A stretch of 39,317 nucleotides of DNA from a virus, in the IMG/VR virus record IMGVR_UViG_3300042430_001943, positions 1 through 39,317 of that record; one strand, written 5' to 3'. Shown one piece after another: positions 1-39,317 of the stretch. The notes beneath the pieces were generated by a model. It saw only the letters and a list, made by a program, of their open reading frames with translations. It did no database searches and had not been told where the DNA came from. How positions within the stretch are numbered: the stretch's first letter is position 1; each line of letters starts with the position of its first letter. Both the position numbers and the translations under genes were made by a program.

Positions 1-363
1 ACCATTGTATTTTAGGAACGCAAGTTTGTATCTGCTCTGCGGTAGTGTGTTAATAAAATCACTAGTCAGCATACAATTTGCTGTAGCTGTGCTGACATTA
101 CTAACCGTTACACTCACGTTTGATACTACGTTGCCTTTTAAATAATCAATAATATAACCACTAAAGGTTAGGCCAGCAATATTAGCCGTCTTTTGATCTT
201 GGTTCTTAAATTTGATAACAATAGGGTTATCTGCCCCGCGATAAATTTCGATTGGTCTTTGATACACGATGTTGTTCCTTCTGTCAGAAATGGCAGGATC
301 GTTATAGTCCAAAATCTGAACAGTGAAAATATTCTGATATAAATAACTTGTGATTACAGGCAC
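1..363 (-). CDS. N-terminal part of a probable virion structural protein
   Basis: An open frame runs off the left edge of the window; 121 codons are visible with no stop. I start it at a GTG (363-361) because AAAGGA lies 10 bases upstream and a late-promoter motif sits 20 bases further up. The protein begins VPVITSYLYQNIFTVQILDY and continues with a beta-rich stretch (EIYRGADNPIVIKFKNQD, then AGLTFSGYIIDY). That pattern resembles the Ig-like N-terminal domains of baseplate or neck proteins in T4-like marine phages. The late promoter supports a virion role. The exact structural part is unknown, and the C-terminus lies outside the window. Confidence 0.6.
   Translation of the reverse strand, partial: MPVITSYLYQNIFTVQILDYNDPAISDRRNNIVYQRPIEIYRGADNPIVIKFKNQDQKTANIAGLTFSGYIIDYLKGNVVSNVSVTVSNVSTATANCMLTSDFINTLPQSRYKLAFLKYNG
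338..345 (+). promoter_or_regulatory. T4-type late promoter (TATAAATA)
   Basis: A perfect TATAAATA lies 55 bases upstream of the plus-strand gene at 401. In T4 this octamer alone is recognised by the gp55 late sigma factor. It sits inside the coding start of the divergent gene at 1-363, so the two late units overlap. Confidence 0.65.
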
Positions 364-383
364 TTTTGCTTGATCCTTTAGAG

Positions 384-391
384 TATTTATC
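384..391 (-). promoter_or_regulatory. T4-type late promoter (GATAAATA)
   Basis: On the minus strand GATAAATA, one base from consensus, ends 20 bases before the GTG start of the probable structural gene. It faces away from the TATAAATA at 338-345; the two octamers are 38 bases apart. Confidence 0.5.
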
Positions 392-400
392 GCGAGTCGT

Positions 401-775
401 ATGGAAGATAGTTACAAGAATTTATTAGACCAATACCCATTTATTAGCTATCTGACCTACGGAGGTAATGACTACATTGGCATTGTACAAAACGCAGATG
501 AGATCATCACTACAATCTACGATTTTTCAGCTCTACGCACGCTAGATCAAAAAGAACGTTTTTTGTCGCTGGCAGATCAGTGGTGGTGGGAAAGTAATAG
601 GCTAGTGCCTATCAATGTATTTCTAAAATTAGATTGGGTAGAGTTTAGACCCTGTTTAAAAACATTCAACAGCAAGGACGTTCTTATACAGCACGGCCCT
701 TACGTTAGTCTAAAAGAAATAGCTCAGAAACGCAGTAAGCGCCGTAGTATTACACTGATTCGCAAAGTAGGTTAG
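401..775 (+). CDS. Conserved T4-like phage protein of unknown function
   Basis: This is the only gene I accept on the plus strand (124 aa). It is rich in aromatic residues (DQWWWESNR near residue 60) and ends in a basic tail (QKRSKRRSITLIRK). I recall similar proteins in T4-like cyanophages but know of no assigned function. No good Shine-Dalgarno is visible, but a perfect late promoter lies upstream, so it is probably expressed late. It converges with the HNH gene and overlaps its end by four bases. Confidence 0.75.
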   Translation: MEDSYKNLLDQYPFISYLTYGGNDYIGIVQNADEIITTIYDFSALRTLDQKERFLSLADQWWWESNRLVPINVFLKLDWVEFRPCLKTFNSKDVLIQHGPYVSLKEIAQKRSKRRSITLIRKVG

Positions 776-1392
776 TTAGTTAACATTAATAGTTCTTCAA
801 GAGTGTATAAACTCTTAGCACCTTTAGATGAATTTTCATTCGCTTCTAAAATTCTTAAATTGGCAGGATGATTTACTACACTTTCTGGCAGACTAGCCAA
901 CCATGAATCCCATATACTAAACTTATGATCAACATGATATGTTCGCTGACCTAAACTATATCCTTGTGCTTTTGCCCATCGCTGTGCTCTAACTCTAATA
1001 CGTCTAGCATATTGCCTAAAATCTTTCATTTGTTCTGGGGTAAAATCTCCCCATTTTTCTTTAATAGACTGTTTTGCTTTTTTGCGAGCAATTTCGTTTC
1101 CGCTACAATGCTCATAGAAACATTTTTTTGTTTCTTCTTTTCTTTTAATAGCGCCTTCCCAACTTTTCTTTGTTCGATTACTTAATTGATCTATATAAGA
1201 AGGGCACTCTTGATATTTTGATTTGCAAGTATACTTGCCGCCAGTATTTCGATGGGTAGCTGTATTACCGCAGCCAAAATGACATAAGGTATCTGCTGGA
1301 ATAGATTGATGAGTTTGTTTATGGTACGAATACATAGCAGGATTATTTGCTATGTATTCACATACAGGACACTTTCTTGGATATGTTATCAT
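772..1392 (-). CDS. HNH-type homing endonuclease with an N-terminal zinc finger
   Basis: The protein (206 aa) starts with a C2H2 finger (CPVC at 8-11, H24 and H28) and has more paired cysteines up to about residue 65. A basic helical middle is followed by YHVDHKFSIWDSW and then HPANLRILEANENSSKGAKS. That C-terminal pattern is typical of free-standing HNH mobile endonucleases in T4-like phages; VDH supplies the metal/catalytic His and the NLR...N segment the rest of the fold. No Shine-Dalgarno is visible, which fits a recently inserted mobile gene. It sits at the border between a late gene and the replication-type genes. Confidence 0.8.
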   Translation of the reverse strand: MITYPRKCPVCEYIANNPAMYSYHKQTHQSIPADTLCHFGCGNTATHRNTGGKYTCKSKYQECPSYIDQLSNRTKKSWEGAIKRKEETKKCFYEHCSGNEIARKKAKQSIKEKWGDFTPEQMKDFRQYARRIRVRAQRWAKAQGYSLGQRTYHVDHKFSIWDSWLASLPESVVNHPANLRILEANENSSKGAKSLYTLEELLMLTN

Positions 1393-1427
1393 ACTATTAT
1401 TTAGTATAATAATTAAAAAAGCACACG

Positions 1428-2018
1428 CTATGATTGCGTTTGTTGTTCTACTAATAAATTCATATTAACGACTACAAGTTGTGCGTAGGAAACGGCATGG
1501 GCACGTTTGAAGTAGTATCCATCATCCGCAGGTTTAGTCCACACATCAGCCGCAACATCTCGCCAAGTCTTACCAATTAAATGTCTTTTAGCTGGACGAA
1601 TAACTGCTAGGAACATAGCCAGTCTAGGAATAGTATCCACAGGCTCAGGCATTTTAAGTAATGTATCATAGTGATTGTTAATGTGAATTAACTGCTGACA
1701 TATTGCCGGATCATATAATCTAGCCCAATCAGGTTCACGCATTAGTTCAACTAGATGTGCTTCATCCCTAACCTGTTTATATAAGTTTACATTAAGAAAG
1801 TCTAACTTCATATAACCACGCTCTTCAGCATCGTTATAATCTAAACTAGAGAATCCTGTAAACGGATCTGTAGGTATATCAGTAGCATAGACACCTGTGT
1901 TATGCTTGGTTAACTTGCCGTCACGAATAATACTAGCCGATGTAGTATCTAATACTGCCAATACCTGCTCACGATCAGCAAAGTCAATGTCAACGTCGGA
2001 CTTAAAACTTTTCAACAC
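1428..2018 (-). CDS. Short protein with DNA polymerase III alpha (DnaE/PolC) palm motifs
   Basis: At 196 aa it is far shorter than bacterial DnaE (over 1,100 aa), yet the order of C-family polymerase motifs is recognisable: SDVDIDFADR (7-16) like the PDxDxDF motif with two catalytic aspartates; HNTGVYATDI (39-48) like the HxAGV motif; GYMKLDFL (68-75) like the KxDFLG motif with the third aspartate; AVIRPAKR (138-145) like the LxRPGPM motif; and AHAVSYAQ (173-180) like SHAxAYA. The GTG start is set by AAGGA seven bases upstream. Polymerase activity is unproven; it could be a reduced nucleotidyltransferase or a binding module. Whether it counts as described depends on a search I cannot run. Confidence 0.6.
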   Translation of the reverse strand: MLKSFKSDVDIDFADREQVLAVLDTTSASIIRDGKLTKHNTGVYATDIPTDPFTGFSSLDYNDAEERGYMKLDFLNVNLYKQVRDEAHLVELMREPDWARLYDPAICQQLIHINNHYDTLLKMPEPVDTIPRLAMFLAVIRPAKRHLIGKTWRDVAADVWTKPADDGYYFKRAHAVSYAQLVVVNMNLLVEQQTQS

Positions 2019-2193
2019 GTAACTTTCCTTGAGCTGTCATAGGAGCATTGTCCTGTGCTAGATGTAAATTCTCTGAAATATATTCTGTACGGCGTTCTAC
2101 TTCTTCAATAGCAAACTTCACCAACAACAATTCAGTTTGTAGGCTAATTATCTCGCCCTTGATTTCATTCAATAATGCTACAACTTCTTCCAT
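2002..2193 (-). CDS. Small coiled-coil protein, unknown function
   Basis: A 63-aa acidic protein whose first 45 residues form regular heptads (LLNEIKGEIISLQTELLLVK), predicting a coiled coil. Its ATG overlaps the stop of the upstream gene (TAATG) and its end overlaps the DnaE-like gene by 17 bases, so the three are probably translationally coupled. It could be a partner of a neighbour, but nothing identifies one. Confidence 0.7.
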   Translation of the reverse strand: MEEVVALLNEIKGEIISLQTELLLVKFAIEEVERRTEYISENLHLAQDNAPMTAQGKLRVEKF

Positions 2194-2891
2194 TATAAGC
2201 CTGCCTCTTTAAGAATTTGTTTAACCCACTCTGTATCTGCCAGATAGTCTTGGAACCTACGTTGCCAAAAGTCCGGGTCTATCCACGGAAGAATGATAGC
2301 AATCTGTTCTTCAGTGAGTCCACTAAGAAATTCGACCCCGCTATCACAATTAAAAACAATCCAAGGACTAACACGACCATTGGCAATATGATGGCAAATC
2401 CTATTCTCATTGCCATATCTAAAATAGTCATTGAAGCTGGCAAGCATTTTAGTCTCATCTGTATATTCCTGCATTTCTGTTAGGGCACGTTCAATCGCAT
2501 CTTGAACTGCTTCTTTCTTAAGGTATGTGTGTAGATATTCTACATAGACCTTGTCATGACACCAATGGTCAAGTTTCTTATTTTCTTTAATCACATACTC
2601 AATGAACATACGCGGATTCACAGCACGTATAGCCACCATGTGACGACCAAACTTAACAAAGGCACTGTAGTAAGGACTGTCTACAAATTCCTTATAGCCT
2701 TTGAGTTTAGCTGAACCCTGTGTCATTTCATAAAATCGTAGATATGCCTGTAGCCCAAACTGTACACCAATTTCTTTTTCCTGTTGGTAACGACGTTTAG
2801 TTTCACAAAGATGCGCCGAAAGAGTAGATTCTTTACGAAACTCTTTATCGCAATATCTACACTTATAACTTGGACTTGACTTGTTTGTCAT
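2193..2891 (-). CDS. Phage protein with an N-terminal C2H2-like zinc finger
   Basis: YKCRYCDKEFRKESTLSAHLC near the N-terminus is a zinc finger. The rest is a helical region rich in Trp, Tyr and His without a motif I can name. I place the start at the internal ATG (2891; 232 aa), just before the finger; an upstream ATG at 2936 would add 15 residues inside the neighbouring gene. Similar proteins occur in T4-like marine phages, to my recollection without a function. The finger suggests nucleic acid or protein binding. Confidence 0.7.
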   Translation of the reverse strand: MTNKSSPSYKCRYCDKEFRKESTLSAHLCETKRRYQQEKEIGVQFGLQAYLRFYEMTQGSAKLKGYKEFVDSPYYSAFVKFGRHMVAIRAVNPRMFIEYVIKENKKLDHWCHDKVYVEYLHTYLKKEAVQDAIERALTEMQEYTDETKMLASFNDYFRYGNENRICHHIANGRVSPWIVFNCDSGVEFLSGLTEEQIAIILPWIDPDFWQRRFQDYLADTEWVKQILKEAGL

Positions 2892-3339
2892 CGAGCCCGT
2901 GTTTTCTTGCCAGGTCTGTAATATCTCTTTTATCATTGATTGCCGCTAACAATTCTATTTCATCTTGTTTAAGTTCTGGATAAAGTTCTGCTAGGAACTT
3001 TTCTGCTTTGTTATTGCCGCCTTCTTTCTTTTTACTAGCCTGCCAGTAGTGCTTTTGCTTGCCCATGCCGGGACTAACTGTAGAACATAGTAACCACTGT
3101 AGTTTAGGATGTTTGCCTAGATCAAAGAAGTTCTTATTTACACGTTCATTTGTGGCCATTAGATAGTAGGCCTGTAGATCATTACTACCTTCTACACTAG
3201 CACCATAGCGCAACATTAGATACGTGCTAAACTGTTTACGTTCTTCATCAGTGAACTTATCATAGTACTTACGATCCTTACGATCAAAGGCCGCCATTTC
3301 ATTACCTATGTAAAGCGGACTGTTAAAATCTGTGGCCAT
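2863..3339 (-). CDS. Conserved T4-like phage protein, possibly gp62-like
   Basis: A 158-aa protein with a helical core (FSTYLMLRYGASV, LQAYYLMATNERVNKNFFDL, HPKLQWLL) and a C-terminal segment resembling a helix-turn-helix (DITDLARKHGLDDKQVKSK). Size and helix pattern recall the small clamp-loader subunit gp62 of T4-like phages, but the usual partner gp44 is not next to it, so I give no symbol. It overlaps the zinc-finger gene downstream. Confidence 0.6.
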   Translation of the reverse strand: MATDFNSPLYIGNEMAAFDRKDRKYYDKFTDEERKQFSTYLMLRYGASVEGSNDLQAYYLMATNERVNKNFFDLGKHPKLQWLLCSTVSPGMGKQKHYWQASKKKEGGNNKAEKFLAELYPELKQDEIELLAAINDKRDITDLARKHGLDDKQVKSKL

Positions 3340-3575
3340 TATCTACCTTTGCGCAATACATTTAAAATTTGATTAACACTGGCCTGCATGTCAGTGTACT
3401 TGTTCTTTAGTTTGGCAATTTCTTCCGCTTGGTCTTTAATCATCATTTGTAAGCGTACTACTACATCCTGTTGCTCACGTAGCTTTTTATCCTGACTTAA
3501 TAGGTTAGGACGCGGCGGAGCATTAGGATCAACTGCTCGCTTTTTCTTTGCTTTAAATTGTTCTGGGTTAAACAT
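3339..3575 (-). CDS. Small basic coiled-coil protein, unknown function
   Basis: The first 30 residues of 78 are basic and proline-rich (KAKKKRAVDPNAPPRPN); the rest are heptad repeats ending in Arg. GAGGA lies upstream within the end of the previous gene, supporting the ATG at 3575. The basic N-terminus suggests nucleic acid contact, but no family is recognised. Confidence 0.7.
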   Translation of the reverse strand: MFNPEQFKAKKKRAVDPNAPPRPNLLSQDKKLREQQDVVVRLQMMIKDQAEEIAKLKNKYTDMQASVNQILNVLRKGR

Positions 3576-3792
3576 TTTTATATTCCTCGCTTAACTTATA
3601 TATCATTATAGCATGATCAAGTGCGGTTTGTAAAGTCTTATTTGTCCGAGCCGCACGACGAATTTCACCCCATAATTTATCTTCTTTTATTTGTGCTATT
3701 GGGGTATATTCTGGCACGCTGTCCAGGGGTTCTACGCCACCTTCGTACATCATGTCGTCCGTTATCACAGCGGGATTAAGTTTGATTACCAT
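3568..3792 (-). CDS. Small phage protein, unknown function
   Basis: A 74-aa protein with an acidic N-terminal half and a predicted C-terminal helix (LQTALDHAIMIYKLSEEYKN). It overlaps both neighbours by a few bases, as in a tightly coupled operon. The size is near that of T4 late-transcription accessory proteins, but I see no clamp-binding tail and do not assign one. Confidence 0.65.
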   Translation of the reverse strand: MVIKLNPAVITDDMMYEGGVEPLDSVPEYTPIAQIKEDKLWGEIRRAARTNKTLQTALDHAIMIYKLSEEYKNV

Positions 3793-4286
3793 ATCTTACC
3801 GTAGTCTACTACTTCACTTTGACGGCTAATGTCTTTGACAAAGTAAGCACACATAGGGTGTTCACTTTCGTTAATTGGCACTGCTAACATCTGCCCTGGC
3901 TTAAGTTTAGGGAAATACCATTTGACATCTTGATAGATATCCACTATCTCAATTGGTTCAAACTTAGGTTTAAAGCTGTCTAATGGATTGAATGTAAACA
4001 CACTAAAGCCACGGTCATTAATTGATGTTAATGGGATAACTTCTAGGTCCCCAAAGTCTGGCTCACCGATTAGTACCTGCCAGTCCGCAGGCATTTTAAT
4101 TAGGTTGCCGCCAATGTTTAGGACCAATGCCGGACTGTTGAAACTTTCTAAGAAGATCAAGGGAATAAAGAAATAGTCTGGATTCTTTGGATCACTGTTA
4201 TCTAATATAGCAAAACGTAGATCATCGATCTCGTCTGGTATTTCATTCATCTCATATGCTTGATTTTCTAATGTTAGTATGTACAT
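3786..4286 (-). CDS. Conserved phage protein, unknown function
   Basis: A 166-aa protein rich in beta-strand and aromatic residues (PDYFFIPLIFLESF, KWYFPKLKPGQML, YFVKDISRQSEVVDYG). There is no signal peptide, membrane segment or catalytic motif. It lies two bases from the SGNH-like gene and overlaps the next, in the operon led by the uvsW region. Function is not recognisable by eye. Confidence 0.7.
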   Translation of the reverse strand: MYILTLENQAYEMNEIPDEIDDLRFAILDNSDPKNPDYFFIPLIFLESFNSPALVLNIGGNLIKMPADWQVLIGEPDFGDLEVIPLTSINDRGFSVFTFNPLDSFKPKFEPIEIVDIYQDVKWYFPKLKPGQMLAVPINESEHPMCAYFVKDISRQSEVVDYGKIW

Positions 4287-4288
4287 AG

Positions 4289-5005
4289 TTAGTTCCAGTT
4301 AATAGTAAGTTCGTTAAGAGTCTGTAAGAACTCTTGGTGTGCCGCCAACGCATTATGGTTATTGTTTTTGGCAAGACCGTAAGGTAAATCCCAAGGGCCA
4401 GTATCTTCCCAAATAATATCTCTACCCTGCCAATCTTTATGTTTCATTGGACCCGGTATGAATACATAGGGTATATTATTTTTCTCTAATAGATCTAATC
4501 CGCTTTGAAGGTAAAAATAACTTTTTGCTTCTAATAGTCCTATATCAAACAGCTGGCTAGTATAATGTTTAATTGCTGTTTCTTTTTCTTTGGTTAGGTC
4601 ATAGCAGTCTGTCATTTTTGAACTAACAGTATTATTAAGTTCGTTATAGTTCTTAGTTAATCTGGCATATTCAAATTGACCTAAGGGTATTTCAAATCTA
4701 TCTGAACTAGTAGCAGCCACAACGACATAGTCAGGTTTGATTTTTACTGCTTCTTCAATTTGTAGTCTAATAAAAAAATTAGTTGCGCCTGGACTGGCCA
4801 AATTGATATAATCCCATTGTTTATCTACAGCATATAGATCAACAAAATTCACATTGTGTGAGTAATTAAACTCTGCCATTTCATCTAACACACTAGCAGT
4901 AAAATCGTAGGTATCAAATTTTGGCCAGTCACTGCCCTGTATCTCTCGGTACTTAAAATAACTAGTAGTTAAAAAACTACATCCACAGGCTACTAAGGTT
5001 GTCAC
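4289..5005 (-). CDS. SGNH/GDSL-like hydrolase
   Basis: The start GCSF block (ACGCSFLTTS) carries the nucleophile serine expected in SGNH esterases, a DYVVVAATSSDR stretch follows the second strand, and NHNALAAHQEF near the end offers the usual Asn/His pair. The GTG at 5005 is preferred because it overlaps the uvsW stop as GTGA and has AAAGG ten bases upstream; a TTG at 5011 is too close to that site. The substrate is unknown; phages use such enzymes for deacetylating glycans or as virion parts. Confidence 0.65.
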   Translation of the reverse strand: MTTLVACGCSFLTTSYFKYREIQGSDWPKFDTYDFTASVLDEMAEFNYSHNVNFVDLYAVDKQWDYINLASPGATNFFIRLQIEEAVKIKPDYVVVAATSSDRFEIPLGQFEYARLTKNYNELNNTVSSKMTDCYDLTKEKETAIKHYTSQLFDIGLLEAKSYFYLQSGLDLLEKNNIPYVFIPGPMKHKDWQGRDIIWEDTGPWDLPYGLAKNNNHNALAAHQEFLQTLNELTINWN

Positions 5006-6459
5006 TGCCAATCTACCTTTTCAACCACAAACGGATAGTTTGCTTCGTTGTAAAATTTCTTACGTGTTGTAATATGCCGTTTGGCAAATTTACATGTTGA
5101 TGTTACGTCCCAGATCTGAACAAAGTCTTTATCTTCTGCTTTACGAATACCACGTCCAATGCTTTGAATAACCCTGACAAAACTCTTACCAGGTTCGATA
5201 AGTACAAGATTAAAAATACGAGGAATATTAATACCCACTGCCGCAACACCGTAAGTGGCCACAGCAACCACGTCATCACTTGTGGCAAACTCATCATAGC
5301 TTTCTTTTCTATCATCTGCTTTAGTTCCCCCAGAAACAAACACAGCACCTCTAATCTTTTCAATCAATGCCTTACCTGGTGCTATACGATCAACTAATAC
5401 CAATGTGTTGCCTGTCTTGCGTATGCTTTCTACCAGCTGTGCGATGTAGTCTAGTCTACCTTCTGTTTCTAATAGATAGCGTAACTCGCTTTGATAGTCC
5501 TTGTACTCTACATGATCAATTAACTGTAGTATATTCACATGACAGTTGGCCAACACACCCTGTTCTTGTAGTTCACTAGCACTGAGTTTACCTATCACAG
5601 GGCCAAGACTACACAGTAGACTAACCTGCTCATATGGCTCTTTGGGTATGGTACCAGTTAGGCCCCAACGAATTGGTATGTGTGACATTACTCCAGTGAG
5701 CAAGGTCTTAAGCGCATCTGCTTTGGCCATGTGTACTTCGTCAACCATTACACAGACAACACCCTCAATGAACTCACCGATAGTAACATCTGCTTCACCA
5801 CCTTTGGTATTCTTTAATAGAATGTTTAGACTCTGCCAAGTACAGATAGTATGTGTACGACCAAACTCTTTACGATCACCAAAGTATACGCCAACGTCTA
5901 GGCCTAGGTTAATATAGTCTGCTTCTGTTTGTGTTACTAGGCTTTTGTTTGGTACAATGACGATTGTACGCCCATAGGCTTCACAGCTATAACTTAGTGC
6001 GGCTGTCATGATTGTTTTACCAGCACCTGTGGCAATTTCTTGTATACACTGTGGATTGGTTAAGAAGTTATTGACAATGTCAATTTGATAGTCACGTAGG
6101 GTAATAGGCTGTCCTACCATTGGGTGTTTCTCGGGCCATACCTTGTGTGCGAATGTACTCTCTGTTACCTGTTGGAAATCAAACTGTGTACGATAATCTC
6201 TAACATCTTCAATTTCAATGTTATAACCACGACTGTCTAAATAGGGTATAATGTCATTGAGTAGATTAATGTATGTGCTACCGCCCATTTGGAAGTACGC
6301 TACCTTACCATCCCAACGACCCAAACGAACTGCGGGCAAATATCTAGCACCAGGTATTTCATATTTGAACTTGTTACTGAGTTCTTTACGTTCGTGTAGA
6401 TCTAAGCCTTCAATCTTTACGTTCACTTCATCTTTAATTAATAGTCTAGCTGTGGCCAT
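5002..6459 (-). CDS. uvsW: UvsW-type DNA/RNA helicase
   Basis: A superfamily 2 helicase of 485 aa, close to T4 UvsW (about 500). It has an N-terminal domain of about 110 residues, a Q-like LRDYQIDIVNNFL, Walker A ATGAGKT (142-148), a DEVH box, GLTGT, and a C-terminal half with QSIGRGIRK (motif VI). UvsW in T4 unwinds branched DNA and R-loops, driving the switch from origin- to recombination-dependent replication and rescuing stalled forks. Its ATG overlaps the stop of the HARP-like gene upstream and its end overlaps the SGNH gene. Confidence 0.95.
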   Translation of the reverse strand: MATARLLIKDEVNVKIEGLDLHERKELSNKFKYEIPGARYLPAVRLGRWDGKVAYFQMGGSTYINLLNDIIPYLDSRGYNIEIEDVRDYRTQFDFQQVTESTFAHKVWPEKHPMVGQPITLRDYQIDIVNNFLTNPQCIQEIATGAGKTIMTAALSYSCEAYGRTIVIVPNKSLVTQTEADYINLGLDVGVYFGDRKEFGRTHTICTWQSLNILLKNTKGGEADVTIGEFIEGVVCVMVDEVHMAKADALKTLLTGVMSHIPIRWGLTGTIPKEPYEQVSLLCSLGPVIGKLSASELQEQGVLANCHVNILQLIDHVEYKDYQSELRYLLETEGRLDYIAQLVESIRKTGNTLVLVDRIAPGKALIEKIRGAVFVSGGTKADDRKESYDEFATSDDVVAVATYGVAAVGINIPRIFNLVLIEPGKSFVRVIQSIGRGIRKAEDKDFVQIWDVTSTCKFAKRHITTRKKFYNEANYPFVVEKVDWQ

Positions 6460-7583
6460 TAGTTTTTCTCATTTATAATAGTGTTGGTTAGGTACACTAT
6501 CTTCTCTGCTTTGTTTAACCATTCTAGTCGTTTGCCGCCAAACATCATTTCGGCAGTGCTGACAAGTAAAGGCACCGGAAAGTCCCAACACTTAGGAATT
6601 CTACGAGCATATACTACTTTAACACCATATGGGTTATAATTGCTAGTCTTAGTTTTGCCATTATGATCAAAATAAACAATGTCGTCTTGACTAAATCTAC
6701 TCAAATCTAATTCTGTGGACATGCCTGGGTCATATACGCATATTGGATAACGCTGTGTTAGTTCAGCATAGTCTAGTACCCAATCCCAATACCCAGCATC
6801 AGTAACTGGGCTCAGGTGTACATTGTGTCTGGTGCCGATATATTCTAATGCCGGACCGTAATCAATCGAACACTGTTCTAATATGTCGGCATCAACTGTG
6901 TAGCACAACACGCCCGAAGCATCTACTAGTTTAATCGGGTCGTTATCATAACGTTTAATATATTCTAATAGGCTCTTAGCAGCATTAGTGACAGTGTATC
7001 CATCTGCTGTTTTAACTAATTTGATTTCGTATGGTTTCTGTTCTGCCTTTAGTATTTGATCCATTAACGCCAGCAGGCCTTGTGATACTTCAAATTGATT
7101 ACTCTGTGCCCAACTTACTAGCCAGTTGACATTGTATTCAGTAATTGCCACAGCCCACAATTTTTTATCATTGTCCCAGCGAGCAGATCCTTGACTTGAG
7201 TCTTTAAACTCTCGTATCTGTTGTATGTAATCTTGATTGTAGGGAAACTTTAGTTTGATAATATCGTCTTCAATCCAAATTGATCTACTACGATCAATTT
7301 TACGCACTGGCATTCTGAACTGTGGGTTTTCTACAGGAGTAATGTCAATACCGTTGTTGGTAAATTGCCTACGATATTTAAGTATCAGTTTGATCACTAG
7401 CTCGCCTTGACGATCAGTTAACGCTGAACCAAATAATGTATTATTGGCCATGCTGTCTACAATCTGTACATCATATCGAGCAAGACTAATTTTACGCACG
7501 GGTGTGATCCACATGGCTTGACTACCGGGATCGTATCCTGCTAGGTATTCTAAGTAGTCTTCGACATGATGATAGCTTAACAT
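6459..7583 (-). CDS. UvsW-adjacent phage protein with a HARP-like region
   Basis: A 374-aa protein. A segment around 110-165 (IIKLKFPYNQDYIQQIR, then ARWDNDKKLWAVAITEYN) matches the pattern of the HARP domain of SMARCAL1-type annealing helicases (ARWDxxxKxW). No helicase motifs are present here; they lie in the next gene, uvsW, which overlaps it. A natural reading is a DNA-junction binding partner that acts with UvsW in trans. The C-terminal 200 residues are unassigned. A -10-like TATACT stands six bases before the ATG. Confidence 0.65.
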   Translation of the reverse strand: MLSYHHVEDYLEYLAGYDPGSQAMWITPVRKISLARYDVQIVDSMANNTLFGSALTDRQGELVIKLILKYRRQFTNNGIDITPVENPQFRMPVRKIDRSRSIWIEDDIIKLKFPYNQDYIQQIREFKDSSQGSARWDNDKKLWAVAITEYNVNWLVSWAQSNQFEVSQGLLALMDQILKAEQKPYEIKLVKTADGYTVTNAAKSLLEYIKRYDNDPIKLVDASGVLCYTVDADILEQCSIDYGPALEYIGTRHNVHLSPVTDAGYWDWVLDYAELTQRYPICVYDPGMSTELDLSRFSQDDIVYFDHNGKTKTSNYNPYGVKVVYARRIPKCWDFPVPLLVSTAEMMFGGKRLEWLNKAEKIVYLTNTIINEKN

Positions 7584-7589
7584 ACTATT

Positions 7590-7618
7590 AGTATACCTTC
7601 TTTAGTTCTGAATAGCAA
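7590..7618 (-). promoter_or_regulatory. Possible sigma-70 promoter, near-leaderless
   Basis: TTGCTA, 17-base spacer, TATACT, then six bases to the ATG of the HARP-like gene. The -35 matches consensus at 4 of 6. The start point would fall on or beside the ATG. An AGAAGG in the spacer could instead serve as a distant ribosome site on a longer transcript. Confidence 0.4.
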
Positions 7619-7620
7619 GA

Positions 7621-7653
7621 GAAAAAGAAGCCCAAATGTTTCCACTTGGGCTT
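7621..7653 (-). terminator. Rho-independent terminator after fhs
   Basis: The minus strand has AAGCCCAA, a ten-base loop, TTGGGCTT, then CTTTTTC. It lies about 60 bases beyond the fhs stop and separates the fhs unit from the uvsW operon. Confidence 0.85.
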
Positions 7654-7711
7654 AAAGATCCATCACACTAGGAGCTAGACAATAGCGTATGATGGAGTAT
7701 TACAAAAATAT

Positions 7712-9331
7712 TTAATCTAATCCTGTGATCTCACCTTTAGAATTGATACTGATCTTTTCTGCGTTTGGTCGTTCTGGTAAGCCTGGCATGGTCATAATGT
7801 TACCGCAGACTGCTACGATATACTCAGCACCCGTACATAGTTTTAACTCACGCACTGTTAAGACATGTCCTTCAGTTGCGGCTAATTTATTAGCGGGATC
7901 ATCACTGAAACTGCTTTGTGTTTTAGCAATACAAACAGGATAATGTCCATAATCTCGTTGTAGTTCTTCTAAATGTTTAGTGACCTTGGCATCCATAGTT
8001 ATATGGTAAGCACCGTAAATTTTACGAGCTACTTGCTCAATCTTATCGCACAGTGTATCATCATCTTCGTAGGTCAGCGCCATCTGATGTTTTGATCGAT
8101 CAATAGCAATAACAACTTCGTGTGCTAGGTCTGTGGCACCATCGCCACCATTAGCAAAGTGTGTACATTCAACTGCTTCAATGTCAAATGTTTCTTTGAT
8201 GTGCTCAATTAATTCCGCAATCTCAAGGTCAGTATCATCTTTAAAACGATTAATAGCAACTACACAAGGCAGGTTATACCATGTCTTAATGTTGGCTATA
8301 TGCTTATCTAGGTTGTCGTAGTTACCTTGATGTTTAACGGCTCTAACTGTTGCTACAAGCACTACTACGTCAGGTTTAAGACCGCTTTTACGACACTTAA
8401 TGTTAATAAACTTCTCAGCACCCAAGTCAGCACCAAAGCCTGCTTCAGTTACTACGTAGTCAGCTAACTTCATAGCCAGCTTAGTAGCAATAACACTGTT
8501 ACAACCATGTGCTATGTTGGCAAATGGACCACCGTGTACTAGCGCAGGAGTGCCTTCTAAGGTCTGTACTAGGTTAGGTTTAACGGCTTCTTTTAGTAAT
8601 GCGGCCATAGCACCATGTGCCTTAAGATCTTTAGCTGTAACAGGCTTACCGTCTTGTGTGTAGCCTACAGTGATCTTACCTAAACGCTTTTTTAAGTCCT
8701 TGAAGTCGTTGGCCAAACATAGGATAGCCATTACTTCTGACGCCACTACAATGTCAAATCCTGACTGTCGTGTAACGCTGTTATGGGCTCCCAGACCTAC
8801 ACAAACGTCGCGTAACGCACGATCGTTCATGTCGCTTACACGTTTCCATGTGATGTTGTTAGTGTTTAAATTGAGCCTGTTACCCCAATGTAAATGATTA
8901 TCTATGAGGCTAGCTAGTAGGTTATGAGCTGATGCGACAGCATGGAAGTCACCTGTAAAGTGTAGGTTAATGTCTTCCATTGGTGCTACTTGCGCATAGC
9001 CGCCACCAGTTGCTCCACCTTTCATACCAAACACTGGACCTAGCGCAGGTTCACGTAGGCATACAATTGACTTGTAGTTTAACTTACGTAGGCCATCTGC
9101 TAGTCCAATAGTTGTGGTAGTTTTACCTTCACCTGCGGGAGTCGGAGTAATAGCTGTTACTAAGATTAACTTGCTATCTCGACCAGGACGGTCAGCAAGT
9201 GCTTCTATGTTTAGTTTAGCTTTCCTACTACCATACACTTCTAACTGTTCGTCTCGTACATTAATAGAACCGGCAACGGCTGTAATTGGTAGTAGGTCTG
9301 CTGATTGATTGATTTGAATGTCTGTTTTCAT
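7712..9331 (-). CDS. fhs: Formate-tetrahydrofolate ligase
   Basis: Joins formate to tetrahydrofolate with ATP, giving 10-formyl-THF for purine synthesis and other one-carbon needs. The family P-loop [13 protein letters not shown] (62-74) is intact, as are GGAxGGGYAQVxPME, [11 protein letters not shown] and [14 protein letters not shown]. Length is 539 aa against about 555 usual, with no sign of damage. It stands between its own terminator and four tiny membrane genes. No strong Shine-Dalgarno precedes the ATG, but [11 protein letters not shown] is a normal N-terminus. In a phage it counts as an auxiliary metabolic gene, likely supporting nucleotide supply. Confidence 0.95.
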
Positions 9332-9349
9332 TAGTACTACTATTTAATA

Positions 9350-9520
9350 CTAGCGAGGACGTAGTATATAATTTATTGCCACAATGATAGCATCCATTAG
9401 TGCGCCTGGATAGTTGTGTTTACCCATATCTACAAAGAAACACATAACAAATAAACCAATGAAGAACCATGTTAGTTGTCGATCATTTTCATACAACCAA
9501 AAACGAATTTTATTCCACAT
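9350..9520 (-). CDS. Tiny membrane protein (56 aa)
   Basis: Begins MWNKIRFWLYENDR and then has a hydrophobic helix (WFFIGLFVMCFFV) and a second weaker one ending NYILRPR. GAGGAG nine bases before the ATG is a strong ribosome site. First from the fhs side of four consecutive tiny membrane genes. Function unknown; size and topology would allow a holin-like or envelope role. Confidence 0.7.
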   Translation of the reverse strand: MWNKIRFWLYENDRQLTWFFIGLFVMCFFVDMGKHNYPGALMDAIIVAINYILRPR

Positions 9521-9523
9521 ATA

Positions 9524-9670
9524 CTACTCCTCGTTGGAGAATTTTTTAGATAATTTTTGTAGTTCATCAATACTGCGACTAAAACGATTCCACGCTTCAT
9601 GCGCACGACCAAAACAATATCCAATGAACAATAACCAAACTACCAATAGCCAAAATTGCCAATCAATCAT
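9524..9670 (-). CDS. Tiny single-pass membrane protein (48 aa)
   Basis: An N-terminal helix (WQFWLLVVWLLFIGYCFG) is followed by a charged tail (RSIDELQKLSKKFSNEE). Its last codons GAG GAG form the ribosome site of the next gene, so the two are co-translated. No family recognised. Confidence 0.7.
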   Translation of the reverse strand: MIDWQFWLLVVWLLFIGYCFGRAHEAWNRFSRSIDELQKLSKKFSNEE

Positions 9671-9671
9671 A

Positions 9672-9833
9672 TTATTTGCCCTCCGGAAACACATCACTGG
9701 CAATGTCCATCAACATCCAACCTAGGGCAAACATACCTAAGAAGCGTTGTACTTCTGGTGCCCAAACACCAACTGCTCCCAATACTACCAAACTTACCAA
9801 CGCAAATATAATTCTTTTTGTATAAACTGACAT
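9672..9833 (-). CDS. Tiny two-helix membrane protein (53 aa)
   Basis: Two hydrophobic segments (IIFALVSLVVLGAVGVW and FLGMFALGWMLMDIA) flank a short charged turn (APEVQR). AAGGAG precedes the ATG. The hairpin topology with a short loop resembles small phage holins, but that is only a shape argument. Confidence 0.7.
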   Translation of the reverse strand: MSVYTKRIIFALVSLVVLGAVGVWAPEVQRFLGMFALGWMLMDIASDVFPEGK

Positions 9834-9846
9834 TTACTTCTCCTTC

Positions 9847-9978
9847 TTAGTCTTTACCGCTAGCTAAAAGTATTACGGTAAGTAGGAACCACCAAGCACT
9901 CCACTCCTGCCAACCTACTAGGTAAACGGTACCTCCTAGTAGGATTAAATTATACGTCATTGCCGCTAGCAACCGCAT
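9847..9978 (-). CDS. Tiny membrane protein (43 aa)
   Basis: Starts one base after the stop of the AAA+ gene (TAACATG), so it is probably translated by coupling. An in-frame ATG six codons on (9960) is an alternative start. Mostly hydrophobic, with a Trp-rich middle (VGWQEWSAWWFLL). Fourth member of the tiny-membrane cluster; function unknown. Confidence 0.65.
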   Translation of the reverse strand: MRLLAAMTYNLILLGGTVYLVGWQEWSAWWFLLTVILLASGKD

Positions 9979-9979
9979 G

Positions 9980-11002
9980 TTACGCAATCTTCATACAAGT
10001 TGTCTTAGCCATGTTTTCCCAAGTGTTAGGAAAGCTCTTGTATAACTGTGCTACTTTGATTGCCATACGCAAACTCATTTCACGGAACTTGTTCTTGTTA
10101 GCGTCTAAGAAATCGATAATAATATCTTGTCCAATTTCGCCAATGCCCATGTCTTCAAACAATTGACCAGTTTTAGCAATTTGTCTAATACGCAATACTT
10201 TATCACGCATAGTGTCTAACGTCAAATCTAAATAGTGACAGCGTGACTGTAGTGCTTCTAAGTGATCTTTCAAACGAGTTGACTTAACTTGATCAAACTT
10301 TAAGTTAGTGATAAAAATTACACTACCTTTAAATTGGAAACTGTTAGGAATGTCTTCTTGTTTCAATACACGTGACTCCGACAACCAACTAATTTTACGT
10401 GACTTACCACTGTCCAATGCGCCTTTAAGCAAGTTCAAACTAACGTCGTCAAACAAGATGCTATCGCAGTCATCAAACACAATAACGCTGTTAGCGTCAC
10501 TGTATTCGTACAATACTTTGTACAAACCAATAGCACTAGCACTACCTTTAACCACAGTGTGTTTAGGTTTTGCGTTGGCAATGTTTTGAAACAAGTTAGC
10601 ACGGTCAATTTGATTTTCTACTGTGTAACTTTTACCAACACCCGGAGGGCCACTTACAATCATAGCACGAATGTCACCGTTCAATACTGCTTTGGTCATT
10701 TCGTCTAGCATTTCAAAACGTAAGCCAATTTCAGCAATACGTTCTTCGTCTGTTTGCTTGCTATGTGTGTCTACACCTGCTGTAGCTACTTCGCCTGTGT
10801 ATTCTGTTGCGTCTACTAGTTCGTACTCTGTAGGACTAGAGATAGTAACACGTATTTTATCCTTGCCAAAACGACCAGTGCCGTCTACAGTGATAAAACC
10901 ACCTTTGCTACCTAATTGAAATTGTTTTACTAGAGGAAATACTTCATCTGTAATCGCTTGATTACGATAAGTACCATTTTTAATTTTAACAAAACCTGTC
11001 AT
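9980..11002 (-). CDS. AAA+ ATPase of T4-like phages
   Basis: A 340-aa protein with an N-terminal domain of about 90 residues, Walker A SGPPGVGKS near residue 118, Walker B VIVFDDCDS near 170, a sensor stretch SVIFITNLKF and arginines beyond it (ALQSRC). The AAA+ core is complete. A standalone ATPase of this kind is frequent in T4-like marine phages but has no agreed role. A perfect sigma-70 promoter and GGAGC lie upstream, suggesting early expression. It heads the run of four tiny membrane genes. Confidence 0.85.
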   Translation of the reverse strand: MTGFVKIKNGTYRNQAITDEVFPLVKQFQLGSKGGFITVDGTGRFGKDKIRVTISSPTEYELVDATEYTGEVATAGVDTHSKQTDEERIAEIGLRFEMLDEMTKAVLNGDIRAMIVSGPPGVGKSYTVENQIDRANLFQNIANAKPKHTVVKGSASAIGLYKVLYEYSDANSVIVFDDCDSILFDDVSLNLLKGALDSGKSRKISWLSESRVLKQEDIPNSFQFKGSVIFITNLKFDQVKSTRLKDHLEALQSRCHYLDLTLDTMRDKVLRIRQIAKTGQLFEDMGIGEIGQDIIIDFLDANKNKFREMSLRMAIKVAQLYKSFPNTWENMAKTTCMKIA

Positions 11003-11065
11003 TGTCTATGCTCCTTAGTTTTCGTTTTATAATCGAAGCGTTTGTCGCTTTCTTATTATTGTAGT

Positions 11066-11094
11066 ATTATAACACCTCTTTGGGTGTTTGTCAA
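11066..11094 (-). promoter_or_regulatory. Perfect sigma-70 promoter for the AAA+ gene
   Basis: TTGACA, 17 bases, TATAAT. The spacer contains an inverted repeat (ACACC...GGTGT), a possible operator. The leader is about 55 bases long. Confidence 0.85.
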
Positions 11095-11101
11095 GTACTT
11101 T

Positions 11102-11422
11102 TTAGTCAGCACGTGAACCAGCATAAGCACGGAACCCGTGTTTAGTAAGTACGTCTGCGTAAGCACGAGCACCTTCTTCTAACACATCCATGCTTTGACC
11201 ATGGTAGTTACCTGGACTCCACATGTTTAAACATTTAGGACGATAATCTTTCTTAAAACCAACAGCAAGTAAGCCTTTAGCTTCTGTTGAGTTAGTACGA
11301 TCTACGTACACATTAACCCAGGCAAAACCACAGTAGGCTATTTCGCCGTGTTGTTTAAGAAATGCGTTTTGAGCGTTAGTTGCTGCTGTTTGTGCTTCGT
11401 TGTGAATAGCTTGAAAGTCCAT
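11102..11422 (-). CDS. Small phage protein, unknown function
   Basis: A 106-aa soluble protein with an Ala-rich helix at the N-terminus and a mixed core (YCGFAWVNVYV, MWSPGNYHGQSMD). AGGAG before the ATG and its own promoter mark it as a separately controlled early gene. I recall relatives in T4-like phages, without function. Confidence 0.7.
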   Translation of the reverse strand: MDFQAIHNEAQTAATNAQNAFLKQHGEIAYCGFAWVNVYVDRTNSTEAKGLLAVGFKKDYRPKCLNMWSPGNYHGQSMDVLEEGARAYADVLTKHGFRAYAGSRAD

Positions 11423-11455
11423 TTTGTGCTCCTGTGTTGTTAGTGTATGTATAGC

Positions 11456-11484
11456 ATTATACAGTCAATTTAACCAAAAGTCAA
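11456..11484 (-). promoter_or_regulatory. Near-perfect sigma-70 promoter
   Basis: TTGACT, 17 bases, TATAAT, followed by a leader (GCTATACATACACTAACAAC) almost identical to that of the promoter at 11961-11989. It drives the 106-aa gene. Confidence 0.85.
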
Positions 11485-11489
11485 CCATT

Positions 11490-11600
11490 ATTTAAGGGAA
11501 TTTAGGATGTTGTTACGACCGGAACAACCCTTAGTAGTAACGTTAATAAAATTAAAATGTAACAACACCCTAAAACTTTGAAATCGTTTCCTAACTGTCA
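11490..11600 (-). ncRNA. Possible structured RNA between two promoters
   Basis: A perfect promoter at 11607-11635 would start a transcript near 11600, but no reading frame follows. Instead there is a 16-base inverted repeat with one G/A difference (arms 11559-11574 and 11501-11516, TTTAGGGTGTTGTTAC against its complement) around a 42-base loop. It could be a small RNA or a structured leader of the 106-aa gene. No U-tract closes it. Confidence 0.4.
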
Positions 11601-11606
11601 AATGCT

Positions 11607-11635
11607 ATTATACTATCATTTGGGTAGGTTGTCAA
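11607..11635 (-). promoter_or_regulatory. Perfect sigma-70 promoter without an immediate gene
   Basis: TTGACA, 17 bases, TATAAT. The next 120 bases hold only the inverted repeat, so it drives either an RNA or a long leader into the 106-aa gene. Confidence 0.8.
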
Positions 11636-11640
11636 CCGAT

Positions 11641-11928
11641 TTAGTAACTAAGTTCGCGGAAATCTGAGTATGGAATTGTGTAGTTGTTAGCACGAATAAT
11701 TGTAACTAACTCTTTTGCTGCCGCATTGTAAAAACGTGCGAATTGACGAACTTGTCCACCGCTACGTTCACCGTCGCAGGTTAAGTTCTCTGGGCTTAGA
11801 TCGTTGTCTAAACTATCATACAAATTTTGACAATCACGTTCTGATAAGTTATTAACATCATAGATCACATTATTGAAAATACGTGCCCAAGCATTTTTCT
11901 GTTCAATGTATTGTGCTAGATTTTTCAT
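11641..11928 (-). CDS. Small phage protein, unknown function
   Basis: A 95-aa protein, largely helical, with Asn/Asp-rich turns (VNNLSERDCQNLYDSLDND) and a C-terminal FRELSY. GGAGC precedes the ATG at 11928, and a perfect promoter lies 32 bases further up. No family recognised. Confidence 0.7.
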   Translation of the reverse strand: MKNLAQYIEQKNAWARIFNNVIYDVNNLSERDCQNLYDSLDNDLSPENLTCDGERSGGQVRQFARFYNAAAKELVTIIRANNYTIPYSDFRELSY

Positions 11929-11960
11929 TAGTTGCTCCGTGTTGTTAGTGTATGTATAGC

Positions 11961-11989
11961 ATTATACAGTCATTTAACCAAAATGTCAA
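11961..11989 (-). promoter_or_regulatory. Perfect sigma-70 promoter
   Basis: TTGACA, 17 bases, TATAAT. The -35 lies inside the last codons of the upstream 75-aa gene. Promoter and leader are near-duplicates of 11456-11484. Confidence 0.85.
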
Positions 11990-12197
11990 CCGTTTTAAAC
12001 ACACTTTCTTTCAGGGGAATTTTGATGAATTTACGTCTGGCTTTATCAAACTTGCCCTTGCGGGCAAAGTAGATTGGCGGGCCTTCGTGCCATTGTTGGT
12101 AGCCAATAACCTTTTCACCGTCCATCAAATATGTATGATTTGGCTGTCGGAAATCAACTACCCATTCTGTTACTTCACGTATGACCTCTATGGCCAT
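11970..12197 (-). CDS. Small phage protein, unknown function
   Basis: A 75-aa protein with an N-terminal EVTEWVVDFRQPNHTYLMDG and a basic C-terminal half (ARKGKFDKARRKFIKIP). It starts at a TAATG overlap with the gene before it, and its end carries the next promoter. Function not recognisable. Confidence 0.7.
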   Translation of the reverse strand: MAIEVIREVTEWVVDFRQPNHTYLMDGEKVIGYQQWHEGPPIYFARKGKFDKARRKFIKIPLKESVFKTVDILVK

Positions 12198-12370
12198 TAG
12201 TATGTTTCTTTCGTAACGTAAAATTCAGTAGTTGGGTATTTTTCCTTAAACTCATCTGTAGCAACATACTGATTAAGACCAGTCATGTTGAAGAATTGTT
12301 TATGAAAAGCTGTTTTGTGTGTTTCTTTAATTGATACTGTAAGATATACCGAAGTTGCTTTGCCTGCCAT
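12197..12370 (-). CDS. Small phage protein (57 aa), unknown function
   Basis: MAGKATSVYLTVSIKETHK starts 15 bases after AGGAG. The protein is soluble and basic, ends YVTKETY, and is coupled to the next gene through TAATG. No motif seen. Confidence 0.65.
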   Translation of the reverse strand: MAGKATSVYLTVSIKETHKTAFHKQFFNMTGLNQYVATDEFKEKYPTTEFYVTKETY

Positions 12371-12379
12371 GTCGTGCTC

Positions 12380-12580
12380 CTATTGTGCTAATTGAGTAAA
12401 AACTGATTGCTGGAGTTCTGCTACTTCATCGCTGGGTACGTAGAAGTCTGTTGTAGGATCATAGTACTCGCCTGCTTGAGCATCGTAGTACAATACACGA
12501 CCGTTAGGATAATGGAATGGACCTTCTAGGCCTTTACGAGCGCCATATTCTTTGCCGTTTTGAAAAACTACATAGCCCAT
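12380..12580 (-). CDS. Small Tyr/Gly-rich phage protein, unknown function
   Basis: A 66-aa protein. The ATG at 12580 is chosen because AAGGAG stands at proper distance; a GTG three codons earlier overlaps that site. The sequence alternates short strands (GRVLYYDAQAGEYYDPTTDFYV), suggesting a small beta fold. A perfect promoter lies 32 bases upstream. Confidence 0.7.
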   Translation of the reverse strand: MGYVVFQNGKEYGARKGLEGPFHYPNGRVLYYDAQAGEYYDPTTDFYVPSDEVAELQQSVFTQLAQ

Positions 12581-12612
12581 AATTCGCACTCCTTATTAAC
12601 TAAACAAGTGCT

Positions 12613-12641
12613 ATTATACGCTATTTTGGTTGGGTTGTCAA
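12613..12641 (-). promoter_or_regulatory. Perfect sigma-70 promoter
   Basis: TTGACA, 17 bases, TATAAT, ahead of the 66-aa gene, with a 30-base leader containing AAGGAG. Confidence 0.85.
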
Positions 12642-12648
12642 CCGTTAT

Positions 12649-12795
12649 TTAATCGCAGTCTGAAAATGCCTGTACTAATCGTGCTATACATTCTTTATCG
12701 CCTGGCTGGCAGACATTTGGAATTTCCGTACCGGTTGGTAAATTGGATTCAACTAGTGATTCTTTTGGTAATTTTACTTCTGTAGTTATTGACAT
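12649..12795 (-). CDS. Tiny phage protein (48 aa), unknown function
   Basis: MSITTEVKLPKESLVES starts seven bases after AAAGGG. The C-terminal half has three cysteines (NVCQPGDKECIARL, FSDCD), hinting at metal or disulfide bonding. A GATAAATA late-promoter-like motif lies upstream at 12838-12845. Confidence 0.65.
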   Translation of the reverse strand: MSITTEVKLPKESLVESNLPTGTEIPNVCQPGDKECIARLVQAFSDCD

Positions 12796-12837
12796 TTTGT
12801 GCCCTTTCTAAAGTTTGCGATTGTGTCGCTTAAAACA

Positions 12838-12845
12838 ATATTTAT
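12838..12845 (-). promoter_or_regulatory. Possible T4-type late promoter (GATAAATA)
   Basis: One base from the late consensus, 43 bases before the 48-aa gene and just after the stop of the 109-aa membrane gene. Confidence 0.4.
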
Positions 12846-12848
12846 CGG

Positions 12849-13178
12849 TTACGGCGCTTTTGGAACATTGAATGTGTCTAGCATACTATCTACGCCGCTG
12901 TACCAAATTTGAGCAAAGTCAAAGCCTTGATATAGCAGTTCACGAACAGTGATACTAAGTCCAGATGCTAGTAGAATAACCACTAGGATCAGCACAATAG
13001 TAAACAGGCTAACTTTGGGTGTGTCGTCTACAAATCCGTCTAAGAAGTCCCAGGTAGGATCTACTGGATCTTGACTGAATATTGATGGTAGGTCGCGTCT
13101 ACCTCGTGGGTAACGATACCACCATTCAGGATTTGGATTACCGTGCCGACCCCAGTTTGAGTCTTCGAAATTACTCAT
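12849..13178 (-). CDS. Small membrane protein, unknown function
   Basis: The first 55 residues of 109 are polar and aromatic (NPEWWYRYPRGRRD); then a strong membrane helix (SLFTIVLILVVILLASGL) and an amphipathic C-terminus. The ATG overlaps the stop of the gene before it, so it is probably coupled. It lies near the SleB-type hydrolase; a lysis or envelope role is possible but unsupported. Confidence 0.65.
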   Translation of the reverse strand: MSNFEDSNWGRHGNPNPEWWYRYPRGRRDLPSIFSQDPVDPTWDFLDGFVDDTPKVSLFTIVLILVVILLASGLSITVRELLYQGFDFAQIWYSGVDSMLDTFNVPKAP

Positions 13179-13386
13179 CAGTTGAAATAGTATCCGATAC
13201 TACATCACCATCTTCAAATAATTCCATCGGAACTACGTCTGGTTGTGCGTTAAGGTCTGTATTACGGTTGATGTCTTCACACATTAAAGTTGCTTGTACT
13301 AGTGCTTGTTCGGCATTAGTGTAGGCATTCTCTTGTATGCTATCACCGTTTTGTGTCATTGCTGTGGCTATATAAATTAGTTTCAT
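13171..13386 (-). CDS. Small acidic protein, apparently leaderless
   Basis: A 71-aa protein. I take the ATG at 13386 and not the upstream frame opening at 13479, because a perfect promoter lies in that upstream stretch with TATAAT six bases before this ATG. That puts the transcript start at the ATG. The protein is helical then acidic (MELFEDGDVVSDTISTDE). Function unknown. Confidence 0.6.
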   Translation of the reverse strand: MKLIYIATAMTQNGDSIQENAYTNAEQALVQATLMCEDINRNTDLNAQPDVVPMELFEDGDVVSDTISTDE

Positions 13387-13392
13387 AGTGTA

Positions 13393-13421
13393 ATTATATA
13401 GCCACGCAACGAGATTGTCAA
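13393..13421 (-). promoter_or_regulatory. Perfect sigma-70 promoter, leaderless
   Basis: TTGACA, 17 bases, TATAAT, then six bases to the ATG. It overlaps the last codons of the SleB-type gene. No ribosome site is present. Confidence 0.8.
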
Positions 13422-13936
13422 CTGTTTTTTGATTTATTTTTTCTTGGAGCAGGGTCGTTACTGTAGAAAATGTGGCCACCTATACGGGCAACACGCTCTA
13501 GACCCCAATTTGGATTAACATGTGTATTGTGAAAATACAATGCGTCATCGAGTTGATCTAGTTTTAGATTATGATGTAGTGTAGCACGTGCCACTAGCAA
13601 ACTATCCTGCCAGCTATCACTTACATACTTAATCTTACTCACTGGGTTACATGTCCAGCTAAATTGACAGATCATGCGACCTGCGATCTCTGTGCGTTGA
13701 TGTACAACTCCACAGATAGTTTTGGGAAAGTTCCTACTTTCAGCGCGGTTGATTGTAACCTGTGCCACAGCAACCTTTCCTTGAAATGATTCTAGTCCAG
13801 CTTCATAATAGATATTCTGTGCTAGGCACATAACCTGCTGGCTTTCTTTTGTTTTGTCATTCGCCTGCGCTATACTACTTGATATTACACATAAGGACAT
13901 TATTGCCCAGGTTATTACTTTTGAGATAACTCTCAT
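13418..13936 (-). CDS. Exported SleB-type cell-wall hydrolase
   Basis: A 172-aa protein of the Hydrolase_2/SleB family: LAQNIYYEAGLESFQGKVAV includes the catalytic Glu (about 45), then NRAESRNFPKTICGVVHQR, CQFSWTC and a late ALYFHN. The N-terminus (KVITWAIMSLCVISSSIAQA) is a signal peptide or signal anchor, so the enzyme reaches peptidoglycan through the host Sec system. AAGGAGG stands before the ATG. Likely the phage endolysin; a signal-anchor lysin that acts without a classical holin fits, though four tiny membrane proteins elsewhere could also serve. Confidence 0.88.
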   Translation of the reverse strand: MRVISKVITWAIMSLCVISSSIAQANDKTKESQQVMCLAQNIYYEAGLESFQGKVAVAQVTINRAESRNFPKTICGVVHQRTEIAGRMICQFSWTCNPVSKIKYVSDSWQDSLLVARATLHHNLKLDQLDDALYFHNTHVNPNWGLERVARIGGHIFYSNDPAPRKNKSKNS

Positions 13937-13982
13937 ACATAAACCTCCTTGGTTTTTAACGTTTGATTTTACTACCGATAGG

Positions 13983-14207
13983 CTAATCGCTTACGCGATT
14001 TGCTTCTTTGACATTGACGAAAAATCTACAACTCCCTTCTGATAACATCAAGATATCATAATCGTCAAATACAGCATTGGGCTGTGTGATACCTGATGTG
14101 TGTCTGTGGCATTTATCTCGTACTGCGCAATGTCTTCCTGCGCAATAATATCCAAGCCCGCCACCACTACTTACTAATGGTACTACTGTCACGTTAGATT
14201 TTGTCAT
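13983..14207 (-). CDS. Small cysteine-rich phage protein
   Basis: A 74-aa protein with YYCAGRHCAVRDKCHRHT in the middle and a further Cys in GSCRFF, a spacing that could bind zinc or iron. GGAGGG precedes the ATG, with a TATAAT at 14225-14230 but no clear -35. Function unknown. Confidence 0.65.
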   Translation of the reverse strand: MTKSNVTVVPLVSSGGGLGYYCAGRHCAVRDKCHRHTSGITQPNAVFDDYDILMLSEGSCRFFVNVKEANRVSD

Positions 14208-14287
14208 GCAATCCCTCCGAACGTATTATATGTATGCCAGTTAAACTGACTTTTACTACGTATAAAACTTGGAGTCGATCGGGATAA

Positions 14288-15121
14288 CTACTCTAAACCT
14301 AAAATACCTGGATTATCATTTAAGAACTTAGCTCTATAGTGGTTCCAGATGTTAAATAAAACATCACTTTCATAGGCATTTACTGACGATTTCAGGTCCG
14401 AAAGTGCCATAATATCAGCAAAATATGGTTCATATTTGGCCGGTATTGTATCGTGTGTATATGTGTATGGACAAACACTATATTCACCTAATTCTAAGAA
14501 TGTAGGAATTAATCTTTCAATTAAGAATGTAAAGTTTGGTAGACTCTTGTCGTGAGCATAGTTACTCAATCCCTCGCCAAATACCAAATGTCGGAACTGT
14601 GGATCCTTGGCACCTTCTGTAAACAGCTGGCGGCTAAAATCCATAAACTCTGTCCAAAATTTACGATTACCAACTACGTAGTTAGCAAACACTGTACGAG
14701 TACGATCTAATAAAATACTTTTAACATCAACATCTTCGTAGCCTAGTTTAGCAAAAAACATATTACCAATATCACTAATACCCGGATGATGTATGTCACC
14801 TTGTTCCCAACTGTTGGCAAATACTGCTTCATTTAAGATACAGGGGTTAAACAGATAAACATCAAACCCCGGATTGGCTGTGATGTGTGCCAAGGCCTGT
14901 TGCGCTGTCAAGTTTGTTTTATCTTTAAACTTCCAGCTGACGTAACCCCAATGGTCCAAGTTTTCAGCTAGGATACGATCATGTTCTCTATCCCAGACAT
15001 CCCACTCACGTAGTTCTGGTCGCGGATTACTAGTGTTATCCAACGGAGTAAACAACGGATCACAATGTTGCTCTAGCTCTGGCTTAAAGTATATTTGAAA
15101 GATCTTTGTGCTTATTGACAT
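14288..15121 (-). CDS. Unrecognised enzyme-like protein of the sugar operon
   Basis: A 277-aa protein. I use the ATG at 15121, which has AGAGGA upstream; a start at 15169 would only extend into the previous gene. The sequence (IYFKPELEQHCDPLFTPLDN, HWGYVSWKFKDKT, NPGFDVYLFNPCILNEAVFANSW) resembles bacterial surface-polysaccharide proteins of unknown activity. Its place after a glycosyltransferase suggests a transferase role, but I see no DxD or nucleotide motif that settles it. Confidence 0.55.
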   Translation of the reverse strand: MSISTKIFQIYFKPELEQHCDPLFTPLDNTSNPRPELREWDVWDREHDRILAENLDHWGYVSWKFKDKTNLTAQQALAHITANPGFDVYLFNPCILNEAVFANSWEQGDIHHPGISDIGNMFFAKLGYEDVDVKSILLDRTRTVFANYVVGNRKFWTEFMDFSRQLFTEGAKDPQFRHLVFGEGLSNYAHDKSLPNFTFLIERLIPTFLELGEYSVCPYTYTHDTIPAKYEPYFADIMALSDLKSSVNAYESDVLFNIWNHYRAKFLNDNPGILGLE

Positions 15122-15833
15122 ACTGTTTGATTTCCTCTGATAAGTCTCTACACCTAGGCATAAACTCATTTTCTAATCGATATTCAAGTGTTTCTTTATT
15201 GGTAATATGGTGGAAGCCCCAATTACGTTGACGATCCACTAACGGTATCTGTGTTTGTATCTGTAGCTTACGTGCTAGTGCTAGATCATTAAACGGGCAC
15301 CATCCGTAATAGAATACAACCAACTTGTCCGTGGTATAATTTTCATAGTGTCTGCCTGGTACAGGATACTGTACAGGAACATTATGAATGCTACGAGCCC
15401 GGCGTTCACGGAAATATTGGTCAAAGGAGAAGCCATCTGTCTTTTGCTCGTATAAAGGCCTATCTTGGCTAACTGGTCTTGTTCTGTCACAATCTACAAA
15501 AAAGACGCTAGGTAGTAAGTGTTGCCCTGGCTGTTCGTCTAAGATTGAATAATCTCCAATCAATAGTTCTGTTACATTAAGACAAATGCGCCACCCTTCG
15601 ATTGACTGCTCAATGTCCATAACTTCGTAGTCAATTGTGTCTGCTTGGAAGTTTGGATTACGACTAGTTACAATGTCCCACGTTGGACATATTTCTTTAA
15701 TTATCTCGCGACTACGATCAGTGCTGTGATAATCAATCATAATACCATGATCAAAAATCTCCTTGTGGTGATTTAAAAACCATGGTAGCATGTACTCTTC
15801 ATTATAGAAATGACAAAGAATTGTTTTCTTCAT
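15084..15833 (-). CDS. Glycosyltransferase, GT-A type (family 2/92-like)
   Basis: A 249-aa protein. The N-terminus ILCHFYNEEYMLPWFLNHH then MIDYHSTDRS is the nucleotide-sugar fold of family 2-like transferases, and SVFFVDCD suggests the metal-binding acidic motif. WGFHH near the C-terminus is common in the family. It overlaps the 277-aa gene by 38 bases. Acceptor and donor unknown; cytoplasmic. Confidence 0.75.
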   Translation of the reverse strand: MKKTILCHFYNEEYMLPWFLNHHKEIFDHGIMIDYHSTDRSREIIKEICPTWDIVTSRNPNFQADTIDYEVMDIEQSIEGWRICLNVTELLIGDYSILDEQPGQHLLPSVFFVDCDRTRPVSQDRPLYEQKTDGFSFDQYFRERRARSIHNVPVQYPVPGRHYENYTTDKLVVFYYGWCPFNDLALARKLQIQTQIPLVDRQRNWGFHHITNKETLEYRLENEFMPRCRDLSEEIKQYVNKHKDLSNIL

Positions 15834-15834
15834 G

Positions 15835-16497
15835 TTAAACTGGATCTGGTCCTACACGTTTCATAATATACAAGCCAGGTGCTGACTCATATACCTTTTC
15901 AGTGGCCCACTGTGGGTTAGCCGCTAAGAATTCTTCAACAGCAGCCATTAGACCTTTATGGTCATCACCTTCACCACGACGACCAAATGTTACTGTGTCA
16001 TGTAGAATGATGTATTTCTTAGCCTTGGGTGCGTGTAGTTCAAACTCACGTGCTAGGCTAGCATAGTGATGGTAAGTGTCGATGAACAGTAAATCAGTGG
16101 GCTCGCAGTTGTAGTAAGGAATTGGTTTACCAGCATTCCATTCACCGCGATGTTCTTCGTTGTTTAGCCATGGGCAATGTTTGTTTAACTCTGCTGTAAC
16201 ACCATGATTGGTATCACCAGCAACAAACTCAAAGTCAATGCCTAGGTCTTTGGCTACACCACGCACTTCGTCTACTGGACATAAGTGATCAATGTCTACA
16301 CTTACTAGTCGTTTAGGTTTAGCACTTAGCCATGCCCATGTACTACAGACAATTGCCACACCCATCTCGGTGATGTGATCACAGCCCTTAGCATATTCTG
16401 CTAGTGGTTTAATGTATTCACTCATTTGGCTGTTGGCTAATATTTCTTTATTGGCAATCGCTTCAATGCGTGCCTGTACTAGTTCTTCTGCGGTCAT
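15835..16497 (-). CDS. Class I SAM-dependent methyltransferase
   Basis: A 220-aa protein with ITEMGVAIVCSTWAWLS in place of the glycine-rich SAM loop, LVSVDID as motif II and DLLFIDTYHHY as a later strand; ILHDTVTFG matches CmcI-like and Methyltransf_24 enzymes. Packed between sugar genes, it probably methylates a sugar hydroxyl. Confidence 0.75.
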   Translation of the reverse strand: MTAEELVQARIEAIANKEILANSQMSEYIKPLAEYAKGCDHITEMGVAIVCSTWAWLSAKPKRLVSVDIDHLCPVDEVRGVAKDLGIDFEFVAGDTNHGVTAELNKHCPWLNNEEHRGEWNAGKPIPYYNCEPTDLLFIDTYHHYASLAREFELHAPKAKKYIILHDTVTFGRRGEGDDHKGLMAAVEEFLAANPQWATEKVYESAPGLYIMKRVGPDPV

Positions 16498-16499
16498 TC

Positions 16500-17714
16500 T
16501 TATTCTACCTTTATAGTTGGGAAATAACGGATAAACACATCGCCTTGTTTATCACGTTTTGTTTTGATCTTTGTACTTATCTCTGTGAAGAAGTTCCATG
16601 CTAAAGGAACAAATGCTACATTAAGATCCTGACATTCATCTAATACATCAATTGATACCACAGGAGTGTGTACACCTGGACAGAATAAACTTTGTTTGAG
16701 CGGATTGTCATCAATAACAAAGTCTAGGTCAATGTTGCCAAAGTTAAGTAATGTCATACCTTTGGCAGCCGCACCATAGCCAGCAACTACATAACCTTGA
16801 CTGCGATATTCAGCAATAGCTTCTTTTAAGTCAACAACAACCTGTTGAGCTTTGCGAGCATAGTCGATGTATGTTTGCGGTGTTTGTAACCCTGCGACAC
16901 GTTCTTCTGCTAGTACCTGTTCAACTTTGCCATCTGTGCTAGGATGTTTACTAAACACAAACACATAGCTATTACCATGGATTGGTGTTTTAGTAATGTC
17001 AATTAAATTTAAGCCAGCACGACGAGCTAGTTCATTCATGCTGTTAGCACAGAAGAAACTTAGGTGTTCGTGATAGATAGTGTCAAACTCATTGTTCTTA
17101 ACCATGTCAGCTTGACTAGTTTGAATAAACAAGACGCTGTTATCATGCATAATTTCTTTACATTGTAGTAAAAAGTCTAAAGGATAGTCGTTGTGCGCAA
17201 ATACGTTCTGCGCATTGATAATATCAATGCTCTTGGCTTTTAATCCTTCTACGTGAGCCGCTGTAAAGTAATCTAGGATAACTTCATGATTCTTGCTACT
17301 GATTGGATGTAGATTGGTTGCTGGGTCAACACCGTAGGTAGTTAAGCCAATCTTTTTAAATGAATCTAACTGTGTACCATCATTACAGGCAATGTCCAAC
17401 ACTGACTTAGGCTTTTCGCTAAAGAATCCTAAACTGTAGTTAGCAAACCAATCAAAGTAGTCTTTAAGTGTTTGACTAGTACCGCTTACATACAGGTAGT
17501 TGCGGAATAGTAGGTCTGGATTAACAGCATGACTTAATTGTAAATGACTACATTCTGTACAACGATTTAACACCAATGGGAATGTTAGCTCGGCTTCTTC
17601 TTCTGTTTTAATAAAACTATTGGCCATTGGCTGTATGCCTAGGTCTAGAGTTAATTCTAAATGCTGGCTTCCACAGCACAGGCACTCGGTTAATTCTTTT
17701 GCGTTATCGATCAT
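16500..17714 (-). CDS. Sugar C-methyltransferase (three-domain, NovU/TylC3 type)
   Basis: A 404-aa protein with a zinc-binding N-terminus (CLCCGSQHLEL...QPMANSF, then CTECSHLQL), a central SAM domain (LDIACNDGTQLDSFKKIG, GVDPA) and a C-terminal domain with VAGYGAAAKGMTLLNF and FVIDDNPLKQ. All three regions of the family are present and the length is usual (about 410). These enzymes add a methyl to carbon 3 of a 4-keto-6-deoxy sugar nucleotide, which fits the dehydratase genes beside it. Confidence 0.9.
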   Translation of the reverse strand: MIDNAKELTECLCCGSQHLELTLDLGIQPMANSFIKTEEEAELTFPLVLNRCTECSHLQLSHAVNPDLLFRNYLYVSGTSQTLKDYFDWFANYSLGFFSEKPKSVLDIACNDGTQLDSFKKIGLTTYGVDPATNLHPISSKNHEVILDYFTAAHVEGLKAKSIDIINAQNVFAHNDYPLDFLLQCKEIMHDNSVLFIQTSQADMVKNNEFDTIYHEHLSFFCANSMNELARRAGLNLIDITKTPIHGNSYVFVFSKHPSTDGKVEQVLAEERVAGLQTPQTYIDYARKAQQVVVDLKEAIAEYRSQGYVVAGYGAAAKGMTLLNFGNIDLDFVIDDNPLKQSLFCPGVHTPVVSIDVLDECQDLNVAFVPLAWNFFTEISTKIKTKRDKQGDVFIRYFPTIKVE

Positions 17715-18630
17715 ATTCTTTTTCCCATTGATATGTCATGTAATTATCGCGGCGTTCAATGTGTGCGTCCGCATATTTTTCTTTTAGGCTATTAACTATT
17801 GTACTAGGAGTTTCAGTAAATGTAAAGCCAAACGTTTGTTCAAATAATGTAGTGTCTAGGCCAAAGTCATAGGCATTAGCAGTCTTACCACGATCAACTA
17901 CAGGCACAGCTAGTTCATTGGCCACAGTGGCGGCAATATAGTCAACTGTGGCATTGAAACTGGCCATATTGTAGATACCACTCACTGGCTGTTCGATACA
18001 CCGAGCAATGCCACGGCACAGATCTTCAATGCCTAGCAAGGCACGATTGATATGTTTATTAGTTACTGTGATTTTACCTTGTGTTCTAACCGCATCATAC
18101 ATAGCATTGATCATTACATCAGCACGTAGGTTAGGTGCCCAACCGTTGACTGTACCAAAGCGTAGACCAATTACAGGTTGCCCATTGCCAATGGCAACTT
18201 TGGCTTCTAGGTCTAAGGTATATTTGGTAATGTCATAATTGTTCACAGGAATAAACTGACGGTTGTCTTCAGTAAACAGTTGCCCAGGTAGGCTGTTGCC
18301 GTATACACTAGCTGAACTAGCATAGATCAACGGAATATCTTTCCAACTTAGTTTAGCCACTAGGTTAGTAAAGTTAGTAACATTGTTTAACCACGGACTA
18401 GCAATAGGACCAACACAGCTTGCTACACTACTGTGGCCTGCTAGTAAAACTACAGCATCAAATTGCCCTAGATAGGTAGCATCAAGTTTGTGGTAGTCAG
18501 TTCTCTTAGACGTTTCATCATAGTTGTACCAGCAACAGTCTACACTTTCTACAGTGTAGGTCTGTGCCAATACTTGCCTTAGTCTAGATCCAACATAACC
18601 ATTACCGCCAATGATTAGGATGTTTTTCAT
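17704..18630 (-). CDS. NAD-dependent sugar epimerase/dehydratase (SDR)
   Basis: A 308-aa short-chain dehydrogenase with the nucleotide loop IIGGNGYVGSRL at the start, YASSASVYGN for the catalytic Ser and YDITKYTLD for the YxxxK. It acts on a nucleotide sugar; epimerase or 4-ketoreductase cannot be separated by eye. Its end overlaps the C-methyltransferase gene, implying one pathway. Confidence 0.85.
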   Translation of the reverse strand: MKNILIIGGNGYVGSRLRQVLAQTYTVESVDCCWYNYDETSKRTDYHKLDATYLGQFDAVVLLAGHSSVASCVGPIASPWLNNVTNFTNLVAKLSWKDIPLIYASSASVYGNSLPGQLFTEDNRQFIPVNNYDITKYTLDLEAKVAIGNGQPVIGLRFGTVNGWAPNLRADVMINAMYDAVRTQGKITVTNKHINRALLGIEDLCRGIARCIEQPVSGIYNMASFNATVDYIAATVANELAVPVVDRGKTANAYDFGLDTTLFEQTFGFTFTETPSTIVNSLKEKYADAHIERRDNYMTYQWEKEYDR

Positions 18631-19367
18631 TAGTCGATGATCATCATGCCATTTGGAGCAATGTTGCCTTGTAGGCCAACAACGTCCAATTCAACTAATT
18701 TGTCTGCTGGAATAAATTTAGCCATGCTGTGTTCAACATCAATATATTTTTGTTGATTGAATGTGGCAAACATATTCTCAATGATCTTTTGGAACAGCTC
18801 AATGGTCTCATCAAGTAGGCCAGGAGTGAAACTATATAAACGAGTCTGTAGTAGATAGTCTACACCAGTGTCAGTTTGTGGAATCCAACTAGCTTGACGT
18901 TTCTTAAACACATACTTGTCTTTGGTCTTGGCATTGTCAAAATGTTTAATATCAAACTTATCATTGACTATATATCTACCACTGAGTTTAAAAATGCGGC
19001 CAGCACTGTTGACTTCTTTCAGCATGTCTTCATCAGTTTTGATGTAGTTCAATGCTTTGATAATACCCAACGCTTCCATAGAGTTTTTACCAATGTCGTA
19101 ATTGCTGACATTTTCGTGGAAGTGTTTGATATCTGCGTCATCGCTGTTGTCAATGTAGTAATCAACTAGGTCAATTAATTCATTAAACTCTGCGCTGTCA
19201 TCATTTTGTACGTCAACTTTGCTGTTGTCAATTAAAATAATAACCGCACCTGGGATACGTTCTTTAGCACTTTTGGCTGTGTCCAATGTCTGCTGGATAC
19301 GTTGCTCTGCTGTGTAAATGCCGTAGTTGCTATATACTGCTGAAGTTAAAAGGACTATGTTTTTCAT
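18630..19367 (-). CDS. Possible glycosyltransferase, unassigned
   Basis: A 245-aa protein beginning IVLLTSAVYSNYGIYTA, with VIILIDNSKVD and later RIFKLSGRYIVNDKF. The last phrase resembles WavE-like and related transferases of surface polysaccharide loci. It overlaps both neighbours by one to four bases. No DxD motif is evident. Confidence 0.55.
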   Translation of the reverse strand: MKNIVLLTSAVYSNYGIYTAEQRIQQTLDTAKSAKERIPGAVIILIDNSKVDVQNDDSAEFNELIDLVDYYIDNSDDADIKHFHENVSNYDIGKNSMEALGIIKALNYIKTDEDMLKEVNSAGRIFKLSGRYIVNDKFDIKHFDNAKTKDKYVFKKRQASWIPQTDTGVDYLLQTRLYSFTPGLLDETIELFQKIIENMFATFNQQKYIDVEHSMAKFIPADKLVELDVVGLQGNIAPNGMMIID

Positions 19368-20035
19368 ACTGGTGTACTCAATAGGTTAGTGATTGGTTGT
19401 TTAACGTTTTTATCCATTACTACTACGCTGTCATAGAAGTGCATGCCTACTAGATCTTTGTAGAAGTCAGCAAACATCATATTGTCTGGATGTTGGTCCA
19501 TACCTTTGTAATAGCTACTATTCATAGTATCGGATACCATTTTAGCATACTGTAGGAATGTGCTAGGATTTTTAAGTCCGCCGCCGTATTCTGGCCAGTA
19601 GTTGGTGTGTGTATCTTCACACATGTACACACCGCCTTGTGTAATAGCAGGCCATACCTTTTGTAGGGTAAGGATTTGATGTGGGCAAACATGACTACCG
19701 TCATCTAAGAACACATCAATTTGTGGATGTTCTTTTAGGAACTCATCCCAAAACGCTGGATCTGCTTGGTTACCATTTACCTGTATACAACCCGGTGTTT
19801 GGTGTTCTGGTTTGAAAGCATTAGGATCAATGTCAATACCAATGATAGTAGCACCTTCACCAAAATACTTCTGCCACATTTCGGCACTGCCACCACGGCA
19901 AATACCAACTTCAACTACCACAGGCTTCTTACCTACAAACTTGCTAAAGTGTTGCTCGTAGATGTCAAAGTAGTGACTCCACTTGCCGCAATGACGGTCA
20001 AGATTTTTAAAAATATCTATTAGCATCGTAACCAT
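19364..20035 (-). CDS. Sugar O-methyltransferase (macrocin-O-methyltransferase-like)
   Basis: A 223-aa protein. VVVEVGICRGGSAEMW is the SAM-binding loop, IIGIDIDP the acidic motif II, and VFLDDGSHVCPHQI the DDGSH motif typical of macrocin/tetracenomycin-type sugar O-methyltransferases. It joins the dehydratase gene by overlap at its start. Confidence 0.85.
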   Translation of the reverse strand: MVTMLIDIFKNLDRHCGKWSHYFDIYEQHFSKFVGKKPVVVEVGICRGGSAEMWQKYFGEGATIIGIDIDPNAFKPEHQTPGCIQVNGNQADPAFWDEFLKEHPQIDVFLDDGSHVCPHQILTLQKVWPAITQGGVYMCEDTHTNYWPEYGGGLKNPSTFLQYAKMVSDTMNSSYYKGMDQHPDNMMFADFYKDLVGMHFYDSVVVMDKNVKQPITNLLSTPV

Positions 20036-21048
20036 CTCTCGTTATCTAAAGTCCATTGTACTACTTCACCAATACGATCAGTTAGGCTAACCTTAGGTTC
20101 CCAACCTAACTTACGCATATAGTCACCGCTTAGAGCATAACGTAAATCATGCCCCGGACGACTGCTATGGAAGTCTACCATTTCATACTTAAGTTCTTTG
20201 CCCTGAGCATCAGCAATGATCTGTGCTAATTGTAGATTGTTGATTTCTTGTTTACCTACTAAGTTAAACTTAGGACATTTAGCATCACCGTAGTCTGCTT
20301 CTAGTTTGCTTGGGTCTAAGCCTAACAAGAAAAACATAGCATCAGCTACGTCTGCCGCATGAATATAGAAACGACTACCAGGGATTGTACGTGTGCTGTC
20401 ACTGTGGATAGTAATAGCGTCGCCATCGTTTACCTTACGAATACACATAGGAATAAACTTCTCTGGGTGTTGACGTTGGCCAAACACGTTCATTGTATGC
20501 GTAATGTAGATAGGCATCTTGTAGGTATTTTCAAACGCTACAGCTAGCTCTTCACCACCAGCTTTGGTAGCTGAGTATGGATTGCTTGAGTTGTAACGAT
20601 CACGCTCACCATAGTTAACACCATTAGGTGCTGGACCAAATACTTCATCTGTTGAGAAGTAGATAAAGCGTTCTAGGTTAGGTAGTTTGCGAGCAAACTC
20701 TAAGATGTGGCCTGTGCCAACTACGTTGTCCCAAACAAACTCCATTGGGAACTCAATTGAGCGATCAACATGTGATCCTGCGGCTAAATGTAGTACATAG
20801 TTTACATCTCCAATGTCACGAGCCACCATTGGGTTTAATTCAGCACGTAGGTCATGGAATACAACCTTAACACGCTTACGTGTTTCCTGATCAAAGTTTG
20901 CCATCATATCACTCAAGCGGTTTAGGTTACCACTAAAGTCTAGACGATCTAAACTAACAATATTCCAATCGGTATTTCTTAATAGGTTTTCAATAACGTG
21001 ATGCGCAATAAAGCCTGCTCCACCAGTTACAAGAACGGTTTTTGACAT
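20020..21048 (-). CDS. NDP-sugar 4,6-dehydratase (RmlB-like)
   Basis: A 342-aa extended SDR. VLVTGGAGFIAHHV is the NAD loop, FIYFSTDEVFG the catalytic Thr-Asp-Glu, and YSATKAGGE the YxxxK, all as in dTDP-glucose 4,6-dehydratase. The ATG at 21048 is chosen because GGAG lies seven bases upstream; the GTG at 21060 overlaps that site. It would make the 4-keto-6-deoxy sugar that the downstream C-methyltransferase and SDR need. First gene of the sugar operon. Confidence 0.9.
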   Translation of the reverse strand: MSKTVLVTGGAGFIAHHVIENLLRNTDWNIVSLDRLDFSGNLNRLSDMMANFDQETRKRVKVVFHDLRAELNPMVARDIGDVNYVLHLAAGSHVDRSIEFPMEFVWDNVVGTGHILEFARKLPNLERFIYFSTDEVFGPAPNGVNYGERDRYNSSNPYSATKAGGEELAVAFENTYKMPIYITHTMNVFGQRQHPEKFIPMCIRKVNDGDAITIHSDSTRTIPGSRFYIHAADVADAMFFLLGLDPSKLEADYGDAKCPKFNLVGKQEINNLQLAQIIADAQGKELKYEMVDFHSSRPGHDLRYALSGDYMRKLGWEPKVSLTDRIGEVVQWTLDNERWLRC

Positions 21049-21116
21049 TGATTTCTCCACTTTTCGTTGAATTTCTTGCTATAATGTATTTATTTTAGCC
21101 TGTTTCGAGGCAAAAA

Positions 21117-21272
21117 TTATGCTGGTTGTGTTACTTTAGCTTCAACGTATTCTTTGATGAATTTAATTGCTTTACGACTAGTGTCGAACACATATTCGTT
21201 AGCGTCATCTTCTGTGTTAAGAATTACAATAAAACCATTTGTTACTTTACGAATTTCAATTGAATCAAACAT
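21117..21272 (-). CDS. Small phage protein (51 aa), unknown function
   Basis: Encodes MFDSIEIRKVTNGFIVIL followed by a helix (KAIKFIKEYVEAK). AAGGAAA precedes the ATG and a near-consensus promoter lies about 50 bases up. Unknown, but its own promoter and a preceding terminator make it a distinct unit. It may be the first gene of the transcript that continues into the sugar operon. Confidence 0.75.
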   Translation of the reverse strand: MFDSIEIRKVTNGFIVILNTEDDANEYVFDTSRKAIKFIKEYVEAKVTQPA

Positions 21273-21318
21273 GTTTGTGTTTCCTTATATAAGTTTTAAT
21301 ACGAGTGTTAACTCTACA

Positions 21319-21347
21319 ATAGTAACATAAACAGACTCAATAGTCAA
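21319..21347 (-). promoter_or_regulatory. Sigma-70 promoter
   Basis: TTGACT, 17 bases, TACTAT, just downstream of the terminator at 21350-21375. Confidence 0.65.
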
Positions 21348-21349
21348 GA

Positions 21350-21375
21350 AAAAAGGCACCAAAAGATGCCTTTTT
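21350..21375 (-). terminator. Rho-independent terminator, probably bidirectional
   Basis: AAAAAGGCA, an eight-base loop, TGCCTTTTT; on the minus strand a further run of Ts follows. It ends the unit containing the LpxH-like gene. Confidence 0.85.
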
Positions 21376-21390
21376 GGATAGATATACATG

Positions 21391-21564
21391 TTATTTTTTT
21401 AAACATTGTGCTTGTATTTTGAATGTATCAAATTTTAACCAATAGGTCAATGATTGTTTAGCCTCTTCGCACTGTGTTTCATTAGCAAATTCAAGCGTAA
21501 CCTTGCCCGGTATATCTTTTGGGTCAGTTGTGTTTACTACTAGTATCAATAGTATCCAACTCAT
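21391..21564 (-). CDS. Small exported or membrane-anchored protein (57 aa)
   Basis: I start it at the ATG that overlaps the stop of the LpxH-like gene (TAATG, 21564). MSWILLILVVNTTD gives a short hydrophobic N-terminus, and two cysteines (TQCEEAK, AQCLKK) follow in the outer part. It could sit in the periplasm. Unknown function; gene order links it to envelope work. Confidence 0.6.
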   Translation of the reverse strand: MSWILLILVVNTTDPKDIPGKVTLEFANETQCEEAKQSLTYWLKFDTFKIQAQCLKK

Positions 21565-22328
21565 TAGATTATATGATTCCAATAGACTATTGTCCATCGT
21601 CCGTCATCATGCTCAACTAGAGCACTACAGCTTTCTACCCAGTCCCCATCATTCATATAGATCATACCATTAGGCATGTGTTTGATTTCTGGTGTGTGTA
21701 TGTGTCCGCAGATTACACCATCATATCCACGTTTAGCCGCATAGTCAGTTAGGTTAGTTTCAAACTTAAACACAAAGTCAATGGCTTTTTTAACTTTATG
21801 TTTGAGATACTTGCTCAAACTCCAGTAGCCAAAGCCTAATCGTTGTCTAGCAAAGTTAAAATAGTTGTTAAACCATAAAGCTACATCATAGGCTTTGTCG
21901 CCCAAGAATCCAATCCACGGTGCTAGTCTAGTAATACCATCAAACATATCACCGTGGGTGATTAGGAATAATTCTCCATCAACACTGCGATACTCTGCTT
22001 GATTAACGATACGTATTCTACCTAGACTAAAATGATGTTGTACCAGAGGACGGAGGAATTCGTCATGGTTACCTGTCACATAAGTTACATTACATCCTCG
22101 TTTACTGTAACCTAATATTCGTCGAATAACATTAGTATGCGCTTGTTTCCAAGCCCATTTGTTCTGTTGGATTTTCCACCCGTCAATGATGTCACCTATT
22201 AGGAATAGATTATCACAGGTGTGATGTTTGAGAAAGTTATTCAGCAATTCAGCTTTAGCATCTTTAGTCCCAAGATGAAAGTCCGATATACAGATTGTTT
22301 TATATCTAATTAAGGGACTAGTGACCAT
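21564..22328 (-). CDS. UDP-2,3-diacylglucosamine pyrophosphatase-like phosphoesterase (LpxH-type)
   Basis: A 254-aa calcineurin-like phosphoesterase with all metal motifs: DFHLG (16-20), GDIIDGW, GNHDE, HGDMFD and CGHIHTPE, followed by MNDGDWVESCSALVE, which is characteristic of the LpxH2 group. LpxH removes UMP from UDP-2,3-diacylglucosamine in lipid A synthesis at the cytoplasmic side of the inner membrane. In a phage it might alter lipid A or act on another nucleotide. It is clustered with two porins. Confidence 0.85.
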   Translation of the reverse strand: MVTSPLIRYKTICISDFHLGTKDAKAELLNNFLKHHTCDNLFLIGDIIDGWKIQQNKWAWKQAHTNVIRRILGYSKRGCNVTYVTGNHDEFLRPLVQHHFSLGRIRIVNQAEYRSVDGELFLITHGDMFDGITRLAPWIGFLGDKAYDVALWFNNYFNFARQRLGFGYWSLSKYLKHKVKKAIDFVFKFETNLTDYAAKRGYDGVICGHIHTPEIKHMPNGMIYMNDGDWVESCSALVEHDDGRWTIVYWNHII

Positions 22329-22399
22329 ACGCCAATGGCCGCCAATACCAATAACACACTACTAATATCTGTTATTGCTTCTATAAAAATCTCAAACAT
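22310..22399 (-). CDS. Tiny single-pass membrane protein (29 aa)
   Basis: MFEIFIEAITDISSVLLVLA, then AIGVWSLVP, follows AGGGA at eight bases. One hydrophobic helix. It overlaps the start of the LpxH-like gene by 19 bases, so it may set translation of that gene or be a small membrane factor. Confidence 0.5.
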   Translation of the reverse strand: MFEIFIEAITDISSVLLVLAAIGVWSLVP

Positions 22400-22407
22400 A
22401 GTTTTCC

Positions 22408-23835
22408 CTAAAAGTTATACTGTAGTTGAACACGTAAAGCGTCTGCTTTAAAGTTAGCATAGTCTTGTTTTACTATTGTAGTAGACGATGCTCCAGTTAC
22501 TAAATTGCTACGATTCATATGATGATAGTAAGCCACAAGTTCAACTTCTGGCGCAATTTGCCATTCAGCACCTGCTTCCCAGTCGTTAACTTTATTCATC
22601 GGTGAGTTAGTTTCTGCTTTTGACGCACCATCAAAGTATTGCCATCTAACAAATGGAATTAGTGTACCATCAGTATCGCCAACTTTGAAGTGATCAATTT
22701 TATACATAGTTTGAATGTAGCCACCGTTCAAGTTAGTTTCTTTAATAATACCATCAGTACTAGCAGTAGTATCTAAGCCAGGAGTTTTGCCCCAGTTCCA
22801 CTCACCTTGTAGACCAAACGGTTGTGGGTACATCATAAAACTTACACCCATACGTTCGTCTTTGAATCCAGTGGTGTTGCCTGGTTCTAATGTTGGTGTT
22901 TTAGTTGCGTAAACGTTGTTGCCCATATTTCTTCTATACGCACTACCTGTTCTTACATACTTGCCTGTATAACCTTGTACACCAGCTTCGTATATTTGGC
23001 CGCTTTCTGTTTTCCATGGGTAAGTAAGACGTGCTACTGTGTGGTAATTATCATTACGATCTTGTTGGTTAGCACCTTGACCGTTATACACACCAATGCC
23101 AAACATACCGTAGTTTCCTGAATGTTTTAATCCTGCATCTTGTATTTCTTTAAACAGCTTTTGTATATTATCAGGTGTGTAGTAGTAGAACGCACCTAAA
23201 TCACGTTCATCACGCACCGCACTATTAAATGCGTCAGCACGATCAAGTGCTAACCGATTTTGTGAAGATTGTAAATTCTCAAAGCCATATGGTACTTTAC
23301 TTTGGCCTACACGTACACGATGTACTTTGTCTTTGGTTAGATTCACGTCACCGTAAGCATCACGTAGTTGAGCAACGTTACCTGTGGTACCTGCTGTACT
23401 AGCAAAGTCGGGTTGAATATAGTAATCTAAACGATCACCAGCTGAACCAGAAATGATCACACGTGCTCGACGGATAAGAAAGTTTTTGTCTTGATCAGCA
23501 AGAGAGTTTTTATTACCTACAGATCGATCTGACCAAAGGTTGACTCCTTCGTCACCACTAAGCATAGTAGTATTGCGCACTTGTAAATAGCCACGAATGT
23601 TCATTTTACTAGCCGCATGTACAGTAGTGTCTTTTTCTTTTTTAGCAGCTACTTTTTCTCCGCTGTGTCCTTTGGTTATAAGTGCGCCTTCTTCTTCTGT
23701 AAGTACACCCTTCATAACTAGTGCGTTAACAATGTCGCTAGTGCTGTCGGCATGCGCTTGCTTTAATCCTGCAACTGATACTGCTAGTGCTATCACTACA
23801 TAATACATTATTGATTTAATCTTTTGTATGGTCAT
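22408..23835 (-). CDS. Outer-membrane porin of the phosphate-selective O/P family
   Basis: A 475-aa protein with a signal peptide (to about AHA-DST, residue 29), then a coiled-coil-like 40-residue stretch and a 16- to 18-strand barrel. Family signs are LIRRARVIISGSAGDRLDYY, VRVGQSKVPYGFE, LDRADAF and the terminal Phe (LQYNF). OprO/OprP porins pass phosphate or polyphosphate in Pseudomonas. AAGGGG precedes the ATG. A PhoB-like direct repeat lies upstream. Selectivity cannot be read by eye, so the phosphate role is by family only. Confidence 0.88.
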   Translation of the reverse strand: MTIQKIKSIMYYVVIALAVSVAGLKQAHADSTSDIVNALVMKGVLTEEEGALITKGHSGEKVAAKKEKDTTVHAASKMNIRGYLQVRNTTMLSGDEGVNLWSDRSVGNKNSLADQDKNFLIRRARVIISGSAGDRLDYYIQPDFASTAGTTGNVAQLRDAYGDVNLTKDKVHRVRVGQSKVPYGFENLQSSQNRLALDRADAFNSAVRDERDLGAFYYYTPDNIQKLFKEIQDAGLKHSGNYGMFGIGVYNGQGANQQDRNDNYHTVARLTYPWKTESGQIYEAGVQGYTGKYVRTGSAYRRNMGNNVYATKTPTLEPGNTTGFKDERMGVSFMMYPQPFGLQGEWNWGKTPGLDTTASTDGIIKETNLNGGYIQTMYKIDHFKVGDTDGTLIPFVRWQYFDGASKAETNSPMNKVNDWEAGAEWQIAPEVELVAYYHHMNRSNLVTGASSTTIVKQDYANFKADALRVQLQYNF

Positions 23836-23869
23836 TAATATTCCCCTTATATATATTATTTAAACACAC

Positions 23870-23891
23870 AAAGATTACAGTAGTGTTACAA
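23870..23891 (-). promoter_or_regulatory. Possible Pho box
   Basis: TTGTAACACTACTGTAATCTTT contains two TGTAA half-sites 11 bases apart, the spacing of PhoB half-sites (consensus CTGTCATAAAT), 35 to 56 bases upstream of the O/P-type porin. The central bases do not match consensus well. Confidence 0.4.
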
Positions 23892-23918
23892 ACAGATTAA
23901 ATTTTTATTACAGCCGTA

Positions 23919-23944
23919 AAAAAGCCCCAGTTAAGGGGCTTTTT
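23919..23944 (-). terminator. Strong Rho-independent terminator between the porins
   Basis: AAAAAGCCCC, loop of six, GGGGCTTTTT; works in either direction. It ends the general porin transcript. Confidence 0.9.
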
Positions 23945-23968
23945 AATTATTAAACTAAGAAGTAAATC

Positions 23969-25180
23969 TTAGAAGAATAAGATAGCACCTGCTGATACTG
24001 AACGTGATTTACCTTCAGCACCATTTTGTGCTTCTGATTTAACGTCTGAGTATTCAGCAACTAGATTAACGTGTTTTGTAAGTGGGTGATAAGCACCAAC
24101 TGTCCACATTTCGTTTTTCGAAACTAATGCGGTAGCTGTTTCACCACTATTACGATCTAGTTTACTTTGACCCCAGCTTACGCCAAGTTTAGTAGCTGTA
24201 GGCAATGTGTATGTACCTTGAACGTATCCGCCGTTTGAATCACGACGGCGACCAGTAGTATCAAAACCATCAGCTAATTGTAGTGTACGGCCAATACCTT
24301 TACCATCAAAGTAGTAAGCAGTTAAACCATATGGGCCAGCAGCCAAGTTTGTACCAACGTCCCAAGCATAAGCGCGGTCATCTGCTGCAGAGCCAGTTAC
24401 ACCTTCAACTTTTTGTGAAATAGCACTTGACCATACTTTAGCAGCGATAGGACCTTCTAATGAGTATGATAGTTTACCTTCAAATGCTGGTTGAGCACCG
24501 CCACGGCCTGTTGAAGTTGCTGAAGCAGCTTGTACACCCGCAGTCACAGCACTTAGGTCAGCTGTTTGAGCATTCCATGCTTGTGTTACACCAGCCGTAA
24601 AGCTAAAGCCATTAAAGTTTGGTGATGTGTAAGCAATTTGTGATTTCCAATCAGCGTACATGAAGCCAGTACCAATACGACCCAATGTTGTTGTGTTACC
24701 AGCTAGTGCGCCAGCACCAGAACCTACACCCAACAATGTCATATCATTTAAGATAGCATCACTAGCGAAAATGCCTAGGTCTTTACCTAGTTTTACGCTA
24801 CCCCATGATTTGTCACCAATGGTTAAAAATGCTTGACGATTTTCTTGGTTAGCGCCTTGATCACCAGCCGCTGTAGTTGAAGCGCCTGGATTAATTGCGA
24901 TAGTAAAACCGATGTCTAAATCATTTTGACGTGATTTACCAGAAACTGATAATACGTTTGGTAATAAACCAGTTGTAATATTTGATTCATTACGTTGGCC
25001 TGTGCTGTTAGGACCACCAAGGCCACCAACTACTACATCACCTGTACCGCGTGTATTAGTATAGTAAGCGTTTACCACGCCACCAATGTCTAATGTCCAG
25101 TCACCTGCTGGGATTTGAATGCCAGCGTTAGCTGTAGAGTACATACTTGCTAATAGTGTTGCTAATAATAATTTCTTCAT
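23969..25180 (-). CDS. General Gram-negative porin
   Basis: A 403-aa protein with a signal peptide cleaved after TANA (residue 19), then WTLDIGGVVNAYYTNT, SRQNDLDIGFTI, NRQAFLTIGDKSWGSVKLGKDLG and a final strand SVSAGAILFF with the terminal Phe needed for barrel assembly. This matches the Porin_4 type common in betaproteobacteria. GAGG precedes the ATG, and a perfect T4-type late promoter is 62 bases upstream, followed by its own terminator. The phage therefore probably makes it late. Confidence 0.9.
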   Translation of the reverse strand: MKKLLLATLLASMYSTANAGIQIPAGDWTLDIGGVVNAYYTNTRGTGDVVVGGLGGPNSTGQRNESNITTGLLPNVLSVSGKSRQNDLDIGFTIAINPGASTTAAGDQGANQENRQAFLTIGDKSWGSVKLGKDLGIFASDAILNDMTLLGVGSGAGALAGNTTTLGRIGTGFMYADWKSQIAYTSPNFNGFSFTAGVTQAWNAQTADLSAVTAGVQAASATSTGRGGAQPAFEGKLSYSLEGPIAAKVWSSAISQKVEGVTGSAADDRAYAWDVGTNLAAGPYGLTAYYFDGKGIGRTLQLADGFDTTGRRRDSNGGYVQGTYTLPTATKLGVSWGQSKLDRNSGETATALVSKNEMWTVGAYHPLTKHVNLVAEYSDVKSEAQNGAEGKSRSVSAGAILFF

Positions 25181-25241
25181 TGTGTTTCCTCTTTGTTAAT
25201 TGTTGCTTTTATGCCACATGGGTGCGTATAAGCCACAGTTT

Positions 25242-25249
25242 TATTTATA
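25242..25249 (-). promoter_or_regulatory. T4-type late promoter (TATAAATA) for the porin
   Basis: A perfect octamer ends 62 bases before the porin ATG in a non-coding gap, so it is not explained by coding sequence. Confidence 0.7.
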
Positions 25250-25319
25250 TGGCTGATACTAGCAATAAAATATTATATAATGATCTAGCGGGGTTTTAAC
25301 AGCTTTTTGAGCAAATTAG

Positions 25320-25853
25320 TTAGTGTAGATTTATATTATCTAATTCTTCTATATTAATAGTCTTGTAGTAGTACTGCCAATCTGTTTTAATGACGCCTGT
25401 TTTGGCCGCTGTGTAATAATCTTCTATTACTACAACACGCTGGTTTGATTTTGAATTTGTTAACCATTGCTTAGGTCCATTATACATAAAATGTTTGTAT
25501 GATATAGTATCATTGACTACTAGTGGTAGTGTGTGATCAATAATGGGTTGACTAATTGGTTGTGGAAAGTCTATATAGCCTCGGTAACTATTATTAATTA
25601 GTGCCGGGTATCTGGCTCTAATATTATTAATAGTAAATGACCCATAGATTAATTTAATATTAACGTCTACAGTTCCATGTACCTTTACATTTGTTACAAA
25701 TTTAAATAATAGACCAGATGTCAGTGGTCCAGAATGTACAATAGTGCCGTCGACAGTAATTTCTGCCGCGGCACTGTCAGTAACTGACCCAAACATTAGT
25801 AGAGTTCTATAACTTTCTTTAGATTTAAAAAAAGATATCAACTGATTAAGCAT
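25320..25853 (-). CDS. Hypothetical beta-rich protein
   Basis: A 177-aa protein with alternating strands (VHGTVDVNIKLIYGSFTI, NQRVVVIEDYYTAAK) and no signal or membrane segment. The start follows the TauD-like gene by three bases. Could be a small virion or adhesin piece or a partner of the oxygenase-like protein; I recognise no family. Confidence 0.6.
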   Translation of the reverse strand: MLNQLISFFKSKESYRTLLMFGSVTDSAAAEITVDGTIVHSGPLTSGLLFKFVTNVKVHGTVDVNIKLIYGSFTINNIRARYPALINNSYRGYIDFPQPISQPIIDHTLPLVVNDTISYKHFMYNGPKQWLTNSKSNQRVVVIEDYYTAAKTGVIKTDWQYYYKTINIEELDNINLH

Positions 25854-25856
25854 TAG

Positions 25857-26954
25857 TTATTTAAAAAAAGGAATAAAGTCAGCGAGCCTACGTGGTGGTA
25901 GTTTAAAATCTTTATGTCCTGTTGCTTTGATAAATCTACGTATTTCTTGCTCATATCTACGTTGAATATCTTTCTGTGCGTAAGGATACCAAACACCATT
26001 TTGAATATTAGTGTAGTCATGCTGTATACGATAGCATAAACGATCTTTAATATTACCCAAACGTCTGTGCTGTGTAATTGAGTTATCAAATAATAACCAA
26101 TCGCCTTCGTTTTCATACCAATGATCGTAGGTGTACTCAGGTACAAATAATTCTTTGTTAATACGAGCAAAGACTTTATCACTTTCTTTCTTGGTCATGC
26201 CTTTGATACTCCACACTGTGTTAACACTATAGTGTAGACCTTTGACTCCGCCTGGGCTAGTCATGATCATTGGAATTTCTGTATCATCATATGGGCACAT
26301 GTTAAGATTCATAATGATGTCTTGTTTTTTGTTTAGTCCAGGGCAGATCTTACCCGGAGTAAATCTATGTAGGACTATCATTTCATCTAACTCACGGCGA
26401 AAACTATCCGGCACTGATTCGTAATAGTCAGTTGTGGTCAGGAATCCTGTGGCACTGCCTACTACGTTTTTGGCCGCTAGTAAACTAACACCTGGAGTAA
26501 ACGTTAATGTACCACTTTCGTTACTGTGCCACAACAATTCACCTTCAGCAAACATACCCAATGGATTGCCGTTGGCATCATATCCACCCTGTACTCGTGT
26601 AATATCGTAGCCTGTATCTGTGTGCTCTTGCGCACTAATACAGCTACGTATCACTGTACGATCTAAACTATCAATTGACTTGTCATCTTCCAATGCCAAG
26701 GCAATAATAAGATCCCATGGTTGTTTATACTTGTTGATAAAGTAATTTTTAGTACCAAAACGTTGAGCACCTAACATGTTTGTCAGTTCAATTTGACGCT
26801 CTTTGGTTATATTGGCTTTTCTAAAAACAGTTACAAGGTTCTGTAAATGTTGCTGGCCAATAGCTAACCACTCTTCGTTGGTAATGTTATTAAGATCTAA
26901 GTCATCAATGATAACTCCAAATCTACCTAACCCTGGGATTTTAGTTATTTTCAT
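25857..26954 (-). CDS. TauD/TfdA-like oxygenase with a changed metal motif
   Basis: A 365-aa protein with the fold pattern of 2-oxoglutarate/Fe(II) oxygenases: ELLWHSNESG (139-148), LTFTPGVSLLAA, FLTTTDYY and WLLFDNSITQHRRLG (distal His 296) with Arg at 305/309 for 2-oxoglutarate. The family HxD is H143-S-N145 here, so the usual acidic iron ligand is Asn. The spacing of the two His (153) matches TauD. It may be an altered or inactive oxygenase. It stands 4 bases from ahcY. Confidence 0.75.
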   Translation of the reverse strand: MKITKIPGLGRFGVIIDDLDLNNITNEEWLAIGQQHLQNLVTVFRKANITKERQIELTNMLGAQRFGTKNYFINKYKQPWDLIIALALEDDKSIDSLDRTVIRSCISAQEHTDTGYDITRVQGGYDANGNPLGMFAEGELLWHSNESGTLTFTPGVSLLAAKNVVGSATGFLTTTDYYESVPDSFRRELDEMIVLHRFTPGKICPGLNKKQDIIMNLNMCPYDDTEIPMIMTSPGGVKGLHYSVNTVWSIKGMTKKESDKVFARINKELFVPEYTYDHWYENEGDWLLFDNSITQHRRLGNIKDRLCYRIQHDYTNIQNGVWYPYAQKDIQRRYEQEIRRFIKATGHKDFKLPPRRLADFIPFFK

Positions 26955-26958
26955 AATC

Positions 26959-28245
26959 TTAGTACCTATATGTTTCTGCTTTATATGGACCTTCTACTCT
27001 AACGCCAATGTAGTTAGCTTGATCCGTTGACAACTCTGTTAGTTGCGCACCAATTTGTGCTAGGTGTAGTTTAGCTACTTTTTCATCTAGGTGTTTAGGC
27101 AACAAATGAATACTACCAGTATTGTAGTCTTCCCAGTTTTGGAACATTTCAATCTGTGCTAGCACTTGATTGGTAAAGCTGTTTGACATAACAAAGCTAG
27201 GATGTCCTGTACCGCAACCTAAGTTTACTAGTCGTCCCTTAGCTAGAACAATAATCTTACGACCACTTGGCATGGTCACATGATCTACCTGTGGTTTGAT
27301 TTCATCCCACTCGTAACCAGCAATACTAGCAATATCAATCTCGCTGTCAAAGTGACCAATGTTACATACAATAGCGTTGTTCTTCATAGCCGTCATATGA
27401 TCGTGTGTGATAACATTGATGTTACCTGTGGCTGTTACAAAGATGTCTGCTTTGTCTGCGGCATAGTCCATGGTAACAACCTTGTAACCTTCCATTGCGG
27501 CCTGTAAGGCGCAGATTGGATCTACTTCAGTTACCCAAACTTGAGCTGACAGAGCACGTAGACTAGCGGCTGAACCTTTGCCTACATCGCCATAGCCTGC
27601 TACCACAGCAATCTTACCAGCAATCATAACATCTGTAGCACGTTTAACAGCATCAACTAGGCTTTCACGACAACCGTATAGATTATCAAACTTAGTTTTA
27701 GTCACTGAGTCGTTAACGTTAATAGCACGCAGGTGGAATTGACCTTTGGCAATTGCTTCGTTAATTTTGTGTATACCAGTTGTGGTTTCTTCTGTCACTC
27801 CACGGATATTACCTAATAGGCCCGGGTGGTGTTTGTGTATATAATAGGTTAGATCATGTCCATCATCTAATAGCATATTAGGTGTCCAACCATCTGGACC
27901 ATGTAGGGTGCGTTGAATACAATCCCAGTATTCTTCCTCTGTTTCACCTTTCCAAGCAAACACAGGAATACCCAGGTCAGCTAAGGCAGCCGCGGCATGG
28001 TCTTGTGTACTAAAAATATTACAACTACTCCAACGCACTGTTGCTCCTAGCGCGATCAGAGTCTGTACAAGTACCGCAGTTTGAATAGTCATGTGTAGTG
28101 ACCCTGCGATGCGAGCGCCTTTAAGTGGTTGTGATTCTTTGTATTCTTCACGTACTGCCATTAGGCCCGGCATTTCCGTTTCAGCAATGGCTATTTCTTT
28201 ATGACCCCACGCCGCAAGTCCAATGTCTTTGATTTTATAATCCAT
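26959..28245 (-). CDS. ahcY: S-adenosylhomocysteinase
   Basis: Splits S-adenosylhomocysteine to adenosine and homocysteine with bound NAD, relieving product inhibition of methyltransferases. A 428-aa protein starting [16 protein letters not shown], with [22 protein letters not shown], the NAD loop GYGDVGKG (217-224), and ending [12 protein letters not shown], as in bacterial enzymes. GGAAG precedes the ATG. The window holds at least four methyltransferases and one radical-SAM protein, so it fits as a recycling enzyme. Full length, no damage seen. Confidence 0.95.
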
Positions 28246-28246
28246 A

Positions 28247-28918
28247 TTATCTTCCAGTTAACGGAAAAGTATTGTTTAGATACTCCCCAAATTGATTAAA
28301 ATATTCGTCACACTTATCGAGTGACTTTGATGTTCCCCATGTTACATGGTGGGGTAACCATTCAAATCCTACAAATTCAAATATAGGTTTGACTGGTTGT
28401 ACTAACGCTTCGGGGCTGCCTAATACCTGTGTTGCCATACTAGGCAGGCCACCAGTGGTAAAACTAAACACTACTTGCTTACCTTTTAAATGCGGCTCGA
28501 TATGAAATTTATCTCCACCGGCATCGGTTACAGTAAACACATAATCATCTATAAAAACAGTTTCAATATACAGCTTTAGTATAGCAGGTATTGACCAAAC
28601 ATATATAGGCGTTTGAACATACACCAGATCTGCTTTTTGTAACATTTCTAGTTCATTTTTAGAAAAGTCACCTAGCAATCCTGCTTGTCGAGCATTGCCA
28701 TAATTATTACTGTACACTGATCTATATTTACGCTCTGAATCTGGTCTCGGTGTTTTATACAAGATTTCAGAAGATTCAGTAATAGCATCCTTGCTGGCAT
28801 GTAGATCTAAAGTTTCAACTGTATAGCCCAACTCAGCGAATCTAGCATTGGCCATTTTAAACAATTCACCGTTGAGGCTCTGTTGATTTGGATGTACTAA
28901 TATACTGCGTACTATCAT
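28247..28918 (-). CDS. Flavodoxin-fold NAD(P)H oxidoreductase (MdaB/KefF-like)
   Basis: A 223-aa protein. [15 protein letters not shown] at the start is the phosphate-binding turn for FMN or [26 protein letters not shown] and VFSFTTGG follow in family order. These enzymes reduce quinones or flavins in the cytoplasm. It ends two bases before ahcY and could supply electrons to the neighbouring desaturase, though that is guesswork. Confidence 0.8.
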
Positions 28919-28939
28919 TATGTTTGAATATCCGCAATT

Positions 28940-29809
28940 TTAAAATCCATTATCAATCTTTGCTCCTCTTTTCTCTGTAAAATATTTTAAAAATTTAACT
29001 ATGTACACGCTTAAATCAAATTCAAACCAACGAACTTTATGTCCAGTTTTTAAACTATATCTCATGCCATGATGATTATTTTGTATAGCTGTTGGATATA
29101 TACCTAATGTTAGGTAATAAAAAATAATATTATTATACGATGTATCCGGAGTATTAAAGTTTCTATAGTTTGTCGGCAACCAAACATGGCCAGTGATACT
29201 AGCAAACGGAGATATTAAACTCATTAAGAATCTACCCATAAACACTATTTTAAATAAGAATATTGGACAGACAAAATATAAAACGATCCAATAAAGTACA
29301 GTCAGCCAATTTGAATATTCTTCAATAAAGAAAGTCCAAAGATCATCTAAAATATTTTTATGTACTTCGCGTTGTTTCTTAAAGAAGTTATCTGCATCTG
29401 GATATTCTGTTTTTTCTTGATAGATATAGTTAATAGGACTCAGTAAACTCATATTGTACCAATGATTACGCCAATTAGAGCAGTCTTTGTTTCCTTGGTC
29501 GCTATACATATGATGATTTTTATGTATTAGGCATAGGGTTGTTATTGGTCCCCAGCCATTTTCTACAGTGGCCAAGAAAGAAGTAATCTTATAACCAATT
29601 CTGGTAGTATCTATTTCATACAGAGCATGTCCACAGCACATATGAACAAAGCAATCATTTAAGGCCACCGTGTAGATTAACGCCAACGGATACCAATACC
29701 ATTGCTCACTAAAGTGTGTGATGGTATCGTACAGTTCGTAGCCGCCCACTATCCACACAAATGTGACTAGCAATGCTGTTGTTAATGATTTAGGTGTGAT
29801 AGTAAACAT
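28940..29809 (-). CDS. Fatty-acid desaturase-like membrane di-iron enzyme
   Basis: A 289-aa protein with several membrane helices and three histidine clusters: HMCCGH, HKNHHMYSD and QNNHHGMRYSLKTGHKVRW. This is the acyl-CoA desaturase pattern (HxxxxH, HxxHH, xNxHH). The first cluster is weak and the second lacks a typical downstream DADPHN, so hydroxylase-like activity is possible. It would act on acyl chains in the inner membrane. Confidence 0.75.
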   Translation of the reverse strand: MFTITPKSLTTALLVTFVWIVGGYELYDTITHFSEQWYWYPLALIYTVALNDCFVHMCCGHALYEIDTTRIGYKITSFLATVENGWGPITTLCLIHKNHHMYSDQGNKDCSNWRNHWYNMSLLSPINYIYQEKTEYPDADNFFKKQREVHKNILDDLWTFFIEEYSNWLTVLYWIVLYFVCPIFLFKIVFMGRFLMSLISPFASITGHVWLPTNYRNFNTPDTSYNNIIFYYLTLGIYPTAIQNNHHGMRYSLKTGHKVRWFEFDLSVYIVKFLKYFTEKRGAKIDNGF

Positions 29810-29819
29810 ATTAAAATAC

Positions 29820-31733
29820 TTATCTGCCTATTAGTCCTAAGAGCTTTTTCTTACCGTGGAACACTGTATTTGTATCTATATGATTAATAAACAGGCCAAT
29901 CATCGAATGTACGCTGTTATTTTGGAATCCACCTGCTTTCTTATAGCTTATTCTAGTTAGGCCCTGCCACTTAGCACATCCAAAGTTAAATGAGTTAATG
30001 GTTATGTCACGGTCTTGTTTGATAATACTAGATGGGATCATATATTTTTGCTGTAGGTATCCTATCATATACGTTACAAACGTTTCGTCTGAGAACGCTA
30101 GGGCAACAAAGTACCAACCGCCATAGACCTGTTCACCAGCTACTTCAAATGTACAGGGAACATCAGGGTTATTAATAATTTCCTGCCAACGTGCCAGTAC
30201 CTTATCTTTGTATCTAGACTTTAAAAAAAACTGTTCATAGATGTCGCGTATGATCATGCCGTGATCTGCGGGCATAGATATTTGTATGAAGTCTAGGGTA
30301 TTTCTATAAAAGCCTCCCTGTACAAACAAATGATACAGGCTATTACTTAATATCATTTGTAGATAGTCATCTTTGGTAAACGTATGTCCACCTACAACAA
30401 CTTCTCTATCAGAATCTTCTTCTACTACTGCCCAACCTTTGTTTTTAGCTATGGTTTCAATACCATACTTGGCTCTATAGGCATAGGCATAAGCAGGTGT
30501 TTCTGGTAGTAGGATCCATTCAAACCACTGTACACTTAGATTATAACTGCCCAATACATCTAGTTCGTAATAGTATTTTTCTAAACTAATACCAGGTAGG
30601 CCCATGATCATTTCAACATACACAGGCATTTGTTTATCACGTGCCAGTGGTTGAAACACAGCCAGTTGTTTTTCTAGGCTAATGTTTTGACGATCAATGT
30701 TTTCTAGTATCTCATCGTCGAGTGTCTGTAGGCTTAGTTTAAGTTCTTTGGTTAGACTTAGTGAATTGTCAAAGTCAATACGCAGTATATCTCTAATAAC
30801 GTCTAGCTTGTTTTCTGTTTTAGCAAAGCCACCATAGCCAATCTTAAACAGTTGCCCTGTTTCTTTTTTACGTTTGATTAGGTAAGTGATAATGTCAATG
30901 TCACGTTGACCAAAGATGCCAAAGTTAGCATCAGCAAAGTATAAGAATGTAAGATCAAATTGACTTACAGCATCAATGTCTAACTTAACGTTGTCAATGC
31001 TTTTCTTAATAACAGTTGTAGCAGTACCGCCACCCCAATCACAGTAGGTACAACCGTAGGGGCATCCACGAGTAGTTTCAATTACGCACAGCAACAACGA
31101 TCTAGGAAAGTGATGGCGTTGGAATTCAATAAACGCAGTAAGTTCAGTGTACTGGCTGTGTAGAGCACTCCAATCATACTGAAACTGTTTCTTATCACGA
31201 TGCGCCATAGTCTGCTTACTAATTTTAATGTTTCTGCCCTTGCTTGGGTAGCGTACATCTGTAACCATATCCCAATTGATTTGGCCATCGCTGTAATTGT
31301 CCAGCAGTTCGTTAAAGCACAGCTCGCCGTAGCACTCACCTGGCAGACTAGCATCTAAGTACGGATGTTCTTTAAACCAATTGCTATCGTGTTTAAAGTA
31401 TTGATGAGGACCACCACTGATGATCACACATTTAGGAAAGGTCTGTTTGACCCATGCGGCTATTTCGTAGGCTAGGTTATAGTTCCAAACATACAGACTA
31501 ATAGCAAACACATCAGGTTTAGCATCAGTTAATAGTTGTTTGATTTTATCTATGTTGTCTGAACTATAGATGTCAGCATAGCAAGGATACCATGTCCATT
31601 CATCACTACGTTCACCGTATTGTTCATAGTAGGTCTTGGCACTGGCCCATAGGTATGGTAACCAGATTTCACCGCTGAATCTAGGAAAGTTACAGACTAC
31701 AATTGTTTTTTTACGTAGGATTGGTAAAGACAT
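29820..31733 (-). CDS. B12-binding-domain radical-SAM protein
   Basis: A 637-aa protein. An N-terminal Rossmann-like region (TDAKPDVFAISLYVWNYN, CVIISGGPHQ) fits a cobalamin-binding domain, then CPYGCTYCDWGGG (Cys 224, 228, 231) is the 4Fe-4S/SAM motif, followed by a TIM-barrel stretch (LTFLYFADANFGIF, LKLSLQTLDDEIL). The CDWGG extension is a subgroup trait. The ATG at 31733 is preferred over the GTG at 31748. Such enzymes often transfer methyl groups or rearrange carbon; the substrate is unknown. Confidence 0.88.
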   Translation of the reverse strand: MSLPILRKKTIVVCNFPRFSGEIWLPYLWASAKTYYEQYGERSDEWTWYPCYADIYSSDNIDKIKQLLTDAKPDVFAISLYVWNYNLAYEIAAWVKQTFPKCVIISGGPHQYFKHDSNWFKEHPYLDASLPGECYGELCFNELLDNYSDGQINWDMVTDVRYPSKGRNIKISKQTMAHRDKKQFQYDWSALHSQYTELTAFIEFQRHHFPRSLLLCVIETTRGCPYGCTYCDWGGGTATTVIKKSIDNVKLDIDAVSQFDLTFLYFADANFGIFGQRDIDIITYLIKRKKETGQLFKIGYGGFAKTENKLDVIRDILRIDFDNSLSLTKELKLSLQTLDDEILENIDRQNISLEKQLAVFQPLARDKQMPVYVEMIMGLPGISLEKYYYELDVLGSYNLSVQWFEWILLPETPAYAYAYRAKYGIETIAKNKGWAVVEEDSDREVVVGGHTFTKDDYLQMILSNSLYHLFVQGGFYRNTLDFIQISMPADHGMIIRDIYEQFFLKSRYKDKVLARWQEIINNPDVPCTFEVAGEQVYGGWYFVALAFSDETFVTYMIGYLQQKYMIPSSIIKQDRDITINSFNFGCAKWQGLTRISYKKAGGFQNNSVHSMIGLFINHIDTNTVFHGKKKLLGLIGR

Positions 31734-32406
31734 AAAGAGCCAGTCCACCGTTCTCGCTGTTAAACCAAGCTAGGGTGTCTACAAACTTATTCTTAAAACT
31801 AGGTGTTACTGATTCAAATTTTAAATCATTACACATCTTTAAGACCTGTCTGTTGGTAAAGCTCATTTCAAACGGATTATTTTCTTGATCGTGATATAGC
31901 GTGTGCGAGTTATATTTGATCTCAAAGAACTTTTTAAGTATCTTGCCATACTTATTGTACACAGCAAGAACTAGTTTACCGCCAGGTTTTAATAGACCCT
32001 TTAGTTTAGCTAGTGCTTGTTGGTACTCAGGGATGTGATGGAGAACTCCACAACAGATAATTAAATCATATTTCTTAACAGTACGAAACTCTAAGAAATC
32101 TTTTTTAATCCATTTAACATTGGCTATGCCATTTGTTTTAGCAAACTCCTGAGCATAGTCAATACTATCACTAAAGTCAACTGCGGTAAGTTGACTGTTA
32201 GGATAGTGTATGGCAAATAGATTACTTACTAGGCCTGTGCCGCAACCAACATCTAATACATCGTAGCCATCAACCATAATAGCATCTATCTCTTTTAAAT
32301 AGATGTTGTGGATCCCTTGTTCTTCGTAGAACTTGAGATCTTCCCAAGAGTACTTGCCTGGAAAGTTAATGCGACTGTAAAATTGTTTGATTGCGTCTGT
32401 GGTCAT
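31711..32406 (-). CDS. Class I SAM-dependent methyltransferase
   Basis: A 231-aa protein. DVLDVGCGTGLVSNL is the SAM loop, LTAVDFSDSID motif II, and YDLIICCGVLHHIPEYQQAL then LKPGGKLVLAVYNK complete the fold. It overlaps the radical-SAM gene, so the two probably serve one pathway; relatives act on sugars, quinones or lipids. Confidence 0.88.
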   Translation of the reverse strand: MTTDAIKQFYSRINFPGKYSWEDLKFYEEQGIHNIYLKEIDAIMVDGYDVLDVGCGTGLVSNLFAIHYPNSQLTAVDFSDSIDYAQEFAKTNGIANVKWIKKDFLEFRTVKKYDLIICCGVLHHIPEYQQALAKLKGLLKPGGKLVLAVYNKYGKILKKFFEIKYNSHTLYHDQENNPFEMSFTNRQVLKMCNDLKFESVTPSFKNKFVDTLAWFNSENGGLALYVFTNPT

Positions 32407-32609
32407 TATTCAGTAGCAGGTGTTGCGTTGCCCCTAGGAGCTCTTTGTGCTGTTGCTGGGTCAGACCATTTACGACCTTTGCCATTTAGTTTAGTGTACT
32501 CGGCATCAATCATAGCATTAAGAAATAATCTACGTACTTCTTTGTCTAAAATGGTTGCCGCGATACGTTTAACTGGTTTTGAAAGATTGAAGCTTGCGTT
32601 AGTTGCCAT
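32406..32609 (-). CDS. Small basic phage protein, unknown function
   Basis: A 67-aa protein. Residues 10-40 are helical (RIAATILDKEVRRLFLNAMIDA) and the tail is basic and disordered (GKGRKWSDPATAQRAPRG). AAGGAG precedes the ATG. A sigma-70 promoter lies upstream, so it opens the unit leading to the methyltransferase and radical-SAM genes. I recall similar small proteins in T4-like phages. Confidence 0.7.
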   Translation of the reverse strand: MATNASFNLSKPVKRIAATILDKEVRRLFLNAMIDAEYTKLNGKGRKWSDPATAQRAPRGNATPATE

Positions 32610-32628
32610 GATATCTCCTTAAAAATAT

Positions 32629-32657
32629 AGTATACATTATTACATTACCTATGTCAA
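32629..32657 (-). promoter_or_regulatory. Sigma-70 promoter
   Basis: TTGACA, 17 bases, TATACT, 20 bases before the 67-aa gene. Confidence 0.75.
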
Positions 32658-32662
32658 TTGAT

Positions 32663-33406
32663 CTATTGAAATTTAATTTTCTCTGCTTGCCAAAATTCTA
32701 CAGGGACACCAGCATCATCACCTTCCAACAATAAATCATAGTTGTCGTGGTAATGTTTAATAAAATTATCAGCCAAATAATTTTCAATTTGGTATTCTGG
32801 TAATGCTATTTTTTCTTGTAGTATCCGTTCTACAAATAATCCGTATATCTCAAACTCGCTAAACCCAGGGCAAGCTGGCGGAGATATATCCGGATATTCT
32901 TTATAAACTGAAATTAAATCTTTACCGTGTTTATTTAAAATAAACTCTTCTATACTAACTAATACTCTGCGCTCAATTTGAGCAAAATGCGTCATATAAC
33001 TAGGACTATCATTTTTATCTAAGTTAAAAGCATATTTAATAAATTTAAAATACGGCTCATAATGATCTTCGCTGTCTGTATATATTTCTTTACAGTCAAA
33101 GGATTTTTTAGTTTTTAGTATCACGTCAGCGTCTAATACTATCCAGCTGTCTTCGTTGAACAGCTTGTGTAAATTTAATTTTACATATTGTTGACGTAGC
33201 CAGCCATGCTGTTCTGTAGATAAAAAGTCCAACGACGAATGTGTAATAACATCGGCCTTAAATGGCATTGCTGGACAGCTACGGTCATACAGGTCATCCC
33301 ATATAACTGTTACATCAGTGATATTATCAAAGGCAGTTAGAGCATGTCTATACGCTAACTGCATAATATGATAATGTTTTGTATAACTAAAAAGCACTAG
33401 CCTCAT
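32663..33406 (-). CDS. Glycosyltransferase-like protein (DUF6492-like)
   Basis: A 247-aa protein. GWLRQQYVKLNLH followed by SWIVLDADVIL (DxD) and later FSEFEIYG fits the DUF6492 pattern of sugar transferases. Soluble, cytoplasmic. It overlaps the nucleotidyltransferase-HAD gene by four bases, suggesting that gene makes its donor. Confidence 0.7.
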   Translation of the reverse strand: MRLVLFSYTKHYHIMQLAYRHALTAFDNITDVTVIWDDLYDRSCPAMPFKADVITHSSLDFLSTEQHGWLRQQYVKLNLHKLFNEDSWIVLDADVILKTKKSFDCKEIYTDSEDHYEPYFKFIKYAFNLDKNDSPSYMTHFAQIERRVLVSIEEFILNKHGKDLISVYKEYPDISPPACPGFSEFEIYGLFVERILQEKIALPEYQIENYLADNFIKHYHDNYDLLLEGDDAGVPVEFWQAEKIKFQ

Positions 33407-34428
33407 ATATAATCTGTTAAATTATCCGTGTCGCGTTTGATATTTACCGCAATAGCTCGTGGATAAGGATTAGCTTCATTGTAGTCGTTGATTAGAATAC
33501 GTTTGGTATTCTTTAATCCTGATACTAATTGGAAGTCATTGAACCCTAATTCTGTTAGCATGGCGATATCTTCTTCACGCCGGCTTTCGGGACGTGCTGT
33601 AGTAAAGATCAACTGTCCACCGTTGGCTACTAGCTGTTTAACTCTGGCAATATTGTTAGCCAAAGGCACTGTGGGCACATTATGTTTTCTATAGTTCTGT
33701 GCTTGAATAATAGTTCCATCAATGTCACAAAACACCACAGCACGATCATTGTATTCAAACCAATCATCTGCTGTGCCTACGTCGGTGTAGTCAGTGACCA
33801 AGGCTTCTTTAAAGATATGACGATCATTTAAGCACTGTTCAATAACATGACTGACAAATATTTCTTTTACGTTGGCCGCATTAAGTTTTTCATAGGCATC
33901 TAGGTACATACCAACACTGGCAAACTTGTATCCGCCTACACAGAACTTATCGCTGACTACCTGCTTTTCGATGATGCTGGTAATAATGCCTTGATCATTG
34001 CTGACAATAAAACTTTTACTGCCCAACTTCTTAAGTACTTCATGATCTTTGATACTGCTCACACATACATAGTTTCCCTCTTGATATTCGTGCTCAAAGA
34101 AACTGTCGCAGTCTTTGATTAAGAATTCTGTACTGGGAGCAAAGTCCATAGCTTTGAGTATTTGATATACTGTGTTGGCTGGTCCTGAGGTACGTTCAGG
34201 TAAGACGATTAATGTAATATCATCTGGGTAGTGTTCAGTAACGTAATCAGCAATAGCGTATCTTGCTTCATTCTCTGCGATGATTCCTAGAGTAATATGA
34301 TGCCTGCCTAAATACGGAGCAATACTACGTTCAAACATCATCTTGCCTGTAAAGTCGGCTAAGGTATACTTTGGTCGCATGCCCGGAAAGCGTGTGCTTA
34401 ATCCTGCGGCGGGTACAATTATTTCCAT
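33403..34428 (-). CDS. Sugar/choline-phosphate nucleotidyltransferase fused to a HAD phosphatase-like domain
   Basis: A 341-aa protein. Residues 1 to about 225 are a nucleotidyltransferase (IIVPAAGLSTRFPGMRPKY, then FLIKDCDSFF). From about 230 a HAD domain starts with VVFCDIDGTII, then LIFTTARPES and RILINDYNEANPYPRA. A 5' acidic metal site (DxDGT) is intact. The fusion of activating enzyme and phosphatase on one chain is uncommon. It is next to a small-molecule kinase (below). Confidence 0.85.
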   Translation of the reverse strand: MEIIVPAAGLSTRFPGMRPKYTLADFTGKMMFERSIAPYLGRHHITLGIIAENEARYAIADYVTEHYPDDITLIVLPERTSGPANTVYQILKAMDFAPSTEFLIKDCDSFFEHEYQEGNYVCVSSIKDHEVLKKLGSKSFIVSNDQGIITSIIEKQVVSDKFCVGGYKFASVGMYLDAYEKLNAANVKEIFVSHVIEQCLNDRHIFKEALVTDYTDVGTADDWFEYNDRAVVFCDIDGTIIQAQNYRKHNVPTVPLANNIARVKQLVANGGQLIFTTARPESRREEDIAMLTELGFNDFQLVSGLKNTKRILINDYNEANPYPRAIAVNIKRDTDNLTDYI

Positions 34429-35162
34429 AATCGTCTAATTCCTTCAAGTAAAAATACGTGTTCGTACGTGCCTCGAGGGGCATGTCGATAAACACGTAGT
34501 AGCATTAAAATTAACAAGTAATCGTTATCCACTAATGCCTGTGGATAGCGTTGTTTAAGCTGTTGACTGATGTAGTTAGTCTTAACATCTAATACCACGT
34601 CACTGTTGCGAGTAAACCACTGTAGGTTTAAGTCTTGACGTAGTTTAGCAATATCAAATATGTAACTATCGTAGTCAATGGTAGCGCAGTCAATTAAATA
34701 GAATCCATCTTCTGTGTAGATAATGTTTTCTAATGTTAGATCACCTATGTATTCGCTTTGCGGCAAATGTTTGGGCAGTTTATCTAAGAGTTCCTGCGCA
34801 GTAAACGGCAGTAGACTAAAATCAATTTCTTGTAGTTTAGCCTTGTAAATTTCTGTGTAGTCTTTATCTACAGCATTAGCTGATAGTTTATCTAAGACGC
34901 CAAATAAAAATTGTAATAAACGATTTGGTTGATGCGACTTAAGATACGTTTTAATATCTAGACCGTGTATATATTCCATGTCTAGAGTAATATCGCTGTA
35001 CCTGTATATTTTAGGTACAGGATAGTTATTAACTAGTGCTAGCATACGTTCTACATTACGACCAATCGTGCCAACTTTTCTAACAAACAACTTACTACCG
35101 TCATCCATTAGATATATTTGGTTGCCGCTGAACCCTCGAAATGTCTGTACTAGATTATCCAC
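34419..35162 (-). CDS. Aminoglycoside-phosphotransferase-like small-molecule kinase
   Basis: A 247-aa protein with IGDLTLENIIY in the place of the HxDxxxxN catalytic loop and FYLIDCATIDYDS for the metal-binding motif, then FDIAKLRQDL as in choline/ethanolamine kinases. The catalytic loop has Gly-Asp where LicA has HGD, so the His is missing. With the nucleotidyltransferase gene it resembles a LicA/LicC-like pair for activating a small group such as choline, which is inferred. Confidence 0.7.
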   Translation of the reverse strand: MDNLVQTFRGFSGNQIYLMDDGSKLFVRKVGTIGRNVERMLALVNNYPVPKIYRYSDITLDMEYIHGLDIKTYLKSHQPNRLLQFLFGVLDKLSANAVDKDYTEIYKAKLQEIDFSLLPFTAQELLDKLPKHLPQSEYIGDLTLENIIYTEDGFYLIDCATIDYDSYIFDIAKLRQDLNLQWFTRNSDVVLDVKTNYISQQLKQRYPQALVDNDYLLILMLLRVYRHAPRGTYEHVFLLEGIRRLWK

Positions 35163-36231
35163 GTGTTCTCAAATGATTATTAAACCAACTGTCAGGTGCG
35201 GCACCTGTATGATCAAAGGTTGTGCTGTAACAGGTCATTGGAATACGTGTACTGGCCAAGTAGGCCGCATCACGTGCTTGTTGTAGACTGTAGATATGTT
35301 GATCTAGATTAACATCAACATCAGCTATGTATTTCTTCCAAAATAACGGAATGTCTTCGATGGTCCAACGATAGTCAGTACCCTGTGGCTGTGCCGCATA
35401 TAGGAATTGTGCCGCGGCATAAAGATTAGTAGCACTGTTGTCTCTATCCTCGTAGCCAATACGCACTCGCATGTCTCGAGTAAAGAAGCCCGGAGGAATA
35501 ACAATAGGAGGTGCTAGGTTGATAATATGTGGACTAACATGACTGTAGCCATCGTAGTGACGAACTAGCTCACGTGTTGGGCTGTAGACAGGGCCTGTTA
35601 ACTCATAGCCCTTGTGCCATAGGGTATCTGTGCGGAATACAATCTCGTCGCCGTACTCATTATCCTGCCAATACTGTTTAAAGCGTTGACCTTTTAAAAT
35701 TCGTATAGCATCAAACGTGCGCCAAACGTGCTTAATGTAATTACCATCTGGTGTAAGTTCGCCATTATGGTGTATGCTTAGGCGCATCTGTTCTGGCCAA
35801 TGGCTGTAGTAAATTACGCTTAGTGGGTCGGGGTCTTCATTTAATAGTCGAATGCCAGCGGCCACTACATCTAGGTTGTGATCTATAAAGATATGATCAT
35901 CATTACCAGCAAACCATATTAGGTCATCATCAGCAAACTGTTCGCCCAGTGTGCGCCAATCACGAGTGTGATTAATGCGATGCCAATGTAGTTCTAAACG
36001 GTCAGCAGGAAATAACTCTGTGATCCATGCTTGTAATTCTTGTTGTCTGTGAGCAAATTCTGGTTCAACTTGAATGTAAAATAAACATTTACTTAGTAAG
36101 GGGAGTAGTGCTGAATAACTGGCTAGGCAGTATTTAAAGATGTCCATGCGATCATACACAGGTAGCCATTCGCTACGGTGATAATAACTCAGACCTTGAC
36201 TGGTGATTTTAACATTGAAAAGCAGTATCAT
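35155..36231 (-). CDS. Glycosyltransferase-like protein with NDDH motif
   Basis: A 358-aa protein from the ATG at 36231, extending in frame up to a GTG at 36267 that lacks a ribosome site and overlaps the previous gene. It contains an N-terminal WLPVYDRMDIFKYCL stretch, LIWFAGNDDHIFID (a DxD-like metal site), and a C-terminal half with YDGYSHV and HIINLAPP. The order fits a surface-polysaccharide transferase. A TATAAATA lies 8 bases before the ATG. Confidence 0.65.
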   Translation of the reverse strand: MILLFNVKITSQGLSYYHRSEWLPVYDRMDIFKYCLASYSALLPLLSKCLFYIQVEPEFAHRQQELQAWITELFPADRLELHWHRINHTRDWRTLGEQFADDDLIWFAGNDDHIFIDHNLDVVAAGIRLLNEDPDPLSVIYYSHWPEQMRLSIHHNGELTPDGNYIKHVWRTFDAIRILKGQRFKQYWQDNEYGDEIVFRTDTLWHKGYELTGPVYSPTRELVRHYDGYSHVSPHIINLAPPIVIPPGFFTRDMRVRIGYEDRDNSATNLYAAAQFLYAAQPQGTDYRWTIEDIPLFWKKYIADVDVNLDQHIYSLQQARDAAYLASTRIPMTCYSTTFDHTGAAPDSWFNNHLRTRG

Positions 36232-36238
36232 TGTTGAG

Positions 36239-36246
36239 TATTTATA
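36239..36246 (-). promoter_or_regulatory. Possible T4-type late promoter, near-leaderless
   Basis: A perfect TATAAATA ends eight bases from the ATG at 36231, so the transcript would start only two or so bases before it. It overlaps the stop of the 82-aa gene, which may explain it by chance. Confidence 0.3.
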
Positions 36247-36490
36247 AGACGTTGTTGCCTCGCACACGTAAATTCAATACGAAGTTTTCGATCAACAACT
36301 TTGTGATGGTGGCTAAGAGTATAGCTTCACCGTTTTCTGACAGAGCATACTCTTGGTATAGCTCATAGGTTTGACTACCAATGATTTGGTAGATGCGATC
36401 TTTATCTAAGGGCAAATCGTCCCAATCGATTTCATCGCTAAGTTCTACTTCTTTAGCTAATTCAATAATTTCTGCTAGGGTAAATTTCAT
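36242..36490 (-). CDS. Conserved small T4-like phage protein, unknown function
   Basis: An 82-aa acidic, mostly helical protein (LAEIIELAKEVELSDEIDW, then ILLATITKLLIENFVLNL). AAAGG precedes the ATG. I recall a family in T4-like cyanophages with the same opening, but no function. Confidence 0.75.
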   Translation of the reverse strand: MKFTLAEIIELAKEVELSDEIDWDDLPLDKDRIYQIIGSQTYELYQEYALSENGEAILLATITKLLIENFVLNLRVRGNNVL

Positions 36491-36508
36491 ATAGTATTAC
36501 CTTTTATA

Positions 36509-36766
36509 TTATTTGTTAAGGTCTGCTATTGAAGCTGTCGTATCTGTTGTTGGGCGACCTGCTTTGCGTGCTGCTCCCCAGGCTGCATAAGATGCGCCGT
36601 CTGCTTGCTGGCTAACTCCCCGCTCAATCTGTTGTATCTTTCCGCCGCTGGCTAAGAATTCTTTCATAGCATTATTGATAATTTCGTCTGCTTCACGTTT
36701 TTCAATTGCTCGATTTTCTGCGGCGGTTAGTTGTTCTTCTACATTATAATTTTGTATTATTGACAT
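36509..36766 (-). CDS. Small phage protein, unknown function
   Basis: An 85-aa protein with a helical first half (ENRAIEKREADEIINNAM) and FLASGGKIQQIERGV, a phrase shared with small phage proteins. The Ala/Gly-rich tail may be disordered. AAGGA precedes the ATG. Confidence 0.7.
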   Translation of the reverse strand: MSIIQNYNVEEQLTAAENRAIEKREADEIINNAMKEFLASGGKIQQIERGVSQQADGASYAAWGAARKAGRPTTDTTASIADLNK

Positions 36767-36784
36767 ACTGTTTCCTTGTTGTTA

Positions 36785-36860
36785 TGGTCCGGCGTGAGGG
36801 AATCGAACCCCCAACTAGGGAGTAGAAATCCCCTGTTATATCCATTTAACTAACACCGGA
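36785..36860 (-). tRNA. tRNA-Arg (TCT)
   Basis: Full cloverleaf: acceptor TCCGGTG pairs with CGCCGGA, anticodon loop TTTCTAC in a GGGGA/TCCCT stem, T-loop TTCGATT, encoded CCA. Reads AGA, a codon frequent in AT-rich genes. Confidence 0.9.
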
Positions 36861-36865
36861 GTGTC

Positions 36866-36950
36866 TGGTGCGACTGGGCGGGGTCGAACCGCCATGCCCT
36901 GCGGCGTCAGATTTTAAGTCTGATGAGTATACCAGTTTCTCCACAGTCGC
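36866..36950 (-). tRNA. tRNA-Leu (TAA)
   Basis: Acceptor GCGACTG/CAGTCGC, anticodon stem TCAGA/TCTGA around CTTAAAA, a long variable arm as in Leu tRNAs, T-loop TTCGACC, CCA encoded. Reads UUA. Confidence 0.92.
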
Positions 36951-36951
36951 T

Positions 36952-37027
36952 TGGTGGGCCGCCAGGGTTATGATCCCTGCCTTCTGCGTTATGAGCACAG
37001 TACTCTCGCCGAGTGAGTTATCGGCCC
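36952..37027 (-). tRNA. tRNA with CAT anticodon (Met or Ile2), unusual T-loop
   Basis: Acceptor GGGCCGA, D stem ACTC/GAGT, anticodon arm CTGTG-CTCATAA-CGCAG, CCA encoded. The T-loop is ATCATAA in place of TTCRANY: positions 54 and 58 are swapped to A and T. Met or lysidine-modified Ile cannot be told apart. Confidence 0.8.
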
Positions 37028-37037
37028 TACTTAATCT

Positions 37038-37127
37038 TGGCGGAGAGTATAGGATTCGAACCTATGCTCCCATTACTGGGAGGACGGCTTAGCAAGCCGC
37101 TGCCTTCGACCACTCGGCCAACTCTCC
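37038..37127 (-). tRNA. tRNA-Ser (GCT)
   Basis: Acceptor GGAGAGT/ACTCTCC, anticodon stem GCGGC-TTGCTAA-GCCGT, long variable arm, T-loop TTCGAAT, CCA encoded. Preceded by a perfect promoter. Confidence 0.92.
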
Positions 37128-37147
37128 TAATTTCTTACTATACAACT

Positions 37148-37176
37148 ATTATAACACCGTTTGCCGACAGTGTCAA
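37148..37176 (-). promoter_or_regulatory. Perfect sigma-70 promoter for a tRNA block
   Basis: TTGACA, 17 bases, TATAAT between tRNA-Ser(TGA) and tRNA-Ser(GCT); drives the four downstream tRNAs and probably the genes after them. Confidence 0.85.
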
Positions 37177-37181
37177 GTATT

Positions 37182-37269
37182 TGGCGGAAGTTAATCGCAT
37201 CGAACGATTTACCATTCCTGGTAACTACAGTTTTCAAGACTGTGTGAGGAGCCGACCTCAGTAACTTCC
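37182..37269 (-). tRNA. tRNA-Ser (TGA)
   Basis: Acceptor GGAAGTT/AACTTCC, anticodon arm ACAGT-CTTGAAA-ACTGT, long variable arm, T-stem AATCG/CGATT, CCA encoded. Confidence 0.9.
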
Positions 37270-37451
37270 ATGTTAGTGTTAGGTATTCATGTGTCAGGAA
37301 CCTAACAAACCCCGTGAGCGCAGCCCATCCTCTTTTCGCGTCAGCGGAACCAGAATTGTCTCTTAACGAGATTGAGGTCTGGTCTTTATATGGACGGTTT
37401 GCCGGTCTCTCCTAACCTCGAATACATAATGTACCGGCTTTCTTCCAAACT
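37270..37451 (-). ncRNA. Possible structured RNA inside the tRNA cluster
   Basis: This 182-base gap between tRNA-Phe and tRNA-Ser has no open frame but several stems: GCCGGT/ACCGGC (37433-37438 with 37401-37406), ACCAGA/TCTGGT (37378-37383 with 37349-37354) holding an inner TCTC/GAGA, CAAACC/GGTTTG, and GTTAGGT/ACCTAAC (37300-37306 with 37278-37284). It would be cut out with the tRNAs. I could not match it to RNase P, tmRNA, 6S or SRP RNA by eye. T4 also has two stable RNAs of unknown role beside its tRNAs. Confidence 0.5.
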
Positions 37452-37527
37452 TGGTGCCACCTCCTGGACTTGAACCAGGCACACCATGTGCTTCAAACAT
37501 GTGCTCTACCAGATGAGCTAAGGTGGC
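37452..37527 (-). tRNA. tRNA-Phe (GAA)
   Basis: Acceptor GCCACCT/AGGTGGC, D stem GCTC/GAGC, anticodon arm CATGT-TTGAAGC-ACATG, T-loop TTCAAGT, CCA encoded. Ends a few bases beyond the phosphatase gene stop. Confidence 0.92.
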
Positions 37528-37530
37528 ATT

Positions 37531-37950
37531 CTAAACTAAATCTAAATAGTGCATTAGCTTGTGTTTGACCATTAGGTTTGGAACACGGAATTTCTCTGTA
37601 TCTCTAAACCCAATCATTTGTCCTACTTCTGCTACTGCTCCACTACGTGCTACACCCATGTGGCAGTGTACCACTACGTTCATACTCTGTTCCCATGCTT
37701 CTTTTAATGCGTTAGCAATACCTTTAGCATCTTCATTGGTAATGGCTGCCGCATAGTAAAACTTTTCGCTATCGCTTTCTTCTACATCTAAGAAGTAGAA
37801 CTGGCGTACAGTGTGGAAGTCATACTTAGGTGTTGGGAATTCTGTACCAGGATCTACAATCTGTATTAGCATACTGTTGAAACCTGGGTCGTAGTGATAT
37901 CCTTTACGCACATCATCAAGACTAATATTTTCAATCCATGGTTTCATCAT
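37531..37950 (-). CDS. Dual-specificity/tyrosine phosphatase-like protein
   Basis: A 139-aa protein. VVVHCHMGVARSG is the CX5R phosphatase loop with its Ser, near the C-terminal half; an acidic FLDVEESDSEK may supply the general acid. The ATG at 37950 fits AAGGA eight bases upstream; earlier Met codons lie in the previous gene. Phages carry similar small phosphatases, possibly acting on host phosphoproteins or nucleotide ends. It is surrounded by tRNA genes. Confidence 0.8.
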   Translation of the reverse strand: MMKPWIENISLDDVRKGYHYDPGFNSMLIQIVDPGTEFPTPKYDFHTVRQFYFLDVEESDSEKFYYAAAITNEDAKGIANALKEAWEQSMNVVVHCHMGVARSGAVAEVGQMIGFRDTEKFRVPNLMVKHKLMHYLDLV

Positions 37951-38314
37951 CGTATTCATCCTTATAATATTCCGGGTGTTTGGCACGTACAATAAGATGA
38001 TTACCCATTGCACTACCACAACTAAACTGATCACCCTCTTTGAACTTTCTGCCGTTAAGTTTGAACGGCTTTAGAACTCTATCTCCATTCCACCAACTGC
38101 GTTGAATCTCAATATAACCCAACTCGCCTAACTGCTCACGCAACTTAGCAAACTCCGGATGGTCTTCTGAGTGTGTAGTTGAACACACACCTTTACCTTG
38201 AATAATTAAAATAAGTTCTTCATTAGTTGGTACGCGACCATTCTGTGTATAAGTGTTCCATTCTTTGCGAATTGTTACATCTGTTAAGTACTCTGAGTCA
38301 ATGGTAAAGTCCAT
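37931..38314 (-). CDS. Small phage protein, unknown function
   Basis: A 127-aa protein with a first half of mixed structure (VPTNEELILIIQGKGV) and a later strand region (RSWWNGDRVLKPFKLNGRKFKEGDQF), ending in an acidic tail (YYKDEYDDETMD). It starts at the stop of the previous gene and overlaps the phosphatase start. No family recognised. Confidence 0.65.
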   Translation of the reverse strand: MDFTIDSEYLTDVTIRKEWNTYTQNGRVPTNEELILIIQGKGVCSTTHSEDHPEFAKLREQLGELGYIEIQRSWWNGDRVLKPFKLNGRKFKEGDQFSCGSAMGNHLIVRAKHPEYYKDEYDDETMD

Positions 38315-38556
38315 TATTCTTGTCCTCGCTTTCTTAGTTCATCTATTAGGCCATTATAGGCCAAGGTTTCTTCTTGCCCCAATGCTTCTAACATATTAAC
38401 GCAACTTATGATGTGTGCTGTTTCCATGTCTCTGATCAACAATATCTTACGGTCTTTGGTTAACCATGTCATACGATGCTGTCTGCGATAATTCTTAAAG
38501 TCCGCATTATTTGGCGTGCTTAATATGTCCCATGCTAATTGTTCTTCATCATTCAT
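38314..38556 (-). CDS. Small phage protein, apparently leaderless
   Basis: An 80-aa, mostly helical protein (NNADFKNYRRQHRMTWLTKD, then HIISCVNMLEALGQEE). A perfect promoter stands with TATAAT exactly six bases before the ATG, so no leader or ribosome site exists. Function unknown. Confidence 0.65.
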   Translation of the reverse strand: MNDEEQLAWDILSTPNNADFKNYRRQHRMTWLTKDRKILLIRDMETAHIISCVNMLEALGQEETLAYNGLIDELRKRGQE

Positions 38557-38562
38557 AAGCGT

Positions 38563-38591
38563 ATTATACAGTCATTTGGTTGACTTGTCAA
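38563..38591 (-). promoter_or_regulatory. Perfect sigma-70 promoter, leaderless
   Basis: TTGACA, 17 bases, TATAAT, six bases, ATG. It directly follows the 3' end of tRNA-His. Confidence 0.8.
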
Positions 38592-38592
38592 G

Positions 38593-38667
38593 TGGGGTGT
38601 CTAACGGGGTTCGAACCCGTGATGAAGGAATCACAATCCTTAGTGTTGCCGCTACACTATAGACACC
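38593..38667 (-). tRNA. tRNA-His (GTG)
   Basis: Has the extra 5' G (position -1) opposite C73, as His tRNAs require; anticodon arm AAGGA-TTGTGAT-TCCTT, T-loop TTCGAAC, CCA encoded. Confidence 0.92.
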
Positions 38668-38669
38668 AT

Positions 38670-38744
38670 TGGAGCGGATAACGAGATTCGAACTCGTGAC
38701 TCATGCTTGGCAAGCACGTGCGTTTCCTGCTACGCTATATCCGC
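38670..38744 (-). tRNA. tRNA-Gly (GCC)
   Basis: Acceptor GCGGATA/TATCCGC, anticodon arm CGTGC-TTGCCAA-GCATG, T-loop TTCGAAT, CCA encoded. Confidence 0.9.
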
Positions 38745-38753
38745 ATTTTAATC

Positions 38754-38817
38754 TTACTGCTCAGTAATATTTGAACTGATTTAGCCGGGTTTGACGGCAA
38801 ATATTACTGCTCAGTAA
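38754..38817. repeat. Long inverted repeat between tRNA-Arg and tRNA-Gly
   Basis: Twenty-base arms (38754-38773 and 38798-38817) are complementary except for two central bases, around a 24-base loop. Each arm itself holds the near-palindrome TTACTGCTCAGTAA. No T-tract follows, so it is not a classical terminator. Confidence 0.85.
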
Positions 38818-38826
38818 CATTTTATT

Positions 38827-38905
38827 TGGAGCCCCCAGAAGGATTCGAACCTCCGACACTAACGTTCGTAGCGTTATGCTCTAGTCCAGACTGAGCTATG
38901 GGGGC
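38827..38905 (-). tRNA. tRNA-Arg (ACG)
   Basis: Acceptor GCCCCCA/TGGGGGC, anticodon arm TAACG-CTACGAA-CGTTA, T-loop TTCGAAT, CCA encoded. A34 would need deamination to inosine by the host TadA. Confidence 0.9.
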
Positions 38906-38906
38906 G

Positions 38907-38983
38907 TGGTAGAGATGGTAGGATTTGAACCTACGGTAGCTTGCGTATGAAGCAAGTGCATTAGGCCACTATGCTACATCTCT
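38907..38983 (-). tRNA. tRNA with CAT anticodon (Met or Ile2)
   Basis: Acceptor AGAGATG/CATCTCT, anticodon arm CTTGC-TTCATAC-GCAAG, canonical T-loop TTCAAAT, CCA encoded. Starts with A, unlike the other CAT tRNA in the window; one may be the lysidine-type Ile tRNA. Confidence 0.85.
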
Positions 38984-38988
38984 ATAAT

Positions 38989-39065
38989 TGGAGCAACGGG
39001 TCGGATTTGAACCGACGTACAAAGGATTTGCAGTCCTTGCCATTAGGCCACTCTGGTACCGTTGC
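38989..39065 (-). tRNA. tRNA-Cys (GCA)
   Basis: Acceptor GCAACGG/CCGTTGC, anticodon arm AAGGA-CTGCAAA-TCCTT, T-loop TTCAAAT, CCA encoded. Confidence 0.9.
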
Positions 39066-39081
39066 ATTTTATATATTAAAG

Positions 39082-39131
39082 TGTACAGTATCCTGTACAA
39101 TTTTGGGGTATTTTGTACATTATACTGTACA
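39082..39131. repeat. Inverted repeat built from TGTACA palindromes
   Basis: Four TGTACA copies are arranged as two 19-base arms (39082-39100 and 39113-39131), complementary at all but two positions, with a 12-base loop, between tRNA-Trp and tRNA-Cys. No T-tract follows. Confidence 0.85.
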
Positions 39132-39140
39132 AATTATGTT

Positions 39141-39216
39141 TGGCTCCGGTGCACGGATTCGAACCGCGTCTTGTGGTTTTGGAGACCATCGTGCTAGCCG
39201 TTAACACTACACCGGA
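39141..39216 (-). tRNA. tRNA-Trp (CCA)
   Basis: Acceptor TCCGGTG/CACCGGA, anticodon loop CTCCAAA, T-loop TTCGAAT, CCA encoded. Its anticodon stem is shorter in clean pairs (TGGT/ACCA plus a mismatch). Confidence 0.85.
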
Positions 39217-39317
39217 ATAGATTGGTGGTTATCCCACCGGAAGACCGAAGCCTTGAGCGTCCTCAAGTTTTAGCTGTAAATCCAGCTTACCATGTTGCGC
39301 ATTGTTAAGAGGCGTGG
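39217..39317 (-). other. Structured region running off the right edge
   Basis: No open frame or tRNA fits. Three perfect stem-loops stand in a row: AGCTG/CAGCT (near 39272), CTTGAG/CTCAAG (near 39252) and GGTGG/CCACC (near 39222). It is probably an RNA upstream of tRNA-Trp, cut by the window end. Confidence 0.4.

Follow-up and report, generated by a model that had tools for sequence, protein, structure and literature searches.

What does a phage do with a bacterial-type replicase gene cut down to fewer than two hundred codons? The question is raised by a virus contig from IMG/VR (IMGVR_UViG_3300042430_001943), analysed here as one stretch of 39,317 nucleotides, the window. On its minus strand, in the same block as a UvsW-like helicase gene, lies an open reading frame in which the initial annotation had recognised the catalytic blocks of DNA polymerase III alpha (Pol III alpha) packed into under a fifth of the normal length. 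The frame exists exactly as proposed, from a GTG start codon at 2018, and its product is 196 residues long (Table 1), as compared with 1160 residues for E. coli DnaE. It was left to establish whether this protein really is a reduced C-family palm, and what such a part could contribute in the neighbourhood of T4-like replication genes. As set out below, the protein proves to be one half of a polymerase divided between two genes, and it is referred to, together with its homologues, as the C half; the product of the partner gene is called the N half.

Table 1. Features of the window (positions on the 39,317-nucleotide stretch)
Feature	Position	Strand	Basis or remark
phrog_11637, small convergent gene	401..775	+	regular downstream neighbour of the C half
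HNH-like protein, 206 aa	772..1392	-	motif YHVDH...NLRILEANENSSKG
C half of split minimal Pol III alpha (196 aa; catalytic palm and shortened fingers)	1428..2018	-	profile, fold, motif and conservation evidence
Codons H174...Y178 = DnaE H760 (proposed steric gate) and Y764	1485..1499	-	alignment, conservation; H760 role PMC8485763
Codons R141-P142 = DnaE R639/P640	1593..1598	-	alignment, conservation
Codons K71-L-D73-F-L75 = DnaE K553/D555/L557, third catalytic Asp	1794..1808	-	alignment, conservation
Codons H39-N-T-G42 = DnaE H511/G514, HAGGV block	1893..1904	-	alignment, conservation
Codons D8-V-D10-I-D12 = E. coli DnaE D401/D403/D405, metal-binding strand	1983..1997	-	alignment; all three Asp in 132/132 distinct homologues
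Shine-Dalgarno-like AAGGA, 7 nt 5' of the GTG start	2026..2030	-	read from sequence
phrog_11058, conserved upstream neighbour	2193..2936	-	C2H2-like finger at N-terminus (below Pfam cut-off)
UvsW-like helicase	5002..6459	-	same replication/recombination block
Formate-tetrahydrofolate ligase	7712..9331	-	complete-looking by sequence
Porin, phosphate-selective O/P family	22408..23835	-	PF07396, E=3e-40; signal-like N-terminus
Gram-negative porin	23969..25180	-	PF13609, E=3e-21; signal-like N-terminus
Run of metabolic genes	25857..31748	-

Homology to bacterial DNA polymerase III alpha

With the single window protein as query, sequence searches of Pfam (PF07733 included), NCBIfam and the PDB gave no C-family match, and the C-half profile matched no chain among the PDB sequences; profile-profile and fold comparisons were therefore needed. 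When a profile of 28 C-half homologues was aligned by hhalign to one of seven full-length DnaE sequences, the score reached 71.6 (P=95.7, E=9.3e-9); 100 column-shuffled C-half profiles averaged 16.3 and got no higher than 29.4, and the reversed profile scored 18.8. A search of PHROGs with the window protein retrieved phrog_11778, annotated as 'DNA polymerase' (E=2.8e-63, residues 5-193), and, more weakly, families of full-length DnaE.

The AlphaFold model of the C half, built with 53 homologues, was confident (mean pLDDT 91.1, pTM 0.81) and its fold matches the Pol III alpha palm: the best 11 matches in the PDB were Pol III alpha chains only (top E=2.8e-3, probability 1.00), and the first unrelated structure followed at a probability of 0.03. 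The TM-scores against Pol III alpha were low (0.30-0.43), the likeness being at the level of domains only, and such low overall values are expected if whole domains are absent. The window protein is thus homologous to bacterial Pol III alpha (DnaE), and the reduced C-family palm proposed at first is confirmed by profile and by fold. A chance resemblance to an unrelated protein, for which the empty Pfam, NCBIfam and PDB sequence searches might speak, was rejected as vanishingly improbable, since the shuffled controls stayed far below the real score and the top PDB folds were Pol III alpha throughout.

Catalytic residues and missing parts

The blocks KSDVDIDF, KHNTGV, MKLDFL, VIRPAK and AHAVSYA of the C half follow one another in the order of PDFDVDF, KHAGGV, VKFDFL, LFRPGP and SHSAAYA in DnaE, just as the initial annotation had it, and 12 of 12 motif residues align to E. 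coli DnaE in order and in local register (pairs in Table 1). All 12 are invariant in the seven DnaE sequences and in 28 diverse C halves. Across 132 distinct C-half homologues, D8, D10, D12, H39, G42, K71, D73, L75, R141 and P142 are kept in every one, and H174 and Y178 in 131, the remaining one having a gap.

In E. coli numbering, D401, D403 and D555 form the triad on which the C family is built catalytically (PMC3919608), and the metal-binding triad of the C half, as read from the alignment, is D8, D10 and D73. This corrects the earlier assignment to D10, D12 and D73, of which D10 and D73 stand, whereas D12 lies one motif position off and gives way to D8. D12 itself, likewise invariant, is the counterpart of the DnaE-type Asp405, a further DnaE-specific invariant Asp that marks the DnaE groups and is replaced by Asn in PolC (PMC3919608). 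H174, for its part, aligns with H760, a residue that has been proposed to act as the ribose steric gate in E. coli Pol III (PMC8485763); the match suggests selectivity for dNTPs.

Around these residues, much of DnaE is gone. The interval between D12 and H39 is 79 residues shorter than that between D405 and H511, at the site of the thumb, whose limits in E. coli DnaE are 433-509 and which there contacts DNA and the exonuclease (PMC4703070). Between P142 and H174, 88 fingers residues are absent relative to P640-H760, including the stretch 657-667, which touches tau in E. coli, where the clamp motif lies at 920-924 (PMC4703070). Of DnaE, nothing remains past the counterpart of the H174 helix, neither the fingers tip nor the clamp motif, and the chain stops 18 residues after Y178; the PHP domain, the OB, the tau-binding parts and the C-terminal domain are lacking as well. 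Finger residues that do not vary in DnaE, among them Y686-Q687-E688 and R709, are unmatched in the C half. The GRGS nucleotide-binding motif is missing from it too and is carried by the separate N-half chain.

A second gene carries the N half

PF07733 (DNA_pol3_alpha), the profile that the initial annotation had proposed as a check on the window protein, has no match on it and detects the N half instead: in 4 of 4 complete phage genomes searched, it found a separate gene above the Pfam cut-off. The N-half proteins, of 169-177 aa and with G-x-GRGS, terminate at EFLK, EFLN, EFLE or EFLR followed by the stop codon, directly before the PDFDVDF (PDxDxD) site at which the C half begins, and in the C half only about 7 residues at most precede the DxDxD motif. 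The N-half profile aligned to DnaE over E. coli residues 317-393 (P=96.6, E=6.2e-10) and matched DnaE chains of the PDB by sequence, and for its AlphaFold model (pLDDT 91.6) the first 15 PDB matches were all C-family replicases.

Both halves were present together in 14 of 14 long genomes, comprising nine phage records (141-490 kb, Vibrio phage 2.275.O being listed as partial) and five IMG/VR contigs with a C half (259-355 kb), always as distinct genes 11-237 kb apart, the 11 kb being in Slickus01. The N half is not on the window contig nor on its 122 kb near-identical relative, both of which are fragments; it is present on a contig of 338 kb, the C half of which shares 70% identity with that of the window. 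In a phage-wide tblastn search the C half was found in 90 records and the N half in 87, largely the same phages. The distance matrices of the two halves were correlated (r=0.69, with 0 of 2000 permutations as high), which fits joint inheritance and may only reflect shared phage ancestry. No fused N+C copy occurred among 171 C-half and 84 N-half loci, and even between very divergent phages neither half varies at the catalytic and nucleotide-contacting positions of its motifs. Rather than a self-contained mini-polymerase, the 196-residue protein is the C-terminal part of an enzyme encoded by two genes.

The N-half gene has a conserved neighbourhood of its own, different from that of the C half, in which the next gene is, as a rule, a small one that has the VxMRGxxVDME...NARGD block in common, and the one after it is GroES-like.

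Gene neighbourhood and the family-B polymerase

The C half is placed between the uvsX/uvsW group and the gp61/gp41-like primase and helicase genes, and 13 of 15 records have a DnaB-type (gp41-like) helicase gene on the strand of the C half, at a distance of 2-21 kb downstream. Its downstream neighbour phrog_11637 was found in 161 of 171 C-half loci, always convergent. In the lineage of the window an HNH-like gene stands between the two; because only 9 of the 161 loci have it, it looks like a recent insert of a free-standing homing-type endonuclease. A fixed partnership with an epsilon-like (DnaQ-type) exonuclease was also considered and rejected, such an enzyme being detected in only 6-7 of 15 records.

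A family-B polymerase (PolB) was present above the Pfam cut-off in all 14 long genomes and was not on the 122 kb relative of the window, a fragment. None of the 14 lacks motif A, as DxxSLYPS or in a close form, and YGDTDS (ADTDS in Phosso) is kept wherever it was read, the region lying outside the pieces read for Atu_ph07, SCTP-2 and Slickus01. The idea that PolB is inactivated and that the split Pol III is the real replicase was rejected on account of these retained motifs. In PA5oct (NC_071039.1, about 216-223 kb) the PolB frame loses homology directly behind YGDTD/S, and the homology is taken up again in another frame, of 379 aa, a pattern that an intein or a similar insert at this site would produce; the PolB of Atu_ph07 is also split over two frames.

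A C-family palm beside a T4-like PolB had been called unexpected in the initial annotation. The coexistence is real; the surprise had been anticipated, since Iyer et al. 2021 (PMC7824862) described a "minimal split Pol III" in RaK2-like (group 2.2) jumbo phages and a paper of 2017 had already remarked on CBB_328 as a truncated Pol III alpha (PMC5259590). Atu_ph07 has been reported with Pol III subunits (PMC6102473), and among the genes unique to one cluster of marine jumbo phages PF07733 was reported as the most frequent, occurring in 51.9% of its phages (PMC9123017).

Proposed mechanism and alternatives

We consider it likely that the C and N halves together make an active split nucleotidyltransferase or polymerase that serves beside PolB. 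Its physical assembly, catalysis and biological role, as we infer them, would be as follows. The C half would act as the metal- and template-binding part, and the N half (about 171 aa) would supply the GRGS motif; meeting in trans, they would form one Pol-beta-like palm site, with GRGS from the N half and D8/D10/D73 and the H174/Y178 helix from the C half, and the reconstituted site would add dNTPs to a primer end. The use of dNTPs is predicted because H174 matches the proposed steric gate. Synthesis would be weakly processive (distributive), unless a phage partner helps, since the enzyme lacks the thumb, the tip of the fingers, the clamp-binding motif, the OB and the parts that bind tau. As the gene lies in the uvsX/uvsW-gp61-gp41 block, primer extension or gap/repair synthesis is the most plausible role, and bulk replication would be left to the PolB replicase, with the split Pol III working alongside. 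A more specific version, in which the enzyme would be dedicated to extending primers, with its place between the gp61-like primase and PolB, and hence would form part of a replisome of two polymerases, one bacterial-type and one T4-type, is possible and is put forward only tentatively.

Several facts count against an active split enzyme: the thumb is absent, Y686-Q687-E688 and R709 are unmatched, an intact, apparently active PolB is always present, the DnaQ-type exonuclease is inconstant, and the N half occurs only in relatives with longer contigs than the window and its 122 kb relative. The two halves may instead assemble without being a polymerase at all, the palm fold having been retained for a structural or regulatory function in the replisome. 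The loss of the thumb, the fingers tip and the clamp- and tau-binding regions would suit such a role, as would the ever-present PolB and the want of any activity on record; no biochemical study of the split minimal Pol III was found in the literature searched, most subscription journals lying outside it. Yet in a non-catalytic scaffold one would look for the loss of at least some motif residues, and these are invariant in both halves; we regard a non-catalytic role as unlikely.

It is improbable, too, that the 196-residue protein acts alone, be it as a small nucleotidyltransferase, one of the functions suggested at first, or as a metal-dependent nuclease or phosphotransferase. One chain does contain all three metal-binding Asp together with the H/Y helix, and this chain is modelled with confidence by itself, but a stand-alone nucleotidyltransferase is disfavoured because the C half is without GRGS, the motif that completes the C-family nucleotide site and that is encoded elsewhere in the genome, in the N half of every long genome having a C half.

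Distribution and selection

Hardly any credit is due to the notion that the C half is the decaying rest of a DnaE captured from a host, or a decoy derived from one, the decoy having been raised by the initial annotation as well. A length of under a fifth of DnaE (196/1160) might suggest it; however, there are hundreds of intact copies, the catalytic residues are strictly conserved, the gene order is conserved, and the median dN/dS over 1307 C-half pairs (which are not independent) was 0.077, a value of purifying selection, and for this the C half is taken as a maintained protein and the remnant or decoy is rejected.

Identical copies of the window protein were found on five IMG/VR contigs, and one scan confirmed 551 relatives. 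Ninety phage records have a homologue over most of the length, all at less than 60% identity and, for isolated phages, at 52% at best. The carriers among those listed are mostly jumbo phages (RaK2, K64-1, 121Q, GAP32, CBB, PA5oct, Atu_ph07, Phosso, SCTP-2 and XacN1), and the 141 kb phage Slickus01 also has the C half. Among 84,980 bacterial and archaeal species, the family turned up in 13 contigs, all from metagenome-derived assemblies and likely to be misbinned phage DNA; with cellular matches so confined, the C-half family is essentially a phage family. Contigs of 153-335 kb with the C-half gene sit in bacterial bins, e.g., a Neomarinimicrobiota MAG, and are probably misbinned jumbo phages.

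Comparison with known systems and significance

The family is already known (described in 2021, held in PHROGs as phrog_11778 for the C half and phrog_11127 for the N half, and annotated in GenBank), and the window protein is a member from an uncultured lineage. Members of the split minimal Pol III include RaK2 F403_gp411, 121Q gp16 with gp56, Atu_ph07 gp074 and Phosso XYS97594.1. The window shares with these jumbo phages the sequence family, the length, the residues and the neighbourhood, and probably the coexistence with PolB, and differs from them in its uncultured lineage, in the HNH-like insert before the convergent neighbour and in having the N half off the window.

With E. coli DnaE, the split Pol III has in common the palm fold and, in order and register, the DxDxD strand, HxxGV, KxD, RP and HxxxY, but it consists of chains of ~196 aa and ~171 aa without the PHP, thumb, fingers tip, clamp motif, OB and C-terminal domain. 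In the split-intein DnaE of cyanobacteria, two distant genes encode halves that are spliced to a full-length protein (cited in PMC3919608). The phages resemble them in having DnaE encoded by two distant genes, whereas intein sequence is absent at the phage break, where the halves end with plain stop and start codons. The T4 gp43-type PolB of the same phages is, likewise, a replication gene of the same genomes, but its palm fold is unrelated and it is a separate intact gene with DxxSLYPS and YGDTDS.

New in the present study are the member from an uncultured lineage, the residue-level proof and the correction of the catalytic residues to D8/D10/D73, which, together with the exact split point, leads to concrete mutants and constructs. 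If the halves are active, their two chains, with about 370 residues between them, would make up an exceptionally small C-family polymerase, and one of the rare polymerases to have an active site shared by two proteins, maintained beside a family-B replicase. It would then become testable which parts of DnaE catalysis needs, and what reason hundreds of jumbo phages have for maintaining two polymerases that are unrelated.

Other genes on the window

Apart from the replication block, the window has two porin genes on this virus contig (Table 1). The run of metabolic genes that follows encodes a TauD-like dioxygenase, an S-adenosylhomocysteine hydrolase, a flavodoxin-fold reductase, a fatty-acid-desaturase-like protein and, judging by sequence, a radical-SAM-like protein, and is possibly a small biosynthetic island. 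The formate-tetrahydrofolate ligase gene adjoins the uvsW region.

Follow-up and report, generated by a model that had tools for sequence, protein, structure and literature searches.

A proposed outer-membrane nutrient module built on two host-type porin genes in a T4-like phage

What would a T4-like phage gain from carrying two different porin genes? The question is raised by a virus record of 39,317 bases (IMGVR_UViG_3300042430_001943), analysed here over its full length and referred to as the window, which encodes on its minus strand a porin of the phosphate-selective O/P family (PorOP) and a general porin (Por4). An earlier note on this sequence had described the pair as two distinct porins, the general one with a late promoter and its own terminator and the other with a possible Pho box, and had proposed a role near the end of infection such as receptor replacement or nutrient entry. 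Both open reading frames are indeed intact, lie at exactly the positions reported, and match different porin families (Table 1).

Table 1. Features of the window discussed in the text
Feature	Position	Strand	Support or remark
UvsW-type phage helicase (phage context)	5002..6459	-	phrog_16, E 5e-74
Formate-tetrahydrofolate ligase (C1 metabolism, context)	7712..9331	-	E 3e-235
LpxH-like metallophosphoesterase, constant neighbour of PorOP/pstS	21564..22328	-	under NCBIfam LpxH cut-off
PorOP, phosphate-porin family (Pfam Porin_O_P), 475 aa	22408..23835	-	E 3.4e-40
Signal peptide of lost pstS (PorOP first 29 codons, in-frame fusion to mature porin)	23749..23835	-
TTAAAT, -10-like hexamer exactly 10 nt past the Pho-box-like site	23858..23863	-	conserved; putative function
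Pho-box-like direct repeat TTGTAAC-ACTA-CTGTAAT	23874..23891	-	host-derived matrix; conserved in L007, L009, L012, L116, L180
Intrinsic terminator behind Por4 (AAAAAGCCCC-TTAACT-GGGGCTTTTT)	23919..23944	-	-15.7 kcal/mol, z -3.1
General porin Por4 (403 aa, Pfam Porin_4) with host-derived barrel; signal peptide of phage type, MKKLLLATLLAS	23969..25180	-	E 2.5e-21
TATAAATA late-promoter motif of Por4, 61 nt before ATG	25242..25249	-
S-adenosylhomocysteine hydrolase (SAHH), in relatives usually upstream of Por4	26959..28245	-

Relatives, selection and the presumed host

The description of the phage as T4-like holds by virtue of its relatives, the long ones of which encode T4-type gp23 and portal proteins, and of the UvsW-type helicase; no capsid gene was found within the window itself. 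Close relatives of Por4 are present in 13 viral contigs and of PorOP in 10 (12 to 219 kb, 86-100% identity). An alignment search added nine further contigs with Por4 at 45-53% identity and a PorOP at 65% identity in L180, while a 40% PorOP match in L182 lies among neighbours unlike those of the window's phage group. The gene order in L007, L012 and L116 is SAHH, Por4, PstS, PorOP (or Porin_5) and the LpxH-like gene, and SAHH adjoins Por4 in most relatives; in the window the order is SAHH, two genes, Por4, PorOP and the LpxH-like gene. Among the viral copies dN/dS was 0.06-0.18 for Por4 and 0.04-0.13 for PorOP, and both genes are under purifying selection.

Homologues of Por4 were found in 119 of 150 Methylophilaceae genomes, the best at 72% identity among full-length matches, and full-length PorOP in about 30 of the 150 (58-75% identity). 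The closest bacterial PorOP, at 73% identity, belongs to a Methylotenera oryzisoli MAG, and in the tree the viral PorOP clade is sister to the Methylotenera homologue. By homology, both porin genes are derived from Methylophilaceae. Among 50,697 records of named phages no homologue of Por4 and a single weak match to PorOP (28%) were detected, and neither protein matches any PHROG family. The formate-tetrahydrofolate ligase and SAHH of the window and a PQQ methanol dehydrogenase in L004 fit a methylotroph, and the host of the phage is probably a member of the Methylophilaceae. The L004 enzyme (XoxF-like, 621 aa; L004:11495-13360) is encoded between Por4 and the LpxH-like gene.

Several further genes were observed in these contigs. 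A sugar-nucleotide/glycan-type island with epimerases, methyltransferases and glycosyl-type genes (window:14288-21060) adjoins the porins and may be a surface-modification island. A B12-binding radical SAM protein (window:29820-31748), for which the nearest NCBIfam model is a KedN5-type C-methyltransferase with a score well under cut-off, adjoins a desaturase-like gene. L009 encodes a CHASE2 and adenylate/guanylate cyclase protein (L009:16288-18300), with an AhpC-like peroxiredoxin close by.

PorOP, pstS and the Pho-box-like site

PorOP scored 138.9 bits against Pfam PF07396 (cut-off 20.9), which places it in the phosphate-selective porin O/P family of OprO/OprP type. Its phosphate selectivity is predicted by family only, because a profile search against solved structures returned zero matches and the AlphaFold2 models of PorOP and Por4 were discarded at a pLDDT of 29-30 (29 for PorOP). 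Porins of this type bind phosphate through an arginine ladder in the lumen; in a sequence alignment of 29 viral and host rows, 18 Arg/Lys positions are invariant. The distance between PorOP and pstS is 3-5 kb in several host genomes. Being host-derived, kept by selection and carried by a lytic-type phage, PorOP qualifies as an auxiliary metabolic gene.

The association with pstS extends to the phages. In L004, L007, L012 and L116 pstS lies no more than 10 bp upstream of the porin gene, and in the window, L002, L009, L014 and the 219-kb contig G014 it is missing, within their contig sequence, but for 29 residues. These residues, the start of PorOP in the window, match the beginning of PstS in relatives at 76% identity, and in those relatives PorOP has its own, different signal peptide. 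All fused PorOPs fall into a single clade (99/98), and no fusion is present in the outgroups L116 and L180, so that the fusion appears to be a single derived deletion. In L116 a Porin_5 barrel (L116:7012-8358) stands in for PorOP behind the same pstS; the two proteins have in common an N-terminal DSTDDIVNALVxKGVLTEEEGAL segment and differ in the barrel, which points to a barrel exchange behind that segment. The swap ties an outer-membrane channel to phosphate binding, with the partner changeable and the pair kept. In another phage contig (L118:4928-6352) the gene immediately after pstS (55%) codes for a small outer-membrane-like protein of 148 aa.

The LpxH-like gene is the other constant neighbour. 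Its score of 49 bits falls short of the NCBIfam equivalog cut-off of 134 for LpxH (lipid A), and the name is doubtful; a phosphate-related phosphoesterase is possible. The window protein is 45% identical to the product of a gene adjoining pstS in Pelagibacter phage Mosig (L147, MT647606.1:4098-5933), where the two genes are divergent, and LpxH-like and pstS genes are thus paired in T4-like phages whose hosts are unrelated.

The possible Pho box reported before PorOP proved to be a Pho-type site that is conserved in diverged phages, but it is degenerate in the window (TTGTAACACTACTGTAAT), with 10 of 14 consensus bases. When scored with a matrix derived from the Pho boxes of hosts, the window site has an expectation of 0.004 per 170 nt, and the sites of relatives one of 0.001. 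Pho boxes with at least 12/14 consensus bases precede 23 of 25 host PorOP genes and many host pstS genes, and the score before host Por4 genes never exceeds 9/14. The DNA 5' of the window PorOP is nearly identical to that 5' of pstS in relatives, and in the diverged L116 (before pstS) and L180 (before PorOP) TTGTAACAnnACTGTAATCTT and, 10 nt on, TTAAATA are kept, with little else. Against a reading as a PhoB site, the phage half-sites are TGTAA, not TGTCA. Predicted Pho boxes in phages are unreliable, although cyanophage genes can be under host PhoB (PMC10976474). The wiring of PorOP also varies among relatives, since L004 and L017 have no Pho-box-like site and their PorOP genes are located behind the LpxH-like gene. 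TTAAATA before PorOP was considered as a late promoter and not adopted, its enrichment being only 3.5-fold. At the level of sequence, the region upstream of PorOP thus has the features of phosphate-starvation regulation, and the most likely role of PorOP is phosphate uptake under host-type (PhoB) control.

Intergenic DNA of both phages and hosts contains a short inverted repeat, GTTGTnnAAAnnACAAC, found before Por4 in L004, L005, L009, L010 and L162 and before the host PorOP gene in L094, L095 and L100; it is a candidate terminator, attenuator or operator.

Promoters and barrels of Por4

The perfect late promoter and the terminator ascribed to the general porin were both recovered. Counted in the window alone, TATAAATA is not enriched (3 copies, 5.3 expected), and the count was replaced by a position test on two long relatives and the window. 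There, 22 of the 27 exact copies are followed by a start codon within 80 nt, a zone that takes up 4% of positions (p ~2e-26), and the upstream enrichment ranks first of 56 anagrams; for ATAAATA, 62 of 84 sites are upstream of genes, an 18-fold enrichment. The genes behind TATAAATA include those for the portal, baseplate hub, tape measure and tail fibre. Because the motif is enriched upstream of genes and is followed by structural genes, it is taken as the late promoter of this phage family, in the arrangement of a T4-type late promoter, (N/T)ATAAATA upstream of structural genes. It is identical to the late promoter of T4, that of cyanomyoviruses being NATAAATA (PMC2984593). Of the gp55/gp33/gp45 machinery that serves such promoters, gp55 was not among the 25 of 53 families listed in a family scan.

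The spacing at Por4 is unusual. From motif end to ATG there are 55-75 nt, where structural genes usually have 18-36 nt. In 12 of 16 Por4 upstream regions (L163 being read by eye) the late motif, or a weaker CTAAATA, falls between the hexamers of a TTGACW...TACACT-like promoter, within their 17-bp spacer, and under a strict pattern Por4 is the sole gene in the two long genomes with such a late/sigma-70 overlap. Overlapping early and late promoters have been described in RB49 and S-PM2 (PMC2984593). The window, L161, L165 and L169 have a different leader without the sigma-70 part. A generic promoter scan of the region performed at chance (15 found, 15.3 expected), and what is said here of sigma-70 therefore refers to conservation in the relatives, not to the window. 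Because the late motif overlaps a sigma-70 promoter in most relatives, Por4 is probably expressed both early and late there, and the late expression of the earlier note, taken as late-only, is not supported.

The history of Por4 is one of exchange. Trees of the full-length and of the mature protein each require at least three host/virus changes: the window's clade is sister to host L065, a second clade lies near small-genome hosts (L106, L191, L193, L200), and L168 is placed with host L199 on a long branch whose position is less sure. All 16 viral Por4 proteins have a signal peptide of the type MKKxLLATLLA, which is found in 0 of 39 hosts. Given these tree changes and the single viral signal-peptide type, the conserved phage signal peptide, and usually the leader, stayed in place while the barrels behind them changed, with no fewer than three captures of a barrel from a host. 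The segments most divergent from hosts, for example residues 205-216 and 385-396, differ in length from one host to another, are conserved among viruses and look like loops. A search of Por4 against solved structures gave weak chitoporin matches.

A nutrient module, its rivals and known systems

We consider it probable, with considerable room for doubt, that the two porins form an outer-membrane nutrient module in a T4-like phage of Methylophilaceae, with PorOP for phosphate under PhoB and Por4 for permeability. PorOP would be the host's phosphate-starvation porin, taken together with pstS from the host pst neighbourhood; pstS is kept in relatives and reduced to its signal peptide in the window. 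Under phosphate shortage, host PhoB probably switches PorOP on via the Pho-type promoter, and more phosphate crossing the outer membrane would serve phage DNA synthesis. Por4 would be the host's general porin placed under the phage's own promoter (the late motif in the window, overlapping sigma-70 and late promoters in most relatives), and its probable effect is that small solutes can still cross the outer membrane as host synthesis stops. Starting from the genes and their origins, the promoter sequences and their conservation, selection and the pstS deletion, this mechanism predicts PhoB binding, transport and the timing of the porins. The nutrient-entry role proposed earlier is accordingly well supported for PorOP, by the host Pho boxes, the pstS neighbours and the conserved Pho-type footprint, and not for Por4.

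For Por4, the host's major porin under phage control, a permeability role is more likely and receptor replacement is possible. As a superinfection-exclusion porin made late, Por4 would alter the surface such that adsorption of sister or rival phages is prevented, or that these phages are not lost to cells near lysis. The late motif, the three or more barrel swaps behind an unchanged signal peptide, and the loop-like segments that set viruses apart from hosts all favour such a role; we nevertheless rate it unlikely, if the strongest of the rivals, because the sigma-70 promoter of most relatives implies expression that is not only late, the gene is located in a metabolic block, and age alone also predicts divergence from hosts. 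A related and slightly less likely proposal is that the locus is an exchange cassette, in which whole host barrels were grafted at least three times onto a fixed phage signal peptide and a mostly fixed early/late promoter and leader, re-dressing infected cells with a changed surface to control which phages still adsorb.

That late Por4 weakens the outer membrane and aids lysis would suit the late motif and the separate terminator, and is improbable given that Por4 is a full-length porin of host type under strong purifying selection and that relatives have sigma-70 promoters; porins are not known as lysis proteins. The host origin of both genes might also suggest a host-phage assembly chimera, a possibility that the earlier note had itself raised, or passive, non-functional host cargo. 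Recurrence of the SAHH-Por4-(pstS)-PorOP-LpxH-like block in independent viral contigs rules out the chimera. Chimera and cargo taken together are highly improbable: the block occurs in the 13 close and nine more diverged contigs, up to 219 kb long and with phage genes around it, dN/dS is far under 1, and the Por4 signal peptide is phage-specific. The nutrient module remains our preferred reading, and suggests a remodelling of the cell surface by the virus that lets nutrients, phosphate in particular, continue to enter during infection. Repeated barrel capture behind one signal peptide makes it testable whether phage porins feed the cell or alter its receptors.

A full-text search of the open-access literature found no paper on porins in methylophages. 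The Lc and NmpC porins of temperate enterobacterial phages, which act in receptor exclusion and belong to another Pfam family, are likewise phage-borne general porins. The window pair differs in consisting of the host's own major porin and phosphate porin, in a T4-like phage; the carrier is not a temperate lambdoid phage as in the lambdoid exclusion class, the relatives having T4-type capsid and portal genes, and the analogy with lambdoid receptor replacement is weak. The Lake Baikal methylophages VP_139 and VP_266, with predicted Methylophilaceae hosts, encode methanol dehydrogenase and S-adenosylmethionine-cycle genes (PMC7678222). Compared by gene content, they are T4-like as is the present group, in which L004 has a PQQ methanol dehydrogenase by the porin-block genes, but the text of PMC7678222 mentions neither porin nor pstS. 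Pelagibacter phage Mosig, also a T4-like aquatic phage, has pstS next to an LpxH-like gene; unlike here, no porin is annotated beside that pair. A viral OmpL porin beside glnK-amtB, described in an excerpt of PMC8115048, is similarly a virus-encoded porin paired with a nutrient-uptake gene, but concerns ammonium and Bacteroidetes-type genes, and the excerpt does not report a starvation-type promoter.

The closest parallel is cyanophage pstS under host PhoBR control, as in P-SSM2 (PMC10976474, PMC3686209, PMC2984593), where T4-like phages likewise carry a host gene for phosphate uptake whose expression is believed to depend on host PhoB. The window differs in encoding an outer-membrane channel, pstS being present in relatives and lost here, in its presumed host of another phylum, and in a site of the proteobacterial Pho-box type. 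Cyanophages have supplied most known examples of phage phosphate genes, which have a periplasmic or cytoplasmic site of action. Here, in phages of methylotrophs, the outer-membrane step of phosphate uptake is phage-encoded as well and apparently wired to the host's starvation switch.
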